Positions 1-64,000 of a stretch of DNA of 64,000 nt are shown piece by piece (position 1 is the first letter of the stretch; each line of letters begins with the position of its first letter). The translations under genes and the position numbers were made by a program. A model generated the notes under the pieces. That model worked only from the letters and a program-made list of their open reading frames with translations. It had not been told where the DNA came from and searched no databases. The DNA is from Phaeobacter sp. G2. GTDB lineage: Bacteria; Pseudomonadota; Alphaproteobacteria; Rhodobacterales; Rhodobacteraceae. The stretch is from the NCBI GenBank assembly GCA_025163595.1, contig CP104100.1:1798001-1862000 (forward strand), given 5' to 3'.

Positions 1-317
1 TGAACTTTCTCCAACCCAGATTCTGTCAGGACAACAAATGCCAACCTTGCGTCCCTTTCGTCCGTTTGTCGCGCTACCACCCCGATTTTCTCTAAGGGGG
101 CTGCCATACGCGTTACCGTCGACGCACTCACGTGCATCCGCTTTGCAATCTCGACACGGGACAGGCGATGTAGAGGCGCCTGTTCCAAGTGCATGAGGAG
201 AAAAACCTCGTTCACCGAGAGACCGTGGACCGAAGCGAAATCGCCCGAAAGTCGTGCTTTGATCTGGTCCGCTGATTGTAGAAGGCGAAGAGTATTTGTG
301 AGGCATAAATCATTCAT
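1..317 (-). CDS. MarR-family transcriptional regulator, 3' end cut off by the window
   Basis: Reading leftwards from an ATG at 317, the frame stays open to the window edge (105 codons). It contains a winged-helix segment with the pattern LSRVEIAKRMHVSASTVTRM, then a beta-wing region ending VARQTDERDARLAFVVLTE, which is the classic MarR DNA-binding half (recognition helix, D-R-D-R wing, VxLTExG strand). The C-terminal dimerisation helices lie outside the window. It is divergent from the ABA4-like membrane protein gene at 392, with about 75 bases between, so it may regulate that gene; this is inference. The ligand is unknown. Confidence 0.8.
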   Translation of the reverse strand, partial: MNDLCLTNTLRLLQSADQIKARLSGDFASVHGLSVNEVFLLMHLEQAPLHRLSRVEIAKRMHVSASTVTRMAAPLEKIGVVARQTDERDARLAFVVLTESGLEKV

Positions 318-391
318 GTGGACATTGTATGCATATTGCTTGCATCTGCAAGTACATTGCAATACTGATGCGCGAATTATCCTGATCAACA

Positions 392-826
392 ATGAGTGAC
401 GTCATGGACCTTGAAGTTATTTTCTCTATTGCTGGCTTACTTGCGATGGCAGGCTGGCTTGTTTTGCTCGCATCTCCGCTCATTCCACATTGGTCTGACT
501 TGATTGCTGGTTATGTCATTCCGACCTTGCTCTCATTAGGTTACGTCACTCTCATTCTGTTTTTTCCATCAAACGGCGGGGGCGGATTTGGTAGTCTCGC
601 CGAAGTTATCGACCTGTTTGCGAACCCCAATGCGATGATGGCCGGGTGGGTGCATTATCTAGCGTTTGACTTATTGATCGGGGCCTGGATGTGCAGAACA
701 TCAAGGCGCGATGGACTTAGCTTCTGGCTGGTCGCGCCCTGCCTTCCAGTCACATTTCTTTTTGGTCCAGCGGGTTTCCTTGCCTTTTCAATCGTTCGCA
801 TCTTTGCGCCGAAAAAAGCGGCCTAA
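392..826 (+). CDS. ABA4-like (DUF4281) integral membrane protein
   Basis: A 144-residue protein with four hydrophobic segments (about residues 8-30, 37-58, 84-98 and 108-136). The stretch GWVHYLAFDLLIGAWM and the C-terminal FGPAGFLAF are typical of the ABA4-like/DUF4281 family, named after a plant protein needed for neoxanthin formation. The bacterial function is not established. No good ribosome-binding site precedes 392, and a second in-frame ATG at 404 is equally possible. It is transcribed away from the MarR gene, which suggests but does not prove local control. Confidence 0.7.
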   Translation: MSDVMDLEVIFSIAGLLAMAGWLVLLASPLIPHWSDLIAGYVIPTLLSLGYVTLILFFPSNGGGGFGSLAEVIDLFANPNAMMAGWVHYLAFDLLIGAWMCRTSRRDGLSFWLVAPCLPVTFLFGPAGFLAFSIVRIFAPKKAA

Positions 827-856
827 ACTGATTCACACTAAAGAAAGATTTTCCCA

Positions 857-1369
857 ATGCATGACGATGACACACAGCAAGTTCACCTGATTTGCGGCTC
901 AACGGGCGCGGGTAAAACGACATATGCCCGCGCGTTGGCCAACCGCAACGGCGGTGTTGTATTCTCGATTGATGAATGGATGGTATCCTTGTTTGGGGAG
1001 GACGCACCGGACGCCTTGGACCCCGCATGGATCTTCCCACGCGTCCATCGTTGCGAGACGCAAATGTGGGCAATGGCGTTACAGCTTGGCAAGTTGGGCG
1101 TTCCGTCGATCCTAGACTTTGGGTTTCAGCGGCAAGAACACCGTCAGAAGTATGGCAGACTCGCGAAGCAGGCTCAGTTTACGGCAAAGCTGCATGTCCT
1201 GAATGTCGATGCTTCAGAGCGGTGGAAACGTGTTGAAGCGCGCAACATGAATCAAGGTGAGAGCTTCCATATGGAAATCACACGCGGCATGTTTGACTAT
1301 ATCGAAACGACTTGGGAACTGCCCAGCGATGATGAGGTGGCATCAATGTCGCTGGCAGATTCGGAATAG
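857..1369 (+). CDS. P-loop kinase-like ATP-binding protein
   Basis: A 170-residue protein opening with a Walker A loop (CGSTGAGKTTYA, about residues 13-24), followed by a DEWM segment at about 41-44 and a Walker-B-like strand SILDFGF. This is the layout of the small AAA/zeta-toxin-like/shikimate-kinase-like P-loop group that phosphorylates small molecules. The substrate cannot be inferred. A distant relative with the same layout (CGKIASGKST, EDEW, VVLDF) lies at 36430-36933 inside the prophage. The 3' end is followed by a 7-bp tandem repeat and an IS remnant. There is no clear operon partner. Confidence 0.65.
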   Translation: MHDDDTQQVHLICGSTGAGKTTYARALANRNGGVVFSIDEWMVSLFGEDAPDALDPAWIFPRVHRCETQMWAMALQLGKLGVPSILDFGFQRQEHRQKYGRLAKQAQFTAKLHVLNVDASERWKRVEARNMNQGESFHMEITRGMFDYIETTWELPSDDEVASMSLADSE

Positions 1370-1402
1370 CGTCATCAATTACTTCATAGAGCGGTCGTTC
1401 GT

Positions 1403-1430
1403 ACAGCATACAGCATACAGCATACAGCAT
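1403..1430. repeat. Tandem repeat, four copies of ACAGCAT
   Basis: Four perfect consecutive 7-base units at 1403-1430, followed by a short imperfect inverted continuation (GCTGCAT). The repeat lies between the P-loop kinase gene and the IS1182 remnant, in non-coding DNA. Its unit length suggests slipped-strand expansion; no function is evident. Confidence 0.9.
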
Positions 1431-1529
1431 GCTGCATCATGCACTTTGGGCGTATTTTGTTGAAAAACTCGCCCTTGCTCGAAGGGCCGTCGGCTGATTC
1501 AATTCCAGTACAGGGTGGGAGGATTGGCG

Positions 1530-1917
1530 ATGATAGGACCGCAGCAGGAGGCGCAGCCAGCGCAGTTTTACGAGTTTTCGCTGGAGGATCATGTCCCGCA
1601 GAACCATCTGCTTCGCTCCATCAACCGGTTCGTGGACCTGTCCGGCATCCGCAGCTACCTTGCCGATTTCTACAGACATACAGGGCGGCCTTCCGTCGAT
1701 CCTGAGCTCCTCATCCGCATGCTGCTGGTGGGGTATTGCTTTGGTATCCGGTCAGAGCGGCGGCTTTGCGTGTAGGTCCATCTGAACTTGGCATATCGCT
1801 GGTTCTGCCGTCTCGATGTCAGCGATCGCGCGCCTGACCACTCGACCTTTCCCAAGAACCGGCACGGCCGTTTCCGCGACAGCGAACTACTGCGGCACCT
1901 GTTCGAGAATGAGCCAG
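1530..1917 (+). pseudogene. IS1182/IS5-type transposase remnant with an internal stop codon
   Basis: From ATG 1530 the frame reads as the N-terminal part of an IS1182-group transposase (SLEDHVPQNHLLRSINRFVD, later HTGRPSVDPELLIRMLLVGY). At 1773 a TAG stands where relatives usually have a Glu codon (RRLCV-stop-VHLNLAYRW). The same frame continues after the stop with family-like sequence (DHSTFPKNRHGRFRDSELL) up to about 1917, then loses similarity and ends at a TGA at 1950. The central and C-terminal catalytic parts are absent. It is a dead fragment. The bases near 1455 (TTGTTGAAAAACTCGCC) may be the old left end of the element. Confidence 0.8.
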
Positions 1918-2066
1918 GTCACGCCATTGGCCCGAGTGACAATGGCGAATGAGCGAACTGAGTGTAAGTTCCCTTGGGGTGTGCCAAAGTCTGTTTTTTG
2001 CCCGAGTTCGTCACAAACTCTGCATGCGGATCGTCATATCACTGAACACTTACCTTTGGAGATGAT

Positions 2067-2453
2067 ATGCGACACACCGTTCTGATAGCCGTTGGCGGGC
2101 TTTCCCTTGGAACAGCTGCCTACATTTGGACCGCCACAAATCACTGGTATACCAGTGTACCCGGTGTATCACTGACCGGACCGCTCAATTTTCACTTTGC
2201 CAGGGATGTCGCGCTTGCCTACCTGGCTAGTGGTGCGGCGTTGATTTGGTCAGGTGTGAAACATGACAGGTCAGCAGGCGTATGTGGCGCGTCATGGCTT
2301 GTGCTTCATGCGGTATTTCACATCTGGATCTGGATACATCGCGGCAGCCCCATGGACGTTGTTGCCTTAACAAACCTGACTGGCATTCAAGTGCCTGCCT
2401 TTCTGGCGATGTGGGCGACCACCAGCGCTCCAAAAGAAAGGGCAACAGCATGA
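2067..2453 (+). CDS. Small integral membrane protein of unknown function
   Basis: A 128-residue protein with four hydrophobic stretches (about residues 5-24, 43-62, 70-90 and 103-117), so an inner-membrane protein. I recognise no named family with confidence. Its stop codon overlaps the start of the AhpD-like gene by the sequence ATGA, and that gene overlaps the ECF sigma gene in the same way, so it is the first gene of a tightly coupled three-gene operon. ECF41-type sigma factors are known to sit beside genes for small membrane or redox proteins, so it could be part of that sigma factor's output; this is inference. Confidence 0.7.
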   Translation: MRHTVLIAVGGLSLGTAAYIWTATNHWYTSVPGVSLTGPLNFHFARDVALAYLASGAALIWSGVKHDRSAGVCGASWLVLHAVFHIWIWIHRGSPMDVVALTNLTGIQVPAFLAMWATTSAPKERATA

Positions 2454-2992
2454 TACGCGCTTTGTTAAAAATGGGCGCCGAGCGGTTCGCGCAACGCTAC
2501 AACTATGATACGGCTTACATGTCGCATATTGTTGATACCTCTACGGCAGCGGGCCTGCGACTATCTACGCTACCGCTCTACAGTCAGTTTCGCGGCCCAA
2601 AACAGGCCCGCGACGTCTGGGCCGGGGCGATGCTTGGATCGACGCAGGAGGGGGACTGTGGGCCATGCGTGCAATTGGTCGTTGATATGGCGCTTGAATC
2701 GAATGTACCAGCAAAGTTGATTGCCCTTTGCCTTGAAGGCAACGCCGGTGGGGCAGGTGACGTCGGCCTTGGGTATAGGTTTGCGCAGGCCGCCATCGCC
2801 GATACCCCTGACTTGGCCGAGCTGCGAGACAGGATTGAAGAACGGTTCGGCGCAACGGCGCTAATTGCGGCCTCATTCGCAGCCTCTAGCGGGCGAATTT
2901 TTCCGGTATTGAAACGCGGTCTGGGGCATGGGCAAACCTGTCAAAGTGTTCAAATTGACAGCTCGACCATTCGGGTCCGGCATCAAACATGA
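2450..2992 (+). CDS. AhpD/carboxymuconolactone decarboxylase-like protein
   Basis: 180 residues from ATG 2450, the start that gives an ATGA overlap with the upstream gene. The central segment EGDCGPCVQLVVDMA carries a CxxC pair in the helical context of the AhpD/CMD superfamily, whose members are peroxidase partners or lactone decarboxylases. The usual catalytic histidine of AhpD (in an H-C-x-x-C-x-H setting) is not evident, so a peroxidase role is uncertain. The gene directly precedes and overlaps an ECF41-type sigma factor; CMD-family genes are the characteristic neighbours of that sigma group. Confidence 0.75.
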   Translation: MIRALLKMGAERFAQRYNYDTAYMSHIVDTSTAAGLRLSTLPLYSQFRGPKQARDVWAGAMLGSTQEGDCGPCVQLVVDMALESNVPAKLIALCLEGNAGGAGDVGLGYRFAQAAIADTPDLAELRDRIEERFGATALIAASFAASSGRIFPVLKRGLGHGQTCQSVQIDSSTIRVRHQT

Positions 2993-3864
2993 ACGTGGCC
3001 GCAGATATTTTTGAGTTCGAGCGTTCGAAACTGATTTCCCTGTGCTATCGCATGATTGGCGAACGTGCAGGCGCCGAGGACGCGGTGCAGGACACCTGGC
3101 TGAAATGGGCGGCGGCAGACACCAGCCGAATTGAAAACCCATCGGCCTGGCTGCGGCGCGTCGCGACTAATATTGCCATCGACACCCTGCGTTCAGCCCA
3201 TCGACAGCGCGAGGTCTATGTGGGTCCATGGCTTCCTGAACCTCTTTTGCAAATGGAGGCTCAGGAACCAAGCAACCATTTTGAGCTGGCGCAGGAGTGT
3301 GAGTTGGCATTGCTCTGGGCCATGGAGCGCCTTACCGAGCGCGAGCGCGCAGCCTTCATTCTGAGAGAAGCCTTTGATGCCAGCTATTCGGAAATAGCGG
3401 ACACGCTTGGCACAAGCGAGGCTGCCTGTCGCCAGCTGGTCAGCAGGTCCCAGAAGAAACTACAGACCTCTGGACCACGGTTCGATGCCTCCCCAGAGGA
3501 TGTTGCCGATTTGAGCCAACGCTTTTTCACGGCGGTTATGTCGGAAGACTTCGATCAGGCGCTGTCGCTTCTTACACCCAATTCTGTTGCGCTGTCAGAT
3601 GGTGGGGCCAATAAAAGAGCCGCGCGTCGCCCGTTGGTTGGCGGCAGCGAAATCATACAGGTGTTCCGTGCGCTGTACGAAAAGGCAAAAGCAGAACAGG
3701 GCTGGACAACCCAGGTGTCGATGGTGAACGCCAAGCCCGCGATCCTGCGCAGCCAGTTCGGCGTTTTGGATTCCATCACAACGCTTGCCCCGGACCAGAA
3801 CGGCAAGATTTCTTGGCTCTATATCATGAGAAACCCTGACAAATTAGGACAGGGCGCCCCATAA
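2989..3864 (+). CDS. RNA polymerase sigma factor, ECF41 (SigJ-like) group
   Basis: 291 residues. Region sigma-2 (about 10-75, CYRMIGERAGAEDAVQDTWL) is followed by a linker containing WLPEPL at 81-86, then sigma-4 with a helix-turn-helix (about 110-160). A C-terminal SnoaL-like extension of about 110 residues follows, holding DGG (about 204-206) and ending in NPDKL near the last residues. The WLPEPL linker, DGG motif and NPDKL tail are hallmarks of ECF41 sigma factors, which lack an anti-sigma factor and are controlled by their own C-terminal extension. The position downstream of an AhpD/CMD gene fits the group. The inducing signal is unknown. Confidence 0.9.
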   Translation: MNVAADIFEFERSKLISLCYRMIGERAGAEDAVQDTWLKWAAADTSRIENPSAWLRRVATNIAIDTLRSAHRQREVYVGPWLPEPLLQMEAQEPSNHFELAQECELALLWAMERLTERERAAFILREAFDASYSEIADTLGTSEAACRQLVSRSQKKLQTSGPRFDASPEDVADLSQRFFTAVMSEDFDQALSLLTPNSVALSDGGANKRAARRPLVGGSEIIQVFRALYEKAKAEQGWTTQVSMVNAKPAILRSQFGVLDSITTLAPDQNGKISWLYIMRNPDKLGQGAP

Positions 3865-3896
3865 CCGACCCGTCAAAAGCAATTGTTTAAAACGCT

Positions 3897-4178
3897 CTAA
3901 TCGATGGATGCCATGGATATGAAAGCAATGACCGTGCTGCCCAAAGGACAATTTAACATCGGAGACATGCCAAGATTTGGTCTACGGCTTTTGTGATTGG
4001 AGTGCCAAAGGCGGTATAGCGGTTGTGGAGTGAGACCGCTTGGCGGTGGCACCCAAATCATGGCTGGGTCAAGCCAGATTGAAAATGACCGCGCGGCTTT
4101 CGCGCAGCGTTGTAGGAGGGCCAGTTCTTTGTCTGATACTTCGTCAGGGATCAACTGCTCATCTCTCCCAGCTATCAC
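3897..4178 (-). pseudogene. Possible IS5-family transposase N-terminal remnant
   Basis: In the 495-base gap between the ECF41 gene and the prophage end, one leftward frame contains ARSFSIWLDPAMIWVPPPSG. This resembles the N-terminal pattern of IS5-group transposases (R-G-S-L-T-I-W-F-D-P-x-M-x-W-x-x-x-P-x-G). Similarity stops soon after the proline-glycine. The bases near 4202-4222 (GGGATTTGTGCGACAAAGCC) could be an IS terminal end. The match is short and based on pattern memory, so this is only a suggestion. Otherwise I see nothing coding in 3865-4359. Confidence 0.3.
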
Positions 4179-4359
4179 GTTGGATTCACAAAATGAATCC
4201 CTGCCGGGATTTGTGCGACAAAGCCATCCTGTGGTGGGCCGTCGTGGAACAGAAAACGACTGGGATTTGCGACAGGATTTTCAACCAAATCCTAATAGGT
4301 GAAAATCATATTTTTCATAAGCTATTGAGATCTATCTAGTTTCACTTCCTGCTTGAGAA

Positions 4360-4379
4360 GGAAGTGGTGGGCGACCCTG
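4360..4379. repeat. attL: Prophage attachment site, left copy
   Basis: The 20 bases GGAAGTGGTGGGCGACCCTG are identical to 39308-39327, where they form the 3' end (including the CCA complement) of tRNA-Tyr. Here there is no tRNA beyond the repeat, as expected for the distal attachment-site copy. The integrase gene lies 72 bases to the right. Confidence 0.9.
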
Positions 4380-4431
4380 AACTACCAATTAGGCGAATTG
4401 CGCCATATTTTGTTGGAGAGAGTGTACCGCG

Positions 4432-4450
4432 AAATGACAGTGCGGTACAC
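4432..4450. repeat. Inverted GCGGTACAC pair, candidate integrase arm-type sites
   Basis: GTGTACCGC at 4432-4440 and GCGGTACAC at 4442-4450 form a near-continuous palindrome about 60 bases inside the left attachment core, just downstream of the integrase stop. The same 9-mer recurs at 39216-39224, about 90 bases inside the right core, in the longer shared word TGCGGTACACCTT, with a one-mismatch copy at 39270-39278. Matching words near both ends of the element suggest arm-type binding sites for the integrase. The left pair could also act as a terminator stem. Confidence 0.55.
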
Positions 4451-4451
4451 C

Positions 4452-5552
4452 TTACCACTCCAGAGAGGCTAATGCTTGGATACCGTCTGCAGCCAAAAGG
4501 CGTCGTTGCACCCCTTTCGTGTAGACTTCAGATGTGCGGGCTTCGGTGTGTGCCATCACTGCCATGATCTGATGCTGGCTAGAGCCTGATTCTGCCATTA
4601 GCCCCGCAACGGCTTTGCGAACACCATGGGATGATCTTCCCGGCAAGCTTGCAGCATTGCACCAGCGTTGGACGCGGACCCGTAAGGCTTCGGTAGAGGC
4701 AAAGGGTTTGCCTTTGTCATTCAGAATATAGGATGGGCCAATTACTTTCGCGGAACGTGTTGCCTCAAGGAGCGGTGGAAGCATTGGGATTGAAACCGGC
4801 GCTGACCCCTTTTTCCTCGGCTGCCATTCTAGCCATATGTTGCCGTTGTGGGAAACTTCCTGGTCGCGGCCAAGCCAAATTGCATCGCCTATTCGGCAGG
4901 CTGTAAAAGCTTGGAGGGTAAGCCATAGGTGGGCAGTTGTTCCCTTGGGGTGGGCACTCTTGAAGGCCTTTAGGTCAGCAGGGGTCCATGGGGTGGCTCC
5001 CCCTTGAGGATTGCGGTTGATTGGAGCGATGCCTGCCGCCGGGTTATGCCCAATTTCGCCTCGCTCAACCGCCCAATTATAGATCGCTCGCACGGATTTG
5101 ATTAGATTGTCGGCAGCTCCTGGACGGCTTGCCCAGGCGTCGCGTATCGTAAGGAAGGCACTTGTCGGGGCGTCCATATCGCAGTCGCCATATCTAGTTT
5201 CATCCGGGTCTGTAAAATCGCACATTCTAGCGAGGACGCTGCGGCGTTGTTTGAGCGTAGCTGCAGACATTTGACCTGCTTCAACCATGTTCTCAAGAAA
5301 CGCTAGATAGCGACTGCAGAGCCAATCTAGGGATCTTTCCGTCGCGCGAGTCTCCGCTGGTGTCCACAACTCTCCTACCCTGGCAGCATAGTAGTGATTA
5401 GGGAAATCAGGGTGATCATGCCCAACGGGAATGGTGATTTTACGCCCCTTTTGGCCTTCTACTCGGACGCGGTATCGGGGGGATCCATTTCTGTTGCGCT
5501 CAACTAAATACCCTGGAAAGTGAATTTTCACGTCGCTTGCCCCTGGTTCCAT
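4452..5552 (-). CDS. int: Phage integrase, tyrosine recombinase
   Basis: 366 residues, within the usual range for phage tyrosine integrases. An N-terminal SAM-like core-binding region (about 60-170) precedes the catalytic domain. The catalytic signature is visible: Arg in ACRIGDAIW (about 218), H-x-x-R in SSHGVRKAVA (about 310-313), His in MAHTEARTSEVYT and the nucleophilic Tyr in the same segment (about 341). It lies beside the left attachment repeat and is transcribed toward it. It should catalyse integration into the 3' end of tRNA-Tyr. The start overlaps the preceding small gene by 25 bases. Confidence 0.95.
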   Translation of the reverse strand: MEPGASDVKIHFPGYLVERNRNGSPRYRVRVEGQKGRKITIPVGHDHPDFPNHYYAARVGELWTPAETRATERSLDWLCSRYLAFLENMVEAGQMSAATLKQRRSVLARMCDFTDPDETRYGDCDMDAPTSAFLTIRDAWASRPGAADNLIKSVRAIYNWAVERGEIGHNPAAGIAPINRNPQGGATPWTPADLKAFKSAHPKGTTAHLWLTLQAFTACRIGDAIWLGRDQEVSHNGNIWLEWQPRKKGSAPVSIPMLPPLLEATRSAKVIGPSYILNDKGKPFASTEALRVRVQRWCNAASLPGRSSHGVRKAVAGLMAESGSSQHQIMAVMAHTEARTSEVYTKGVQRRLLAADGIQALASLEW

Positions 5553-5734
5553 TTCTTGGGGCCAGACTTTTGCACGGCTTTGAGGGGAGCGTCTACTGTT
5601 TCGGGGCTTTGGACTTCGATGCGAACTGTGCCGGCGGTGTTGTTGATGATGACCGCACCAATGGGAATCCCTGTCCCTTTGGCGGCGTTGATCGCACGTT
5701 GAATTGCGGCCTCTGATACTCTTGGAGCGCCCAT
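5528..5734 (-). CDS. Small phage protein upstream of the integrase
   Basis: 68 residues with a good ribosome-binding site (AAGGGAG) before its ATG. The N-terminal part VSEAAIQRAINAAKGTG is helical, and GAVIINNTAGTVRIEV looks like paired beta strands. It overlaps the integrase start by 25 bases, so the two are probably translationally coupled. Its position suggests a recombination directionality or integrase accessory factor, but I see no recognisable excisionase motif, so the function stays unknown. Confidence 0.65.
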   Translation of the reverse strand: MGAPRVSEAAIQRAINAAKGTGIPIGAVIINNTAGTVRIEVQSPETVDAPLKAVQKSGPKKWNQGQAT

Positions 5735-5796
5735 TTCGGTCTCCCTTTTGGGTTTGCTTGATTTGGTCGGGGGTGATGCGGCCTCAGTCGTCTTGC

Positions 5797-5976
5797 CTAG
5801 GTCGTGTAGGTGACTGAAGCGGAGAAACTGTCGCTTTCCCTTGGGTCGTTTGGGTCGGCCTTGAGGAGGTGCAGGTGGATGCCGTTGTTCAGAACCTTGC
5901 CGCCCGTCTTTTCTTCCACGTACTGGCGAATGGCATCACGGATTTCTGACATTTCTAGTTCAGCTCTGGTCTTCAT
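5797..5976 (-). CDS. Small phage early protein of unknown function
   Basis: 59 residues from ATG 5976, chosen because GGAG lies six bases upstream; the ATGs further upstream lack such a site. The charged helical N-terminus (MKTRAELEMSEIRDAIRQYV) is followed by a short beta-rich part. It lies in the leftward early block between DUF2303 and the integrase. I do not recognise a family. Confidence 0.55.
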   Translation of the reverse strand: MKTRAELEMSEIRDAIRQYVEEKTGGKVLNNGIHLHLLKADPNDPRESDSFSASVTYTT

Positions 5977-6057
5977 GTTTGACTCCATCAAAGGGGTGCT
6001 GGTTTCCGTCGATGCCCCCTCTGATTTTGAGGGGGCAGAAAGAGAAATCAGGCTGCC

Positions 6058-7050
6058 TTAGCTGGCTTCTGGGCTGCCGTAGAAAAGGGGCAGTTCCGTG
6101 CCTTCCTGGGCCTGTTCCACCGCCTCGCGGTAGGCGGCTTCAAAGTATTTTTCGGGATTGAAAACCGTCATGATGAATTTCACGGTGCTGCCACTTTTGC
6201 GGTATCGAAATCGCACGGCCATTCGGTAGGGAATACCACCCCGAAAAACGGGGATGGCGATAATGATCAGGTTTGGAATTTGCAGTGGCGCGCCCTCGGC
6301 GTCCTTGTGCTCATTCATGAAATTGATCTGTGATTCGCCAGTATCGCGGTTGGTGCTGACTTTCAGGTCGCTGGTCTCGAAAACCTGAAACTGTCGGCTC
6401 ATCTGCAGCAGTTGGTGCAGTTGCCCAAAACGACCTTCGATCTTTTCTGCGGTTTCGATCAGGCGGTTTTCCCAGCCTTGGTTCTTTTCGGAGGCAGATC
6501 CTTTGATAATCGCAGGCGTCGGGTCCATGACCTCGGTCGCATGAATTTCGATGAATTCCCCCATTTCATCCTTCGCCAATGCCTCGCCTGAGATTTTCAT
6601 CCAGGCCTCCCATTCATCTGACAGGGGGAAGCTGTAGATGGCTTTGTGGTGGCAGTGGCGCGCTGTTGCGTCGCCGGTTGCGGACACGGGGTCGATCGCG
6701 CCGCCCGCGTGATAATCCGCAATGCAGGTCAATTTGGGAGCCTTCATATCGGCGCGCGCAAACAGGGCAGAGGTTTCGCCTTTGAACCGATTGGCCCAGT
6801 CGATCAGGCTTTGCAGATCTTCCAGCTGCGCTGTGCCCTTGCGCCGGGCTGGTTTCAGGAACTCGGCAGCAGCGCGGATCTCGCCTGTCAGATTCTTGGT
6901 GTCGCGGTGCTTTGGGTTGCTGATGATGGCGGGTTTGGTTAGGTCCAGTGCATCGGGCAGGGTGACTGGTGTGTGATTGCCGATTTCTTCCATGACCTTG
7001 CGCATGGTTTCAGCTGGGTTTTGCATTACTTCTGGGTCGTCGTATGCCAT
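6058..7050 (-). CDS. DUF2303 family phage protein (YfdQ-like)
   Basis: 330 residues with the family's characteristic features: an N-terminal PxxRKGTAQLEDLQSLIDWANRF segment, the ADYHAGG motif (about 113-119), and DEWEAWMKISG (about 145-155) followed by FIEIHATEV. DUF2303 proteins occur in the early regions of many temperate phages and include E. coli prophage protein YfdQ; their activity is unknown. A good AAAGGA site precedes the start. It probably belongs to the leftward early operon starting near 9070 or 7789. Confidence 0.85.
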   Translation of the reverse strand: MAYDDPEVMQNPAETMRKVMEEIGNHTPVTLPDALDLTKPAIISNPKHRDTKNLTGEIRAAAEFLKPARRKGTAQLEDLQSLIDWANRFKGETSALFARADMKAPKLTCIADYHAGGAIDPVSATGDATARHCHHKAIYSFPLSDEWEAWMKISGEALAKDEMGEFIEIHATEVMDPTPAIIKGSASEKNQGWENRLIETAEKIEGRFGQLHQLLQMSRQFQVFETSDLKVSTNRDTGESQINFMNEHKDAEGAPLQIPNLIIIAIPVFRGGIPYRMAVRFRYRKSGSTVKFIMTVFNPEKYFEAAYREAVEQAQEGTELPLFYGSPEAS

Positions 7051-7091
7051 TTGGTTTTCCTTTGGCGCTGAGTTGTTGGTTTCTTGTATGC

Positions 7092-7508
7092 TTAATCCAG
7101 ATCTCGGATTTCGCCGGTGTCGGGGTCAAAGTCGGTGACATCGCGCGGCTGGTGCATCTGTTTCATGAACGGGCTGTAGAGCGTCAGTTCGCCCTTTTCG
7201 TTGATGTAGGCGGCGGCGCTGGATGGTGGTTTCTTTGGCCCCTTAAAATTGGCGGTTGCGCCCATCGCCACATCGCCGGAATTGCCCAGGGCGTAATTCA
7301 GGGTGATGGTCATGCTGCCGCTGCAGCCCTTGGCGCCATGCTCTGCCTTGTGTTCCAAAAGATCCATTTGCAACTGACGGTGATCAGCCATGAGCTGCTG
7401 CAGAAAGTTGCCGCCATCAAACAGCGACAAAATCTGTTCAATGGAGCGCATCTTGTAGGGGTCGTTTGGCTCTGGTTTGGTCATGGCGGGGGGTAAGTGG
7501 GCGGTCAT
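7092..7508 (-). CDS. Hypothetical phage early protein
   Basis: 138 residues from ATG 7508, with AAAGGAA about nine bases upstream; a GTG one codon earlier is an alternative. Helical first half (SIEQILSLFDGGNFLQQLMA), then a beta-rich region (GSMTITLNYALGNSGDVAM) and an acidic tail TDFDPDTGEIRDLD. It lies immediately upstream of DUF2303 in the same direction. Related DUF2303 neighbours are often single-strand-binding or recombination accessories, but I see no diagnostic motif here. Confidence 0.6.
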   Translation of the reverse strand: MTAHLPPAMTKPEPNDPYKMRSIEQILSLFDGGNFLQQLMADHRQLQMDLLEHKAEHGAKGCSGSMTITLNYALGNSGDVAMGATANFKGPKKPPSSAAAYINEKGELTLYSPFMKQMHQPRDVTDFDPDTGEIRDLD

Positions 7509-7528
7509 CACTTGAGGTTCCTTTCGGG

Positions 7529-7789
7529 TTAGCGTGGGGTCGGCAAGCGGCCAGCGCTGATTTCAAAATCAGTGTGCAGGCGCAGAAATCGTTGGAAGGC
7601 TGCAGCATCGGTCGCCAGTTCAGTGCGGCTTTCAATTTTGCAAACGGTGCGCAGATGTTCGGTGGCGGCTGTCGGGCTGAACTGGCCATCTGGGAAGCCA
7701 TTGCGGGTGGCGGCGTAGCGCTGAAAGGCCACGTCATTGGCCAGCATGGCGGCGCGCATGGGGGCCTTGTCCTGGGTGATCTGCTGCAT
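7529..7789 (-). CDS. Hypothetical phage early protein
   Basis: 86 residues with a strong AGGAGG ribosome-binding site before the ATG at 7789. Largely alpha-helical by composition. It is separated by 20 bases from the next gene of the leftward early block and is probably cotranscribed with it. No known family is recognised. Confidence 0.6.
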   Translation of the reverse strand: MQQITQDKAPMRAAMLANDVAFQRYAATRNGFPDGQFSPTAATEHLRTVCKIESRTELATDAAAFQRFLRLHTDFEISAGRLPTPR

Positions 7790-7930
7790 GGGTGCCTCCT
7801 GTTGTCTGGATGGGGCGCGGCTGTTGTTCGTGAGTGGTGGGCTTGCCGCGCCCCAGTGCAGCGCTTGCGCTGCGTGTGTTGCTGAAAATGGTTCCTGCTG
7901 TGATTGTTCATCTTTTAAGGGAGAGCATTC

Positions 7931-8203
7931 ATGTCAGCTGCAGGTTGGGATAAGGACAAGTCGGGAAACATCACTCTTTGTCCGGTGGTGGGCTGGACGC
8001 CCGCTGTTGGGTTTGGGATGTCGTGTCTTTTGCGGCTTGAGACGGTTCAATCAGTTGAACATCTCGTGGCGGTATCGAATATGCAGGCGAAACTTGATGC
8101 GCTTCAAATCGTCTTGACGCCAGAGCAGGCCGATCAGTTGGCCCAAGATCTTCTTCGCTTGAGCGCAGCCGCGCGTCAGATACCAGAGGATCCTGGCAAT
8201 TAA
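7931..8203 (+). CDS. Small rightward gene inside the leftward early block
   Basis: 90 residues, opposite in direction to its neighbours but preceded by a good AAGGGAG site eight bases before ATG 7931. The C-terminal part LTPEQADQLAQDLLRLSAAA is a plausible amphipathic helix pair. Two thirds of the gene overlaps, antisense, the end of the leftward frame 7971-8540. One of the two may be non-coding in that region. Function unknown. Confidence 0.5.
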   Translation: MSAAGWDKDKSGNITLCPVVGWTPAVGFGMSCLLRLETVQSVEHLVAVSNMQAKLDALQIVLTPEQADQLAQDLLRLSAAARQIPEDPGN

Positions 8204-8540
8204 TCTGATCAGCAGATTTCGAAACCTTTGACGCTTCTGGCGCGAGGCCTTGACCGTTGTAAGGGCAATCTGGGCGGTCATCGGTGGCGCGGCGATTGCG
8301 GGCGCTGGCCTGATGGGCGGCTTTGGTCCAAGCGGTGATGGCGTCAAAGAAGTTGTCGGCGCTCGCCATGATGCCGTTTAATTCGGCTCGATGCGTCAGG
8401 TTCTCCGGTTCCCACCAGTCCTGTGGATCATCGCTGGGCGGGGTTAGGGTGCCGCCGAGATCCTGAAATTTCAGAAGTTTACAAAGTCCTTGGGCGGCTG
8501 CGATTTCAGCCGCGGCTGCGGCAAGGCGATGTGGGGGCAT
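7971..8540 (-). CDS. Hypothetical phage protein, 3' part doubtful
   Basis: A 189-residue frame preceded by GAGGT nine bases before ATG 8540. Its first 115 residues look protein-like: a helical Ala-rich start, then DDPQDWWEPENLTHRAELNG and FFDAITAWTKAAHQASA. The C-terminal 75 residues are proline- and serine-rich and overlap, antisense, the gene at 7931-8203. The N-terminal part is probably real; the overlap leaves the true end open. No family is recognised. Confidence 0.4.
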   Translation of the reverse strand: MPPHRLAAAAAEIAAAQGLCKLLKFQDLGGTLTPPSDDPQDWWEPENLTHRAELNGIMASADNFFDAITAWTKAAHQASARNRRATDDRPDCPYNGQGLAPEASKVSKSADQINCQDPLVSDARLRSSEEDLGPTDRPALASRRFEAHQVSPAYSIPPRDVQLIEPSQAAKDTTSQTQQRASSPPPDKE

Positions 8541-8788
8541 GGTCTGACCTCGGCAGGTTGGGGGTGTCGTGCGGGCGGTGGGTTCTTTGGAGGAGGACTG
8601 AAACCGCCCGCACTATCCCGCGCATCAAAAGGAGAAGTGCGCGGTGTTCCGGTGAAACAAGACCTGCGATGTCCTCCTGATCGCAGGTCTGGTGTTGCTA
8701 GTGTGGCGGGGGTGGTGCCCGCTGTGATGCGGGCGACAGGGAGCCATGCCGGATGATGGGGTGGGCGCCGGGGCGGGGTGGTTTCAGA

Positions 8789-9070
8789 TCACGCGACATG
8801 GCGGTGCTGAACCCGGTATCCCTGTTTTTGGGCGTAGCAGCGCACGGTTTCGCCCACCCGGATCAGGGTCTGGTCGATTGGTTCCGGCGCGGGTTCGGGC
8901 CGGTCGATCAGATGCTGGGGGCGCAGGCGCTGTGGGTCAAAGCCCTGACCGCGCGCGGCCTTCATTGCCGCCCAAGCGGTGGTGAACAGGTTCGGATTAT
9001 CAATGTGATCTTCGGGCGAACCGGCAATCTGCTGGGCGTCGCGCAGCACGGTATTTGATTTATCTTGCAT
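8789..9070 (-). CDS. Small phage early protein of unknown function
   Basis: 93 residues with a strong GGAGG site six bases before ATG 9070. The middle contains a proline-rich PEPAPEPIDQ linker between a helical N-terminus (FTTAWAAMKAARGQGFD) and a short C-terminal part (VGETVRCYAQKQGYRVQ). A 17-base word also found ahead of the rightward cro-like gene lies 34 bases upstream of its start. It is probably the first gene of this part of the leftward early block. Confidence 0.6.
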   Translation of the reverse strand: MQDKSNTVLRDAQQIAGSPEDHIDNPNLFTTAWAAMKAARGQGFDPQRLRPQHLIDRPEPAPEPIDQTLIRVGETVRCYAQKQGYRVQHRHVA

Positions 9071-9103
9071 TCAATCCTCCATCGGTTGATGAAGGGGAAT
9101 GTA

Positions 9104-9120
9104 TAGATCAAAAGAACTAT
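9104..9120. promoter_or_regulatory. Repeated 17-mer, candidate operator (copy 1)
   Basis: TAGATCAAAAGAACTAT is identical to 10313-10329. This copy lies upstream of the leftward gene at 8789-9070; the other lies upstream of the rightward cro-like gene. An exact 17-base repeat upstream of genes on both sides of a repressor gene is what operator sites look like. Read leftwards, a TTGACA follows directly from the end of the word. Binding by the repressor is inferred. Confidence 0.5.
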
Positions 9121-9214
9121 GTCAACTCAAAATAGAACAAAACATCTATTTGGCGAATCAACAACCCCGCACGAGGCGGGGTTCAGGTGAGCGTGGTTCG
9201 GATTTGTGGGCCGA

Positions 9215-9793
9215 TTATTCGCCAGCGGCCAGTTCGGCGGCGCGCCTTTCAGCAGCCAGAATTGTCGGGTATCTGCCTTCGCCGTCGACCGATATTCCAT
9301 CGGAATATTTGTGCAGTTCGTAGCCTTTGACCATGCGCAGAAAGCGGCCTTCAGCCTGCGGCTTTGCTGCGTATGGTTCCGGGCTGGCAGTCAGCGGCGT
9401 GTGATGCGGTGCGGAGATCGGCGGTTCCATCGTGGTGTGTGTCGTTTGGGTTTTCAAGTTGGCCACGTGTTCCAGGATCTGGCTGGTGTTGATTGCGGTG
9501 GCCACCTGCGCCTGAACAAGTTGCGCAGCCAGCACGAGGCCCAGCCCAGTTGCGGCGCCAATCGCACCAGCCGCAAGGACCACTAGCTTGGATGCTTCTG
9601 GCGGGGTGTTACCGCTGTTTAGTGCGAAGGCCGTGGCGAGAAGGGCAAGAGTAAAGATCACCCACCCAACCAGTTCAATTCCGGTGGCGAGTGCGCGGGC
9701 AGTGGTAAATGTCTGCTTCAAATCGATTTTCCTTGATTGTGTATTTTCATCGCGGCTGCTGCAACCGCTTTGCGGGATGCGAATTCTAGTCAC
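9215..9793 (-). CDS. Two-helix membrane protein of the prophage
   Basis: 192 residues from a GTG at 9793 with AAGGGTG upstream. Two hydrophobic helices lie at about 39-58 and 70-91 (VGWVIFTLALLATAFAL, then KLVVLAAGAIGAATGLGLVLAA), followed by a helical and proline-rich linker and a C-terminal domain of about 55 residues (FLRMVKGYELHKYSDGISVDGEGRYPTILAAE). It lies between the early block and the repressor, a common place for lysogenic conversion or superinfection-exclusion genes. That role is a guess; no family is recognised. Confidence 0.6.
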   Translation of the reverse strand: MTRIRIPQSGCSSRDENTQSRKIDLKQTFTTARALATGIELVGWVIFTLALLATAFALNSGNTPPEASKLVVLAAGAIGAATGLGLVLAAQLVQAQVATAINTSQILEHVANLKTQTTHTTMEPPISAPHHTPLTASPEPYAAKPQAEGRFLRMVKGYELHKYSDGISVDGEGRYPTILAAERRAAELAAGE

Positions 9794-9893
9794 GACACAC
9801 CCTTATGGCGTATCGTGTCAAGATGAGACAATTTTAAGTATTGTTCCGGGAGGGTGGAGAATAAAGGAAATTTAAACGTGACAGATCAGATAC

Positions 9894-10253
9894 TTATTCA
9901 TTTTCTTCGGCGTCTTTTGGCTGAGACTGATCCGCAGCAGCAGCAAGACCTCGCCCATAGCCCAGAAGCTGCAGTTTTAGCGGTTCGGGTAGCTGGGCAA
10001 ATAGACGCACAATTTCTTGCTCTTCTGCTGTCTGAGCATTGCTCATAAACTCTTCCAGCGTCGTCCCTAGGGCGGCGCATATTTGGCGCATCGTGCTAAC
10101 ACGCGGGTTGGTGTTTCTTTTGAACATTAGCCTAATTGCGCTGTTACCCAAGCCCGCCTTAACCGCAAGGTTCGAGACGTTTAGGTTTGGGTCGGCATCA
10201 ATTGCCGCCTGCAGCCTGATTAGGAAAGGTTCTGGGGGTTGGTTTGTAGGCAT
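9894..10253 (-). CDS. Phage repressor-like XRE-family regulator
   Basis: 119 residues if translation starts at ATG 10253 (an ATG at 10280 would add nine). An XRE-type helix-turn-helix occupies about residues 14-70 (NLNVSNLAVKAGLGNSAIRL, then RVSTMRQICAALGTTLEEFM). The C-terminal 45 residues are acidic and helical, without the Ser-Lys protease domain of LexA/CI-type repressors. It is divergent from the cro-like gene at 10339, the layout of a lysogeny switch. No clear Shine-Dalgarno sequence is present, so leaderless translation is possible. Confidence 0.8.
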   Translation of the reverse strand: MPTNQPPEPFLIRLQAAIDADPNLNVSNLAVKAGLGNSAIRLMFKRNTNPRVSTMRQICAALGTTLEEFMSNAQTAEEQEIVRLFAQLPEPLKLQLLGYGRGLAAAADQSQPKDAEENE

Positions 10254-10312
10254 GTCGTAATTTTGCCTAGATATATGCATCTATGGTATCGTTATATTGA
10301 TCTTGACGTGAG

Positions 10313-10329
10313 TAGATCAAAAGAACTAT
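10313..10329. promoter_or_regulatory. Repeated 17-mer, candidate operator (copy 2)
   Basis: Identical to 9104-9120. It sits in the 85-base repressor/cro intergenic region, overlapping a possible rightward promoter (TTGACG at 10303-10308, 17-base spacer, CTATTC). The same region contains an inverted pair TTGATC-N12-GATCAA. Together these make it a likely repressor-controlled promoter. Confidence 0.5.
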
Positions 10330-10338
10330 TCGTGAGCC

Positions 10339-10551
10339 ATGGAACAGTTCATGGCCAATGTGCGCGCCTATGCGGCGCAGTTCGGGATCTCCCCGTCGAC
10401 CGTCATCCAGAAGGCTGGGGTTGGGGGTGGTGGCACCTGGGCAAAATGGGAAAGCGGTGACGGCAGCCCGACCCTGCGCACTGTTGATCGGTTGAAAGCC
10501 TATATGAAGGCGAACCCGCCCGCTGCTGACCAAGCGGAGGACGCCGCATGA
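10339..10551 (+). CDS. Cro-like small DNA-binding protein
   Basis: 70 residues. The segment RAYAAQFGISPSTVIQKAG followed by WAKWESGDGSPTLRTVDRL matches a lambda-repressor-like HTH: helix 2 and 3, then a helix-4 region of the W-x-x-W/E-x-G type. It is the first gene rightward of the repressor, overlaps the next gene by the stop/start ATGA, and so is the likely Cro-type switch protein. A Met at 10351 is an alternative start; neither has a strong ribosome-binding site. Confidence 0.7.
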   Translation: MEQFMANVRAYAAQFGISPSTVIQKAGVGGGGTWAKWESGDGSPTLRTVDRLKAYMKANPPAADQAEDAA

Positions 10552-10871
10552 GCCGCCCTCGTCTGACCCTGATTGTAAACAATGATATTCCATGCGCTGA
10601 CCCTAGTGCGGGGCAGGGGCAAAGCTCTTGGTCAAATCAGTTTGACCCCTACGCCCTAAAGGCCAGTGCGCCGGATCTGTGGTCCAGTTATTTTCGCGCC
10701 CGGTTCAACAGCCCGCGCGAGGTAGCGCTGTTCTGCGATGTCAGTTTTCAAACCGCGCTGAATTGGTGGGGCGCAGTCACCGCCCCCGCCAGCCATATCG
10801 CTCTGCTGGTTATCCTCACAGATCCGTCTGCGCCTGATTTCTTTGGTGAAATGGTGGGGCAGGCGGCATGA
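10548..10871 (+). CDS. Phage early regulator-like protein of unknown function
   Basis: 107 residues with GGAGG seven bases upstream and an ATGA-type overlap with the cro-like gene. Residues 50-85 (RARFNSPREVALFCDVSFQTALNWWGAV split over helices) read like a helix-turn-helix of the kind that recognises a conserved W-W dipeptide neighbourhood in alphaproteobacterial phages. I have no firm family name. It is probably a second early transcription factor in the rightward early operon. Confidence 0.55.
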   Translation: MSRPRLTLIVNNDIPCADPSAGQGQSSWSNQFDPYALKASAPDLWSSYFRARFNSPREVALFCDVSFQTALNWWGAVTAPASHIALLVILTDPSAPDFFGEMVGQAA

Positions 10872-10941
10872 GTGGGCTCGCTACAGGAGAGGGCCATATA
10901 CAAAGCCCTTTTTGCTTTCATCCCAATAAAGAGGTGGTTCG

Positions 10942-11106
10942 ATGCTTGATCCAAAAATGCAGTCATGGCGTGGGCGAATGCTCCATTGGTTCCGGTACCG
11001 ATTTGATATCGGTTACCGGGTTAATTTTGAATTTCAGAGGCGCGATCGCCAGCGGTCTTCGTGGTGGTTGGCTTCTGTCAATTATCGGCCAGCGTCCGAA
11101 AACTGA
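10942..11106 (+). CDS. Small ORF, 54 residues, aromatic- and Arg-rich
   Basis: ATG 10942 is preceded by AAAGAGGTGG with good spacing, and the frame runs 54 codons to TGA 11104. The product is strongly basic and rich in Trp, Tyr and Phe (MLHWFRYRFDIGYRVNFEFQ), which could be a short amphipathic membrane or nucleic-acid-binding peptide. Position: between the early regulators and the methyltransferase operon. No known family. Confidence 0.5.
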   Translation: MLDPKMQSWRGRMLHWFRYRFDIGYRVNFEFQRRDRQRSSWWLASVNYRPASEN

Positions 11107-11110
11107 TCTG

Positions 11111-11383
11111 TTAAGTTGCTCTCATACTCGCGGCCCGGTCCATAATCTTTTCGCAGAGCCGCTCTGTCATTCTGGTCACTTCAAGGCCGCGTTCTACGGC
11201 GTCTTCAGGTATTTCCGTGGAAGTGACATAGGGCATTTTGGATACTCGAATGATGGCCTTGGACATCTCGGCGCATTTGTTTTCGGTTTCTCCCGCCCAG
11301 GCATTGGCGAACATGATCTCTGTAAAGAATTCCAGGGTCGCAAGTTTGGCGAGAATGTGTGGCAGGTGGTCGTCGGAGTTCAA
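11111..11383 (-). CDS. Small leftward gene of unknown function
   Basis: 90 residues from a TTG at 11383, chosen because AAAGGAAC lies six bases upstream; an ATG at 11407 would add eight residues. The product is helical (HILAKLATLEFFTEIMFANAW, later GLEVTRMTERLCEKIMDRAA) and reads as a compact four-helix-like protein. It is transcribed against the surrounding rightward early operon and ends five bases from the end of the small ORF at 10942-11106. Function unknown. Confidence 0.5.
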   Translation of the reverse strand: MNSDDHLPHILAKLATLEFFTEIMFANAWAGETENKCAEMSKAIIRVSKMPYVTSTEIPEDAVERGLEVTRMTERLCEKIMDRAASMRAT

Positions 11384-11655
11384 GATAAAGTTCCTTTCGA
11401 AAAACATTGGTGTGTGACGAAAGGTGCAGGCAATCGGGGTGCTAAACAAGCCCCGGTTGTCTGCGAAAACACTGCAGGCGGCGGAGTGCCATCCGTCACC
11501 TCTGCCGACCGGGGGCAGGCATGCCTGCAACAAGTGGCTCCCAATCCCTCCCTGTCAAACTTGGGGCGTGTTGGCGCAAAATGTGCCGCGCGCCGCGCTT
11601 TTTTAGGGTGTTTCATTGGTGATCGCCGCGCTCAAGCGATGCGGGTTGCAGCCGA

Positions 11656-12102
11656 ATGACCGCGCTCCCCGTTCCTCTCTCGACGCAGCGGCTCCAGTTT
11701 CCTGCGCAGCCAGATTGGACATGGTTGCGGTGGCATTGGCAGCGCATGCCTTGCCTGCATGAGGGGGTGCCGTTGGCGGACATAGCGGCGCGCGAAAAGG
11801 ATCGACTGGCCTGTTTGGCAACGCCCTATAGCTATTCCGAGGGTGGCCCGGTGCTGGGCGCGGATTGTGCCGGCGCATGGATGCAAGACCTCGCCACCGC
11901 CGGGGTCATGGCGATTTCGCCAGCGTTTCTGGCCGGTTGGGGTGGGCTCAAGGCCGCTCAGCCTGCGCCTGCTGTCCGGGTTAGTGCATGTGTGGTGGTT
12001 CCCCCTGCTGTCGGCTGGCAAGAGGCCCCCGATGTTTGGGCTGCTGTTTGCCTGGCGCTGACGTCCGTCAAGCCGGTCTACCTGGTGGAGGGTTGCGCGT
12101 GA
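11656..12102 (+). CDS. Phage protein, possibly nucleoside 2-deoxyribosyltransferase-like (DUF1937-like)
   Basis: 148 residues. After a basic, Trp-rich start, the sequence LACLATPYSYSEGG resembles the opening strand and loop of DUF1937/nucleoside deoxyribosyltransferase-like proteins (YLAxPYS), followed by a helix, AISPAF, and a late strand ending SVKPVYLVEG. The match is a pattern impression. The gene overlaps the methyltransferase start by four bases (GTGA), so the two are coupled; a nucleotide-modifying helper beside a DNA methyltransferase would make sense but is not shown. Confidence 0.5.
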   Translation: MTALPVPLSTQRLQFPAQPDWTWLRWHWQRMPCLHEGVPLADIAAREKDRLACLATPYSYSEGGPVLGADCAGAWMQDLATAGVMAISPAFLAGWGGLKAAQPAPAVRVSACVVVPPAVGWQEAPDVWAAVCLALTSVKPVYLVEGCA

Positions 12103-12884
12103 TTGCTGGATATCGACGCAAAGAGGTGATCGGCGGTTGCACCCTCTACCTGGGTGATATGCGCGACGTGTTGCCAAGGTTGCCGGAGAAGGCCGCGCTT
12201 TGCGCCACGGATGCGCCCTACAAATTGACCTCGGGCGGCAAGGCAAATCAGTCCATGTCTGGCAAGTTCGCGCTGGATCGGTATGACAATAGTGGCGACC
12301 TTATGGCCTCTATCCCCTGGAACGAAATGGGCGGGCCTATCTATCGCGCGCTTAAATCCGACGCTGATGCCTACGTGATGTGCAACGATAAGCACTTTGG
12401 TGCGGCGCAGATCGCCTTTCAGGGTGTTGGGTTTAAGTTTCACAACCTGCTGACCTGGGACAAGGGCGCACCGACGCGGGCGCCGTTCTACATGAAGAAC
12501 CAGGAATTCACCCAATATCTGTGGAAAGGGCGGGCGCGGCGGCCAAATTATGGCGGGGCCAAACAGTCCTTTGCCTGTGCGCGACCAAAAGGTGTCGATT
12601 GGCATCCGACGCCAAAGCCGACCTCTCTTATGGCTCTCTACATTCTGCAATCCTCGCAACCCGGTGATTTGGTTCTTGAACCATTTATGGGCGCTGGCGC
12701 CACTGTTCTGGCCGCGCTGGCCTTTGGTCGCCGTGCGGTGGGTGTCGAGATTGAGGATTCCTATTTTGAAAAATCCTGCGCCCGGATCGAGGCGGCACAT
12801 CTGGCCGGGTTTGGTGAAGTGCGGGACGAGTGGGAACGAGATCGTTCGCGCAATAATTTGAAAGGATTGTGCTGTGCAGCTTAG
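12099..12884 (+). CDS. DNA methyltransferase, N6-adenine or N4-cytosine, beta-type motif order
   Basis: 261 residues from the GTG overlapping the previous stop. Motif IV comes first (TDAPYKLTSGG, about residues 38-48) and the SAM-binding motif I comes last (VLEPFMGAGATVLAA, about 193-207), the circular order of class-beta amino-methyltransferases. The catalytic tetrapeptide is D-A-P-Y rather than the usual D-P-P-Y. HPTPKP at about 170-175 is the familiar motif before motif I. No restriction partner is adjacent, so it is an orphan phage methyltransferase, perhaps for anti-restriction or regulation. The recognition site is unknown. Confidence 0.85.
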   Translation: MIAGYRRKEVIGGCTLYLGDMRDVLPRLPEKAALCATDAPYKLTSGGKANQSMSGKFALDRYDNSGDLMASIPWNEMGGPIYRALKSDADAYVMCNDKHFGAAQIAFQGVGFKFHNLLTWDKGAPTRAPFYMKNQEFTQYLWKGRARRPNYGGAKQSFACARPKGVDWHPTPKPTSLMALYILQSSQPGDLVLEPFMGAGATVLAALAFGRRAVGVEIEDSYFEKSCARIEAAHLAGFGEVRDEWERDRSRNNLKGLCCAA

Positions 12885-13305
12885 TCAAAACATATCGGCG
12901 CGACAAAGGGTGTCGACAATCGCATCATCAGACCCGGTGGCAGTCATTCTGGGCATCGTGCGCGGCTATTACCACCTGCGCGCTGGCGAAATGGTTGGGC
13001 CCTGCCGTGCGCGGCGGCTGGCCTGGCCACGCCAGATCGCCATGGCACTGATCCGCCAAAAGGCCAACTGCAGCCTACCAGAAATTGGCCGGCGCTTTGG
13101 CGGGCGGGATCACACCACGGTCATGCATGCGCTGCGCGCTGTTGCGGATCGGCGCAAGGCTGATCGGCGGTGCGCTGCTGAATTTGTCGAAATTGAACGC
13201 CGGGTCGAGCTGGCCTTGGGGCAATCCTATGTCCGGCGTGAGCATATCCGGGGAAAGCCGTTTGTCTCGGTCAGAAAAAGGGAGGTGGGCCAATGTCGGA
13301 TCTGA
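12874..13305 (+). CDS. DnaA domain IV-like DNA-binding protein of the phage
   Basis: 143 residues from a GTG at 12874. Residues 45-92 read RRLAWPRQIAMALIRQKANC, then LPEIGRRFGGRDHTTVMHA, which is the DnaA box-binding domain IV signature (R-x-x-A-x-x-R-x-x-x-M, G-x-x-F-G-G-R-D-H-T-T-V). The AAA+ domain and domains I-II of host DnaA are absent. Such proteins could bind DnaA-box-like sites in the phage origin or interfere with host initiation. It overlaps the methyltransferase and the next gene, all in one operon, and a candidate origin lies 640 bases downstream. Confidence 0.85.
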   Translation: MQLSQNISARQRVSTIASSDPVAVILGIVRGYYHLRAGEMVGPCRARRLAWPRQIAMALIRQKANCSLPEIGRRFGGRDHTTVMHALRAVADRRKADRRCAAEFVEIERRVELALGQSYVRREHIRGKPFVSVRKREVGQCRI

Positions 13306-13949
13306 TAGAGGGCCAGAACGAACCTGCGGATGTTTGGCCGCTGCGGCGTGGCGATACCCTTTCCTCGCATGATTGGTTTCCCTTCTACACCCACAGGTTT
13401 TTGGGTTCTCGATTCCTTAGCCGCTGCGTGATGCTGGGCAGGCGCGAGGATGTTGGCACCGCCGTGATCCTGTGGACCGAGTCCATGCGCCAGGATCCTG
13501 CTGGGACGTTGCCAGGGGATGACATTGATTTAGCTGACCTAGCCCGGTTCCGTTCGATCGAAGACTGGCAGGAAGCCAAGGAGAACGTGCTGCACGGTTG
13601 GGTTCCAGTTTTGGTGGAGGATGCCCGCACCGGCGAATATGAAACTCGCTTAGGTCATCCGGGCATAATTGAAGCGATCGTGACGGACATGAACAAGCGA
13701 AAGCGGGGGCGTGATGCTGCCCGTGAAGCTGGCCGGTTGGCACTCAAGAAGCACAAGATCCGCACCAAAATGCGGGACATGGGTGTCCAGGAGCATATCA
13801 TCAAAGACGATCGCGCCATCACGGCCCTAGCTGAACACTTCGAGCATTCGGAGCTATACATCACCCCCGACAATGTGCGCGCGGCCATGGCGGAGGTGCT
13901 TGGTTACACGGGCGAGGTAACGCCCATTAGCGCGGCGCGGGATCGGTGA
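13293..13949 (+). CDS. Phage replication-region protein, DUF1376-like N-terminus
   Basis: 218 residues with an excellent GGGAGGTG site before ATG 13293. Residues 26-80 (DWFPFYTHRFLGSRFLSRCV, then EDVGTAVILWTESMRQDPAG) resemble the N-terminal module of DUF1376-type phage replication proteins (x-W-x-P-x-Y...A-x-x-L-W-x-x-x-x-x-P-G-S-L-P). The C-terminal part is basic and helical. Position directly after the DnaA-domain gene and before an iteron-like region supports a role in replication initiation. Confidence 0.6.
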   Translation: MSDLIEGQNEPADVWPLRRGDTLSSHDWFPFYTHRFLGSRFLSRCVMLGRREDVGTAVILWTESMRQDPAGTLPGDDIDLADLARFRSIEDWQEAKENVLHGWVPVLVEDARTGEYETRLGHPGIIEAIVTDMNKRKRGRDAAREAGRLALKKHKIRTKMRDMGVQEHIIKDDRAITALAEHFEHSELYITPDNVRAAMAEVLGYTGEVTPISAARDR

Positions 13950-14072
13950 AATTCAACTGCAATACAACTGAAATGAAGTGAAATGATTTCACTTAGATTT
14001 CAGTAAGATTTCGGCCTGCAGGTGAAATTGCCCTACAGGACAGAACAAAAAAAAACAGAAAAATACAAAACA
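13946..14072. other. Candidate phage replication origin or control region
   Basis: The 194-base gap between two replication-region genes holds GTGAAAT at about 13946, 13979 and 14022 plus its complement, a perfect 17-base palindrome AGTGAAATGATTTCACT at 13977-13993, and a run of A-rich DNA at 14043-14072. Repeated short words next to an AT-rich stretch, just downstream of a DnaA-domain protein, resemble an iteron-type origin. The palindrome could instead be an operator. Confidence 0.45.
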
Positions 14073-14143
14073 CCTTACTGGCCGAAAACCGAAAGGCTGG
14101 TGTGTGTGGATAGCCCGGAAGCACTGAGAAAAGGAAAGAGGCG

Positions 14144-14719
14144 ATGGCATCGGATTTGAAAGAGGCAAAGCAACGGGTGCGGGACCATCTGGTGCAGCCC
14201 TTGACCCGTTTGGGGTTGCGGCGCGCCTCTGGCGTGACCGTGGCGCAGTTTGATGCAACGATTGATGAGCTATGTGGTCGCCTGTCCTACATGACGGCTA
14301 TCAACCTGGATGCCTTGGCAGAGCAGGCCTCAAGATTGGCCGGTGGGAAAGATCGCTCACTGTTTCCCAGTGCCTCAAAAATTCTTGCTTGGGCTGCGGA
14401 TATTCAGCCGCCAGAGGATAGCGCTTCTCCCCTGTTGATTGCTGTCTTCTCCGGGCCTTTGGGAAGCCAGGCTATGGCGGAGGATTGGGCGCCCGAGCTG
14501 CGCTCATATGTGCGCAAAGAACGTATTTGGCCCAAGGGAATTCCCCTTGTTGCGATCAAAGAGAGGGCAAAGGAAGCGCGCCGCCGGTTGGAGTTGATCG
14601 AAGAGGTGCAAGGGCAAGGCCGTGTTCCAAACCCTGTTGACCTGGACATGCAGAAAAAACGAGCGGCGGCGGCTGAAAAATGTGCGCTGATCATGCGGCA
14701 AATTGAGGTGAATAAATGA
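14144..14719 (+). CDS. Phage early protein of unknown function
   Basis: 191 residues with AGAGG six bases before ATG 14144. It is helical throughout (DLKEAKQRVRDHLVQPLTRL, later EARRRLELIEEVQGQG). The segment RSLFPSASKILAWAADIQPP is typical of replication-region proteins of rhodobacteral phages as I remember them, but I cannot name a family. Its stop overlaps the next start by ATGA. It lies just after the candidate origin. Confidence 0.6.
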   Translation: MASDLKEAKQRVRDHLVQPLTRLGLRRASGVTVAQFDATIDELCGRLSYMTAINLDALAEQASRLAGGKDRSLFPSASKILAWAADIQPPEDSASPLLIAVFSGPLGSQAMAEDWAPELRSYVRKERIWPKGIPLVAIKERAKEARRRLELIEEVQGQGRVPNPVDLDMQKKRAAAAEKCALIMRQIEVNK

Positions 14720-15495
14720 GCGAACAGGTGGTGATTGTAACCTCGGCAGGGGTGGCCCGGTTGCAAGATGAGGTATCGCGGATTTCCAAGATTAAGGCGC
14801 GCGGTCGTGTTCCGGCTGAGTGTGGGCCTGCCATTCCGGTGGCCCCTGGCCGTGGTCCCATGATGCGCTTCACGCCGCGCGAGATGCGCCAGACCGAATG
14901 TGGTGGCTTTGTCTCGGTCAAGACTGGCGAGGCGGGCCGGGATGCGGCACGGGTTGCAGATGCGTTCGATGCGATGGAGCGGGCTTCACTAAAGGCGCAT
15001 CGGGCGGCAGAGGTCAGGCGGGCCTCGGCTGGACAGGATCCGCAGGCCTATAGGGCATTGTTCACGCCGGGGCAGATCAGCGCGGCGCGCGACTATGCGG
15101 CGCTGGTCGAGCGGGTCACAGCGTCGGGCGTCAAATGTTCGTCTCTTGAGGCTGTTCATTCCGGCGGTGCCGGTGGTGGTGATCGAGAGGCTGCGATCTT
15201 TCGGGACTTCCAGAGATTGCGGGCTTTGCATCGCCGCATTGGCGATGGGCTGGCAAAGGAGGTTAGACGCATCCGGCCATCAAAGAATGGTGGGGTGAAG
15301 CGCCGGGCCATCTATGTTCGTCGGTTGGTCGATATGGTTTGTCTGGGTGATATGCCGCTGCATGAGGTGTTGAATAAGCACGGCTGGGAGAAAAAGGGCG
15401 ATGCAATCAAAGCGTTGCGGGTTGCTCTTTGCGCTGCGCTAGATCGAATGCAGGGATATGATCTTGCTGATGCAAAAAATGGTGTTGACAGTTAG
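14716..15495 (+). CDS. Phage protein before the late operon, possible late regulator
   Basis: 259 residues, ATG overlapping the previous stop, GAGGTG upstream. N-terminal half low in recognisable motifs; the C-terminal 70 residues (AIYVRRLVDMVCLGDMPLHE, then VLNKHGWEKKGDAIKALRVALC) look like a small helical DNA-binding domain. A rho-independent terminator follows, and the packaging genes start downstream. This position, last in the early operon, is where late activators or antiterminators often sit. The role is inferred from place only. Confidence 0.55.
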   Translation: MSEQVVIVTSAGVARLQDEVSRISKIKARGRVPAECGPAIPVAPGRGPMMRFTPREMRQTECGGFVSVKTGEAGRDAARVADAFDAMERASLKAHRAAEVRRASAGQDPQAYRALFTPGQISAARDYAALVERVTASGVKCSSLEAVHSGGAGGGDREAAIFRDFQRLRALHRRIGDGLAKEVRRIRPSKNGGVKRRAIYVRRLVDMVCLGDMPLHEVLNKHGWEKKGDAIKALRVALCAALDRMQGYDLADAKNGVDS

Positions 15496-15529
15496 GTCAC
15501 CTGCAGAGCATGAATAGTGCATAATCAAC

Positions 15530-15562
15530 AAAAGCGCCCACGGGAAACCGGCGGGCGTTTTT
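15530..15562 (+). terminator. Rho-independent terminator after the early operon
   Basis: AAAAGCGCCC and GGGCGTTTTT form a stem around a loop with an inner CCGG pairing, ending in a T run. It lies 35 bases after the stop of the 14716-15495 gene and before the HNH gene, so it separates early and late transcription. Confidence 0.7.
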
Positions 15563-15598
15563 GCGTTGTGTGCTTTCAAACATTGTTGGGAATTTCCG

Positions 15599-15979
15599 GT
15601 GGCGCGATCGAAGATCTGCGTGGCGGCTGGCTGCGATGAGATCGCATTGCCTGGGCTGTCGCATTGCGAAGAGCATGAGGGGGTGCGCAAGGACAAGCTG
15701 AAGGCGCGGCGGCAGGTGGCACAGACTTCGCCGGCTGCTCTGGCTGCGCGGCGATTGTACGCGGATCCGAAATGGAAAGCGGCGCGGCTGGTTCATCTGC
15801 GCCAGCATCCGCTCTGCAAAGACTGCGATGAGTTGGGCGTGGTCGAGGTGGCCACGGATGTGGATCACATCACGCCACACAAAGGCGATCGCAAATTGTT
15901 CTGGGATCGCAAGAATTGGCAGAGCCTTTGCCACTCTTGTCACAGCCGCAAGACCGCGCGTGAGGTGTTCCGCCGATAG
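15599..15979 (+). CDS. HNH endonuclease, packaging-associated
   Basis: 126 residues from a GTG at 15599, which gives the natural N-terminus ARSKICVAAGCDE. Two zinc-binding knuckles frame the HNH core: C-x-x-C in HPLCKDCDEL, the catalytic VDHITPHKGD, the Asn in RKNWQSLCHSCH, and a final C-x-x-C. Genes of this type lie immediately upstream of the terminase in many HK97-like phages, where the enzyme assists terminase cleavage. Here it precedes the small terminase gene by 110 bases. Confidence 0.9.
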   Translation: MARSKICVAAGCDEIALPGLSHCEEHEGVRKDKLKARRQVAQTSPAALAARRLYADPKWKAARLVHLRQHPLCKDCDELGVVEVATDVDHITPHKGDRKLFWDRKNWQSLCHSCHSRKTAREVFRR

Positions 15980-16088
15980 GGGGGGTATCTCAAAACTGAG
16001 GCCCCACAATACAAACCGGACGGATAACCTTTTTTTACGCGACCGGGAAATTGGAGAGAAAAACCCACTTTGAGAGGAGGGATGAGAA

Positions 16089-16547
16089 ATGAAGGGACGC
16101 AAGCCGGATCTGCAAAATGTCATCCCCATGAAGGGGGATATCCAAAGAGAAATACCGGCGGCGCCGGACTTCATGGATGATCTCGCCCGTGATGTCTGGG
16201 ATGAGCTGGTGCCGGAACTGGTGAAGAAAGAACGGATGGAACTGCTCTTCAAATATCAGTTTGCGAGCTACTGCGTGGCGGTGTCAAATTTCATTTCCTC
16301 TACCAATACGGTGGCGATGGAAGGCCAGTTTTATGACACTGGCAAGGGGCGCAACGGCAATCAAAAGCGCAAGCATCCAGCGCTGACCTTGCAGGAAACG
16401 GCGGCAAACACGATGCGGAGAGAGGCTGCTCTGTTTGGTTTGAGCCCAGTGGATGAGGCTCGGCTGGGGGCTGGAAGCCAAGGCGAGTTGTTTGATCAAG
16501 TAATGGCGCAGCTGAATAAACCTACTGGAACCAATGGAACCAATTGA
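16089..16547 (+). CDS. terS: Terminase small subunit, P27 family
   Basis: 152 residues. The N-terminus MKGRKPDLQNVIPMKGD is the typical start of P27-type small terminases (GRKP...L), followed by the helical WDELVPEL segment and C-terminal TLQETAANTMRREAALFGLSPVDEARL, which is diagnostic. It recognises phage DNA for packaging together with the large subunit, whose gene overlaps its last 14 bases. Confidence 0.9.
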   Translation: MKGRKPDLQNVIPMKGDIQREIPAAPDFMDDLARDVWDELVPELVKKERMELLFKYQFASYCVAVSNFISSTNTVAMEGQFYDTGKGRNGNQKRKHPALTLQETAANTMRREAALFGLSPVDEARLGAGSQGELFDQVMAQLNKPTGTNGTN

Positions 16548-18201
16548 CCACCCTGTCAGCCGCTATGCGCTGGGGGTTGTTGAGGGGGATCTGGTTGCGG
16601 GCGATCTGGTGCGGATGGCCTGCGAGCGCCACCTGATGGATCTGGAAACCGGGGCCGATCGCGGGCTGTTTTTTGATTGCCAGGCCGCCAGCCGGATTAT
16701 CAACTGGGGCGGCATGCTGCAGCACACAACCGGGCCGATGGCTGGCCAGCCTCTGAAGCTGGAACCCTGGCAGGAATTTAGGCATGGTTCTGTCTTTGGC
16801 TGGAAGCGATCGGAAACCGGTCTGCGGCGGTTCCAGTCGACCTATCACCAGGTGGGCAAGAAGAACGGCAAAACCACGGATACGGCGGTGCCGATGCTCT
16901 ATACCCAGTTGTTTGATGGTGAGGCGGCGCCGCAGGGCTATTGCGCGGCGACCACCAAGAACCAGGCGGGGCTGCTATTCAAAGAAATGAAGCGGATGAT
17001 CAAGCGATCACCGCTCTTGCGCGAATTCATGGATGTCTCACGCACCGCGATCGAGACTGCCAAAACAGACGGGCTGATTGCCTGTCTGAGCCGGGACGGT
17101 GATTCCTCGGATGGGATTAACCCCAGCTTTCTGGCGCGCGACGAAATGCACCGCTGGACCGATCGCGAACTGGCGGACACGATTGTTGAGAGCATGATCG
17201 CACGTGCGCAGCCGATCGATTGGGTGATCACCACGGCGGGGCAAGACCGCGCATCGCTCTGCGGTGAGCTGCGCGACTATGGCGAAAGTGTGCTGCGCGG
17301 CGGCGTCGAGGATGATGCCTTTTTTGGCTACATCGCAGAGCCGCCCGCAGATTGTGATCCGGCGGACCCGCAGTTCTGGGCCATGGGCAACCCCAATCTG
17401 GGGGTGAGCAAAAAGATCGATGCGATGCAGTCGACGCTGAAAAAGGCTCTGGCGATCGCGGGGCGCATGCCCAACTTCAAGCGCTTTCACTTGAACCTCT
17501 GGACTGAAGGGGCAGAGACCTGGATTGCGCGGGATATCTGGGACAAGGGCATGGCCAGCGCGCCGTTTGACATAGAGCGCCTGTATGGCCGCAAAGCCTG
17601 GGTCGGGCTGGATCTGTCCAACAAGATCGACACTACGGCGATTGTGATCGCGGTGCCAGTTGATGGGCTGATCTACCTGGTCGCCTTCACCTTCCTGCCA
17701 GAAGGGCCCAAGGGATTTATTCAGCGGGCGCAATCGGAAAAGCGGGAATATGTCGGCTGGCGTGATCAGGGGTGGCTGGAGATCCACAAAGGCGGAACCA
17801 TTGATGAGGATGAGCTGGCCACCCGGTTGGAATGGATCCGCCAGCACTTTGATCTGCAGGAAGTGGCCTATGACCCCTGGGGCATGAAGTATCTGGCCGA
17901 CAAGCTGGACAAGCGCCGGTTTCCGATGGTGGAGCACCGGCAGGGCTATCAGTCGATGTCAAACCCGATGAAGCGGTTTGAAGAGAAAGTGATGGAAAAC
18001 AGGATCCGTCACGGCGGCAATCCAATGCTGGCTTGGCAGGTTGGCAATGTTCACCGGGATGAGGATGCCTCCGAGAATGTGAAGCCAAACAAAAAGAAAT
18101 CATCGGGCCGGATCGATGCGGCGGTGGCCGCGATCATGGCGCTGGGGCGCGCCGAGGCGGGCGAACAGAAACGCAAAGCGCGGGAAGTCGAGGTAGTATG
18201 A
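16534..18201 (+). CDS. terL: Terminase large subunit
   Basis: 555 residues, normal for HK97-type large terminases. The ATPase part has a Walker A-like HQVGKKNGKTT (about residues 106-116) and a Walker B/acidic FLARDEMHRW (about 200-209). The C-terminal nuclease part starts with VGLDLSNKIDTTAIV (about 357-371), whose Asp residues coordinate metal, and includes the YDPWG motif (about 448). It cuts and pumps DNA into the prohead through the portal encoded next. It overlaps both neighbours by a few bases. Confidence 0.95.
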   Translation: MEPIDHPVSRYALGVVEGDLVAGDLVRMACERHLMDLETGADRGLFFDCQAASRIINWGGMLQHTTGPMAGQPLKLEPWQEFRHGSVFGWKRSETGLRRFQSTYHQVGKKNGKTTDTAVPMLYTQLFDGEAAPQGYCAATTKNQAGLLFKEMKRMIKRSPLLREFMDVSRTAIETAKTDGLIACLSRDGDSSDGINPSFLARDEMHRWTDRELADTIVESMIARAQPIDWVITTAGQDRASLCGELRDYGESVLRGGVEDDAFFGYIAEPPADCDPADPQFWAMGNPNLGVSKKIDAMQSTLKKALAIAGRMPNFKRFHLNLWTEGAETWIARDIWDKGMASAPFDIERLYGRKAWVGLDLSNKIDTTAIVIAVPVDGLIYLVAFTFLPEGPKGFIQRAQSEKREYVGWRDQGWLEIHKGGTIDEDELATRLEWIRQHFDLQEVAYDPWGMKYLADKLDKRRFPMVEHRQGYQSMSNPMKRFEEKVMENRIRHGGNPMLAWQVGNVHRDEDASENVKPNKKKSSGRIDAAVAAIMALGRAEAGEQKRKAREVEVV

Positions 18202-19478
18202 AAATCTTTGGAATGGATTTTTCGCGTGGTTCAGATGAGACGGTTGTGCAGCGGGTGGAACCGCCTGTGATGTCTGCCGAGGCGGCGACCTCTGGTACCA
18301 TGAAGCCGGAACCTTGGTTGTCTGATATTGCCTGGGGCGGTTCTGGCGGGCGCTTGGCGAAGCACCTGCCGCGCGTCTCTCCACAGCGGGGCGAACAGCA
18401 TGCGACAGTGTTTGCCTGCTGCAATAACATCGCCGGGGATCTTGCCAAAGTGCCGTTGAAGCTTTGGCAGCGTAAAGGCGACGGGGAAGAGGTGCGGGTG
18501 CGAGATCATCCGGCGGCCTATCTGCTGAATGTCGAGGCCTCGGAGGGTGTGCCGGCCAAGGTGATGCGACTTGCTCTGATCTATGCCTGGGCGCTGCGCG
18601 GCAATAGCTATGCCTATGGCCCGCGCGATCGCGGCGGCGAGCTGGAGCTGATCGAGATAATCAACCAGGATGCCTGCACGATGCTGCGCTCTGGCCGGTC
18701 GCGGTTCTATGATTTTACCGATGGGGCAGACGTGCAGCGTCGCGCGCCCAGCCGGTCGATGGTGCATCTGCGCTATTTGGCGCTGGATGGCTGGACGGGC
18801 CGGTCTCCTTTGCAGGTCGCAACTGAGAGCGTTGGATTGGCTTTTGCCGGGCAAGAGGCGGCGGGCCGGTCTGTTTCTGGCGCCCATGCCAAGGCCTTTC
18901 TGAAACTAGGTGAAGGCTATGAAGACGATGCGGCGCGGACCCGCAATGCGCGGCGGCTCAAGGATCACATCACCAATCCGAACTCGGATGGCATTCCGGT
19001 TCTGGGGCCGGAGGATGATATCAAAAGCCTTGATCTGACAGCGGCAGATCAGGAGCTACTGGCCAGCCGCAAGTTTGACCGCGAGCAATTGGCTGCAATT
19101 TACCGGATGCCGCCCAGCAAATTGCAGATGCTGGAAAACGGAGTGAAGGCAAACGGCGAACAGCAGGCGATCGATTATCTGACGGATTGCCTCTTGCACT
19201 GGTCGGGGTTGGCAGAGGAAGCCATGGCGATGTCGGTGCTGACGCGGGGCGAAAGAGATAGCGGCATGTTCCTGCGCCATGACTTTGGCGCTTTGCTGCA
19301 GCCCACAATCAAAGATCAGATCGAGGCGGTGACCAAGGCGGTTGGGGGGCCGATCTATACCCCGAATGAGGGGCGCAAAAAGGTTGGGCTACCGGCCACG
19401 GAAAATGGCAACAAGATGAACCCTGCGCCCAACATGACCCGCAAAGAAGAGGCAAAGCCGAAAGGAAAAGAGCAATGA
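18198..19478 (+). CDS. Portal protein, HK97 family
   Basis: 426 residues. Recognisable features include the early VFACCNNIAGDLAKVPLKLW segment (about 72-91), the central SPLQVATESVGLA, and REQLAAIYRMPPSKL near residue 297, followed by LLHWSGLAEEAM. These are typical of HK97-type portals, which form the dodecameric vertex ring for DNA entry. The Lys-rich C-terminus is short. ATGA overlaps with the terminase and with the protease gene. Confidence 0.92.
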   Translation: MKIFGMDFSRGSDETVVQRVEPPVMSAEAATSGTMKPEPWLSDIAWGGSGGRLAKHLPRVSPQRGEQHATVFACCNNIAGDLAKVPLKLWQRKGDGEEVRVRDHPAAYLLNVEASEGVPAKVMRLALIYAWALRGNSYAYGPRDRGGELELIEIINQDACTMLRSGRSRFYDFTDGADVQRRAPSRSMVHLRYLALDGWTGRSPLQVATESVGLAFAGQEAAGRSVSGAHAKAFLKLGEGYEDDAARTRNARRLKDHITNPNSDGIPVLGPEDDIKSLDLTAADQELLASRKFDREQLAAIYRMPPSKLQMLENGVKANGEQQAIDYLTDCLLHWSGLAEEAMAMSVLTRGERDSGMFLRHDFGALLQPTIKDQIEAVTKAVGGPIYTPNEGRKKVGLPATENGNKMNPAPNMTRKEEAKPKGKEQ

Positions 19479-20398
19479 CAGTGACCACTATTGCAGCCCT
19501 GTTGGGGGCCGCGCCGCTGGCAATGTCCGAGCATGGGTTGCCCATGTTGTCGATGGGGTTGCCAAAGGAAGAGGCTGTTTCCTCGGTTGATGTGTCAGCC
19601 ATGGGTGGTGATGCGATCAAGTTTGAACGTGGCCAGCGGTTTGCGGTGCATCGCGGCGTTGCCTTTGTTCCGGTGCGGGGCATCCTTACGCCAAACTCGG
19701 CCATGCTGGAGCGCTATCTGGGCTGGGCCACCTATCACGGGTTGGCAGAAACCATGGCGGCAGTCACTGCCAGCGATGAGGTGCAGGCCACGGTGATGTT
19801 GTTTGACACGCCGGGCGGCTCAGTGATGGGCATTCAGGCCGCAGTGCAGGCGGTTCGCGCGGCAGTCTCGGTCAAGCCGGTGCATGGCTTGGTGCATCCG
19901 TTGGCGGCCTCGGCAGGCTACTGGCTGGCCAGCCAGTGCAGCGATTTGAGCGCCACCCCTGGCTCCTGGGTTGGCTCGGTTGGGACCATGGCCACAATGG
20001 CTCAACCAATGCAGCCGGGATCCGGTGGCAACCAGGTCTTTATTCAGACCTCGGCCCATGCCGGTGCCAAGCGGCCTGACCCGTCAACAGATGAGGGCAA
20101 ACAACTGACCCAGATGCGCCTGGATGAAATGGAAGGCGAATTCCTGGCAGCGGTCTCCGAGGGGCGCAAAATTGCAGTTGAAGACCTCCCTGGGCGGATG
20201 AGCCGAACGGATAATGTCGAGGATGGTGGCGACGTGTTTTGGGGCGCGGATGCCATCAGCCGCGGGCTGGTGGATGCAGGAGAAACTCTGCCCGACTTTC
20301 TGGCGCGCATCGGCGGGCTTTATGCGCCCAAACCGCGCCCCAAAACACGGGCTGCCATGGCACTGGCCGAAGCCGCCCAGGCGCAAGCCACCCTTTAA
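19475..20398 (+). CDS. S49-family prohead protease
   Basis: 307 residues. The SppA-like fold is shown by VMLFDTPGGSVMGIQAAVQA (about 107-126), HPLAASAGYWLASQC with the nucleophilic Ser of the SAGY motif (about 148), and SWVGSVGTMATM following. A Lys in the usual partner position cannot be assigned by eye. The position between portal and capsid matches the capsid maturation protease that removes the scaffold part of the capsid protein. C-terminus Ala-rich. Confidence 0.92.
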   Translation: MTVTTIAALLGAAPLAMSEHGLPMLSMGLPKEEAVSSVDVSAMGGDAIKFERGQRFAVHRGVAFVPVRGILTPNSAMLERYLGWATYHGLAETMAAVTASDEVQATVMLFDTPGGSVMGIQAAVQAVRAAVSVKPVHGLVHPLAASAGYWLASQCSDLSATPGSWVGSVGTMATMAQPMQPGSGGNQVFIQTSAHAGAKRPDPSTDEGKQLTQMRLDEMEGEFLAAVSEGRKIAVEDLPGRMSRTDNVEDGGDVFWGADAISRGLVDAGETLPDFLARIGGLYAPKPRPKTRAAMALAEAAQAQATL

Positions 20399-20507
20399 AC
20401 CTCACGATTAGTCACCGGCACCCCTGCCTGTGTTCACCTCGCGCATTTGCGGCGGGGCCAATTGGGCTGCGATTCTGCAGCCTTTCCATGACGAAAAGGA
20501 AACCAAC

Positions 20508-21812
20508 ATGGATATCAACGATCTGCGCCGCATGCTGAAGGCGGCGGCTGAAAATATGGGTACCACGGCAAAGGCGCTGGATGATTTGGAAGCCAGCGGC
20601 ACTGCCGAGGCCAGCGCGATCGAGGCGGCGACTGCTGCCTTTGATGCGGCCAAGAAAGAATTCGACGGGTTGAAGGTCCGCGTCGCACGGGCTGAGGATG
20701 TCGAGGCGGCCCAGTCCAGCGCAGCGGGTTCTGAACAAGATAGCGGCGGGGTTGGATCTGGTCGTATTCCTGGGAAGGTTGCCAGTACTGATAATCAGGG
20801 TGTCGACACCGGGTTGATGGTTGCCGCATTGGCCAATGCCGGGGGTAATCGTGACCAAGCTGTTGCAGCGCTGGAGCAGCAGGGGCATAGCGGGATTTCA
20901 GCCGCCCTGTCTGGCGCTGTGCAAAGCGCTGGTGGGGTGTTGATCCCGCGCCCGCAGTCTGAGGTTTTGATCAAGCTGCTCACTCCTAAAGTGGTTGTGC
21001 GCAAACTTGGCGCGGTGGTTCACGACATGCCAGCGGGTATGATGCGCAAAGGGCGCGAAGCAAGCCCTCCAACCGCTGGCTACATCGGGGAAAACGCGGC
21101 GATTGTCGAAAGCGAGCCTACTTTTGACCATGTTGATCAGGATTTCAAAACCCTGGCTGCGCTGGTCCCGATCGGCAATGCTTTGCTGGCGCATGGTAGC
21201 CCTAGCATTGGGGCTTCTGTGCGGAACCAGCTCTTGACCTTTATGGGTTTGCGCGAAGACTTGGCGTTTATTCGCGGTGATGGTTCTGGGAATACACCCA
21301 AAGGTCTGCGGAATTGGTGCTTGCCTGGGCATTTGGAGGCTGCGGTTGCCAATACGCCCGCTGTGGTCGAGGCAAAGCTGCGTTGGCTGGTAAGCGTGGT
21401 TGAAGACAGCAACGTGCCAATGCTGAGCTGTGGCTGGATTATGCGCGGCGCAACCAAGCATTTCCTGGCCAGCCTGCGCGACCCTTCCGGTGCAAAAATG
21501 TATCCATCGATCGATGCCAGCAATACGTTGCACGGTTTTCCGATTGAGACCACTTCGCAGGTTCCGAACAATTTGGGCGGTGGCACTGATACCGAAATCA
21601 CCTTTGCCGATTTCTCGCAGATCATGATTGGCGATGCTCAAGAAATTCGCGTGGCGACCTCAACTGAGGCGACCTACGTGGATACAGGCGGCAACACTGT
21701 TTCTGCTTTCCAGCGCGATCAGACCTTGATGCGTGCGATCTCGCGGCACGACCTGGCACCGGAGCATGACGAGGCGATCTCGGTGCTGACTGGTACCGGC
21801 TGGGGTCTCTAA
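20508..21812 (+). CDS. Major capsid protein, HK97 family, with N-terminal scaffold part
   Basis: 434 residues from ATG 20508, selected for the AAAAGGA site and the natural start MDINDLRRML. Residues 1-75 are a helical delta-domain-like coiled coil (LKAAAENMGTTAKALDDLEA), as expected for a scaffold removed by the protease. The HK97 fold part starts near 150 (VLIPRPQSEVLIKLLTPKV) and includes SFIRGDGSGNTPKGL-type sequence (LAFIRGDGSGNTPKGL, about 261-276). It lies at the standard position after the protease gene. Confidence 0.92.
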   Translation: MDINDLRRMLKAAAENMGTTAKALDDLEASGTAEASAIEAATAAFDAAKKEFDGLKVRVARAEDVEAAQSSAAGSEQDSGGVGSGRIPGKVASTDNQGVDTGLMVAALANAGGNRDQAVAALEQQGHSGISAALSGAVQSAGGVLIPRPQSEVLIKLLTPKVVVRKLGAVVHDMPAGMMRKGREASPPTAGYIGENAAIVESEPTFDHVDQDFKTLAALVPIGNALLAHGSPSIGASVRNQLLTFMGLREDLAFIRGDGSGNTPKGLRNWCLPGHLEAAVANTPAVVEAKLRWLVSVVEDSNVPMLSCGWIMRGATKHFLASLRDPSGAKMYPSIDASNTLHGFPIETTSQVPNNLGGGTDTEITFADFSQIMIGDAQEIRVATSTEATYVDTGGNTVSAFQRDQTLMRAISRHDLAPEHDEAISVLTGTGWGL

Positions 21813-21887
21813 ACCCCTCTGAACGGCGCGACAATCAGGGTGGCCTAGCGGTCGCCCTTTTCTTTTCCTGAGACTTGGAGACGTGAG

Positions 21888-22352
21888 ATGACACGTATCA
21901 TCGTGAAATTCCTTGCGGGATATTCCCGCTACAACAAAGGCGAAACCGCAGCTTTTGATGAAGAGAAGGCAAAGCAGCTTTGCGCTGGGAAGTCCCCAGT
22001 TGCAGAGATGGTTGGGCCGGTGAAACAACCAACTGCCATGACCAGCGCGGATATTGATCTGCTGGGCCGTGAACGCGAAGAGCTGACCTTGGCTGGCAAG
22101 AATATTGCCGACCAGGTGGCGAGCGTAGAACGCCGCGAACAGGAGTTGGCGGCTGGCGTGTCTGGCCTTGAGGATCGTGAGCGGGATCTGGCGGCGCGTG
22201 AATTGGCACTGGCTGAGCGAGTGAGCGCAATCGAGGTCGCCGAGGTTTCCAATGCAGATCCGGCGCCTGCGGATAAGGCCGAGGGTGAAGTCTCGTCGGA
22301 AGCCAAAGGCAAGGCACCTGGCGCACCGCCAAAGCAGGGCGCGAAATCGTAA
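21888..22352 (+). CDS. Head-region protein with coiled coil
   Basis: 154 residues with GGAG upstream of ATG 21888. The N-terminus MTRIIVKFLAGYSRYNKGET followed by AAFDEEKAKQLCAGK is a short beta-rich module often found just after capsid genes. Residues 55-115 are a heptad-like coiled coil (REREELTLAGKNIADQVASV...), and the tail is low-complexity Ala/Lys. It may be a capsid-associated or connector accessory protein; no firm family. Confidence 0.65.
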   Translation: MTRIIVKFLAGYSRYNKGETAAFDEEKAKQLCAGKSPVAEMVGPVKQPTAMTSADIDLLGREREELTLAGKNIADQVASVERREQELAAGVSGLEDRERDLAARELALAERVSAIEVAEVSNADPAPADKAEGEVSSEAKGKAPGAPPKQGAKS

Positions 22353-22364
22353 GGAGCGCGGGAT

Positions 22365-22940
22365 ATGCGGGTAATCGATGTCGATCCTTTAGTGCCAGGT
22401 GTGGCGCTGGAAGACTTCAAAAAGTCAATTCACTTCCTGGTGGATGATCCAGATGAAGAGACAGCGCTGCAGCTTGCCTTGCAATCGGCAGAGGCTGCGG
22501 TTGCAACGGCTACGGGTTGCCCGCTTGCCCCGCGTTTAGTCGAATTTGTAGCCACGCGCGGTGGTTGGTGCCGGTGGTGGTTTCCTGTGCTGCCGGTGCA
22601 GGAACTGGTTGGCTTGGCTCTTGATGACGGTGTGGGTGGTTGGGCCGATCAGTCTCTTGATGGGGCTTGGGTGCAGCAGGCTTTTGATGAGCCACAGCTT
22701 GTCCTTGGTCCTGCCTGGGCTGGGCGCTCTGCCAGTGGCGATCTGATCCGCATACAGGCACGGGTTGGCGGCGCTGATGCGCAGACGCTGCCACGGTTGC
22801 GGCAGGCGGTGATCCTGTTGGCAAAGGAATGGTTCGAGGCGGGGATTGCGCTGGATGGCGAAGACGTGCCCCGCATGTCTTTTGGAGTGCATCGCTTGTT
22901 GAAACAGGCGCGCTACCGTCGCCCTTGCGAGGTCGAGTGA
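22365..22940 (+). CDS. Head-tail connector protein, gp6-like
   Basis: 191 residues. It contains the helical DEETALQLALQSAEAAVATATG segment (about 31-52) typical of HK97 gp6/gp15-like connector proteins, a central beta-rich part, and TLPRLRQAVILLAKEWFEAG (about 144-163). The protein forms the ring below the portal. It overlaps the next gene by one base (TGATG). Confidence 0.8.
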   Translation: MRVIDVDPLVPGVALEDFKKSIHFLVDDPDEETALQLALQSAEAAVATATGCPLAPRLVEFVATRGGWCRWWFPVLPVQELVGLALDDGVGGWADQSLDGAWVQQAFDEPQLVLGPAWAGRSASGDLIRIQARVGGADAQTLPRLRQAVILLAKEWFEAGIALDGEDVPRMSFGVHRLLKQARYRRPCEVE

Positions 22941-23275
22941 TGGGATTGAGGTTTGATCGAAAAGTCACCTTTCTCAATTCTGTAGTGGAAAAAAACGACG
23001 CTGGCGAAATGGAGGCAGTGAGCTGGCAGGAGGGCAGGAAGGCCTGGGCCAGCTATACGCCGGTTTCCGATGGTGAGCGGTTGCAAGCTGCAGCGGTTCA
23101 ACAAAAGGCCGAGGCTCGTTTTGTTGTTCGCTGGCATGCGTCCTTGGCAAGTCTTGATGGTGAAAACCGCCTGCACTTTGAGGGCGCAGATTGGCACGTC
23201 ACCGGAATCAAGGAAGTTGGGCGGCGGCGGGCGTTGGAGATTTCGGCCTGGAAAATTCACAAGGCGGGTGGCTGA
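22940..23275 (+). CDS. Head closure / head-tail adaptor protein
   Basis: 111 residues from ATG 22940, in the TGATG overlap. The pattern FDRKVTFLNSVVEKNDAGEM, WASYTPVSDGERLQAAAVQ and HFEGADWHVTGIKEVGRRR is that of the phage head-tail joining family (SPP1 gp16-like). It closes the DNA channel after packaging. Its gene lies between connector and tail-completion genes, as expected. Confidence 0.85.
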   Translation: MGLRFDRKVTFLNSVVEKNDAGEMEAVSWQEGRKAWASYTPVSDGERLQAAAVQQKAEARFVVRWHASLASLDGENRLHFEGADWHVTGIKEVGRRRALEISAWKIHKAGG

Positions 23276-23276
23276 T

Positions 23277-23762
23277 ATGGTTGCGAAGCTTCGCATTGAG
23301 GGATCCGGCGATATTGAGCGCGCCCTGGTGCAGCTCACGCGGGGGCAATCCAAAGCCTCGGGACGGCGGGCGCTGAAGAAGGTTTTGAAGCCGGTAGCAG
23401 CAACGGCTGAAACCATGGCGGGCGGCAAGTTCAAAGTTGCCGTGACTAGCAAGCTGGACAAGGGGCAGAAACGGGGCGCGCGCGGAGATCAGGGGCGCAA
23501 CCGCGTGGCCATGTATGTGGGGCCCGTGCAGGAAGATGGCAGTCTCGCGACCCATGCTCACCTTTATGAGGATGGCACCGCGCCGAGATATCAGAAATCC
23601 ACGGGAAAATTCACCGGCGAAATGCCCGCTAACCCCTTCATGCGCCCAGCCTGGGATCTCTATGCGCCGGGGATGCTGGAGGCGCTGGGGTTGGAGATCC
23701 GCAAGGATATTGAAAAGGCGCTGGAGCGGGCGCGGCGCAAAGCTTTGAGGGCGGCGAAATGA
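23277..23762 (+). CDS. HK97 gp10-like tail-completion protein
   Basis: 161 residues from ATG 23277. The start LRIEGSGDIERALVQL and the central AMYVGPVQEDGSLATHAHLYEDGT, followed by PFMRPAWD, are characteristic of the HK97-gp10/neck protein family (the E-G-T...P-x-x-P-F-M-R-P-A pattern). It acts at the head-tail interface. The stop overlaps the next start. Confidence 0.85.
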   Translation: MVAKLRIEGSGDIERALVQLTRGQSKASGRRALKKVLKPVAATAETMAGGKFKVAVTSKLDKGQKRGARGDQGRNRVAMYVGPVQEDGSLATHAHLYEDGTAPRYQKSTGKFTGEMPANPFMRPAWDLYAPGMLEALGLEIRKDIEKALERARRKALRAAK

Positions 23763-24121
23763 GCATGGAACGCGATCTAAGAGTTTTGCTCGAAACCATT
23801 GGCCATCCGGTGATCTGGGGCATGTTTGGAAAAGATGTCAGCTTTCCACGGATCAGCCTGCAGCGCGTTGGCACGGTGACAGCCTATTCTCTGAAGGGGC
23901 GATCAAATTTGGAAGCCGCGCGGGTGCAGGTGAATATTGATAGCCTGTCTTATGGCGCGCTGATCTCTCTGGGTCCTCAGGTTTCAAATCTTCTGACAGA
24001 ATATAGCGGTGGATCTGTGATCCGCTGCAAAGAACTCTCGCGCCGGGACGGATCATCCGAGACCGGCGGGGAAGTAGTCCGGCGTCAAATGCTGGATTTT
24101 CAGGTGCGCTACCGCGCCTGA
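23759..24121 (+). CDS. Tail terminator protein, DUF3168 family
   Basis: 120 residues. The pattern ERDLRVLLETI, PRISLQRVG, and VQVNIDSLSYGALISLGPQV matches DUF3168 tail-terminator proteins, which cap the tail tube and join it to the head. ATGA overlap with the gp10-like gene; followed 47 bases later by the major tail protein. Confidence 0.85.
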   Translation: MSMERDLRVLLETIGHPVIWGMFGKDVSFPRISLQRVGTVTAYSLKGRSNLEAARVQVNIDSLSYGALISLGPQVSNLLTEYSGGSVIRCKELSRRDGSSETGGEVVRRQMLDFQVRYRA

Positions 24122-24168
24122 CCTTCGCCGGGTGACCGGCTATCTGAAAAACTGAAAGGAATAAGCCA

Positions 24169-24609
24169 ATGGCAGAAAATGTCATTCCGGGCGATCTGTG
24201 CGATGTGCAGTGGTCTGAAGACGGGGTCGCCTGGGAGGTGATCAAGGGATGCAAAACAGTTGGTATCCCCGAGGAAAGCCCGGAATACCGGGACCGCACC
24301 TCGCTGGACAGCCCTGGCCGCAGCAAGGAATACGGCGTCGGCCTGACCGATACGGGCGAGCTGACGCTGAGCTGTTTCTACTCGTCCGATCTTTATGAAC
24401 AAGCGCTGGCCCGCAAAGGCAAGGTGATCTTCTTCAAGGTGGAGCTGCCCGCTGTGGACGGCGAGCAGCTCACCGGGGATGCCTTTGATTACAAGGCCTT
24501 TGTGAACCCCTCTATTCCGTCGATGGACGTGGATGGCGATCTGATGACCGATCTCAAACTGCGCCCGACGGGTGTGGTTGGATGGACCAAAGGGGATCCA
24601 GTCGTATGA
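24169..24609 (+). CDS. Major tail (tube) protein
   Basis: 146 residues. Beta-rich, with CDVQWSEDGVAWEVIKGCKT near the start, PEYRDRTSLDSPGRSKEYG in the middle and KLRPTGVVGW at the end, as in TP901-1/GTA-like tail tube proteins. The position between the tail terminator and the frameshifted chaperone pair is standard for siphoviruses. AAAGGA precedes the start. Confidence 0.85.
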   Translation: MAENVIPGDLCDVQWSEDGVAWEVIKGCKTVGIPEESPEYRDRTSLDSPGRSKEYGVGLTDTGELTLSCFYSSDLYEQALARKGKVIFFKVELPAVDGEQLTGDAFDYKAFVNPSIPSMDVDGDLMTDLKLRPTGVVGWTKGDPVV

Positions 24610-25004
24610 TCCGCAGTGCAACCATGAAGCTGGGGAAAAAGACCCTCAAGCTGAAGTTCTCGACCCGTGCCCTGATCCGCATTGAAGCGGAAAACGGCGG
24701 TCAGTCTTTTGACACCCTGCTGGATCAGCTGATCACCGGCGCCGGGGGCGTGACCCTTATGGCCTCGGCTTTGGGGGCGGGTCTCAATGATGGCAAGGGC
24801 ATCGATCGCGACCAGGCCCTGGATCTGATCGACCAGGCGGGCGGGGTGCGCAAGCTGATCCCGCTGGTTGGTGAGGCCATTGGCGCCGCCTTTGACGTCA
24901 AATCCGCTGAGGATGAAGGCGACCAGGTTGATGAGACCAGCGAGGCAGCGGACGCAGCGGGCGAGGCGGCGCCGGGAAAGGGCAGTGCCGCCGCAGGGGC
25001 GTAG
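24606..25004 (+). CDS. Tail assembly chaperone, short form (gpG-like)
   Basis: 132 residues from ATG 24606, which overlaps the tail-tube stop (ATGA). The N-terminal TLKLKFSTRALIRIEAENGG followed by a helical region is typical of siphoviral/GTA-like tail chaperones; the end is Asp/Glu/Ala-rich. Near its end the heptamer G-GGA-AAG at 24974-24980 should let some ribosomes slip back one base into the downstream frame, producing a longer fusion. The two forms guide assembly of the tape measure and tail tube. Confidence 0.8.
   Translation: MIRSATMKLGKKTLKLKFSTRALIRIEAENGGQSFDTLLDQLITGAGGVTLMASALGAGLNDGKGIDRDQALDLIDQAGGVRKLIPLVGEAIGAAFDVKSAEDEGDQVDETSEAADAAGEAAPGKGSAAAGA
24974..24980 (+). promoter_or_regulatory. 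Programmed -1 frameshift heptamer GGGAAAG
   Basis: In the frame of the upstream chaperone the bases read G GGA AAG, the X-XXY-YYZ form of a slippery site and the same heptamer used by phage lambda genes G and T. The -1 frame is open from this point to 25321, and the stop of the zero frame follows only 22 bases later. Confidence 0.85.
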
Positions 25005-25321
25005 ACTGGGAGGCCTTGTTCTCCACGTGGTGCGGGCTGGACCTGCACCACGATGACTTTTGGGACGTTACCCTGCGGGAATACGATCTGATCACGGGCG
25101 GCAGGATCAAGGCCAAGGATCAGGAGTTCAAGGCCTGGCGGGTGCTTAATCAGGAACTGGGCATTCTGGTGCAGTTTGCCTTCCATGATCCCAAAAAAAT
25201 GCCGGACTTCACCAAGGCGGCGGAGCCTGCAAAACCGGCAATCCGGGATAGAGCGCAGGATCTGAACAAGCTGCGCGCGGGTCTGATGGCGCTGCACTTT
25301 CAAAGCAAAAAGGGAAAATAG
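24980..25321 (+). CDS. Tail assembly chaperone, frameshifted extension (gpT-like part)
   Basis: The -1 frame continues without a stop through QCRRRGVDWEALFSTWCGL and the acidic DLHHDDFWDVTLREYDLITG, to a Lys-rich end. The smooth sequence across the zero-frame stop (GVDWEALF) argues that this part is expressed by slippage at 24974-24980, giving a fusion of about 238 residues. A TTG at 25016 exists but has no convincing ribosome-binding site of its own. The tape measure ATG follows the stop directly. Confidence 0.8.
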   Translation, partial: GQCRRRGVDWEALFSTWCGLDLHHDDFWDVTLREYDLITGGRIKAKDQEFKAWRVLNQELGILVQFAFHDPKKMPDFTKAAEPAKPAIRDRAQDLNKLRAGLMALHFQSKKGK

Positions 25322-28300
25322 ATGTCTGCAATTATTGGCTCACTTCGGGGGCTGTTGTCGCTGGAATCGACTGCTTTTGAAAGTGGGGCCAAGCGTGGCA
25401 TTGCGGCCATGGGCAATGTTGAGCGCCGCATGGTGCGTCTGGGCAATACAGTTGAACGCCAGGGGCGCAGGCTCGCCCTCGGCCTCACTTTGCCGATGGT
25501 GGGCGCGGCGGCAATCGCGGTGAAATCCAGCCTCAAGATTGTCGATGCACAGGCAAAAATGGCCCAGTCTCTGGGCACCTCGGTTCAATCCATGCAGGTG
25601 ATGAGCCGGGCGGCGGATCTGTCGGGGGTGTCAATTGGGGAGGTTGAGCAGGCCACCATCCAGCTGACCAAGCGGCTCAGCCAGGCGGCGGCGGGCAGTG
25701 GCCCTGCGGTCAAGGCGCTGGACCGGCTGCACCTGAGCGCCGAGGCGCTGCAGCGCCTGCCGCTGGATGAGCGCATGGCGAAGATCCAGGATGCCATCGC
25801 CCGCTACGTGCCAGAGGCAGAGCGCGCGGCTGTTGCCTCGGAACTCTTTGGCAGTCGTGCCGGGTTGATCTTTACCCGCATTGATAGCTCGGCTTTACGT
25901 GTTGCAACGGATGATGTGACCCGGTTTGGCCTGGCAATTTCTGAGGTGGATGCGGATCAGATCGAGCGCACCAATGACGCGCTGTCGCGTATGGGTGTTG
26001 TCGGGCGCGGCATGGCCAATCAGCTCACGGTGGCGCTGGCCCCATTTCTTGAAGATCTAAGCGACAAGGCGGCAAGCGCGGCTGAGTGGTTCACCAATCT
26101 ATCTGATGGCACCAAGGCGATGATTGCCAAGGGTGCAGCGTTGACCGCCGCCATCGGGCCTGTCGCGATCGGCCTTGGCTTGGTTTTGAAAGTTGCCGCT
26201 CCGCTGGTTGGGGTCGTGGCTGCGATAGCCTCGCCTGTTGGTCTGGCGGTGGCCGGGTTCACCGCCTTGGCGGTTGCAAGCACCGCGCTTGCCGGTAGCG
26301 CATCTGGGGCAGTCTCCTTTGCAGAGGCGCATGAAATCGCAATGGATAATGTGACCATTGCGATGGGCGATCAGATCCACGCAACCGCACGGCTGGCAGA
26401 TGCCCTGCGCAAAGGGGGGCCGGTCACACTGGCAGCGATCGAGGCCAAGATGGCGGAGGCTGAAGCGCGTCGCGCGGTTACCGCAGAGCTGGTGCGTGAG
26501 CGGCAGGAAAAGGAGCTGGAGGCGCTTGGCTATTACAAGCTGCTGGAGTCGATGGGGCAATATCAGCAGGCCCTGGCGGCTATGCGGACGCCGGGGGATG
26601 ATCTGGAGCAAATGCCTGCCCGTCTGCGGGCCTCTTATGAAGAGGCAGAGCAGAGCCTTGCGGCGCTGTTGGTTGAGCAGCAGCGTTTGCTGGAAGGGGT
26701 GCGCAGCCAGAACCATCTGACTGAAGAAGAGCAGGCAAACCTGCAGCAAATCCAGGCCAATCTTGCCGAGCTGCAGCGGCGTTGGAATGAGCTGAACGGG
26801 ATCACTTCGGAGAACGTCACTTTGACCGATCGCGGCACAGTGGCGGCTGGTCAACTGGCGCAGGGGCTTGGTGGCGCTGCGGGGCAGGCGGCGGCTCTGC
26901 GGGGCTATCTCTCCGGGTTGCCTGGGGCACTGGCAGGGGTGCAGGCCAATATCGCTGGTCTCAAGGCAGGTATGGCCGTTCTTGCTGGTGGTGGTGGTGA
27001 GGCTGCTGCCAATGTTGCCAAGTACCGCGCCGAGCTGGTCGCAGCCATGCCGCCTCTTGAGCAGATGCAAGATGGTCAGCGCGAATTTGTCGAGGAAGGG
27101 ATCAATCAGCAGGTGCGCCTGTTTGAGGAAAACCAGCGCCTGAGCGGCGAATATCGCGCGCAGATCAGCGCCCTGAATAAGGTCAGCTCTGCCGGGGGCG
27201 CGGCCAGCAAAAGCGCTTTGGCTGCTCTGCAAAAAGAGATCCGCGACCGGCGCGCCCTGGTGGGGCTGACCGATGAGCAGCGCCAAAAGCTGGAGGCGGT
27301 ACGCGCGGTGCAGCAGAAACTTGGCCGCGAAGGGGCGGGCATCGGCAAGGCGCAGATCGAGGCGCTGGCGGATCAGGTGATTGAGCTGGACCGGGTGGAT
27401 GCGGCCCTGGACCGGGTGCGGGATCAGCAGGAGCGTTGGGCGGAGAATATCACCCGCACCGCCTTTGAGGGCGGCAACCTGGGCGACACCATCAAGGGCA
27501 TGCTCAAGGACATTGCTTTCCAGTTTGCCAATTCCAGGATTGTGCTGCCAGTGGTGGCCTCGGTCTCGGGCATTCTTGGGCTAGGCGGTCTTACCTCTGG
27601 CGGCGGTGGTAGCGCCGGGGCTGCGCTCTCTGGTGGCGGCGGTGGTGGTCTCGGCGGTGGTGGGCTTTTGAGTGGGGTCAGTAACATTGCCAGCCTGGTG
27701 GGGGGCGGTGGTGGCGTTTTGTCTGGCATCGGTTCCGGTCTTGGTGGGGTGCTGTCTGGTGGTGGCCTTGGGTCCAGTTTTGCCAATCTGGGCGGGCTGG
27801 TCTCCGGCGCCTCTGCTGGGTGGGGTGCCGTTGGCGCGGCCATACCTGCGGTTGGCATTATCCTTGCTGTGGTCGGTCTGCTGGCCAAGGGGCTGAGCCG
27901 CAAATACGCCGGCACCGGCATTCGGGGCAACTTTGACGCCGAGGGCTTCAACGGCGGCCAGTTTGATTTTTACAAAGGCGGCTTTCTGCGCTCCAACCGC
28001 ACCTATTACAAACCGCTGGAATATGAGTTTGAGGCGGCGCTGGATGACAGCATGGCGGGGCTGACCACGGGCCTGACGGATATGGCGGATACGCTGGGGC
28101 TGCGTATGGATGCGCTGGAAGGCTTCGCGAGTGAAGGCTTCACAATCTGGATCAACGGCAAAAGCTCTGAAGAGATCCAGGCCGCACTCATGGAGCAGAT
28201 TGAAGCCACCGGCAATTCCATGGCCGAACTGGTTCTGGGTACGGAGAAGTTTACCCGCTCCGGGGAAACCGCGCTGGAAACTCTTGGGCGTTTGTCCAGT

Positions 28301-30493
28301 CGTCTCCTGGCGGTCAATGATGTTGCGGATCTGCTGGGCCATCAGAGTTTTGATATGTCTCTGGTGGGGGGTGACAGGGCCTCTGGTCTGGTGGATCGCT
28401 TTGGCGGTTCGGAGGCGATGAACGCAGCGGCCAATAGCTATTTTGCCGGGTTTTATACGGACGCCGAGCAGGTGGATACCGTTCTGCGCCGCCTGGGCGA
28501 TCGGTTTGAGGATCTCGGCCTGGCGATGCCTGAGAGCCGCGAGGGGTATCGCGAGCTGGTGGAGGCGCTGGACCTCACCACCACCCATGGGCGGGATCTT
28601 TATGCCAGCTTGTTGCAGATGTCGGCAGCAATGGATCAAGTCTTGCCGCAGGTGGACAGCTTCACCCTGTCGATGACGGGTATGCTGGATGAGATTGGCG
28701 GCGAGATTGGCCTGCAGATCGAGACGGCGCGCGACATGGCGGCGGATGCACGGGAGGCGGCCACCCTTTGGGCTAGAACCGCTGATAGTTTGCGCAGCAC
28801 TCTGGCGGATCTGGGACCCTCTGAGCTGGGCGGGGCCAGCCGGGACCAGGCCGCAGCGGCGCAGCGTAGAACCTATGAGGATGCTTTCCAGGCGGCGCGC
28901 GGCGGCGATCAGGAGGCAGCGGCTGGCCTGGCTGCACTGGCGCGAAACTACCTGAAAAGCGCACAAGGTTCGGCCAGCTCTTCCCAGGAATATCGCCGCA
29001 TCGCGTCCCAGGTGCAGGGGCAGTTGAACTTTATCGCCGGGATCTCTGATCTGGAGAGCGGCAATGATGAGGTGCTGGAAGCGCTGTATAATCAGCAGAT
29101 CGAGGTTCTGACCGGGCTGGGCACCTTCCTGCAGCTGAACGGCCTGACCAGTGATCAGGTTGGCGCGCTGACAGCTGGAGTGCAGGCGTTGCATGCGGAT
29201 TGGGATGGCACGGTTGGGGCGTTTCAATCTTCGCTTGGTGCTCTGCAGGATGCGATCACGAATGCTGAGGCCTTCTCCTATGATGACCTGGTGGGGCGGC
29301 TGGATGTTGCGGTGGCACTGGATGACACCGCGCCGGGCTGGCTGCAGCGGTTGGTTGAGAGTGCCGGGGCGGGGATCCAGACAACACTGGATTTTGTCAT
29401 TCGCCGCGATGATCTGACAGCGGCAGATCGCTGGATTGCCACCAATGCCCTGTCGGAGCATGTGGCCACGCTGGATCTGGTGCTGGGGCAGGATCTCGAT
29501 CGCGGCACCCGGCGTCTGGCGCTGAACACCGCAGCTGAGATCCGGCGCGATATGCGCCTGAACCTGGTGCAGGATCTGGACGCTGACACGCGGGGCCTGT
29601 TGCTGACGCGCACTGCAAATTTGTCGCGCCGGGTGAATGTGGCGCTGACCAATGGCGCAGATAAAACCGTAAGGCGTTTGAACCGCTTGCAGGATCTGAT
29701 TGGCGGTTCCGGCAGCGGCAATCTGACCTTTGCCGGTGGGGTGCAGTTGACCGCTGACAGTGTGTTCAATGATCTGAGCAGCGCCACCAATGAACTGGTG
29801 CGCCCCATGACGCAGTTGCACGATATGCTGGGGGATCTGCGCGATGCGGTGAATGCCGATGTGGCGCAGCGCCAGACCCAGCTCAAACTTGTTGAATTGC
29901 AGTCAACGGGCGTGGCGGTTGCTGAGCGCCGGGAAAACCAATCACAAGGCACTCTGGACACCTTCAACGCCCTGCGCCGCCAATATGAGATTACTTTGGT
30001 TGGTCAAAACGAAAGCGTGGGCCTTAATCGCAACGGGCTGCTGACCTCTTCCTTTGACTATTACGGCGGTCCAGAGGCGAATTTTGAGCCCTTCAAGGCG
30101 GCACTGGAGGCACAGCTTGGCTCGCGGTCCTATGCAGAAATCATGGGCAATATGAATGCCTCGATCGAGGCTAAGAATGCGCGGCTAGAGCGGCTGCGGG
30201 GGCAGGTCCGAGGGCTGGGCGGGGTGCCGCAGTTTGCGGCTGGCGGTGTGCATGCCGGGGGCTGGCGCGTGGTTGGCGAACGTGGCTGGGAGCTGGAGAA
30301 TACCGGATCCAGCCGGGTGATCAGCCATTCCGATTCCAAGGCCATGCTGGACAATCGCCGGGTGGTGGAAAGCGTCGATAATCTGGCGCGCCAGGCTGGG
30401 GTGCAGGGCCAGAAGGTAGAGCTGCTGATCAAGACAATCGCGCGCCATATTGAGAGCTGGAATGACGCCGGCCTACCAAAGGAGGTGGTGTGA
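25322..30493 (+). CDS. Tail tape measure protein
   Basis: 1723 residues, long for the family; at roughly 1.5 angstrom per residue this would imply a tail near 250 nm. N-terminal helical region, then hydrophobic segments at about 265-325, long coiled coils at about 370-500 and 590-700, a Gly-rich stretch at about 755-835, and a C-terminal end with FAAGGVHAGGWRVVGERGWE, seen in many tape measure proteins. It sets tail length and is ejected with DNA. The start abuts the chaperone extension stop. Confidence 0.95.
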   Translation: MSAIIGSLRGLLSLESTAFESGAKRGIAAMGNVERRMVRLGNTVERQGRRLALGLTLPMVGAAAIAVKSSLKIVDAQAKMAQSLGTSVQSMQVMSRAADLSGVSIGEVEQATIQLTKRLSQAAAGSGPAVKALDRLHLSAEALQRLPLDERMAKIQDAIARYVPEAERAAVASELFGSRAGLIFTRIDSSALRVATDDVTRFGLAISEVDADQIERTNDALSRMGVVGRGMANQLTVALAPFLEDLSDKAASAAEWFTNLSDGTKAMIAKGAALTAAIGPVAIGLGLVLKVAAPLVGVVAAIASPVGLAVAGFTALAVASTALAGSASGAVSFAEAHEIAMDNVTIAMGDQIHATARLADALRKGGPVTLAAIEAKMAEAEARRAVTAELVRERQEKELEALGYYKLLESMGQYQQALAAMRTPGDDLEQMPARLRASYEEAEQSLAALLVEQQRLLEGVRSQNHLTEEEQANLQQIQANLAELQRRWNELNGITSENVTLTDRGTVAAGQLAQGLGGAAGQAAALRGYLSGLPGALAGVQANIAGLKAGMAVLAGGGGEAAANVAKYRAELVAAMPPLEQMQDGQREFVEEGINQQVRLFEENQRLSGEYRAQISALNKVSSAGGAASKSALAALQKEIRDRRALVGLTDEQRQKLEAVRAVQQKLGREGAGIGKAQIEALADQVIELDRVDAALDRVRDQQERWAENITRTAFEGGNLGDTIKGMLKDIAFQFANSRIVLPVVASVSGILGLGGLTSGGGGSAGAALSGGGGGGLGGGGLLSGVSNIASLVGGGGGVLSGIGSGLGGVLSGGGLGSSFANLGGLVSGASAGWGAVGAAIPAVGIILAVVGLLAKGLSRKYAGTGIRGNFDAEGFNGGQFDFYKGGFLRSNRTYYKPLEYEFEAALDDSMAGLTTGLTDMADTLGLRMDALEGFASEGFTIWINGKSSEEIQAALMEQIEATGNSMAELVLGTEKFTRSGETALETLGRLSSRLLAVNDVADLLGHQSFDMSLVGGDRASGLVDRFGGSEAMNAAANSYFAGFYTDAEQVDTVLRRLGDRFEDLGLAMPESREGYRELVEALDLTTTHGRDLYASLLQMSAAMDQVLPQVDSFTLSMTGMLDEIGGEIGLQIETARDMAADAREAATLWARTADSLRSTLADLGPSELGGASRDQAAAAQRRTYEDAFQAARGGDQEAAAGLAALARNYLKSAQGSASSSQEYRRIASQVQGQLNFIAGISDLESGNDEVLEALYNQQIEVLTGLGTFLQLNGLTSDQVGALTAGVQALHADWDGTVGAFQSSLGALQDAITNAEAFSYDDLVGRLDVAVALDDTAPGWLQRLVESAGAGIQTTLDFVIRRDDLTAADRWIATNALSEHVATLDLVLGQDLDRGTRRLALNTAAEIRRDMRLNLVQDLDADTRGLLLTRTANLSRRVNVALTNGADKTVRRLNRLQDLIGGSGSGNLTFAGGVQLTADSVFNDLSSATNELVRPMTQLHDMLGDLRDAVNADVAQRQTQLKLVELQSTGVAVAERRENQSQGTLDTFNALRRQYEITLVGQNESVGLNRNGLLTSSFDYYGGPEANFEPFKAALEAQLGSRSYAEIMGNMNASIEAKNARLERLRGQVRGLGGVPQFAAGGVHAGGWRVVGERGWELENTGSSRVISHSDSKAMLDNRRVVESVDNLARQAGVQGQKVELLIKTIARHIESWNDAGLPKEVV

Positions 30494-31404
30494 TGGACTT
30501 CAATATTATTGCGCCAATGCCGGTCACGGATGTGGAGCTGGTGGGCTCCAATATTGCCGAGGATGATCACCCGGTCTGGGATGCGGGCACCACTTATGGG
30601 CTGGGGGATCGGGTGATCTCTCTGGTCACCCACCGCATTTATGAGAGCGTCCAGCCTGGCAATCTGGGCCACGATCCGGTCTCGGATGATGGCACCTGGT
30701 GGCTGGATTTGCAGCTCTCAACGAACCGCTGGTCAGCCTTTGACAACCGCCGCTCAAACAAGGCCAGCCGGGCGGATGAGATCACCTATTCGATTGTGCC
30801 GACGCGGGACTGCGATGCGATCTCGCTGTTTGGCCTCACGGCGGGGGCGGTGCAGATCGCGGTGCGCGATGGCGGCACCTTGATTTATGATCAGAGCTTT
30901 GTTCTGGCGGACACCGGCCATGTGGTCAGCATGTACACCTATTTCTTTGGCGGCATTTTTTATGCGCGCCAGAAGGTGCTGAACGGCTTTCCGGGCTACA
31001 TCGGCCACCGGATTGATATCACCATCTCCGCACCGGGTGCGGTGGCCGAGGTGGGCCATATTGTGCTGGGGCGCAATCACATCCTTGGCACGGTCATGGA
31101 TGGGGCGGAGATCGGCCATGTCAGCCACAGCCGTAAAGAGTTTGACCAGTTTGGCGATGAGCTGCTGATCAAGCGCGGCTCTACGCGCAAGGTCACGGTC
31201 CCGCTGCGGGTGCCAACCCTGCAGGCTCCGCGCGTGATGGATATTGTGGCCGAGGTCGATGGGCTGGTCACCGCCTTTTATGGCTCCAGCGAGCACGCGC
31301 CAAACTACGGCATCGAGGGCCTTGGCTTTGTTGATGACCACACTCAGCCGCTGGATGCAGCTGGGGATTCACTCTTCACCCTTGTTCTGAAAACCATCAA
31401 ATAG
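30493..31404 (+). CDS. Tail protein downstream of the tape measure
   Basis: 303 residues from ATG 30493, with a strong AAAGGAGGTGG site just before it inside the end of the tape measure gene. Near the N-terminus, VWDAGTTYGLGDRVISLVTH then YESVQPGNLGHDP resembles a small carbohydrate-binding (CBM5/12-like) module. The rest is beta-rich (VMDGAEIGHVSHSRKEFDQF). It is probably a distal tail or baseplate component that helps bind the host surface; no exact family is recognised. Confidence 0.65.
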   Translation: MDFNIIAPMPVTDVELVGSNIAEDDHPVWDAGTTYGLGDRVISLVTHRIYESVQPGNLGHDPVSDDGTWWLDLQLSTNRWSAFDNRRSNKASRADEITYSIVPTRDCDAISLFGLTAGAVQIAVRDGGTLIYDQSFVLADTGHVVSMYTYFFGGIFYARQKVLNGFPGYIGHRIDITISAPGAVAEVGHIVLGRNHILGTVMDGAEIGHVSHSRKEFDQFGDELLIKRGSTRKVTVPLRVPTLQAPRVMDIVAEVDGLVTAFYGSSEHAPNYGIEGLGFVDDHTQPLDAAGDSLFTLVLKTIK

Positions 31405-31416
31405 GAGTGCTCAACT

Positions 31417-32493
31417 ATGGCAGCACCCATTGCCCCGGCTTTGCCGGCTATTCCGTCACGCTCTGCGCCCGAGGCAGATTTTGACGTCAAAATGTTTGCC
31501 CTGTTCAAATGGGTCACCGATGATTTTGTCGGCTTCATGGAGGCCTGGCGGGCCTATCTGGAAACCAGTAGCACAATTGTTGGCGGTGCGCTGAATGGGA
31601 CCACCATTGGCCAGACCACGCCAGCCGCGGGGGCGTTTACTGAGCTGGATGTTGTTGGGAACGTCGTTGTTGGAACCCCTGAATCCTGGACGTTCGCAGC
31701 CTCTTGGCGCGGGATCAAAGTCACCGCTCGCCATGCGTTGCAGGCGACGCACAGTGCCGGCTCCGTTGCACTATCTTCAAATTGTGCAATCGGCCCTAGC
31801 GGTTGGGCATACACTTTTGATGCGATGGCCGGAAACTATACCCAGTCGGGTGGCGCTCACATCTTCAATCGGGCTGTGGCTGGCGTTGAAGGCGATCCAG
31901 TCACATTTATCGAAACCGCCCGCTTTGAGGACAATGGGGTCTTTAAGCCCGGTGCAGACAACAGTCAGTCTCTGGGGGCGGCAGCAAAGCGCTGGTCTGT
32001 CGTTCATGCGGGTTCGGGGGCAATCAACACCTCCGATGAGCGGTCCAAAGAACAGATCTCAGACCTTGACGCTGCTGAAACGCGCGTGGCCATTGCGGCC
32101 AAAGGGCTGCTGAAAAAGTTCAAGTTCCGGGACGCGGTCGCGGCCAAGGGTGCAACTGCTCGCTGGCACTTCGGGGTGATTGCCCAGGAACTGGCGTCAG
32201 CCTTTGTGGCCGAGGGGCTGGACGCCTTTGATTATGGCCTGCTGTGCTGGGACGAATGGTGGGAAGCTGATGTGCGGGTTCCTGCGGTCTATGTGGATGA
32301 GATCACCAAGCTGTTTGATGAAGAGGGCAATCTGCTGGCGGAACCAATCACGGAAGCGGTTCTTGCTGAGCCTGCGCGTATTGAGCGCCAAACCTTTGAG
32401 AGTGCAGAGACTGCGCCGGATGGTGCGGAGCGCTTCGATCGCTATGGGGTCCGCTATGATGAGCTGATTGCCTTCATTCTGGCCGCGCAGTGA
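31417..32493 (+). CDS. Tail fibre/spike protein with S74 self-cleaving chaperone domain
   Basis: 358 residues. A short tail-attachment part (ALFKWVTDDFVGFMEAWRAY), then Thr/Gly-rich beta repeats (GTTIGQTTPAAGAFTELDVV), and from about residue 195 an S74 intramolecular chaperone. The catalytic dyad is visible as Ser206 in TSDERSKEQ with Lys211 five residues later, as in known S74 domains, and ARWHFGVIAQELASAF follows. The chaperone trimerises the fibre and cuts itself off. The mature fibre would be only about 205 residues, so a short receptor-binding tip. Confidence 0.9.
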   Translation: MAAPIAPALPAIPSRSAPEADFDVKMFALFKWVTDDFVGFMEAWRAYLETSSTIVGGALNGTTIGQTTPAAGAFTELDVVGNVVVGTPESWTFAASWRGIKVTARHALQATHSAGSVALSSNCAIGPSGWAYTFDAMAGNYTQSGGAHIFNRAVAGVEGDPVTFIETARFEDNGVFKPGADNSQSLGAAAKRWSVVHAGSGAINTSDERSKEQISDLDAAETRVAIAAKGLLKKFKFRDAVAAKGATARWHFGVIAQELASAFVAEGLDAFDYGLLCWDEWWEADVRVPAVYVDEITKLFDEEGNLLAEPITEAVLAEPARIERQTFESAETAPDGAERFDRYGVRYDELIAFILAAQ

Positions 32494-32505
32494 GGGGGGC
32501 AGGAA

Positions 32506-32820
32506 ATGGATGAAAGCGGATTGATCGACTGGATGTCGAACCTGCTGGGCGGTGCGGCAACGACGCTGGTCGGGGCCAGTATAGGCCGCCTGATGTGGCA
32601 TTCTGGTGAGGTGCGCAAAGGCCAACGCCGTTTCTTTGGCCCGGAACTGTTCTGGGAAATCCCGGTGGCCATCGGCATGGCCATCATTGGCGAGGCCATT
32701 GCCAGCTATATGGGCGCCGGGCCCACCGTGACCACCGGCATTGTGGCGCTGGCGGCTTACATTGGCCCCCGCGGCGCTGAGGTGTTGCTGACCAAATGGC
32801 TTGTACGAACTAAGCCGTAA
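32506..32820 (+). CDS. Holin
   Basis: 104 residues. Three hydrophobic segments (about 14-30, 48-68 and 72-90), a Gly/Ala-rich start (NLLGGAATTLVGASIGRLMW) and a basic C-terminus. It looks like the LydA/phage holin family. It lies directly before the endolysin and would form the membrane lesion that times lysis. Confidence 0.8.
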   Translation: MDESGLIDWMSNLLGGAATTLVGASIGRLMWHSGEVRKGQRRFFGPELFWEIPVAIGMAIIGEAIASYMGAGPTVTTGIVALAAYIGPRGAEVLLTKWLVRTKP

Positions 32821-32891
32821 CGAAACCACAAAACTCAAAACCTAAACCCAGCCCTGCCTTTGGCGGGGTCTTTTGCATTGGAGCAATCATC

Positions 32892-33626
32892 ATGAAACTG
32901 ATCTCAAACTGGCGCGCCACGCTTGGCAAGTCCTGGTCTGTCTGGCTCATTTTGGCGAGCCTGGTTCTGCTGGGCGGATACTTTCTGGCCCTGGTTCAAC
33001 CCGGCATGCTGGGCTGGGATCCGCTGTATTTTGCCATGGCCTCGGCCACATGCCAGGTGCTGGCGATCCCGGCGCGGCTGGTGCTGCAAAGCGGGCTCTC
33101 GGGCCTGTCCAGCCTTGCCGCCTTCCGGCGCGATCAGTCTGGTGCGGTGCGACGGCGCACGGTTGGCGTTATTTCTGCCAGTGGTCTCGCGCTTTCCATG
33201 GCCGTTGGCTTCATTGGCCAGTGGGAGGGGTTGCGGACGCAAGCCTACCGCGATGTCGTTGGCGTCTGGACCGTCTGCTATGGCGAAACCAAGGGGGTGC
33301 AGCGCGGTGATCGCTATAGCAAGGCGGAGTGCGATGCCATGCTGGCGCGCGAGATCCTGGCCTATGAGGCGGCGCTGGACCGCTGTTTGACCCACCCGGT
33401 GCCGGTGGGCATGAAGATCGCCCTGGTCAGCTGGACCTACAATGTCGGGGCAGGGGCTGCTTGTCGCTCGACCCTGGTGCGCCGCGCCAATGCCGGGGAT
33501 CTGACAGGCGCCTGCAATGAGCTGCCGCGCTGGAACAGGGCAGGCGGGCGCGTCTGGGCTGGGCTGGTCAATCGGCGTGGCGCCGAGCGCGCCATGTGCC
33601 ATCAGGCGCTGAAAGAGGCAGCATGA
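32892..33626 (+). CDS. Endolysin: GH24 muramidase fused to an N-terminal membrane domain
   Basis: 244 residues. Two strong hydrophobic helices lie at about 15-35 and 44-66, similar to small DUF7940-type holin-like phage proteins that usually stand alone. After a linker, residues 91-109 (VGVISASGLALSMAVGFIG) look like a weak signal-arrest-release helix, followed at once by the GH24 catalytic triad E112-x8-D121-x5-T127. The enzyme cuts peptidoglycan glycan strands. SAR endolysins are normally about 165 residues, so the extra 80 residues are unusual. Spanin gene start overlaps the stop. Confidence 0.9.
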   Translation: MKLISNWRATLGKSWSVWLILASLVLLGGYFLALVQPGMLGWDPLYFAMASATCQVLAIPARLVLQSGLSGLSSLAAFRRDQSGAVRRRTVGVISASGLALSMAVGFIGQWEGLRTQAYRDVVGVWTVCYGETKGVQRGDRYSKAECDAMLAREILAYEAALDRCLTHPVPVGMKIALVSWTYNVGAGAACRSTLVRRANAGDLTGACNELPRWNRAGGRVWAGLVNRRGAERAMCHQALKEAA

Positions 33627-33958
33627 TCCCGGCTGTTCTCTCGCGCAATCTGCCAGGGCTTGCCCTGGTGGCCATGCTGGCCGGGGCGGTCTGGACCATT
33701 CGTGATGCCTTCCAGGACCGCACCCGGTTGCGCGCCGAGCTGGCGGCCACACAAGCCGATCTCGCCACAACGCAGGCTAGCCTGCAGCAAGCCGCAGAGA
33801 CCGCCCGCATTCACCGCGCCCACCGGGACCGCGCCGCCGATGAGGCCCGCGCCTGGGTGGCGCTATCAAATGAGTTGCAAAACATGGAGGGCCGCGATGC
33901 GCCTTTATCCCCTTTGCTTGCTGCTACTGCTGGCCGGTTGTTCTCAACCCGTCCGTGA
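33623..33958 (+). CDS. Inner-membrane spanin (Rz-like)
   Basis: 111 residues from ATG 33623. One N-terminal membrane helix (LPGLALVAMLAGAVWTI) followed by a coiled coil (RLRAELAATQADLATTQASL). Its 3' end is overlapped in another frame by the lipoprotein gene at 33897, the classic Rz/Rz1 arrangement. It spans the periplasm with that partner to fuse inner and outer membranes in the last step of lysis. Confidence 0.85.
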   Translation: MIPAVLSRNLPGLALVAMLAGAVWTIRDAFQDRTRLRAELAATQADLATTQASLQQAAETARIHRAHRDRAADEARAWVALSNELQNMEGRDAPLSPLLAATAGRLFSTRP

Positions 33959-34148
33959 GGCGGTGTTGCCGCCGCCAAATGTGCCTGCCGATCTGCTGCA
34001 ACCCTGCGCGGGATACACCGGGCCAGTGCCGCAATCTGAGGGTCAGATCTCGGATGCCCTGATTGCCGAGGCGCGCGGGCGGTCCTGCGCCAATGGCAAG
34101 CTGGCCGCAGTGGCTGAGATTCTGGCCGCGCCAAACTTTGAAGACTGA
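33897..34148 (+). CDS. Outer-membrane spanin lipoprotein (Rz1-like), overlapping Rz
   Basis: 83 residues from ATG 33897 with GGAGG upstream, in a different frame from Rz, overlapping its last 62 bases. Signal peptide with lipobox LLAGC (lipidated Cys at residue 15), then a proline-rich start (VLPPPNVPADLLQP), as in Rz1 proteins. This is the last gene of the lysis cassette; cargo genes follow. Confidence 0.85.
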   Translation: MRLYPLCLLLLLAGCSQPVREAVLPPPNVPADLLQPCAGYTGPVPQSEGQISDALIAEARGRSCANGKLAAVAEILAAPNFED

Positions 34149-34478
34149 TCCTGACCTGCCACCGCTGCTGGACCGCGAATTTTGAACAGCTACAATAAGG
34201 CAACACTCGTTGACAACGGGCGGATTGCGGACATTAGCTGCACCTGCGAGAGCTCCGGGACGGACAGACTGAAGCAGCCGTTCCAAACCATCTCAAGCGG
34301 ATCCCATATGCTGCGCCACGCGCCAAGGTCGGCTGTGCGCAGGTAGTGTATTTTGCAAGGTTTGTCGGATGACTCGAAATGGAAACTCGACAGAATGCAT
34401 TATTGGGACTTGGGCTTTGTCTGATGTTAGCATATGTTCGCGCTAGGCGTGTGCGTCTAATTTGAGTAGGAAACCGAT
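34149..34478. other. Intergenic region with one copy of a degenerate dispersed repeat
   Basis: No gene seen in these 330 bases. 34328-34369 (GTCGGCTGTGCGCAGG..., ending in TTTGCAAGG and GTCGGAT) resembles 37361-37397 with a few changes and a small gap. The region separates the lysis operon from the ParA gene and must hold the promoter for the latter. Confidence 0.5.
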
Positions 34479-35585
34479 ATGAAGATACTAACAATCTTTA
34501 ACAACAAAGGAGGTGTTGGAAAAACAACGCTGACCTACCACCTTGCCCATGCATTGGCTGAAGTTGGTAAAAAGGTTTTGATGATCGACCTCGATCCGCA
34601 GTGCAACCTAACAATTTATTCACTGGCTGAGAGCGAAATCGCTGAAATTTGGCAACCTGAAGACACCTTTATTGATGATTTCAAGTCTGCTCGAACAGCC
34701 ATGGACCAAAATGATTTTGACAAAACTTGCTCAAATCCTCGCTCGATACATTTCATGTTGAAGCCGATAGAAGATGGAACAGAAGAGCTCAAAGAGCTTC
34801 CTCCTCCGGTAAAGTTAAGCAATAATCTCGATCTAATTCCGGGGCGCCTAACGCTTCATATGTTTGAAAGCAAAGTCGCGGAAAGATTCAGTCAAGTTTA
34901 TTCTGGAGACCCTCTAGCAATTAGAACCGCAACTAGCGTTCGATCAATTGCCGAAGAGTACACAAAGCTTCATAAGTACGATGTAGTCATAATTGACACA
35001 TCTCCCTCTTTGGGTGCTCTCAATCGGAACATTTTGAGCCAAGCTGACGGGTTTATCATTCCTGCAAACCCTGACCTTTTTTCGCTGTATGGTATTAGAA
35101 ATATTGGGTCAGCACTTGCGCTGTGGAAGAAACAGTACGACAGTATTTTCGCTCTACTTTCAGATGCCAAGCGACATAATTTCTCTGAGAAATTTGTACG
35201 CTTCCTAGGTTTTACTTTGTACAATGCTCGGCGATTGCAGGGCTCAAAAACTACGAATGAATTAGGCATAGCCAAAGCCCACTATAACTACGCCAAACAA
35301 ATTCCAGAAACTATTATCTCTGTATTATCACAATCTCAAATGGCTCCCTTAGATAAAAAATCTTTTGAAGGCAGTATAGGCGAGGGTGCAGTCATCCATG
35401 GCCACAACACTCTTCCCAGTATGGCGCAAAAGTATCACCTACCTATGTGGAAGTTACCTACTGCGACCGATTTAGAATCCGGAGATGCATCTACAATTGT
35501 AGGAAACCGAAAGATTTATGAAGCTACACAGGAAGCGTACGTAAAGTTTGCTGTGGATGTAATTTCTAGGCTTGAGGTGTTGTAA
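34479..35585 (+). CDS. ParA-family ATPase, cargo gene paired with a RelA/SpoT protein
   Basis: 368 residues. Deviant Walker A NNKGGVGKTT at 8-17, the switch strand MIDLDPQCN at about 36-43, and a Walker-B-like VIIDTSPSLGALNRNIL later. This is the ParA/Soj/MinD fold, here with a long insertion between the first and second motifs. There is no ParB gene nearby, so plasmid-type partitioning is unlikely. The next gene starts on the base after its stop, so the two are one unit. Codon use and AT content differ from the phage operon. It may be a regulatory or sensor ATPase for its partner. Confidence 0.88.
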   Translation: MKILTIFNNKGGVGKTTLTYHLAHALAEVGKKVLMIDLDPQCNLTIYSLAESEIAEIWQPEDTFIDDFKSARTAMDQNDFDKTCSNPRSIHFMLKPIEDGTEELKELPPPVKLSNNLDLIPGRLTLHMFESKVAERFSQVYSGDPLAIRTATSVRSIAEEYTKLHKYDVVIIDTSPSLGALNRNILSQADGFIIPANPDLFSLYGIRNIGSALALWKKQYDSIFALLSDAKRHNFSEKFVRFLGFTLYNARRLQGSKTTNELGIAKAHYNYAKQIPETIISVLSQSQMAPLDKKSFEGSIGEGAVIHGHNTLPSMAQKYHLPMWKLPTATDLESGDASTIVGNRKIYEATQEAYVKFAVDVISRLEVL

Positions 35586-36272
35586 ATGGATGATTCCGAA
35601 TGGGCGGCTTTCCAAGAGGAGCTTGATAATAAACTTCCTGACACTAAGCTTTTTATGAACGGAGTTAGCAATTTCTTCGAATCGCACCCGAGCGTGAGGC
35701 TGGAGGGGAGTTCGGTCATCCATTCGATGAAGTATAGAATGAAAGACTTAAATCACCTGAGGGAAAAGGTAACCCGCAAGAAAGCTGAAGGGAGAGATAT
35801 CAGCCCCCATAATTTATTTGAGACGGTAACCGACCTTGCTGGTGTTCGCTTGCTGCTATTATTTCAAGAAGATTTTGGAGTGATTGATAAAAGTATTCGC
35901 GATAGAGTCGGCGGGCAAGATTGGGTTCTACACGAGAAACCGAAAGCTTTTACATGGGACCCCGAGGCCACTAGGTATTTTGACGGATTTGACTTGGACA
36001 TAATACAGCGTGATACAAGCTACACTAGCGTTCATTATCTTTTGAAGCCTCGCGCGGATTCGCATGTTTGCTGTGAGCTTCAGGTGAGAACCCTATTCGA
36101 AGAAATTTGGGGCGAGATTGATCATAGAATAAACTATCCTACGCCGACAGCTAATGTTGCTTGCCGTGAGCAACTTATGGTTTTGTCGAAAATTGTAGGC
36201 GCTGGAAGTCGTCTGGTGGACTCAATCCAACGTTCCTTGTTGCACGAAGACGGAGAAGCACCCGAGAATTAG
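35586..36272 (+). CDS. RelA/SpoT-type nucleotide pyrophosphokinase domain protein
   Basis: 228 residues, single domain. Synthetase signatures are visible: HSMKYRMKDLNHLREKV (R51, K53, K61), TDLAGVRLLLL with D83, YTSVHYLL (146-152), and CELQVRTLFEEIWGEIDH with E164, Q166, R168 and H180. No HD hydrolase, TGS or ACT domain is present, so it is like small alarmone synthetases or the toxSAS toxins. The usual K-x-N-G-Y loop is shortened to RDTSYTSVH, so the substrate could differ from GTP/GDP. Joined without a gap to the ParA-like gene. Confidence 0.85.
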   Translation: MDDSEWAAFQEELDNKLPDTKLFMNGVSNFFESHPSVRLEGSSVIHSMKYRMKDLNHLREKVTRKKAEGRDISPHNLFETVTDLAGVRLLLLFQEDFGVIDKSIRDRVGGQDWVLHEKPKAFTWDPEATRYFDGFDLDIIQRDTSYTSVHYLLKPRADSHVCCELQVRTLFEEIWGEIDHRINYPTPTANVACREQLMVLSKIVGAGSRLVDSIQRSLLHEDGEAPEN

Positions 36273-36429
36273 GTAATATACGTTTGCTTCGGACTGACAG
36301 CAGTCAACCAGGTGGGCCGATCAGACCGGCGACAGAGTGTTCAGGGTGAAAACCACACGCTGCACCGCCGCAAGGCGGCTTTGAGCCCACTTTACCGGAT
36401 GCCGCACCATCAATGAAGGTCCGGTTAAC

Positions 36430-36933
36430 TCAAAGTTTCGTGTCAACGTGATGCATCACCACATTGAATCCTTCCTCAGGTGAAGGAGCGACGAAGTGTT
36501 TCGAAATTTGTCGGAATTGCTCTTCTGTTGCCGCAAATGGATGATCGCCTTGAGCATTGCGAGCATGAAGCCGCGCGATACAGACTTCGTCAGGGACATC
36601 TAAAACGTGAAGTTTGTGTGCAGCCTTCGTCTGTTCCAAGATGTCCCGCATCCAATCACGCGAAGCAATCGTGTTTGCTTGGAAGTCCAAAACGACTGAA
36701 ATTCCCTCATGTAGCAATGAGACGACGTGTGGTCCCATGACCTCGCGAAACTTTGACATGCACCGCATGTAGTCCGAAATCGACGACATTTCTTCAGAAT
36801 AAAGACCATTCAGCCATTCATCTTCAGCAATCACAATAGTTCCTGCCGTGCGACTAAGTTGGGCAGTCAGAGTGGATTTTCCAGAAGCAATTTTTCCGCA
36901 CAACAGGTGCAGAGTTGGCGTTGTCGAGGACAT
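36430..36933 (-). CDS. P-loop kinase-like ATP-binding protein (prophage cargo)
   Basis: 167 residues. Walker A CGKIASGKST (about 12-21), then EDEWLNGLY (about 37-45) and the VVLDFQAN strand, the layout of small zeta-toxin-like or chloramphenicol-phosphotransferase-like kinases. The end HDV/HVLDVPDEVCIARLHARN has the usual lid arginines. It is similar in build to the chromosomal protein at 857-1369. A 9-bp tandem repeat lies just upstream of its start. Substrate unknown; it faces leftward, opposite to the ParA/RelA pair. Confidence 0.65.
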   Translation of the reverse strand: MSSTTPTLHLLCGKIASGKSTLTAQLSRTAGTIVIAEDEWLNGLYSEEMSSISDYMRCMSKFREVMGPHVVSLLHEGISVVLDFQANTIASRDWMRDILEQTKAAHKLHVLDVPDEVCIARLHARNAQGDHPFAATEEQFRQISKHFVAPSPEEGFNVVMHHVDTKL

Positions 36934-36951
36934 ATGAATAACCTTGTTCAG

Positions 36952-37001
36952 CGCAGCGTGCGCAGCGTGCGCAGCGTGCGCAGCGTGCGCAGCGTGCGCA
37001 G
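36952..37001. repeat. Tandem repeat, five copies of CGCAGCGTG plus a partial
   Basis: Five perfect 9-base units at 36952-36996 and a partial sixth (CGCAG). They begin 19 bases upstream of the leftward kinase gene's ATG, where its promoter and leader must lie. Copy number changes could alter promoter spacing and so expression; this is inference. Confidence 0.9.
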
Positions 37002-37483
37002 TTGACGTTCAAATACGAGTTAGCCCGGCCCGGTTTTCAGACCGGGAAGGTAATTCGATTTTGGCCCTGACGACCAAAGTTCTGAACCAAGGTTTTCATG
37101 CGCCTTTAATGACACGTGGGGTTCTTATTGTCTATCGGTGAAGCAGACCTTGGCGCAGCCGCAGCGAATGCACCGTTTGTCCCGCACTGCTGCCTCTGGC
37201 CAACAAAAATGCTGCACAATGTGTTGAACGGCTGCTTCGGGGAAGCTGCAACGCAGCGCTTGTACATCTGGTCAACGGCGGCTCTGGGCCGTTCTCGTCG
37301 ATGAGGCTGGTCAGGACATAAGGGGCAGGGATCTAGCTTGTGCCAGACAAAGTGTTGACGTCGGCTGTGCGCAGGAAGCGGAGTTTGCAAAGTCGGATAG
37401 CAATCAGAAAGTGGCCTCTGCTACACCAGAAGCGAACTCACCATAGCGAAGTGGTTATGGGCAACTAGGAAGGGGGCCACTCA
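37002..37483. other. Non-coding stretch with decayed repeat sequence
   Basis: I see no credible gene. 37361-37397 is the second copy of the degenerate element also found at 34328-34369. The part at 37270-37320 (GGCGGCTCTGGGCCGTTCTCGTCGATGAGG) has no partner in this window but looks like decayed intergenic sequence. The promoter of the DUF5677 gene should lie at its right end. Confidence 0.4.
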
Positions 37484-38728
37484 ATGGACAAAATGAAAAA
37501 AGTACTTGAGGCGGAAATAGAGAAAATTCCGCGCCATTTCACGCGTCTAGCTCTTAAGAGAAAACTCGAGGAACAAGGGGTCAAGGATAGAGACGCGATT
37601 GAAGCATTCGTGGATCACGTTCTCTCCGGCAAAGAAGAGGCTTTCGAGTGGGATGGCGGTGATAACGTTCCAGAAAAGATAGCTATTGAATTTACGGATC
37701 AGGACGGCGACGAAATACTGGAAAAGATGAATGATTTCTTGAACAAAGGCTTGCCGAAATTAATCCATGGATCAATCGAGGATGGTGCCAAGAGCATCGT
37801 CAAAGACCTCGAGAAACGCTGGCCAGAAGTAAAGTTAAATGAGAAATACGAAACTAGACATTTCAGCGATCGAATTGATCTACGCTGGTCTAAAGGGCTG
37901 GACCCACTTCGAATGATGCTTATCGCGTCGCGCGAGATAGGTGAGGTCTTTTCCGGAAAACTCGTTAAGTCGAAAGCCAAGAGGGGAAAACTAAGGCGGG
38001 AGGCGCTCATGATTCTGCATGCGCGCGCTTGCCAAACCACGCGGGAGATCTTGACACTAATCGAAAGCGGTTTCCCCGATGGTGCTTACGCCCGATGGCG
38101 CACCCTTTACGAAATCACAGTAGTCGCCTTCTTTATTTCTCGGTTTGGCGATGAGGCAGCAAAGCGTTACATCGCACACGACGTTGTCAGCGCGAGAGAT
38201 TTGCTTGAAAACGAGTTCAAGTTTGCCGGGGAGGTGTTCGATCCCAGTTCGCTTGAAGGACCAGCGAAGCAGATTGAGGACGATTATGAGGCGGTCGTAG
38301 AACTATTTGGAAGATCATTTAAAGGGCCCTATGGTTGGGCAGCAGACAGCCTCGGCTGTAAAGCACCGCGCTTCCAAGATTTGGAGCAAGCGGTGGATTG
38401 GGGAGCACTTCCTCAGGAATATAAATGGTCGAGTTTAAAAGTTCACGCAGGGAGCGCCGGCACACTGAGGACGCTGGGCTCAATTCTTGGAGATAAGATA
38501 ATTCATTCAGGCGCAACCAACGCAGGTTTGCAGACACCAGCGATTCACACTGCGTCTTCCCTCCTGCAGATCACCAGCCTTATCTTTCCGAAATCACATC
38601 AACTTGAAACGGCAGTTCAATTAAAAGCTCTTGTAATTTTACGTGACAATGTCGTGAAGGAATGTCGAAAAGCAGCACGAAAACTCGAGAGAGATGAATT
38701 AAAAAATCGCACCGTCTCTGGTCAGTAA
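37484..38728 (+). CDS. DUF5677 domain protein (prophage cargo)
   Basis: 414 residues with AGGAAGGGGG upstream of ATG 37484. N-terminal helical region of about 130 residues, then a central DUF5677-like domain: LMILHARACQTTREILTLIE, GFPDGAYARWRTLYEITVVA, FISRFGDEAAKRYIAHD, and later KVHAGSAGTLRTLG and HSGATNAGLQTPAIH. The conserved Arg/His pattern in a helical bundle recalls HEPN-type RNases, but I cannot assign a catalytic motif. Often found in mobile islands. Its function is unknown. Confidence 0.7.
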   Translation: MDKMKKVLEAEIEKIPRHFTRLALKRKLEEQGVKDRDAIEAFVDHVLSGKEEAFEWDGGDNVPEKIAIEFTDQDGDEILEKMNDFLNKGLPKLIHGSIEDGAKSIVKDLEKRWPEVKLNEKYETRHFSDRIDLRWSKGLDPLRMMLIASREIGEVFSGKLVKSKAKRGKLRREALMILHARACQTTREILTLIESGFPDGAYARWRTLYEITVVAFFISRFGDEAAKRYIAHDVVSARDLLENEFKFAGEVFDPSSLEGPAKQIEDDYEAVVELFGRSFKGPYGWAADSLGCKAPRFQDLEQAVDWGALPQEYKWSSLKVHAGSAGTLRTLGSILGDKIIHSGATNAGLQTPAIHTASSLLQITSLIFPKSHQLETAVQLKALVILRDNVVKECRKAARKLERDELKNRTVSGQ

Positions 38729-38872
38729 GCGCCAAGTGCCAATGTACTTGAAGCAATAACCGAAGGAACGTAACCGTTTCTAAGTCCTCTCGAAATCGCA
38801 TACTCGCGGTCGCGTCCGCTTCGGGCTGAGAGCAGGCTTCCATGGTCAGGTCGTGAACTATATGACGCCTCT

Positions 38873-39142
38873 ATGTTAAAGCGCGGTGGAACAAAGCTCC
38901 AAGTTATCGACCAGCACAAGCTCTATGTGATGTGCAAGTGCGGGCATGCGGATTCGGTCTGGATGCGCGATATCATCAGGAAGCTCGGCAATCAGATGAC
39001 GGTTGGCTTTGCTATCGACAAGATGCGCTTCTCCAAGTTTGGTATGAAGAACGTCAAGGAAAACCGGATCACCTACCGAGGCGGATCCGCTGATGCGATG
39101 CGGTCAGCGGACCAATCACGCCCCAGAGAATATGACGGGTGA
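38873..39142 (+). pseudogene. Zinc-ribbon-like protein with degenerated cysteines
   Basis: 89 codons. The first knuckle is intact (YVMCKCGHADSV), but the second reads KMRFSKFGMKNVKENRITYRG, where related proteins as I know them have C-x-x-C (R-C-S-K-C-G). Both Cys positions are Phe, each one base change away (TGC to TTC). The zinc site would be lost, so the gene is probably decayed. It is the last coding-like sequence before the right attachment site. Confidence 0.5.
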
Positions 39143-39215
39143 GAAAAGAACAATGTGCAACACTAGGACTGGTCAAGCATAGGCCGTAACTGGAAGAGGG
39201 GTGAGCAAAGAAATT

Positions 39216-39278
39216 GCGGTACACCTTCAATGTAACCCATTGAAACTCAATGATCACCTTGGGCCCGCTGCGGTCCAC
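39216..39278. repeat. Candidate integrase arm-type sites at the right prophage end
   Basis: GCGGTACAC at 39216-39224, within the 13-base word TGCGGTACACCTT shared exactly with 4441-4453 at the left end, and a one-mismatch copy GCGGTCCAC at 39270-39278. They lie 30-90 bases inside the right core, mirroring the left sites. The arrangement suggests P-arm binding sites used by the integrase. Confidence 0.5.
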
Positions 39279-39307
39279 CACTCCCTTGATTTTATTGAAT
39301 AAAAATT

Positions 39308-39327
39308 GGAAGTGGTGGGCGACCCTG
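39308..39327. repeat. attR: Prophage attachment site, right copy, inside tRNA-Tyr
   Basis: Twenty bases identical to 4360-4379, covering the tRNA-Tyr 3' end (CCA complement, discriminator, acceptor strand and part of the T arm) plus five bases beyond. Integration therefore restores the tRNA, which is intact on the right side. Confidence 0.9.
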
Positions 39328-39396
39328 GAATCGAACCAGGCGTGCGTCTCCGCGAGGGAGTTACAGTCCCCTGCCACACCTTGCGGCCTGTCGCCC
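39313..39396 (-). tRNA. tRNA-Tyr (GTA)
   Basis: 84 bases on the minus strand, with encoded CCA. Acceptor stem GGGCGAC/GTCGCCC, anticodon loop CTGTAAC giving anticodon GTA, a long variable arm (class II, as usual for bacterial tRNA-Tyr) and T loop GGTTCGATTCC. The gene is intact and is the integration target of the prophage on its left. Confidence 0.97.
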
Positions 39397-39515
39397 ACTA
39401 GCAAGTCGCTGTTGACCTGCTGTGGGGGGGTGATTACTAGCGCACCTAAGGGGCGTCAACAGAAAAAGCGCAAGTTTTTTGCCCGAACCTGAAATTCCTT
39501 TTGCTGGAGAGAACG

Positions 39516-40307
39516 ATGTCCAAGAAACCCACGAAGAAGCCCCAGTGGGTGATCGAAAAGGAGCAGAACAAAAAGGCCGGAGGCACTGAGACCGTCTGGC
39601 TCTTTGGGCTGCATGCTGTGCGCGATGCGCTGATGAACCCGAAGCGGAAAAAATTACGTCTTATCGTAACATTGAATGCCCAGAACAAACTGGAAGACGC
39701 CATCGCTGCTGCCGGGATAGATCCGGAACTGGTAGAACCGCGCAAGTTCAACGCGCCGCTGGATCCTAATTCGGTGCACCAGGGGGCGGCTCTGGAAGTG
39801 ATGCCACTGAGCTGGGGGTCTTTGTCGGAAAACTGTATCGGTGCTGAGATCCCGCGGGTGATTTTGCTGGATCGGGTGACCGACCCGCATAATGTCGGAG
39901 CCATTCTGCGCTCTGCCGAAGTGTTTGGCGCCAGCGCCGTCATCGGCACCCGGCACCATTCGGCACCCGAAACCGGTGCCCTGGCCAAAACTGCGAGCGG
40001 CGCGCTGGAGCGCCAACCCTATCTGCGGATGCGCAATCTGGCCGACACGATTACCGAGCTGCAGAACATGGGCTATGTGGTGCTGGGGCTGGATGGTGAG
40101 GCAGAACAGACCATCGAGAGCTGTCTTGCGGGGCGTAAGGATCTGCCCGTTGCGCTTGTCCTTGGCGCCGAAGGCCCTGGGCTGCGACAAAAAACCAAAG
40201 AAACTGTTGATCACTTGGTGAAAATTGACGCAGCGGGCGGGTTTGGTTCGCTCAACGTCTCAAATGCCGCCGCGATCGCCCTATATGCCAGCTTAGAGCG
40301 GTCCTGA
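39516..40307 (+). CDS. rlmB: 23S rRNA 2'-O-methyltransferase, TrmH/SpoU family (RlmB-like)
   Basis: 263 residues from ATG 39516, preceded by GGAGAGAA. A substrate-binding N-domain (WLFGLHAVRDALMNP, about 26-40) precedes the SPOUT domain. The trefoil-knot motifs are clear: motif 1 LLDRVTDPHNVGAILRSAEVFGA (about 117-139), motif 2 LVLGAEGPGLR (about 218-228) and motif 3 GSLNVSNAAAIALY (about 248-261). RlmB methylates G2251 in the 23S rRNA peptidyl-transferase loop. Independent gene next to tRNA-Tyr. Confidence 0.9.
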   Translation: MSKKPTKKPQWVIEKEQNKKAGGTETVWLFGLHAVRDALMNPKRKKLRLIVTLNAQNKLEDAIAAAGIDPELVEPRKFNAPLDPNSVHQGAALEVMPLSWGSLSENCIGAEIPRVILLDRVTDPHNVGAILRSAEVFGASAVIGTRHHSAPETGALAKTASGALERQPYLRMRNLADTITELQNMGYVVLGLDGEAEQTIESCLAGRKDLPVALVLGAEGPGLRQKTKETVDHLVKIDAAGGFGSLNVSNAAAIALYASLERS

Positions 40308-40339
40308 GATCGCACAACAGTACAAAGGCGGACGGCGAG

Positions 40340-40708
40340 ATGGCACAAAGCGGAACCCATGGTGGCAAAATACTGAGTTGCTGCTATTGCGGCGTGCAAT
40401 CGAGCTTCATGCCCTGCAAAACAGAGAGTGGCATTTCAGCCCTGATCTGTGGAACCTGCGGCGCACCTTTGGCCAGCCAGAAAGCACGCCCCCTGACACC
40501 CGGAAAGGGGGCGCGGCTGCCATCGGCAACGGCGCTTGACAGGCCTGCTGCGGCTTTGATCAAGCCCAAGGGCAAAAAGATCAAAGGCGCAAAAGGAAAA
40601 AAGCCGGTTCACAAGAGTGGCAAAGGCAAGAAACCCAAAAAGCGCAAGGGCCTGTTCCAGTCGCTGTTGTCAGAAGCTGTCGATCTGGTTGAGGACATTT
40701 TTGACTGA
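40340..40708 (+). CDS. Small zinc-ribbon protein with Lys-rich tail
   Basis: 122 residues. C-x-x-C pairs at the N-terminus (SCCYCGVQ and LICGTCGAP) could bind one zinc. Residues 70-110 are very rich in Lys and Gly (KGKKIKGAKGKKPVHKSGKG), then a short acidic amphipathic helix ends the protein (LLSEAVDLVEDIFD). The basic stretch suggests nucleic-acid or ribosome binding. It lies 30 bases after the rlmB-like gene and may be cotranscribed. No named family. Confidence 0.65.
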   Translation: MAQSGTHGGKILSCCYCGVQSSFMPCKTESGISALICGTCGAPLASQKARPLTPGKGARLPSATALDRPAAALIKPKGKKIKGAKGKKPVHKSGKGKKPKKRKGLFQSLLSEAVDLVEDIFD

Positions 40709-40809
40709 TTACGCTCACGTTGCGATCACAAAACTGTAACCCATCTATGCAAAACGCCCTTTCTAGGCCAGATTTAGGGCTGTTCTATCTGCATCTTTCG
40801 GAGGTTCCA

Positions 40810-41259
40810 TTGGTTCTGCGCCACACTCTTGTTGCTTTGGTCCTGACCCTAGGTCTGGCGCCGCTGTCTGCGCGGGCAGAGACGCCGATCTTTTCGGCCC
40901 ACGATGGCCTGGCCCTGGATGGCTATGATGTTGTTGCCTTTTTCGAAGGGCAGGGCGCAGTGCTTGGCCGCCAGGAGTTTGCGCTGATGTGGAAGGGCGT
41001 CTTTTGGCGGTTTTCCTCTTCTGGCCATCAGGCGCAGTTTGAGGCGAACCCACGCGCCTATGCACCGGTCTTTGGCGGTTATTGCGCCTATGCGGTGTCG
41101 CAGGGCTACCTTGCCCATGGTGATCCTAGTTTGTGGCGGATCGAAGATGGTGAGTTGTTGTTGCTCAACAACCCCGCTGTTGAGGCGGTCTGGCAGCAGG
41201 AAAAGCCAGAACTGTTGCAGGCGGCGCATGACAATTGGCCCGCAGTTTTGCGCCACTGA
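40810..41259 (+). CDS. Exported YHS-domain protein
   Basis: 149 residues from TTG 40810, chosen because CGGAGGT lies five bases upstream and a signal peptide then starts at once (LRHTLVALVLTLGLAPLSARA). The mature protein has a YHS-type pattern: ALDGYDVVAFFEGQGAVLG, FALMWKGVFWRFSSSGHQAQF, and FGGYCAYAVSQG. YHS domains often occur with metal-handling systems, but this periplasmic subgroup has no assigned role. Confidence 0.8.
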   Translation: MVLRHTLVALVLTLGLAPLSARAETPIFSAHDGLALDGYDVVAFFEGQGAVLGRQEFALMWKGVFWRFSSSGHQAQFEANPRAYAPVFGGYCAYAVSQGYLAHGDPSLWRIEDGELLLLNNPAVEAVWQQEKPELLQAAHDNWPAVLRH

Positions 41260-41395
41260 CGGCTGCCCCCAGGCCGGGTTTGCGAAAAAAGTACCTGTTG
41301 GGATCTTTTTTTTAAATGTTGCCATCCTACATCTATAGGGACTGCGGAGCGGAAACGCCGTAGCTCTTTATCAATGTCCCTCGTTCCACACCTCG

Positions 41396-41427
41396 CGCCC
41401 GGAGCTTTGGCTTCCGGGCGTTTTTTT
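41396..41427 (+). terminator. Strong rho-independent terminator
   Basis: CGCCCGGA-loop-TCCGGGCG followed by seven or more T. It lies 140 bases after the YHS gene, with a separate small hairpin (CTGCGG...CCGTAG, about 41342-41363) before it, so it may also end an unannotated small RNA starting near 41335. The latter is a guess. Confidence 0.85.
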
Positions 41428-41516
41428 GGCCGCTGTTGACGGTGGGCGGCTGTTGCCAGGGCATTTCTGTCGTTTCTGGGCTAGGCCTTGGCGGGAGGGT
41501 CGGCTACCTCTGGTGT

Positions 41517-41987
41517 ATGACAGACTACAGCGACAGCTTTTTGAAATCTATTTTGCAACGCAACCGCACCATTGCGGTTGTTGGGGTGTCAATGAACCCG
41601 GTGCGTCCCAGCTACTATGTGGCGCGGTATTTGGGGCTCAAAGGGTATCGGGTGATTCCGGTCAATCCTGGCCATGCGGGCAAGCGGTTGTTTGGCGAAG
41701 TGGTGCAGCCCAGCCTTTCAGCGATCCAACAGCCGGTGGATATGGTGGACATCTTTCGCCGCTCTGACGCGGTGCCCCCCATCGTCGATGAGGCGCTTGA
41801 GGTCTTTCCTGAGCTGAAATGTATCTGGATGCAGATCGGGGTTGAGCATGCGGCGGCAGCGGCCAAGGCCGAAGCCCGTGGGGTGGATGTGGTGCAAAAC
41901 CGCTGTCCCAAGATCGAATATCAGCGCCTGTTTGGCGAGCTGCGCATGGGTGGCTTTGCCACCGGTATCATTTCCTCAAAACTTTAG
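41517..41987 (+). CDS. CoA-binding domain protein (YccU-like)
   Basis: 156 residues from ATG 41517. Rossmann-like CoA-binding fold: IAVVGVSMNPVRPSYYVARYL (about 19-39), GYRVIPVNPGHAGKRLFGEVV, VDMVDIFRRSDAVPPIVDEAL, and CIWMQIGVEHAAAAAKAEARG ending VVQNRCPKIEY. This is the single-domain CoA-binding family of unknown role. Standalone gene after a strong terminator. Confidence 0.88.
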   Translation: MTDYSDSFLKSILQRNRTIAVVGVSMNPVRPSYYVARYLGLKGYRVIPVNPGHAGKRLFGEVVQPSLSAIQQPVDMVDIFRRSDAVPPIVDEALEVFPELKCIWMQIGVEHAAAAAKAEARGVDVVQNRCPKIEYQRLFGELRMGGFATGIISSKL

Positions 41988-42206
41988 TGTTCCAGCAAAA
42001 AAAGGGGGGGCTCCCGCCCGGCAGACCAGCATCAAAGATGCAGGACTTCCCGTTGGGCCCAGCCGGGCCTGCGGCCCGGCAAAGAAAGAGTTGCTGAGAA
42101 GCGTTTGAGGAGCGAAACCGCCTGGCAAAGCGCCTGAAACAGTACCAGAATTTTCTGGCTTAAGAATAACCCCATCCCTTGACCCAGGGGCAGAGAGGGA
42201 CTGGGG

Positions 42207-42524
42207 TCAGCCTTTGCTGCGGGAGGCCTTTTCGTCCAGGCCGCTCATGCTTTGGCGGCGTGTGAGTTCTGCCAGGACATCGTCCAGGGAGACATCGCGG
42301 GCTGCCAGCATCACCAGGAAATGGTAGAGCGCATCGGCGCCCTCGGAGGCGAGCTTCGCCTGGTCGCCCTTGACGGCTTCGATGATCGCCTCAATGGCTT
42401 CTTCACCAAACTTTTCGGCACATTTCTCCGGGCCCTTGGCGAGCAGCTTGGCGGTCCAGCTGCTTTTGGGGTCTGCAGTTTTGCGATTGTGGATGATTGC
42501 TTCCAGGTCGTGAAGAATGCTCAT
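42207..42524 (-). CDS. hisE: Phosphoribosyl-ATP pyrophosphatase
   Basis: 105 residues. The MazG-like helical fold has its acidic metal motif in [14 protein letters not shown] (about 37-50) and [13 protein letters not shown] (about 61-73). It removes pyrophosphate from PR-ATP in the second step of histidine synthesis, in the cytosol. The start overlaps the hisF stop by four bases (ATGA), so it is the last gene of the hisA-DUF2867-hisF-hisE run. Confidence 0.95.
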
Positions 42525-43282
42525 GTCAGCCTCATGGGGATACCGGCGGCGGCCATATGTTCCTTGGCCTCCTGAATGGAAAATTCGCCAAAGTGAAAAA
42601 TGGATGCGGCGAGGACGGCAGAGGCGCCGCCTTCTGTCACGCCTTCAACCAGATGGTCCAGGGTGCCAACCCCGCCCGAGGCGATCACCGGCACCTGCAC
42701 CGCATCGGAAATGGCGCGGGTGAGGGGCAGGTTAAAGCCCGCCTTGGTGCCGTCGCGGTCCATCGAGGTCAGCAGGATTTCTCCGGCGCCCTTGGCCACC
42801 ACGGTGCGAGCAAATTCTACCGCATCAATGCCGGTTGGGCGGCGGCCGCCATGGGTGAAGATCTCCCATTTGCCGGGGCTGACGGTTTTGGCGTCGATGG
42901 CGCAGACGATGCATTGGCTGCCAAACTGGTCGGCGGCCTCGGCGATCACATCCGGGTTGGCCACGGCTGCGGAGTTGAACGAGACCTTGTCAGCACCTGC
43001 CAGCAACAAGGCGCGCACGTCTTCGCGGGTGCGCACGCCGCCGCCAACAGTGAGCGGCACAAAGCACTGTTCGGCGGTGCGGCGCACCACGTCAAACATG
43101 GTGCCGCGGTTTTCATGGGTGGCGTGAATGTCGAGAAAAGTGATCTCATCCGCGCCGGCGGCATCATAGGCCTTGGCTGATTCTACCGGGTCACCTGCGT
43201 CGCGCAGGCCAACAAAGTTGACGCCTTTGACCACACGGCCATCGGCCACGTCGAGACAGGGGATGATGCGGGTTTTTAGCAT
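42521..43282 (-). CDS. hisF: Imidazole glycerol phosphate synthase, cyclase subunit
   Basis: 253 residues. TIM barrel with the family's phosphate and catalytic motifs: [17 protein letters not shown] with the catalytic Asp (residue 11), [22 protein letters not shown], and [15 protein letters not shown] with the second catalytic Asp (about 131). It uses ammonia delivered by HisH to form imidazole glycerol phosphate and AICAR. Coupled to hisE by ATGA overlap. Confidence 0.97.
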
Positions 43283-43289
43283 CGCGTAT

Positions 43290-43430
43290 CTACCTTTTCC
43301 ATGCTGCCAGGAGCAATGTCACGGCCAGCCATAAAACACCAGCAACCAGCACAAGCGGTGCCAGAAGGCGTGGCGTAATAAACGCAACCGCCCCCGCGTA
43401 TTTTGAGATCAGCCTGGTGTTGAAGCCCAA
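43290..43430 (-). CDS. Possible small membrane protein between DUF2867 and hisF
   Basis: A 46-codon frame from TTG 43430 to a TAG just before hisF. The product [20 protein letters not shown] then [20 protein letters not shown] is a basic start followed by a strong membrane helix. It would fill the 184-base gap in the his run. The start codon is weak and has no clear ribosome-binding site, so expression is uncertain. Confidence 0.4.
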
Positions 43431-43466
43431 AAAGGCTGCGGGTGAACTGTTGTAAGAGGCCGGGCA

Positions 43467-43916
43467 TTAAACGCGCCCCACCGCATTGCGCACGATCAGG
43501 ATATGAAAGGGCATGATCAACGTCAGATAAAAGCGGCCAAAGCGGTTTTTGGTGCGCACCCAAGTCCCAAAAAAGATCATGCCATCCTGTTTCAGCACCG
43601 AAATGCGAAAATCCAGGTGGCTGTCGTCAATGCCGAGGATCAATTCGGTGTCCGAGCGGCTGACCAGGGGGAAGAAACCAATCCGGTTGGGGCTGGTGAC
43701 CTCGGTGTTCAATCCAAAGGGCGCGACCATAAGGTTTCGCAATCGCATCAGGGCTGAGACCCAGGCGGGAAAGCGAAAAGCCCGTTCGGCGGCTTCTTCA
43801 AGCGGCAGAGAGCTGGGCTTGGCATAGCAATCGACAAAGTCACCTTCGCGAACGCCGGCGGCTTGCTGAAACAGCAGGCTGGAGGCGGGCAAATCCGTTG
43901 CGATGACTTGGCCCAT
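43467..43916 (-). CDS. DUF2867 domain protein
   Basis: 149 residues. DUF2867 features: AGVREGDFVDCYAKPSS near the start, FRFPAWVSALMRLRNLMV (about 48-65) and a beta-rich second half ILGIDDSHLDFRISVLKQDG followed by FYLTLIMPFHILIVR. The family is often fused to or near NAD-binding epimerases and has no known activity. It lies six bases after hisA in the same direction, so it is cotranscribed with histidine genes. Confidence 0.8.
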   Translation of the reverse strand: MGQVIATDLPASSLLFQQAAGVREGDFVDCYAKPSSLPLEEAAERAFRFPAWVSALMRLRNLMVAPFGLNTEVTSPNRIGFFPLVSRSDTELILGIDDSHLDFRISVLKQDGMIFFGTWVRTKNRFGRFYLTLIMPFHILIVRNAVGRV

Positions 43917-43922
43917 GGCGGT

Positions 43923-44645
43923 TCAGGCCTTCATCACGCTGAGAGCCTCAGCGAGGTCAATGGCGCCATCATAAAGCGCCCGGCCCGAGATCGCCCCATT
44001 CAAAGGCGCGCCGCAGGATTTCAACGCCCGCAGATCATCGAGTGAGGACACTCCGCCAGAGGCAATCACCGGGATAGAAACCGCATTGCCAAGCTCCGCT
44101 GTGGCCGCGACATTGGGGCCTTTCATGGCGCCATCGCGCATGATGTCGGTATAGATGATGGCAGAAACGCCGGCGTCCTCAAAAGATTTCGCCAGATCCG
44201 TGACCATGACGTCGGTCTCTTCCGCCCAGCCCTTGGTGGCGACGCGGCCATTGCGGGCATCAATGCCCACGGCTACTTTGCCGGGGAATTCGCGCGCAGC
44301 CTGGCGCACCAGATCGGGGTTTTCCACCGCAACCGTGCCCAGGATCACTCGGGCCAGACCCTTGTCGATCCAGTTCTCAATGGTTTTCATGTCGCGGATG
44401 CCGCCACCCAGTTGGGCAGGCACCTTGCATTGTTTCAGAATTTCCTCAACCGGGGCGGCATTCACTGGCTCACCTGCAAAGGCACCGTTGAGATCAACCA
44501 GATGCAGCCACTCGCAGCCCGCAGCGACAAATTCCAGCGCCTGGGCGGCGGGGTTGTCGTTGAACACGGTGGTTTTGTCCATGTCGCCATGCAGCAGGCG
44601 CACGGCCTGGCCATCTTTGAGGTCGATTGCGGGGTAGAGGATCAT
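43923..44645 (-). CDS. hisA: ProFAR isomerase, histidine pathway
   Basis: 240 residues from ATG 44645, the start that gives the standard N-terminus [17 protein letters not shown]; an ATG at 44663 would add six residues. Catalytic Asp in AIDLKDG (residue 8) and in [14 protein letters not shown] (about 129), with the phosphate-binding LGGGIR and IASGGVSS. It opens the ribose ring of ProFAR to PRFAR. First gene of the run hisA-DUF2867-hisF-hisE. Confidence 0.97.
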
Positions 44646-44874
44646 TTGCGCAGCCTTTGTCATCCGGTCACATCCGGTTTGTGGCCAGGGGAGCTGGCCA
44701 TACATGTTCGGCGGTGTTTTGCACAAGGCGGAGCCGAATTGCAACGCGACCCAAAGTCAGCCTTGCCTGAAAAGCTAGCCTTGCGCCACAGTCGTTGCAA
44801 AACTGTGCACAACATTTGTGACAGTTGCACAGTGAAATGGCTATATTGATGATAAAACCAAAGGGAGAAACAAC

Positions 44875-45261
44875 ATGAAGATGCTATTGGCGACAACGCT
44901 GGCCGCGCTGACATTGGCAGGGGCTGCGGTTGCGGATCCTATCCTAGGCACCTGGAAAACCCAGCCGGATGACGGGTCTTTTGCCCATATCGAAATGGCG
45001 CCCTGTGGGGCTGCGATCTGTGGCAAGATTGCCCGCACGTTCAATGGTGAGGGCGAGTACAGCTCTACCAATATCGGCAAGACCCTTGTAATTGATATGG
45101 TTGCCCAGGGGGATGGCTACTACACTGGCGAGGTCTGGCGCCCCTCCAACGATAAGATCTATACCGGCAAGATGGATCTCAATGGCAACTCTCTGGCGCT
45201 GCGGGGCTGTGTTGCGGGCGGGTTGATCTGCTCGAAACAGACTTGGACACGGGTGAAATAA
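44875..45261 (+). CDS. DUF2147 periplasmic protein
   Basis: 128 residues with a signal peptide (MKMLLATTLAALTLAGAAVA). The mature part DPILGTWKTQPDDGSFAHIE, IARTFNGEGEYSS and YTGKMDLNGNSLALRGCVAG is the DUF2147 pattern, a small lipocalin-like beta barrel. Four Cys residues (CGAAIC, GCVAGGLIC) could form disulfides. Role unknown, export likely. AAGGGAG precedes the start. A hairpin follows the gene. Confidence 0.85.
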   Translation: MKMLLATTLAALTLAGAAVADPILGTWKTQPDDGSFAHIEMAPCGAAICGKIARTFNGEGEYSSTNIGKTLVIDMVAQGDGYYTGEVWRPSNDKIYTGKMDLNGNSLALRGCVAGGLICSKQTWTRVK

Positions 45262-45278
45262 CTCAGATCTGAGGTGCA

Positions 45279-45304
45279 ACAGGGGATTTGATCTGATCCC
45301 CTGT
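45279..45304. terminator. Hairpin after the DUF2147 gene
   Basis: ACAGGGGAT-loop-ATCCCCTGT, nine base pairs with an eight-base loop, 18 bases after the DUF2147 stop and 25 bases from the convergent WGR gene end. There is no T run on either side, so it may slow or end transcription only weakly. Confidence 0.5.
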
Positions 45305-45328
45305 CGGGACATGACAGCGCTGGGGCCG

Positions 45329-45592
45329 CTACAGCAGCCCCAGTTGCACCGGAATAGGCACAAAGCCGCGTTTGACCTGGCTCTCGCGCAGGGCTTCAAA
45401 ATATTGCAGCGCCTCGCCATGCTGGTGAAAATAGGCGCGGATCTGCTGCCCGCCGGGGGCGCCGATGGGCCCCTTTGCCTGCTCCAGGCACCATTCCCCG
45501 AACAGCGTCTGGCTGAGCCTGAGAACGCAGTAGCGGTGGCGCCCCTCAACATAGTCAAATTTTTCGAGTCGGGTCTGCACGGGCGCGGTCAT
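45329..45592 (-). CDS. WGR domain protein
   Basis: 87 residues: YRVEGRHRYCVLRLSQTLFGEW-type start (here FDYVEGRHRYCVLRLSQTL), the key turn written FGEWCLEQAKG in place of W-G-R-x-G, and later YFEALRESQVKRGFVPIP. WGR domains bind DNA ends in PARP-type proteins; stand-alone bacterial versions have unknown roles. Single gene. Confidence 0.8.
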   Translation of the reverse strand: MTAPVQTRLEKFDYVEGRHRYCVLRLSQTLFGEWCLEQAKGPIGAPGGQQIRAYFHQHGEALQYFEALRESQVKRGFVPIPVQLGLL

Positions 45593-45781
45593 AGCCTTTG
45601 ATTGGCGGGAGCTTCTCTATGCCCGCAAAGCCGGTCTCTGTCCATTCCCTCAGTCTATTGCCTTTGTGTTTAAGGGCGCGCGACGTGAAAACCGCCGCCT
45701 TCGAACAATCGAAAGCGACGGCTAAGCCTGCAAGTTCCGTGAGTGGGTGTAGCAGGTTTTGGCTGTGATCTGATCCGGGGA

Positions 45782-46318
45782 TTAAACCGCGCCGGTGTAT
45801 TCGCCTCGGGCCGGGTAGTCGTTGGCGATGGCAAAATCCAATGCGCCGACCAGTTCCGAAAAATGCGGACGCACAAAGGGCATGGTCTGGGTTGAGCCGT
45901 AATAAAGCGTCTGCTCCGGTGTCACCATGAACAAGCCGGGTTCCGAGAACAGCGCGGGCTCTTCGATGCCGATCGAGGTGGTGCCGCGCGAGGTGGAAAT
46001 ATAAAGCCCCCAGGACTTTGCCACATCCAGTGGCAGATCAAAGGCAAAGCGCAGGGCGCTGGCTTCGATCTTGTCGGCCATGGCCTGGGTGCGCTCTTCG
46101 CCGTCAGAAGAAATCGCAACGCAGTTCACGCCACGTTCGGCAAATTCAGCAACGCGCTTTTCCAGCTCTTTCAGGTAGTTGGCGCAGAGCGGGCAGTGCA
46201 GGCCGCGGTAAAAGCAGATCACGGTGCCGCGGCTGCTGTCTTCGGTCGCCAGATCAAAGCGACCACCCCCTAGCAGGGGCAGGGACAGGTCAGGGGTTTT
46301 TTGGCGGGGAATTAGCAT
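45782..46318 (-). CDS. Peroxiredoxin-like AhpC/TSA family protein
   Basis: 178 residues with thioredoxin fold. The redox motif FYRGLHCPLCANYLKEL (about 37-53) holds C-x-x-C, where classical peroxiredoxins have T-x-x-C. VAISSDGEERTQAMADKI follows. The C-x-x-C group (AhpC-TSA2-like) is thought to act as thiol peroxidase or reductase. Divergent from the AraC-type regulator at 46489, which probably controls it. Confidence 0.85.
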   Translation of the reverse strand: MLIPRQKTPDLSLPLLGGGRFDLATEDSSRGTVICFYRGLHCPLCANYLKELEKRVAEFAERGVNCVAISSDGEERTQAMADKIEASALRFAFDLPLDVAKSWGLYISTSRGTTSIGIEEPALFSEPGLFMVTPEQTLYYGSTQTMPFVRPHFSELVGALDFAIANDYPARGEYTGAV

Positions 46319-46488
46319 GGTGGGCTCCTGTGGGTGAGTGGATCAGTTCATTGCCAGCCTTATTGCAGGTGTTTGCATCTTGAAAATCCGAAAAAACAAA
46401 CTAAAAATCCGATAGTCGCTTTTGCGCTGATAACGCCGCAGGTGGCGTGTGACAGGGCCCGCTGGGCTGGTTTGAGGCAGGAGAGAAG

Positions 46489-47214
46489 ATGGACAGGTTG
46501 ACAACTTTGATGGAGCGTTTCCAGCTTTCGGTTCATCCCGCGCCTCTGCCACAGGCCAATCTTGTTGTGCTGGGGGCGCTCGGTGCGCCGAGCTGTTTGA
46601 TGTTTTTCCCCCGAGGTGAGCTGCGGATCAGCGCCGAGCGGGAGGTGTTATTGAGCGTCAGAGTGGACTGGGGAGCGGGGCAGAACCCGCTGGTGGCGGC
46701 GCTGCCGCAGCAGGTTCATTTTGATCTCACCTGCAACAGTGAAACACGGGATCTGGTGCAGGTCATGCTGGCTGAAAGCTCTGCCAGGCGCTGTGGGGCG
46801 CAATCGGTGGTCAATCGTCTGGGCGAGGTGTTGATGGTGCGGTTGCTGCGCGGCCAGATCGAACAGGGTGCGACGGAACCGGGGTTGTTGGCGGGGCTGG
46901 CGGATCCCCGGCTGAGCCGTGCAATTGTGGCGGTGCATGATCATCCGGGGCGTCTGTGGTCCAGTGGCGATCTTGCGGCGGAGGCCGGCCTGTCGCTGTC
47001 GCGGTTTTCCGAACTGTTTACCGCAGAGGTTGGCGAAACACCCATGGGCTATCTGCGGCGCTGGCGTCTGACCCTGGCGCATCAGGATCTGACACGCGGC
47101 GACAGGGTAGAGGCGGTGGCGCGACGCTATGCCTATGGCTCGCCCGAGGGGTTCACCCGCGCCTTTCGCAAGGCCTACGGGGTGGCGCCGGTCTCGTTGC
47201 GTGCCTCTGGCTGA
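46489..47214 (+). CDS. AraC-family transcriptional regulator
   Basis: 241 residues with GGAGAG before ATG. N-terminal cupin-like sensor (about 1-130, LVVLGALGAPSCLMFFPRGE), C-terminal double HTH: LAAEAGLSLSRFSELFTAEV, GETPMGYLRRWRLTLAHQ, then RRYAYGSPEGFTRAFRKAYG. This is the cupin-6/AraC arrangement. The 170-base gap shared with the divergent peroxiredoxin-like gene suggests it as target. Inducer unknown. Confidence 0.9.
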   Translation: MDRLTTLMERFQLSVHPAPLPQANLVVLGALGAPSCLMFFPRGELRISAEREVLLSVRVDWGAGQNPLVAALPQQVHFDLTCNSETRDLVQVMLAESSARRCGAQSVVNRLGEVLMVRLLRGQIEQGATEPGLLAGLADPRLSRAIVAVHDHPGRLWSSGDLAAEAGLSLSRFSELFTAEVGETPMGYLRRWRLTLAHQDLTRGDRVEAVARRYAYGSPEGFTRAFRKAYGVAPVSLRASG

Positions 47215-47328
47215 AAGGGCGCGCAGAACGCCGATCCCAGCGGGCTGGGCAGCTGTGGAATTGAAGAGTTGAGGATAGATGAAAGGGGGCGAGGCGTGGC
47301 ATCGCCTCTGCCCAGTCTGCGCGTTCGG

Positions 47329-47967
47329 TCAGGGGGCCCAGTTGAGGAAGTTTCCGATCATCCGCAGGCCGACGTCCTGGCTTTTTTCCGGGTGAAACTG
47401 CATGCCGATCATGGTGTCCCGGCCAATCACCGCAGTGACATCGCCGCCATAGTCCACATGGGCCAGGCGCTCGGCATCGGTTTTGACGCGGAAATGGTAG
47501 GAATGCACAAAATAGGTGTGATCGCCTGAGGATATGCCGTCAAAAATCGGGTGCGGGTGGTCGATGACAAGATCGTTCCAGCCCATATGCGGAACTTTAA
47601 GTGCGGGGTCCGAGGGGGTGATTTTCACCACATCGCCGCCGACCCAGTCAAGCCCGGCGGTATCGCTGTATTCATGGCCAGTTGTGGCCATCAGCTGCAT
47701 GCCAACACAGATCCCAAGGAAGGGGCGGCCTTTTTGCTCCACCGCTTCGATCATGGCGTCATAGATGCCCTTGTGGCCGCGCAGCTCGGCGGCGCAGGCG
47801 GGAAAGGCGCCATCACCGGGCAGCACCAGACGGTCTGCCTTGGCCACCACATCGGCATCCGAGGTGACAACAACCGTGCCGGCATCCAGTTCCTGCGCCA
47901 TACGCTGGAAGGCTTTTTCGGCGGAATGAAGATTGCCGGATTCATAGTCGATGATGGCGGTCAGCAT
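47329..47967 (-). CDS. hisH: Imidazole glycerol phosphate synthase, glutaminase subunit
   Basis: 212 residues. Class I glutaminase: nucleophile Cys in LGICVGMQLM (about 84), His and Glu of the triad in GMQFHPEKSQ (about 194-196), start AIIDYESGNLHSAEKAF. It feeds ammonia to HisF, encoded 4 kb away in the same direction. Lies 126 bases after hisB and is probably cotranscribed with it. Confidence 0.97.
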   Translation of the reverse strand: MLTAIIDYESGNLHSAEKAFQRMAQELDAGTVVVTSDADVVAKADRLVLPGDGAFPACAAELRGHKGIYDAMIEAVEQKGRPFLGICVGMQLMATTGHEYSDTAGLDWVGGDVVKITPSDPALKVPHMGWNDLVIDHPHPIFDGISSGDHTYFVHSYHFRVKTDAERLAHVDYGGDVTAVIGRDTMIGMQFHPEKSQDVGLRMIGNFLNWAP

Positions 47968-48093
47968 GGGGCTGGTGTCCTTCCTGTCTTAGGCTCTTGT
48001 GGTGGCGGGAAACTGAGCCGCGCGCGGATTTTGATCACCTCGGTCTCCTAGCGGCTGTGCACAGCGGTGTGTCCACAGATGCCGTGGTGGCGC

Positions 48094-48681
48094 TTAAAGT
48101 GCCCCTTTGGTGGACGGGATGGCGTCAGATTTGCGCGGGTCGGTTTCCACCGCCAGGCGCAGGGCGCGGGCCACGGCCTTGAAGGCGGCTTCGACGATGT
48201 GATGGCTGTTAAAACCATGCAGTTGGTCGATATGCAGGGTGATGCCGCCCTGGGTGGCAAAGGCGGTGAAAAACTCCCGCACCAGCTCGGTGTCAAAGCT
48301 GCCGATCTTTTGCGTCGGTATCTCCACATTCCAGACCAGATAGGGACGGGCGGACAGATCCAGCGCGCAGCGCACCTGGGCGTCGTCCATGGGCAGGTGG
48401 CACTCGCCATAGCGCCGGATGCCTTTCTTGTCGCCAAGCGCCTGGGCCAGGGCCTGCCCCAACGCGATCCCGGTGTCTTCGACGGTGTGGTGATCATCAA
48501 TGTGATAATCGCCCTTGGCCCGGATCGTCATGTCGATCAGCGAATGGCGCGCCAGCTGGTCCAGCATGTGGTCAAAAAAGCCAACTCCGGTCTGGTTGTC
48601 ATATGAGCCCGACCCATCGAGATTGATTTCAACGCTGATTTCGGTTTCGGCGGTCTGGCGGCTGATCTTGGCGCTACGCAT
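48094..48681 (-). CDS. hisB: Imidazoleglycerol-phosphate dehydratase
   Basis: 195 residues, normal for the monofunctional enzyme. Metal-binding motifs [13 protein letters not shown] (about 35-47) and [17 protein letters not shown] (about 62-78), repeated as [14 protein letters not shown] near 155-168. It dehydrates IGP to imidazole-acetol phosphate with two Mn ions. First his gene of the region, followed by hisH. Confidence 0.97.
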
Positions 48682-48881
48682 GAGGTTATTCCTTGCTGTC
48701 TGCGCGGCACTTATAGGGCGGAGAGGGGGGCTGGCTCAAGGGTTTTACGGGGCAATCGGCAGGCTTTGCCGGGCAAACGAGCAGCTGCGGCGGCAAGATC
48801 CGTTGCGACCATTGCGCCCGGCGGCTGCGCGTGCCAGCTTGGGCGGCAAATCACGTGACCAAAAAGACCAAAGGGACGCCC

Positions 48882-49121
48882 ATGTCGACCTGCGTATTCA
48901 TTCAGATCCGGTGCAAACCCGGCACCACCTATTCCGTGGCCGAGGAAATCGGGCGCCGCGAAATCCATTCTGAGCTCTATTCCACCAGCGGCGAATATGA
49001 CCTGCTGATGAAGCTCTATATTCCCTCGGATGCGGATGTGGGGAAATACATCAACGAGCATCTGTTGGTGATCCCCAATATCGAGCGATCCCTGACCACC
49101 ATGACGTTCAAGGTATTCTGA
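48882..49121 (+). CDS. Stand-alone Lrp/AsnC ligand-binding (RAM) domain protein
   Basis: 79 residues from ATG 48882. It matches only the C-terminal ligand-binding half of Lrp/AsnC regulators (VFIQIRCKPGTTYSVAEEIG, YSTSGEYDLLMKLYIP, LLVIPNIERSLTTMTF) with no DNA-binding helix-turn-helix. Such small proteins may bind amino acids or pair with full-length Lrp proteins. A strong terminator follows. Confidence 0.88.
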   Translation: MSTCVFIQIRCKPGTTYSVAEEIGRREIHSELYSTSGEYDLLMKLYIPSDADVGKYINEHLLVIPNIERSLTTMTFKVF

Positions 49122-49154
49122 GCCGCGCTCAAAAATCACAGTTCTACACTGCAA

Positions 49155-49187
49155 AACGCCCCGGAGCTTTCCGGGGCGTTTGTTTTT
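49155..49187. terminator. Rho-independent terminator between convergent genes
   Basis: AACGCCCCGGA-loop-TCCGGGGCGTT with TGTTTTT after it on the plus strand, and an A-rich flank on the other side. It ends the Lrp-like gene and perhaps also the convergent aminotransferase gene. Confidence 0.88.
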
Positions 49188-49226
49188 GAATGTGGCTTGG
49201 GTTTAGGCAGGGGCTTAGGTGGGGGC

Positions 49227-50579
49227 TTAGCTGTCCAGCAGCCCCTCAGCCTTGAGGCTCTCATAGCTGGTATCCAGTGCGGTTTTGACACGGGTCAGCA
49301 TGTCATCAATCTCTGGCTTGGTGATGATCAGCGGTGGGCAAAAGGCCAGAGCATTGCCGGCAACCGCGCGCAGGATCACACCGTTGTCCTGGCAGGCCTT
49401 GACGGCGACTGCTCCGCCCTTGCCCCCGGCAATTGTCGCGCCGGTGGTTTTATTCGACACCAGTTCCAGGGCGGCGATCAGGCCCTTGCCGCGCACTTCG
49501 CCAACCAGCGGGTGATCGGTAAAGATGCGGCGCAGCTCTGCCTGCAGGTAATCGCCCACTTCGGCGGCGTGTCCAAACAGGTTGTCGCGCTCGTAAATTT
49601 CCAGCGTCTTGAGGGCCGCAGCGCAGGCGGCGGGGTGGCCGGAATAGGTATAGCCGTGGCCAAAGACGCCAACCTCATTCGAGGGTGCCACCATTTCCTT
49701 GTACATCCAGCCGGGAATAACGCTGGCAGAGATCGGAAAGTAGGCCGAAGACAGCTGTTTGGCAAAGGTCATCAGATCCGGCTTGATGCCCATGGTGGTG
49801 CAGCCAAAATCGGCACCGGTGCGGCCAAATCCAGTGATGACCTCATCGGCCCAGACCAGGATGCCATGTTTGCGCAGCAGGGCCTGCAGCTTTTCATAAT
49901 AGCCCTCTGGCGGCACAATCACGCCCGAGGCGCCGGTAATGGGCTCCATGATCATCGCGGCGATGGTGTCGGGGTCTTCGGCCAGGATCTGGTCTTCGAG
50001 GTTCTGCAGGATGCGATCGACAAACTGCGCTTCGGTCTCGTTGCCCTTGCGGCCCGTGTAGTAATGCGGTGCATCGGTGCGCAGGATGCTGAGCGCCTCT
50101 ACGGGGGCGTCAAAATGCGCCAGATTGGCGGGCAGCGAGGTCAGCGACCCAGCCGCCACGGTAACCCCGTGATAGCCGCGCTCGCGGGTGATGATCTTGC
50201 GCTTTTCCGGTTTGCCGATGGCGTTGAAGTAGTAGCGCAGCATCTTGTAGTGGCTGTCATTGGCATCCGACCCAGAGTTGCCAAAGAAGATATAAGCGTC
50301 GTCCACCGGCACCATGGCGGCGAGTTTTTCGGCCAGGTCAATCAGCGGCTGGTGGGTCTTGCCGCCAAAGGTGTGGCTGAAGGGCAGGGTGTTCAGCTGG
50401 TCGGTGATGGCTGCGATCACCTCTTTGTTGTCATAGCCAAGCGAGGTGCACCACAGCCCGGCCAGGCCTTCGATGTATTTGTTGCCCTTGTCGTCAAACA
50501 CATAGATTCCCTCGCCGCGGTCCAGGCACATCTGTTCGGTCGCCGTGAGGTTGGTTGTGGGGTAAACGACTGGAGCCAT
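49227..50579 (-). CDS. Class III PLP-dependent aminotransferase
   Basis: 450 residues, typical for omega-amino-acid:pyruvate transaminases. Features: FFGNSGSDANDSHYKMLRYY, the YHG motif in ERGYHGVTVAAGSL, the PLP-phosphate/acidic ILVWADEVITGFGRTG with its Asp (about 256), and the Schiff-base Lys in MTFAKQLSSAYFP (about 285). Amino donor cannot be told; taurine, beta-alanine and putrescine are possible. A single gene ahead of tRNA-Gly. Confidence 0.9.
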   Translation of the reverse strand: MAPVVYPTTNLTATEQMCLDRGEGIYVFDDKGNKYIEGLAGLWCTSLGYDNKEVIAAITDQLNTLPFSHTFGGKTHQPLIDLAEKLAAMVPVDDAYIFFGNSGSDANDSHYKMLRYYFNAIGKPEKRKIITRERGYHGVTVAAGSLTSLPANLAHFDAPVEALSILRTDAPHYYTGRKGNETEAQFVDRILQNLEDQILAEDPDTIAAMIMEPITGASGVIVPPEGYYEKLQALLRKHGILVWADEVITGFGRTGADFGCTTMGIKPDLMTFAKQLSSAYFPISASVIPGWMYKEMVAPSNEVGVFGHGYTYSGHPAACAAALKTLEIYERDNLFGHAAEVGDYLQAELRRIFTDHPLVGEVRGKGLIAALELVSNKTTGATIAGGKGGAVAVKACQDNGVILRAVAGNALAFCPPLIITKPEIDDMLTRVKTALDTSYESLKAEGLLDS

Positions 50580-50777
50580 TGCGGAATTCCTCTAGTGGGG
50601 CGCATGTATCTGAGACATGGGCGAAGACAGACAGGGCGCGCGGTATGAAATAAACCGCGCAGCTGTGGCTAGCATTGTCTTGTTTTGCCGGGGAGGTCAA
50701 AGGAATTTGATCAAATGTTTTACCCAGGTCCGTCGCAGGCCGGTATCTCGCCTGCAAAGAGCATGGGCCAAACAAAA

Positions 50778-50809
50778 AGGCCGCCGATGCGATCTGCATC
50801 CAGCGGCCT
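50778..50809 (-). terminator. Terminator of tRNA-Gly copy 1
   Basis: Minus-strand stem AGGCCGCTGGATGC/GCATCGGCGGCCT with a U run after it, 12 bases beyond the 3' end of the tRNA. The same stem, one base different, follows copy 2. Confidence 0.8.
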
Positions 50810-50821
50810 GTTTGATCCAAA

Positions 50822-50896
50822 TGGAGCGGGCGAGGCGATTCGAACGCCCGACCCTAACCTTGGCAAGGTTATGCTCTACCCCTGAGCTACGCCCGC
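50822..50896 (-). tRNA. tRNA-Gly (GCC), copy 1
   Basis: 75 bases with encoded CCA. Acceptor GCGGGCG/CGCCCGC, D arm GCTCAGGGGTAGAGC, anticodon loop TTGCCAA (anticodon GCC), T arm GGGCGTTCGAATCGCCT. Identical in sequence to copies at 51086 and 53358. Confidence 0.97.
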
Positions 50897-51042
50897 GCTA
50901 CATTTGGTGAGGCGGTATCTAGGCAAAGCCGGGCGAGGCCGCAAGGGCAAAATGGGCGCATTGCTGAGTTTTTTGACATGGCCTTTCTGCAGCGGGACAG
51001 CTGGGGCTGGGCGGCACTGTATCATCACAGAAAAAGCAAAAA

Positions 51043-51074
51043 GGCCGCCGATGCAATCTGCATCCAGCGGCCTG
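51043..51074 (-). terminator. Terminator of tRNA-Gly copy 2
   Basis: The same GC-rich stem-loop as beyond copy 1 (one base different in the loop part), followed by a short U run. It shows that the unit duplicated was tRNA plus terminator. Confidence 0.8.
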
Positions 51075-51085
51075 TTTGGTCCAAA

Positions 51086-51160
51086 TGGAGCGGGCGAGGC
51101 GATTCGAACGCCCGACCCTAACCTTGGCAAGGTTATGCTCTACCCCTGAGCTACGCCCGC
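51086..51160 (-). tRNA. tRNA-Gly (GCC), copy 2
   Basis: Identical to copy 1 over 75 bases; flanks also nearly identical for about 35 bases on the 3' side and 15 bases on the 5' side, so a recent duplication with a unit spacing of 264 bases. Confidence 0.97.
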
Positions 51161-51246
51161 GCTGCATTTGGTGAAGCGGTGTTTAGGCAATCCCCGGCAG
51201 GGTCGCAAGAGGGAAAGTGACCAGGGGTATGAGATTTCTTTGGCTG

Positions 51247-52179
51247 TTACCGCTCAGAGGCGGGTTTGCCTGCTGGCTGCGCGCCGGGGGTGTGCAGCCG
51301 AAACCCGGCCTGTTCAGCCAGGCGGCGCTGGTGTTGCTGCTGCGGGGTGCAGGAAATGAACTCTGATCCAGTACAATGCGGCAGGCCCAGGGCTTTGATC
51401 AGCTGGCTGTCATACTGGCCAGACAGCAGCAGGATGCCTTCCTGCTCCAGCAGATCCCGGGTGCCGCGCCCCTTGTCTGCGCGAATGCGGCGCATGAAGT
51501 CCTTTTGCTGGGCGACGGCCTCGACCACATCGCGGGCGATGGGGCTGTTCTGGATCAGGCGAAACAGGCTGGCCATACGGGTATTGCCGGTGCTGTGGGA
51601 AAATATTTCCGCCACCAAATCGGGATCCTGACAGCGCCAAAAGTTGGCCGGGTAGGGGTGATCGCAGAGCAGCCAGAGAATATCGGCAAACCCTGCGGCC
51701 GAAATCGAACCCTTGCCGTCCTTGTTCTTTCCCTGTGTCAGATAGGCGGGGCGGGCGATGATCAGCCCCAGATAGCAGCGGGCGCGGGCTTCGTCGGCGG
51801 CGACCAGCAGGCAGGGCTGGTCAATCGCTTCGGTGGGGATCATCCAGTTGCTGCCCATGGTGTTTTTGATATCGACATCTCGGCCCAGGATTTCCGTGTC
51901 CAGTCGCCCACGGGGCAGACGCAACAGGGCGCGCAGCTCGATCTCGACGCGGGTGCCGATATAGGTCTTTTCGGTCTTTTCCAGCTCTTCATAGGCGCGC
52001 CGCCCGGTTTTTGGCGTCATGATCACGTCATCAATGCAGCGGCGCAGCATCGCCGGAAAGCGCTCTTGCAGCACCAGGGCGCCGCCTGCACGGGCGGTGA
52101 TCTCACTTGCCAGCTCGATCAGCAGATCATAGTCCGCATGTCCGGGCGCAATCAGGCTATCGGGCAGTTTTTGCTTCAT
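51247..52179 (-). CDS. Type II restriction endonuclease, NaeI-like
   Basis: 310 residues, close to NaeI. The catalytic region GTRVEIELRALLRLPRG, LDTEILGRDVDIKNTMG contains E79, D94, D103 and K105; the D-x8-D-x-K spacing equals that of NaeI (D86, D95, K97). It is followed by NWMIPTEAIDQPCLLVAADE and a C-terminal domain that in NaeI binds a second DNA site (helix-turn-helix, topoisomerase-like). NaeI cuts GCCGGC; the same site is predicted here. The cognate methyltransferase gene lies 75 bases upstream in the same direction. Confidence 0.88.
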   Translation of the reverse strand: MKQKLPDSLIAPGHADYDLLIELASEITARAGGALVLQERFPAMLRRCIDDVIMTPKTGRRAYEELEKTEKTYIGTRVEIELRALLRLPRGRLDTEILGRDVDIKNTMGSNWMIPTEAIDQPCLLVAADEARARCYLGLIIARPAYLTQGKNKDGKGSISAAGFADILWLLCDHPYPANFWRCQDPDLVAEIFSHSTGNTRMASLFRLIQNSPIARDVVEAVAQQKDFMRRIRADKGRGTRDLLEQEGILLLSGQYDSQLIKALGLPHCTGSEFISCTPQQQHQRRLAEQAGFRLHTPGAQPAGKPASER

Positions 52180-52254
52180 CTTGGGCCGTTTTCAGCCTCG
52201 GTCCCAGCCTCGGTCCCAGTCCTGGCCTCTGGCTCAGGGGCGTGGTGCGGGATA

Positions 52255-53214
52255 TCAGGCGCGCACAGCATGGAGCTTGGGCTTGGCGATGGCGGCTTTC
52301 AGTTGCAGGGCCACGGCCTGGGCCACTGGCGGCGGGAAGGCATTGCCGACCTGGCGGTAGGCATTGGTTTTGGCGCCGGTGAAATGCCATTCATCTGGAA
52401 AACCCTGGATACGGGCGACCATGCGCACCGTGAGGCGGGGCATGTCGTTGTGGAAAGGATCTGGCGCCTCATAGGCGATGGTGCGTCCTTCCACCCCAAG
52501 CGATGCCCAGGCGCGCCGTGCCCGCGTTGGGCCAAGGTCCGGCCCGCCATGTTTTTTTGAACCACCCACAATTGTCGGTGCGATCTCATCCGCCTGGGCG
52601 GCCCAGTCGTCTGCTCCGCGCCAGCCCCGAGATTTCATCAGGTCCAGCAGGGTCTCGCCGACGGTGGGGGGATTGTAGGGTAGGGGATCGGGCCAGCTGA
52701 ACTGGTCGGAGTATTCTTTGCGCAGGGCGACAATGGCCACCCGGGGACGCAGCTGCGGTACACCGTAATCAGAGGCGTTGAGCAGGCGCCAGTCGGTTTC
52801 ATAGCCGAGTTTGGACAGCTGTTTTTTCAACTTTTCGCGGTAGTCATGAAAGGCCGCATCCAGAAAACCGCGCACGTTTTCGATCATCACCGCGCGGGGG
52901 CGGGTGGCATCAACGATATGGATGGCATCGTCAAAAAGGTTGCGTTCATCCTTTTCGCCCAGTTGTTTCCCCGCGACAGAGAAGGGCGGGCAGGGCAGGC
53001 CGCCGGCCAGCAGATCAATGCCCTTGTAGGTGCTGGCGTCGTCTTTGAACAAACGCAGGTCTTCTTCCAGAACATTCCAGTCAGGCCGGTTGTGACGCAG
53101 GGTGGCACAGCAATGCTTGTCGATCTCGACCAATGCGGTGTGATCAAACCCTGCGCGTTCCAGCCCCAGAGCCTGACCGCCAGCCCCTGCGCATAGTTCT
53201 ACGGATGTGAGCAT
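52255..53214 (-). CDS. C5-cytosine DNA methyltransferase, partner of the NaeI-like enzyme
   Basis: 319 residues from ATG 53214 (the frame extends further upstream only through the tRNA). Ordered C5-methyltransferase motifs: I ELCAGAGGQALGLERAGF (6-23), IV GGLPCPPFSVAGKQ with catalytic Cys (about 73-86), VI MIENVRGFLDA, VIII QLRPRVAIVAL, X NAYRQVGNAFPPPVAQAV near the end. It protects the host genome from the endonuclease. Upstream position ensures protection first. No C-protein gene is visible. Confidence 0.95.
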   Translation of the reverse strand: MLTSVELCAGAGGQALGLERAGFDHTALVEIDKHCCATLRHNRPDWNVLEEDLRLFKDDASTYKGIDLLAGGLPCPPFSVAGKQLGEKDERNLFDDAIHIVDATRPRAVMIENVRGFLDAAFHDYREKLKKQLSKLGYETDWRLLNASDYGVPQLRPRVAIVALRKEYSDQFSWPDPLPYNPPTVGETLLDLMKSRGWRGADDWAAQADEIAPTIVGGSKKHGGPDLGPTRARRAWASLGVEGRTIAYEAPDPFHNDMPRLTVRMVARIQGFPDEWHFTGAKTNAYRQVGNAFPPPVAQAVALQLKAAIAKPKLHAVRA

Positions 53215-53319
53215 GTGGTGCGGCCTGCCTGTTTCTTGTTTTGGTGTTCTGGATCTGTTCCTAGGCGCAAAGCTGATTCCGCGCAAGGCTTTGCTAAGGG
53301 TTACCCATTGTAACGCGAA

Positions 53320-53343
53320 AGGCCACCCCCGAAGGAGTGGCCT
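53320..53343 (-). terminator. Terminator of tRNA-Gly copy 3
   Basis: AGGCCACTCC/GGGGTGGCCT-type stem on the minus strand with a short U run, 15 bases past the tRNA 3' end. It differs from the terminators of copies 1 and 2. Confidence 0.65.
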
Positions 53344-53357
53344 GTTCATGGTCCAAA

Positions 53358-53432
53358 TGGAGCGGGCGAGGCGATTCGAACGCCCGACCCTAACCTTGGC
53401 AAGGTTATGCTCTACCCCTGAGCTACGCCCGC
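53358..53432 (-). tRNA. tRNA-Gly (GCC), copy 3
   Basis: Identical to the other two copies. Its immediate flanks (TCCAAA on the 3' side, GCGCTGCATTTGGTGAAGCGG on the 5' side) match copy 2, but it is separated from it by the restriction-modification pair. Confidence 0.97.
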
Positions 53433-53642
53433 GCTGCATTTGGTGAAGCGGCTTCTAGATCGGTTGCGCGGCAGGCACAAGAGAAAAATGCGCAGATTTT
53501 GCAAATCAGAGACAGGCACTGCGTCTTTGCTGAACCGTTGGCTTGGTGCAGGTCCTGGTGTCGCGGCAGTGAGGGCTAATTCTGGGGCTGCGCGGTCTTC
53601 AGTTCGGATTCTATCTGCGCATCAATCAGCGACAGAATCGAT

Positions 53643-54434
53643 TTATCCGCAGCGCAGGCCGCAGTGAATTTTTTTGCCGAGTTGGTCGGGGCTTTCTGCC
53701 GCGGTGGCGCCGGACAAGGTGCTGTCGGCGTGTTTCCTGACCTGCTTTAGGGGCCCCTTGATGATGCTGTCGCTGACCTTGGTTGCGATCTTGGCATGGG
53801 CCTGGGCGGTCAGCGTGGCGCCGACTTTGTTTTTCTTCACCAGCTTGTTCAAGGCGGCGGCAGCGCTGGCGGCTTTTTTGGCAAGCGCCGGGTTGGGCGC
53901 GCCGGTGGTGGCAACCGAGACAAACAAGGCATGCATAAGCGCCATTGCAGCGTCGTTACTGAAGTCCGCCGTGTCCTGGTATTCCTTTTGGTTCATTTGC
54001 AGGATGCGATTGTAGGAGAGCAGAGAGCTGACACGGCTTTGGACGTTCTTGAGCGCCTGGGCGTAGAGACGATCATATTCCGCTTTGTTGCACAGGATGG
54101 TCTTCCCTTTGAACTTCATTTCATACAGGGGTTCCTTGCGCGCTTTCTCCAGTGCTTTCAGGGCTTTTTGATATTTTGGAAGCAAGGCTTTGAAGGTGCG
54201 CCCGCCAGGATCAACCACGCTGTCGGTGACTTTGAAACCGGCCTTCTTTTGAAAATGGTTGATGGCTTTGATCAGGCCCGCATCCATTTTGGCAGACTGG
54301 CCCAGGGGGCCAATGCCATTGGCCGCGAGCATGTCGCGTAACAGCGAAACATCCTTGGCCATGTTTTTGACTGCAGCACCCTCAAACGGTCGCGGTGCAA
54401 GGCCTACAGGAGCGGAAAGCTGAATACTGGGCAT
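53643..54434 (-). CDS. Peptidoglycan-binding-domain protein
   Basis: 263 residues from ATG 54434. Near the start, KDVSLLRDMLAANGIGPLGQ, GLIKAINHFQKKAGFKVTDS and VDPGGRTFKALLPKYQ form a PG_binding_1-like helical repeat with the V-D-P-G-G-R-T motif that is frequent in type VI secretion-linked cargo proteins. The rest is helical, Lys/Ala-rich, with no enzyme motif seen. No signal peptide. The DNA has lower GC than its neighbours, so it may be acquired. Role uncertain. Confidence 0.65.
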   Translation of the reverse strand: MPSIQLSAPVGLAPRPFEGAAVKNMAKDVSLLRDMLAANGIGPLGQSAKMDAGLIKAINHFQKKAGFKVTDSVVDPGGRTFKALLPKYQKALKALEKARKEPLYEMKFKGKTILCNKAEYDRLYAQALKNVQSRVSSLLSYNRILQMNQKEYQDTADFSNDAAMALMHALFVSVATTGAPNPALAKKAASAAAALNKLVKKNKVGATLTAQAHAKIATKVSDSIIKGPLKQVRKHADSTLSGATAAESPDQLGKKIHCGLRCG

Positions 54435-54665
54435 GAATACTCGCGAGAAAATAGAAATCAAAAAAAGCCGGTTAGCTTAATGTTTCGGCTCTTCTTTTGA
54501 TTGTCAATAAACTGGGTTTGGGAACGCATGGGGCGAGGCCAGCGCGCGGCTGCTTTGAGGTCGGCGAAAAAAGAGCAGGTCGTGGATTTTTTTTGAGGTC
54601 CCGCGACGGAAAGCGGCGCGCTGTTCGTTGAGACCGGACAGCAGCTTTCAAAATGGGAGACCACC

Positions 54666-55019
54666 GTGGGAAAACTCGAAGAAAAGATCCGACTTGCTGC
54701 GCTGTCGACGGCGGTTGTTCTGGGGGTGTTGGTGCAGTCCGGCGCCGGCTGGGACAGGGGCGATGAGGGGGCGAAATCAGCCGAGTTCACCGGGCAGGAT
54801 CTGACAGTGCCAGTCGTTCAGGTGCAGGCGCTGTTCATGCTGTGTGATACAGGGCCCAAAGGGGAGGAAACCCCAGCTGACCAGGTTTCTGCCATGGCCT
54901 TGAAATGGCAGAAAACTCTTTGGACGGAGCAGGTTGAGGGCTGGTACAGATTTATTCAGCCGAGTTTTTATCTGCTGGAATGTGACCCGCCGCAAAAGGT
55001 CATCTGGCAGGATGCCTAG
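54666..55019 (+). CDS. Small exported or anchored protein of unknown function
   Basis: 117 residues from a GTG at 54666 with GGGAGA upstream. A hydrophobic stretch after a charged start (IRLAALSTAVVLGVLVQSGAG) could be a signal or anchor. The C-terminal part has WQKTLWTEQVEGWYRFIQPS and two Cys. No family. A terminator lies 120 bases after the stop. Confidence 0.5.
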   Translation: MGKLEEKIRLAALSTAVVLGVLVQSGAGWDRGDEGAKSAEFTGQDLTVPVVQVQALFMLCDTGPKGEETPADQVSAMALKWQKTLWTEQVEGWYRFIQPSFYLLECDPPQKVIWQDA

Positions 55020-55135
55020 GTGCAGGACGCATTCAAAGCCGCCTGTTTGGGCCAGCTTCCTAACCTGTATCCCTGCGTGAGTCCGCACCTGCGCCAACAA
55101 AGCTAGGACTTGCTGCATCTGGCCCGGCCAAAATG

Positions 55136-55169
55136 CAAAGCCCCGAAGGAGCAGTCCTTCGGGGCTTTG
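55136..55169. terminator. Bidirectional rho-independent terminator
   Basis: CAAAGCCCCGAAGGA-loop-TCCTTCGGGGCTTTG, 15 base pairs, with A- and T-rich ends on both strands. It lies between the small gene at 54666 and the convergent pyruvate carboxylase gene, serving both. Confidence 0.92.
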
Positions 55170-55218
55170 TTGTGGGCCATGGCAATTGGCGGGATGATCC
55201 GCGAGCTTTCAGGCTCGC

Positions 55219-58200
55219 TTAGTCCTCGGCCGCCAGATCCTCCAGCTCGATCAGCAGATCTTTGGCGTCAATCTGGGTGCCTGCGGTGACATGCAGGGTC
55301 TTGACCCGGGCAGAGCGCTCGGCGTGCAGGCCGGTTTCCATCTTCATCGCCTCGATGGTGAGCAGCATGTCGCCCTCGTGCACCTCCTGGCCGACCTGCA
55401 CTGCCACAGAGGCAACAACGCCGGGCATTGGCGCGCCGATGTGGTTGGCTTTGCCGGCTTCGGCCTTGGGACGGCTTTCGGTTGAGGCTTTGACCAGACG
55501 GTTGGGCACCCGGATCACCCGTGGCTGACCGTTGAGTTCAAAGAAGACTTTGACCTCGCCTTTTTCATCGGTTTCGCCCAGGGCCTGCAGGCGGATTTCC
55601 AGGGTCTTGCCGGGGTCGATCTCGGCTGTGATCTCCTCGCCTGGCTCCATGCCGTAAAAGAAGGCGCGCGTGGGCAGGGTGCGTACCGGGCCGTATTGGC
55701 GATGGCGACCCATGTAGTCGAGAAAGACCTTGGGATACATCAGGTAGCCGTTGAGATCCTCGTTATCCACGGGTTTGCCTTCCAGCAATTTGCTCAGCTC
55801 GGTGCGGGTCTCGTCCAGATCCACCGGCTCCAGATGGGCGCCGGGGCGTGTCAGGTTGGGGGCCTCGCCCTTGAGCACCTTGGAGACAATCCCATCGGGG
55901 AAGCCGCCGGGAGGCTGGCCCAGGTTGCCGCGCATCATGTCCACGACGCTATCGGGGAAGGAGACGTCCGTATCGGGGTTCTCCACCTCATCGCGGGTGA
56001 GGTTCTGGGAGACCATCATCAGCGCCATGTCGCCCACCACCTTGGAGGAGGGGGTCACTTTGACGATATCGCCAAACATCTGGTTCACATCCGCATAGGT
56101 CTGGGCGACCTCGTGCCAGCGGTCTTCCAGACCGAGGCTGCGCGCCTGAGCTTTGAGGTTGGTGAACTGGCCACCGGGCATCTCGTGCAGATAGACCTCA
56201 GAGGCGGGGGCCTGCAGGCCGGATTCAAAGGCGACATATTGCGCCCGGACCTGCTCCCAGTAGGCGGAGATTTCGCGGATCTTTGCGATATCCAGGCCAG
56301 TGTCGCGGTCGGTGTTGCGCAGCCCCTCGACGATGGAGCCAAAGCAGGGCTGTGATGTGCCGCCAGAGAAGGCATCCATGGCCACATCCACCGCATCCAC
56401 CCCGGCGTCGGCGGCGGCCAGAATGGTGGCCCCGGCAATGCCCGAGGTGTCATGGGTGTGGAAATGCACCGGCAGGCCGACCTCTTCTTTCAGCGCCTTG
56501 ACCAGCTGCCCGGCGGCTGCGGGTTTCAAGAGGCCTGCCATGTCTTTCAGGCCCAGAACATGGGCGCCTGCGGCCTCCAGCTCTTTGGCCATGCCGACAT
56601 AGTATTTCAGGTCATATTTGGCGCGGTTGGGGTCAAGAATATCACCAGTGTAGCAGATGGTGCCTTCGCAGAGCTTGCCACTGTCAACCACCGCATCCAT
56701 GGCAACGCGCATGTTTTCCACCCAGTTGAGGCTGTCAAACACCCGGAAGACATCCACCCCGGTGGTGGCGGCCTGACGGACAAATTCCTGCACCACATTA
56801 TCGGGATAGTTGGTGTAGCCCACCCCATTGGAGGCGCGCAGCAGCATCTGGGTCATCACGTTGGGCATGGCCTCGCGCAGATCACGCAGCCGCTGCCAGG
56901 GGCATTCCTGCAAAAAGCGGTAGGCCACGTCAAAGGTCGCGCCGCCCCAGCATTCAACCGAGAACAGCTGGCTGAGGTTCTGGGCATAGGCGGGTGCTAC
57001 CTTGATCATGTCATGGCTGCGCATCCGGGTGGCCAGCAAGGACTGGTGGCCATCGCGCATGGTGGTGTCGGTCAGCAGCAGTTGGCGCTGCGCTTTCATC
57101 CAGTCGGCAACCGCCTGGGCGCCCTTTTGTTCCAGCAGGTTGCGGGTGCCATAGGGCAGGGGCGCCGGATCCACATGGGGCGGGCGCGGCTCTTTCAGGT
57201 CAGCAGCAGGCGCGGCGCGGCCTTCGGTTTCGGGGTGCCCGTTGACAGAAATGTCGGCCAGATAGGTCAGTACCTTGGTGCCTCGGTCTTGACGCTTGGC
57301 AAACTGGAACAGATCCGGCGTGTTGTCGATAAAGGTGGTGGTGTAGCTGTTGTCGAGAAAGGTTGGATGCTTCAGCAGGTTCTCGACAAAGGCGATGTTG
57401 GTGGAAACCCCACGGACCCGGAATTCACGCAGAGCGCGGTCCATACGGGCGATGGCCTTTTCCGGGGTTGGTGCCCAGGCGGTGACCTTGGTCAGCAGGC
57501 TGTCATAGTAGCGGGTGATCACCCCGCCTGCATAGGCGGTGCCGCCATCCAGACGGATACCCATGCCCGTGGCCGAACGATAGGCGGTGATGCGGCCATA
57601 ATCGGGGATGAAGTTGTTCAGCGGATCCTCGGTGGTCACACGGGTCTGCAGTGCATGGCCGTTGAGGCGGATCTCTGCCTGGCTGTCTTTGCCGGTGGCC
57701 TCGGCAATGGGTTTGCCTTCGGCGATCAGGATCTGGGCCTGGACGATGTCAATGCCGGTGACTTCTTCGGTGACGGTGTGTTCCACCTGAACGCGGGGGT
57801 TTACCTCGATGAAGTAGAATTTGCCGTCGTTCATATCCATCAAAAATTCAACGGTGCCGGCGCATTCATAGTTCACATGTTTGCAGATCTTGCGGCCCAA
57901 TTCGCAGATCTCAGCCCGCTGTTCCTCAGACAGATAGGGCGCGGGGGCGCGTTCAACCACTTTCTGATTACGGCGCTGCACCGAACAATCACGTTCAAAC
58001 AGGTGATAGATCTCACCATGCTTGTCGCCCAGGATCTGTACCTCTACGTGGCGGGCGCGGGTGATCATCTTTTCCAGATAGCCCTCACCATTGCCAAAGG
58101 CGGCTTCCGCCTCGCGGCGGCCTTCCAGGACTTTTTCTTCCAATTCCTCTGGGCCGTGAATGGGCCGCATGCCGCGCCCACCGCCGCCCCAGGAGGCCTT

Positions 58201-58680
58201 GAGCATCAGCGGATACCCAACCTCTGCCGCTTCTTCCGCGATGGCGGACATATCATCGCCCAGCACCTCGGTGGCGGGAATGACCGGCACACCGGCCTCG
58301 ATGGCGACGCGACGGGCCGAGGCCTTGTCGCCCAGGGCGCGCATGGTTTCTGCCTTGGGGCCGATAAAGGTGATGCCGTTGCGGGCGCAGGCATCAACAA
58401 ATTCCGGGTTCTCCGACAGCAGCCCATAGCCGGGGTGGATCGCATCGGCGCCACATTCTTTGGCGACGCGAATGATCTCGTCAATGCTCAGATAGGCCGC
58501 AACCGGTCCCATGCCTTCACCAATGCGATAGGCCTCATCGGCCTTGAACCGGTGCAGGCCCAGTTTGTCTTCTTCGGCGTAGACGGCAACGGTTCGTTTG
58601 CCCATTTCATTGGCGGCACGCATGACGCGGATGGCGATCTCGCCTCGGTTCGCAATCAGGATCTTTTTGAAATCGGGCAT
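55219..58680 (-). CDS. pyc: Pyruvate carboxylase
   Basis: 1153 residues, full length. Biotin carboxylase domain first (about 1-460; FKKILIANRGEIAIRV, ATP-grasp SWGGGGRGMRPIHG, FIEVNPRVQVEHTVTEEV), carboxyltransferase domain (about 545-830; LLTDTTMRDGHQSLLATRMR, Lys in HVLGLKDMAGLLKP), the tetramerisation/PC domain, and a C-terminal biotinyl domain with MLTIEAMKMETGLH-type motif (LLTIEAMKMETGL). It carboxylates pyruvate to oxaloacetate, the main anaplerotic route in many roseobacters. Single gene ending at a strong terminator. Confidence 0.98.
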   Translation of the reverse strand: MPDFKKILIANRGEIAIRVMRAANEMGKRTVAVYAEEDKLGLHRFKADEAYRIGEGMGPVAAYLSIDEIIRVAKECGADAIHPGYGLLSENPEFVDACARNGITFIGPKAETMRALGDKASARRVAIEAGVPVIPATEVLGDDMSAIAEEAAEVGYPLMLKASWGGGGRGMRPIHGPEELEEKVLEGRREAEAAFGNGEGYLEKMITRARHVEVQILGDKHGEIYHLFERDCSVQRRNQKVVERAPAPYLSEEQRAEICELGRKICKHVNYECAGTVEFLMDMNDGKFYFIEVNPRVQVEHTVTEEVTGIDIVQAQILIAEGKPIAEATGKDSQAEIRLNGHALQTRVTTEDPLNNFIPDYGRITAYRSATGMGIRLDGGTAYAGGVITRYYDSLLTKVTAWAPTPEKAIARMDRALREFRVRGVSTNIAFVENLLKHPTFLDNSYTTTFIDNTPDLFQFAKRQDRGTKVLTYLADISVNGHPETEGRAAPAADLKEPRPPHVDPAPLPYGTRNLLEQKGAQAVADWMKAQRQLLLTDTTMRDGHQSLLATRMRSHDMIKVAPAYAQNLSQLFSVECWGGATFDVAYRFLQECPWQRLRDLREAMPNVMTQMLLRASNGVGYTNYPDNVVQEFVRQAATTGVDVFRVFDSLNWVENMRVAMDAVVDSGKLCEGTICYTGDILDPNRAKYDLKYYVGMAKELEAAGAHVLGLKDMAGLLKPAAAGQLVKALKEEVGLPVHFHTHDTSGIAGATILAAADAGVDAVDVAMDAFSGGTSQPCFGSIVEGLRNTDRDTGLDIAKIREISAYWEQVRAQYVAFESGLQAPASEVYLHEMPGGQFTNLKAQARSLGLEDRWHEVAQTYADVNQMFGDIVKVTPSSKVVGDMALMMVSQNLTRDEVENPDTDVSFPDSVVDMMRGNLGQPPGGFPDGIVSKVLKGEAPNLTRPGAHLEPVDLDETRTELSKLLEGKPVDNEDLNGYLMYPKVFLDYMGRHRQYGPVRTLPTRAFFYGMEPGEEITAEIDPGKTLEIRLQALGETDEKGEVKVFFELNGQPRVIRVPNRLVKASTESRPKAEAGKANHIGAPMPGVVASVAVQVGQEVHEGDMLLTIEAMKMETGLHAERSARVKTLHVTAGTQIDAKDLLIELEDLAAED

Positions 58681-58988
58681 TGTCGCTCCTCGGAGTAGGC
58701 TAGGGTTGGCGAAGTGTTAGTTACATCTTAGCCACTGGTATAGCCGTAGTATTGGGTATCTGCTGCATGATTGCGCTCCCATACGGCCAGAATTCGTCAG
58801 TTTTTTGTGCAGGTGCAGCATTTCTGGCGAAATCGCAGTGCGAATCCGGCTGATGCCTGTCCGATTTTTAACCGATTTTAAAAGCGCCGAATCTTTAGTC
58901 GCCGCTTCGGATCTAGGGACTGCGTGGTAATTCTACTGCCGCTGACCGCAGAAGCCAGGAAAATGGATCGCAGGCTTTGCTACATGTT
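58681..58988. other. Intergenic region upstream of pyc
   Basis: No gene seen. The part next to pyc must contain its promoter; a repeat pair CCGATTTTTAACC/CGATTTTAAAAG at about 58861-58883 is AT-rich and could be a promoter or binding site. Nothing diagnostic. Confidence 0.4.
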
Positions 58989-60179
58989 TCAGTCGTTTGC
59001 GCTGACTGCTTGTGATGGTAACGTTAGGTTGCGAATTTGCAAAGTTCTCACCTCAGCGAGAGAGTGCAGACCCAGTTGCCCCATGTTGGCCTCAAGGTCT
59101 TTGCTCAGAATATCGCACAGATGGGCTGGTCCCTGTGCTCCCAATGCTGCGAGTGCAAAGTGAAAGGCCCGCCCCAGCATGACAAAATCTGCTCCCAGCG
59201 CCAGGGCGCGCAGAATGTCCAGCCCGCCTTCAATGCCGCTGTCAAAGATCAGCGGCAGCGTGGTGGCGGCGCGCAGCTCTGGCAGCACGTCGATCGCGGC
59301 GGGGGCGGCGTCAAACTGGCGCCCGGCATGGTTTGACACCCAAAGCGCGTCAACGCCAATTTGCTCCAGTGGCGCGGCATCCTCGGCCCGCATCACACCT
59401 TTGATGACAAAGACCCCCTCCCAGGCATCGCGCAGCCACTTAACATAGTCCCAATCCGGGGAGGTGCGCAGCAGGTAGCCGATATGGGCGGTCGAGGAGA
59501 GCCCCTTGCTGTTTTCGGTGACATATTTGTCCAGGGTCCGCATATGCGGCATGCCGCCTTGGCCCCGGTGCTGGCGGGTCATGCCAAGCGCCCAGGTAGG
59601 GCACTGGGCGACCTGGGCCAGCAAGCGCGGCGTCAACCGGGGCGGCTGCGTCAGGCCAGAGCGCACCTGGCGTTCCCGCCGCGAAGCCACCGGCACATCC
59701 GCCGTCAGCACCAGGGTTTTGAATCCCGCCTTGCGGGCGCGTTCCAACATGTCCCGGCGAATGTCTTCGTCTTTGGGAGGGTAGAGCTGGAACCAGGCCT
59801 CTGGTCCCAGATGCGGCGCCAGGTCTTCGGGCGATTGGCTGGCAACCGTGGACAGGGAATAGGGGATGCCAGAGGCGGCGCCAAAGCGCGCCAGGTGGCC
59901 TTCGGCGTCGGGCCAGATAAGCCCGGACATGCCCAGGGGGGCGATCCCAAAGGGCCGCGGCAAATCCCGCCCCAGAAAAGAGGTGCTCAGATCGATCTGC
60001 AGGGGCCCATGCAGGATCGAGGGCAAAAACCCGATCTTGTCCAGGGCGCTGCGGTTGCGATGTTTTGTGGCTTCCGCCCCCGTTGCGCTGTCGAGATATT
60101 CCCAGACAAATTTCGGCAGGCGGCGCTGGGCGCGGGCGCGCAAATCGGACAGGCCGGGGTAGTGTTGATGTAGATCCAT
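58989..60179 (-). CDS. lldD: FMN-dependent L-lactate dehydrogenase / 2-hydroxy-acid oxidase
   Basis: 396 residues from ATG 60179. TIM-barrel FMN enzyme: RLPKFVWEYLDSATGAEAT near the start, PFGIAPLGMSGL, FKTLVLTADVPVASRRERQV, Lys in VFVIKGVM (about 267), the catalytic His and Arg in VSNHAGRQFD (about 289-296; usually S-N-H-G-G-R-Q-L-D), and IFDSGIEGGLDILRALALGAD. It oxidises L-lactate to pyruvate at the membrane or uses a related 2-hydroxy acid. Head-to-head with uvrD. Confidence 0.9.
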   Translation of the reverse strand: MDLHQHYPGLSDLRARAQRRLPKFVWEYLDSATGAEATKHRNRSALDKIGFLPSILHGPLQIDLSTSFLGRDLPRPFGIAPLGMSGLIWPDAEGHLARFGAASGIPYSLSTVASQSPEDLAPHLGPEAWFQLYPPKDEDIRRDMLERARKAGFKTLVLTADVPVASRRERQVRSGLTQPPRLTPRLLAQVAQCPTWALGMTRQHRGQGGMPHMRTLDKYVTENSKGLSSTAHIGYLLRTSPDWDYVKWLRDAWEGVFVIKGVMRAEDAAPLEQIGVDALWVSNHAGRQFDAAPAAIDVLPELRAATTLPLIFDSGIEGGLDILRALALGADFVMLGRAFHFALAALGAQGPAHLCDILSKDLEANMGQLGLHSLAEVRTLQIRNLTLPSQAVSAND

Positions 60180-60291
60180 GCCGCATTGATAGGAACTAGA
60201 AGCCTCTTGGCAAGAGCTTGCTGACTTTGTCGTGTTCCCTGCGGTGGAGGCATTGGGCACGACAGGGCATTTGAAGGGGTATCAATCTTGC

Positions 60292-60306
60292 GAACATAAT
60301 GCGAAC
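60292..60306 (+). promoter_or_regulatory. SOS box (LexA site) of the alphaproteobacterial type
   Basis: GAACATAATGCGAAC fits the direct repeat GAAC-N7-GAAC, the LexA operator of Rhodobacter and other alphaproteobacteria. It lies 43 bases before the helicase start codon at 60349, a position that would block its promoter. It also supports 60349 rather than an upstream frame extension. Confidence 0.8.
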
Positions 60307-60348
60307 GTCCTCTTTTCTCGCGGGGTGAATCACGCTAGAGTTACGGGC

Positions 60349-62835
60349 ATGAGCACATTTGATGAAATGGACGCCTTTGACGGCGCCTCCCTGTCGTCGC
60401 GGGCCATGGCGGCCCGCCCCACCCCCTATCTTGACGGGCTGAACCCAGCCCAGCGAGAGGCAGTGGAATGTCTGGATGGTCCGGTCCTGATGCTGGCCGG
60501 GGCCGGGACCGGCAAGACCAAGGCGCTGACGGCGCGGATTGTGCATCTGCTCAACACCGGTTCGGCGCGCACCAATGAAATTCTGGCGGTGACCTTTACC
60601 AACAAGGCCGCCCGCGAAATGAAAGAGCGGGTCGGGGCGATGCTGGGCCAGCCGGCCGAGGGCATGCCCTGGCTTGGCACCTTCCATTCGGTCTGCGTCA
60701 AGCTGCTGCGCCGTCACGCCGAGTTAATCTGCGGTGAGGCTGGGGTCGGCCCTGATGAGGCCAGAGACTCAGAGTCCCCGAACCCCTATGAGGATTTGGG
60801 TCCATCGGCGGTACGGAGTCGGCACAGGACCGTGCATCTAAAGTCAAACTTCACCATTCTGGATACGGATGATCAGATTCGCTTGCTCAAACAGCTGATC
60901 CGCGCCGCAGGAATAGATGAAAAGCGCTGGCCGCCACGGATGCTGGCGGGGATCATTGACGACTGGAAAAACCGGGCGCTGACACCGGATAAACTGCCCG
61001 CGTCTGAGGCAGGGGCCTATAACCATCGTGGGCCAGAGCTATATGCCCAGTATCAGCGCCGCCTGCTGGAGCTGAACGCCGTCGATTTTGGCGATCTGCT
61101 GCTGCATGTGGTGACGATTTTCCAAACCCACAGCGATATTCTGGCGCAGTATCAGCGCTGGTTCCGCTATATCATGGTGGACGAATACCAAGATACCAAT
61201 ATCGCGCAATATATGTGGCTGCGGCTGCTGGCAGGCGGTCACAAAAACATCTGCTGTGTCGGCGATGATGACCAGTCAATCTATGGCTGGCGCGGCGCCG
61301 AGGTGGGCAATATCCTGCGCTTTGAAAAGGACTTCCCCGGCGCCAAAGTTGTCCGGCTGGAGCAAAATTATCGCTCAACCGAGCATATCCTGGCAGCCGC
61401 CTCCGGCGTGATCAGTGCCAATGCGGGCCGCCTGGGCAAAGAGCTGTGGACCGCCGCCAAGGGCGGTGAAAAGGTCCGACTGATTGGCCATTGGGACGGC
61501 GAAGAAGAGGCGCGCTGGATTGGCGAGGAAATCGAGGCGACACAGCGCGGCACGCGGGGGCAGCGCCCTATTGGGTTGAATGATATGGCCATTCTGGTGC
61601 GGGCCTCGCATCAGATGCGCGCCTTTGAGGACCGGTTTCTGACCATCGGGTTGCCCTACCGTGTCATCGGCGGGCCGCGCTTTTACGAGCGGCTCGAAAT
61701 TCGTGATGCCATGGGCTATTTCCGCATGGTGACCTCGGCGGATGACGATCTGGCGTTTGAGCGGATTGTGAATACCCCCAAACGCGGGCTGGGTGACAAA
61801 GCGCAGCAAACCATCCAGAGCTTTGCCCGCGAAAACGGGGTCTCCCTGGTGGAAGGCGCCCGCCTGGCTGTTGAGGCGGGGGCGATCAAGGGCAAGGGGG
61901 GCGCTGCTCTGCGTCGGCTTGTTGAGGATCTGGCCCGCTGGGGGCGGATGACCGGGGACGCGGATATCTCTCATATGGAATTGGCGGAAATCGTGCTGGA
62001 TGAGAGTGGCTATACCGGCATGTGGCAGGCGGACAAAAACCCTGACAGCCCAGGACGGCTTGAAAACCTCAAGGAGCTGGTCAAAGCGCTGGAGAACTTT
62101 GAGAACCTTCAGGGGTTTTTGGAACATGTCAGCCTGGTGATGGACAATGACAAGCAGGATTCGGACCAGAAGGTCTCCATCATGACGCTGCATGCGGCCA
62201 AGGGGCTGGAGTTTCCGGCGGTGTTTCTGCCGGGCTGGGAGGATGGCTTGTTCCCCTCGCAGCGGTCAATGGACGAAAGCGGTCTCAAAGGTTTGGAGGA
62301 AGAACGCCGCCTTGCCTATGTGGGCATCACCCGGGCCGAGGAAGTCTGCACCATTTCATTTGCGGGCAACCGGCGTGTCTTTGGCCAGTGGCAATCGCAG
62401 CTGCCGTCGCGTTTTGTTGATGAGCTGCCCGAGGAGCATGTCGAGGTGCTGACGCCTCCGGGGCTTTATGGCGGCGGTTATGGTGCTGCGGCCAGCAGTG
62501 ATGAACCTGTCCGCTCGACCATTGAGGCCAAGGTGGCCCAGGCCGATGGCTATAACTCCCCGGGCTGGAAGCGCATGCAGGCGCGGGCTGGCCAAAGGGG
62601 AAACTCACAGCCAAAACAAGCGGGTAGCCCGATTATTGACCTGACGGCCACCGCCAGCTTCACCCTTGGAGAGCGGGTGTTTCATCAGAAATTTGGCTAT
62701 GGAGCGATTGCTGGTATCGAAGGGGATAAGCTGGAAGTGAATTTTGAAAAGGCGGGCACCAAAAAGGTGGTTGCGCGCTTTATTTCCGCCAGTGGGGCAG
62801 GCGCTGAAACCGCCCAGGACGATGTACCATTTTAG
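60349..62835 (+). CDS. uvrD: UvrD/PcrA-family DNA helicase
   Basis: 828 residues from ATG 60349. Superfamily 1A motifs in order: Q motif LNPAQREAVECLDGP, I LAGAGTGKTKALTARI, Ia VTFTNKAAREMKERV, II VDEYQDTN, III GDDDQSIYGWRGA, IV RLEQNYRST, V MTLHAAKGLEFPAVFLPGWE, VI EERRLAYVGITRAEE. The C-terminal part ends with a Tudor-like module (VFHQKFGYGAIAGIEGDKLE, KVVARF). It unwinds DNA in nucleotide-excision and mismatch repair. An SOS box precedes it. Confidence 0.95.
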   Translation: MSTFDEMDAFDGASLSSRAMAARPTPYLDGLNPAQREAVECLDGPVLMLAGAGTGKTKALTARIVHLLNTGSARTNEILAVTFTNKAAREMKERVGAMLGQPAEGMPWLGTFHSVCVKLLRRHAELICGEAGVGPDEARDSESPNPYEDLGPSAVRSRHRTVHLKSNFTILDTDDQIRLLKQLIRAAGIDEKRWPPRMLAGIIDDWKNRALTPDKLPASEAGAYNHRGPELYAQYQRRLLELNAVDFGDLLLHVVTIFQTHSDILAQYQRWFRYIMVDEYQDTNIAQYMWLRLLAGGHKNICCVGDDDQSIYGWRGAEVGNILRFEKDFPGAKVVRLEQNYRSTEHILAAASGVISANAGRLGKELWTAAKGGEKVRLIGHWDGEEEARWIGEEIEATQRGTRGQRPIGLNDMAILVRASHQMRAFEDRFLTIGLPYRVIGGPRFYERLEIRDAMGYFRMVTSADDDLAFERIVNTPKRGLGDKAQQTIQSFARENGVSLVEGARLAVEAGAIKGKGGAALRRLVEDLARWGRMTGDADISHMELAEIVLDESGYTGMWQADKNPDSPGRLENLKELVKALENFENLQGFLEHVSLVMDNDKQDSDQKVSIMTLHAAKGLEFPAVFLPGWEDGLFPSQRSMDESGLKGLEEERRLAYVGITRAEEVCTISFAGNRRVFGQWQSQLPSRFVDELPEEHVEVLTPPGLYGGGYGAAASSDEPVRSTIEAKVAQADGYNSPGWKRMQARAGQRGNSQPKQAGSPIIDLTATASFTLGERVFHQKFGYGAIAGIEGDKLEVNFEKAGTKKVVARFISASGAGAETAQDDVPF

Positions 62836-62842
62836 GTTTCTG

Positions 62843-62930
62843 CTGATCTGAAAGATCAGGGGTCGGATCGCAAAGCGATCCGACCCGGGCGGGCGCGCCA
62901 CGACAGTTCCACTGTCGCGGCGCGCCCGCC
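62843..62930. repeat. Three perfect hairpins in tandem after uvrD
   Basis: CTGATCT-GAA-AGATCAG at 62843-62859, GGGTCGGATCGC-AAA-GCGATCCGACCC at 62860-62886, and a long GC-rich hairpin at 62888-62930 with stems of 13 and 7 pairs separated by one unpaired base. They abut each other with almost no spacers. The first begins eight bases after the uvrD stop. There is no T run, so they may protect the mRNA end or be a mobile palindrome unit. Confidence 0.85.
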
Positions 62931-63507
62931 ACCCCTTTTGCCAATGGTTTGCCAAACCGGGACCAAGCCTGTGACAGCTATTGCATTTCGCAGGAATACG
63001 GACGACCCCCTCAGCGGCAAGGCACCCCGCTGGCTGCGGCATAGGTCATAGGATTTTGGCTGTAGTGACGGCTTTTCAATGGAAAAGGCGTGAAGCTACG
63101 GGAAAACAGGCGGCGATTCGATCAAAGACTGACGAAAGAATCGCAACACATGTGTTCATGTCAGCGTCAGTGCGATTCCCCCTCCTGCACCAACTCTAAC
63201 TTTTTTCAGCCGCGCTGCCTTGGCCTGGGGAGATACCGGTGAATAGGCAGACACAGGGGGCCAGCGGGGTGATGGGCTGGCGGGATGATTACCTGTTGTT
63301 CGCAGTCTAACGGCCACTGATCAGCCAATAGGTTGTTTTGGGGGAGCGCGAAGTAACCTGTTTCGCGCGCTAAACCTTGGTGTCCTGCGTAGGGCTAATG
63401 GGCCCTCGGATTTGCCTGGCGTGTCAAAGATCTGCCGAGCAGAAGGGCCTCACAGCGCAAGCTATCCGTCGCGATTCAGGCTTATTTTTTTTGAGAGTAT
63501 GGCGCAC
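62931..63507. other. Non-coding region between uvrD and the sRNA locus
   Basis: No convincing gene in about 580 bases. Frames of 60-80 codons exist but show no protein-like pattern. A run CCCCCTCCTGCACC lies at 63178-63192 and a T-rich stretch at 63484-63493, just past the terminator of the leftward sRNA array. Confidence 0.5.
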
Positions 63508-63550
63508 AAAAAACGGCGGTACCCAGGGAGGAGGAGGGGGTACCGCCGTT
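63508..63550 (-). ncRNA. ccsR-like sRNA hairpin 4, also the terminator
   Basis: Minus strand: AACGGCGGTACCC-loop-GGGTACCGCCGTT with loop CCTCCTCCTCCCT, then a U run. The CUCCUCCUCCC loop is the anti-Shine-Dalgarno-like motif of the CcsR/CuckooRNA family. The last element of the array, ending the transcript. Confidence 0.85.
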
Positions 63551-63558
63551 CATGACAA

Positions 63559-63590
63559 CATCAGGACCAAGGGAGGAGGAGATCCGGATG
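63559..63590 (-). ncRNA. ccsR-like sRNA hairpin 3
   Basis: Minus strand: CATCCGGAT-loop-GGTCCTGATG, an imperfect stem, loop CTCCTCCTCCC. The least regular of the four but with the same loop motif. Confidence 0.8.
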
Positions 63591-63621
63591 CATTCTGTTC
63601 CGGCTTAGCCGGTGTTAGGGT

Positions 63622-63655
63622 GCGGTGACATCAGGGAGGAGGAGGATGTCACCGC
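63622..63655 (-). ncRNA. ccsR-like sRNA hairpin 2
   Basis: Minus strand: GCGGTGACATC-loop-GATGTCACCGC, eleven perfect pairs, loop CTCCTCCTCCCT. Such loops could pair with AGGAGG ribosome-binding sites of target mRNAs. Confidence 0.85.
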
Positions 63656-63662
63656 GTAGGAC

Positions 63663-63693
63663 AGGCCCTTTAGGGAGGAGGAGAAAAGAGCCT
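63663..63693 (-). ncRNA. ccsR-like sRNA hairpin 1
   Basis: Minus strand: AGGC-x-CTTT-loop-AAAG-x-GCCT with loop TCTCCTCCTCCCT. It starts nine bases after the DUF1127 stop codon, so the array is cotranscribed with that gene and cut out later, as in Rhodobacter. Confidence 0.85.
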
Positions 63694-63701
63694 GATCTCT
63701 A

Positions 63702-63920
63702 TTAGTTGTTTTCGTAGGCCGCCTGATAAGCGACACGTTTGATCATCGAGCGGTTCAGACCCAGATCGGCAAGATCGCGACCCGAAAGCTCGCAGAGCTC
63801 ATTGTAGGTCTCGCGGTACAAGCGATAACGCGCGAATTTTGTGCTCAACGCGTCGAACCAGGCTGTGGGCAGGATCGAGAATACAGACTTAGGTGTTGCG
63901 ATTTGGTTTACAGCGGCCAT
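63702..63920 (-). CDS. ccaF1: DUF1127 small protein, CcaF1-like
   Basis: 72 residues. The C-terminal half RLYRETYNELCELSGRDLAD, then LGLNRSMIKRVAYQAA is the DUF1127 pattern (R-x-x-x-E-L-x-x-L-S-D-R-x-L-x-D-I-G-L-x-R). In Rhodobacter sphaeroides the homolog CcaF1 (RSP_6037) is an RNA-binding protein that acts on sRNA maturation, cotranscribed with CcsR1-4 in response to oxidative and heat stress through RpoHI/RpoHII. The same order is seen here. Upstream, TTTGAA-N11-CCGATAC (63936-63960 region, minus strand) might be an RpoH-type promoter. Confidence 0.88.
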   Translation of the reverse strand: MAAVNQIATPKSVFSILPTAWFDALSTKFARYRLYRETYNELCELSGRDLADLGLNRSMIKRVAYQAAYENN

Positions 63921-64000
63921 CGGGTCTATCCTCAGAGTTCACTTATTACGTTGTGCCGGTATCGGCGTTTGTTGAATTCAAAATAGCTAAATGCTGCATG

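Follow-up and report, generated by a model that had tools for sequence, protein, structure and literature searches.

(p)ppGpp synthetases in general carry the G-loop motif K-x-N-G-Y-R, and a ParA protein is normally a DNA-riding ATPase. The two come together at the locus described here, and we know of no ParA regulator for toxSAS-like enzymes. The ATP-site residues of the toxSAS enzyme FaRel2 are given as R64, K66, K74, R95, E145 and Q147 in PMC11782079. In PMC9712102, CapRel SJ46 is described as an anti-phage system in which a synthetase and a C-terminal pseudo-zinc-finger with a YXXY motif are joined in one chain.

We have analyzed a window of 64,000 nt, that is the whole stretch of DNA presented here. 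It contains a prophage in which the gene for a ParA-type ATPase is followed directly by that for a RelA/SpoT-type enzyme. The relevant features are:

4360-4379, no strand: left attachment core, a 20-bp direct repeat matching the right core exactly
4452-5552, minus strand: prophage integrase (PHROG integrase, E 4e-28)
32892-33626, plus strand: endolysin, in the lysis region to the left of the cassette (PHROG endolysin, E 2e-60)
34328-34361, plus strand: element at the left boundary of the cassette, with a similar copy at 37360-37393 (BLASTN, 29/34 identical)
34359-36285, no strand: exchangeable cargo cassette of the ParA and RelA/SpoT genes with about 120 bp upstream, ends approximate (BLASTN against the sister prophage L234)
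34479-35585, plus strand: ParA-type ATPase, 368 aa, with FNNKGGVGKTT, DLDPQ and DTSPSLG (Pfam AAA_31, E 1e-33; alignments; model pLDDT 92.9)
35586-36272, plus strand: RelA/SpoT-type single-domain synthetase, 228 aa, with R51, K53, K61, D83, R88, Y146, H150, E164, Q166 and H180 (Pfam RelA_SpoT PF04607, E 5e-14; alignments; column counts; model pLDDT 93.1)
39308-39327, no strand: right attachment core, a 20-bp direct repeat at the 3' end of tRNA-Tyr (39313-39396, minus strand)

We consider it reasonably probable that these two genes form an anti-phage (or anti-mobile-element) module which the prophage carries as cargo, a function suggested by sequence comparison.

The ParA-type protein has an intact Walker A sequence K-G-G-V-G-K-T that conforms to the ParABS pattern K-G-G-x-G-K-T. 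Its best PDB match is 3pg5, an uncharacterized protein, over profile positions 1-347 of 367 with E 1e-38, and judged by these features it is a full ParA-type ATPase, as the preliminary description of this DNA had proposed. The ParA stop codon TAA is followed at once by the RelA/SpoT ATG. The zero spacing noted in that description is thus correct, but its phrase 'fused in one unit' is not, as a stop codon separates two abutting genes. Pfam finds RelA_SpoT as the sole domain of the second protein, so there is no HD hydrolase, again as had been described, and in the predicted structure a single helix (residues 191-221) lies past the synthetase core. An antitoxin domain was absent from both proteins when they were searched with Pfam, NCBIfam, PADLOC and PHROGs. 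Membership of CapRel was ruled out, given the 228-aa length and the one helix beyond the core; PDB entries 7ztb and 9erv, which we take to be CapRel, match the RelA/SpoT profile only at E 1.9. In PADLOC (2023) the RelA/SpoT protein had zero matches and the ParA protein matched PDC-M28B and Nhi over the ATP-binding stretch alone. Membership of a PADLOC (2023) system was ruled out on that basis, and the earlier remark that no named system with this pairing was known agrees with it.

Residue conservation in the enzyme was counted over 216 unique sequences, made up of the best 120 of 3411 database matches plus the loci described below. R51, K53 and K61 are each present in 214 of these, D83, R88 and H180 in 215, and Y146, E164 and Q166 in all 216; departures at the catalytic positions are mostly gaps. 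The five residues named in the preliminary description (R51, D83, E164, Q166 and H180) are accordingly in place and conserved. By position, rather than by alignment to FaRel2, the catalytic residues match the donor-site residues of that enzyme as listed in PMC11782079. The G-loop was earlier described as shortened. This is not so, since R-D-T-S-Y-T-S-V-H aligns by profile without a gap to K-E-N-G-Y-R-S-L-H of a solved GTP pyrophosphokinase, and the loop is equal in length to that of the solved RelP-type enzyme; N-G is replaced, not deleted. The K-x-N-G-Y-R loop of RelP/RelQ is therefore present only in part, with K/R (position 142, K or R in 210/216) and Tyr kept, and with N-G and R replaced. 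The residue after Y146 is Thr in every one of the 216 sequences, where the solved pyrophosphokinase has Arg. The stretch before the loop is about 19 residues longer than in the solved enzyme (profile 109-134), and within it E117 and D125 are present in 216/216 and W124 in 215/216. From these alignments the protein is likely an ATP-dependent pyrophosphotransferase that is active and whose acceptor site is unusual.

By profile, the closest solved structures are small RelP/RelQ-type GTP pyrophosphokinases, and the pair might be a true (p)ppGpp synthetase whose ParA-family regulator adjusts lysogeny or the stress physiology of the host. The host genome has one other RelA_SpoT gene (a 715-aa frame), which could in principle handle the product. 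However, the loss of N-G and the Thr after the Tyr argue against such an activity, as do the sporadic presence of the gene and its position in an anti-phage slot (both below), and we regard this explanation as decidedly unlikely.

To see how far the two genes travel together, 84,980 species, each represented by a single genome, were scanned with sequence patterns. This gave 110 confirmed relatives, of which 80 were kept; because the search used patterns the count is a lower bound. Together with 10 from a viral scan these make 90 RelA/SpoT loci. Relatives occur in Proteobacteria, Bacteroidota, Firmicutes, Poribacteria, Acidobacteria, a Methanothrix MAG and others. In 87 of the 90 loci the RelA/SpoT gene is immediately preceded by a ParA match, four of these matches being atypical (partial in L040 and L045, split in L058 and of distant type in L059). 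The two genes form a tight operon, with a spacing of −41 to +15 nt in 85/87 loci, starts being estimated by script. Each of the three exceptions is likely explained. In L024 the RelA/SpoT gene is at a contig end; in L050 the ParA gene is 1.2 kb upstream with another ORF inserted, which we take to be a transposase; and in L081, a Gracilibacteria record presumably with an altered genetic code, both genes are in pieces with stop-broken frames. The co-occurrence check proposed in the preliminary description has thus been run, and the pair is kept together; the separation in other genomes that was named there as a refutation is not what is seen.

The same association is seen from the ParA side. Among 22 viral ParA loci scoring above 390 bits (L093-L114) the RelA/SpoT gene adjoins in 19 (in pieces in L103), and in the remaining three the contig ends within 27 nt of the ParA end. 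Nine of the 22 are on contigs already given by the first RelA/SpoT scan; the 13 newly found loci comprise 10 with an adjacent RelA/SpoT gene and three ending at the contig edge. Distances between ParA proteins correlate with those between their RelA/SpoT partners (r = 0.75, n = 70, the highest of 2000 permutations reaching 0.10), shared ancestry being uncorrected. For this comparison 12 of 91 loci with short, broken or atypical genes were excluded beforehand, and nine near-copies were dropped from the remaining 79. Linkage in 87/90 loci rules out chance neighbors. Only the odd base composition of the cassette (below) speaks for a chance association or a decayed cargo remnant, and set against this linkage and the near-invariant active sites the probability of either is negligible.

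We also scanned the surrounding genes, taking 120 of 275 neighbors at random among those of up to 800 aa, with 120 of 121 frames from 13 stretches in genomes of the class as controls. PADLOC families numbered 80 among the neighbors and 24 among the controls (120 proteins each; families were counted and controls unmatched), a weak comparison because one protein can match many families and the sets differ in phyla. No Pfam family was found in more than 3/120 neighbors, so there is no common third gene.

The prophage spans the two exact copies of the 20-bp direct repeat. The right copy lies within the 3' end of tRNA-Tyr and the integrase gene is beside the left one. Ten scanned frames include phage genes for integrase, terminase, portal, tape measure, tail fiber or spike, and endolysin. 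The pair is positioned between the lysis region and the right attachment site, where it had been placed in the preliminary description. Elsewhere in this genome lies the stretch L234, judged by homology to be a sister prophage. By BLASTN it is 97% identical to the window over 29108-31647 and 90% identical over 32518-34358; about 2.0 kb then differ, and 95% identity resumes at 36286-36396. Homology is thus lost at about 34358 and regained at about 36286. In this slot L234 has two other overlapping frames (L234:6011-7659) in place of the ParA and RelA/SpoT genes, the second protein giving a weak JukB match (E 1.8e-6) and the first no match. As a different two-gene cassette occupies the same place in the sister prophage, the unit of exchange is about 34359-36285, and ParA and RelA/SpoT are its sole plausible genes; there is no plausible third gene within it.

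The cassette has a GC content of 43.6% compared with 59.1% over 5600-34358. Of 621 stretches of the same length sampled in the window not one is as low, so the deviant base composition reported earlier is real. A promoter scan of the DNA gave three promoter-like sites where 3.4 were expected. Six terminator-like sites were found against 2.2 expected, three of them being overlapping versions of one hairpin at 34430-34455, directly before the ParA gene; we base no conclusion on these counts. The copy of the boundary element at 37360-37393 precedes a DUF5677 gene (window 37360-38728), and possibly a second cargo slot starts there. To the right of the cassette an AAA_33 kinase-like gene is on the minus strand (36430-36933), adjoined by a short tandem repeat of GTGCGCAGC-like units at 36950-37000. 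A P-loop frame outside the prophage (857-1369) resembles the AAA_33 gene by eye.

The presence of the pair is patchy. The RelA/SpoT gene was found in 3/385 genomes of the class, including its own, and in all three a ParA gene is upstream, one of them of the distant type. With the ParA protein as query, 7/398 genomes of the phylum, again including its own, have a match at 1e-40. Five of these seven have a RelA/SpoT gene beside the match (the ParA of G392 being in two pieces), and two have neither a RelA/SpoT gene nor the SIR2 type of partner described below. A DNA search of 198 genomes of the family matched seven; only the genome of origin has the full pair, the six others giving pieces of 25-102 bases. 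This search is insensitive, because G635, a genome of the family found by protein search, has the pair. Relatives are few in the phage and plasmid collections. The window protein as query found six plasmid records and one phage record, the ParA protein from Edwardsiella one plasmid record, and the Edwardsiella RelA/SpoT protein three phage records.

A DNA search of 5426 complete E. coli genomes found the pair in seven, at least 99% identical among themselves. The three copies that were inspected (L192-L194) lie in P2-like prophages, flanked on one side by the replication gene region and on the other by the portal gene. This is the gpA-gpQ hotspot, a known defense slot described in PMC9122126, whose main text says that P2 itself has old and tin there. 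A P2-like portal query matched 1227/5426 E. coli genomes. Six other P2-like slots were inspected. Three carry, respectively, retron St85 together with a DUF2971 gene, retron Ec67, and an ATP-dependent endonuclease. The genes in the other three have no defense name: one slot encodes a DUF262 protein, one a peptidase plus a hypothetical gene, and one has a DUF4145 gene plus a hypothetical gene. The cargo setting proposed in the preliminary description is borne out, since the slots exchange with other modules both in the sister prophage and in the E. coli P2-like prophages. One of the E. coli prophages carrying the pair also has an annotated SNIPE-associated protein beside its repressor (L193:1-1014).

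A ParA gene in the P2 slot need not mean defense, because according to the main text of PMC9122126 a putative partition system is present between gpA and gpQ in about a quarter of P2-like phages. This is the main argument for a module of addiction or stability, in which the ParA protein would be a partition-type ATPase or antitoxin and the RelA/SpoT protein a toxin acting against cells that lose the prophage, any defense being incidental. Membership of the ParA family and a strict pairing that resembles toxin-antitoxin point the same way. Yet three points speak against it, namely integration of the prophage at tRNA-Tyr, the lack in the cassette of a plausible third gene that could encode ParB, and the exchange of the slot with modules that include retrons. 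We therefore judge a stability module to be unlikely, though it is an explanation to be taken seriously. Alternatively, the pair might have a lysogenic function other than phage exclusion, for example acting on incoming plasmids through their ParA/ParB. The ParA fold could conceivably sense foreign partition complexes. Against this, retrons are among the genes found in the same slot in E. coli, and the main text of PMC9122126 counts them among known defense proteins; we consider such a function very unlikely.

A wider viral ParA search gave 75 loci, including more distant ParA proteins with no RelA/SpoT gene. Directly after 21 of the distant viral ParA genes comes a family of proteins of about 290 aa (L117:5836-7709 and some 20 loci among L123-L154). 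Four of the 21 were scanned and all are SIR2_2, with the ThsA profile matching 4/4 and the LmuA profile 3/4. Their ParA partners are 27-35% identical to the window ParA in the best segment. We know of no name for a ParA-SIR2 pair. In reverse, 21 SIR2 relatives were examined, most of them on the same contigs, and 17 have a ParA gene directly upstream. As to the other four, a ParA match ends 283 nt upstream in L237, L254 has no ParA match, and L244 and L255 have just 200 and 45 nt of upstream sequence.

A ParA tree was made from 67 rows, comprising 48 distant ParA proteins and 19 close ones, every fifth of a set of 95. These close rows form one group, all 19 being paired with RelA/SpoT. The SIR2-paired rows form another, with a SIR2-like protein next in 20/22; in the other two the stretch ends at the ParA gene, and for one of them, L139, the SIR2 gene is on the same contig as L244. 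L050, L059, L168 and L189 cluster as a second group with RelA/SpoT partners, while the remaining 22 distant rows lack both partners. Altogether neither partner is present in 24/48 distant viral ParA rows. The number of effector exchanges is unsure, because the deep branches are poorly supported and long branches join one another. In the second RelA/SpoT-paired clade, L189:917-3174 and L168:2-2244 each have a small upstream gene with no Pfam or PADLOC match, and perhaps represent a three-gene variant. Other distant ParA genes lie beside a weak HEPN match (L149:2710-4383), beside a PglZ protein (L122:6001-9293), and directly upstream of a 932-aa frame that by eye is DNA polymerase I-like (L205:3535-7370) and is neither effector.

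Taken together, the linkage, near-invariant active sites, patchy presence, P2 hotspot, cassette swap, SIR2-paired ParA clade and distance correlation are consistent with a defense module; partition systems in the same slot, the three of six slots with no defense name and the partnerless ParA proteins, both the two of seven in the phylum and the distant viral ones, count against it. In such a defense module the RelA/SpoT protein would be the effector, moving pyrophosphate from ATP onto a nucleotide or a tRNA 3' end. This would arrest growth of the infected cell, giving growth arrest or abortive infection. The ParA ATPase would act as sensor and switch, restraining or triggering the toxSAS-like enzyme. 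ATP-bound ParA may silence the effector (or assemble it) and change state on infection, for instance if ATP hydrolysis were altered by the DNA or a protein of the phage or by nucleoid loss. Our confidence in any particular trigger is much less than in the general defense module.

More tentatively, the pair may belong to an immune class in which ParA serves as a shared switch for interchangeable killing parts, RelA/SpoT in two separate ParA clades and a SIR2-like, perhaps NAD-degrading, protein in another. The ParA protein would then guard the nucleoid, with the effector freed when infection alters DNA, ATP hydrolysis or a ParB-like partner. We regard this wider idea as possible, somewhat short of probable. 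If the defense reading is correct, a compact module that crosses phyla is gained, with ParA as a type of regulator; with the SIR2-paired sibling clade, ParA ATPases could be general infection sensors. The two genes occupy about 1.8 kb and there is a natural copy in E. coli P2-like prophages, so the idea is open to test in laboratory E. coli.

In a literature search for ParA with RelA/SpoT, toxSAS or SIR2, confined to main texts and largely to papers outside subscription, we recognized no paper that names the pair. The main text of PMC9122126 contains neither the word ParA nor the word RelA, and the list of 169 systems in its supplement may include the pair. The cargo slot in the three inspected E. 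coli prophages is shared with the systems of the P2 gpA-gpQ hotspot. With the ParA/Soj partition ATPases and 3pg5 the window ParA has the Walker A K-G-G-V-G-K-T in common, but it differs from the partition ATPases in that its partner is an enzyme and the cassette shows no ParB gene. SIR2 defense effectors such as ThsA and LmuA resemble the SIR2-like proteins paired with the sibling ParA clade, although their effector chemistry differs from that of RelA/SpoT. The RelP/RelQ small alarmone synthetases are the nearest solved structures by profile (E about 1e-10), yet they have N-G-Y-R where the window family has T/S-x-Y-T and a longer stretch before the loop, and that family is further set apart by its near-constant ParA neighbor and sporadic distribution. 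As in the toxSAS enzymes FaRel2 and CapRel, a RelA/SpoT synthetase domain would be the acting part, and the donor-site R, K, K, R, E and Q and the G-loop Tyr are kept. The window family differs in the longer pre-G-loop stretch with E117, W124 and D125. The partner here is a ParA-type ATPase in place of a pseudo-zinc-finger or Tis1 antitoxin, and there is no fused antitoxin domain. The effector fold and the cargo setting are already known; as far as we are aware, it is the pairing with ParA that is new.
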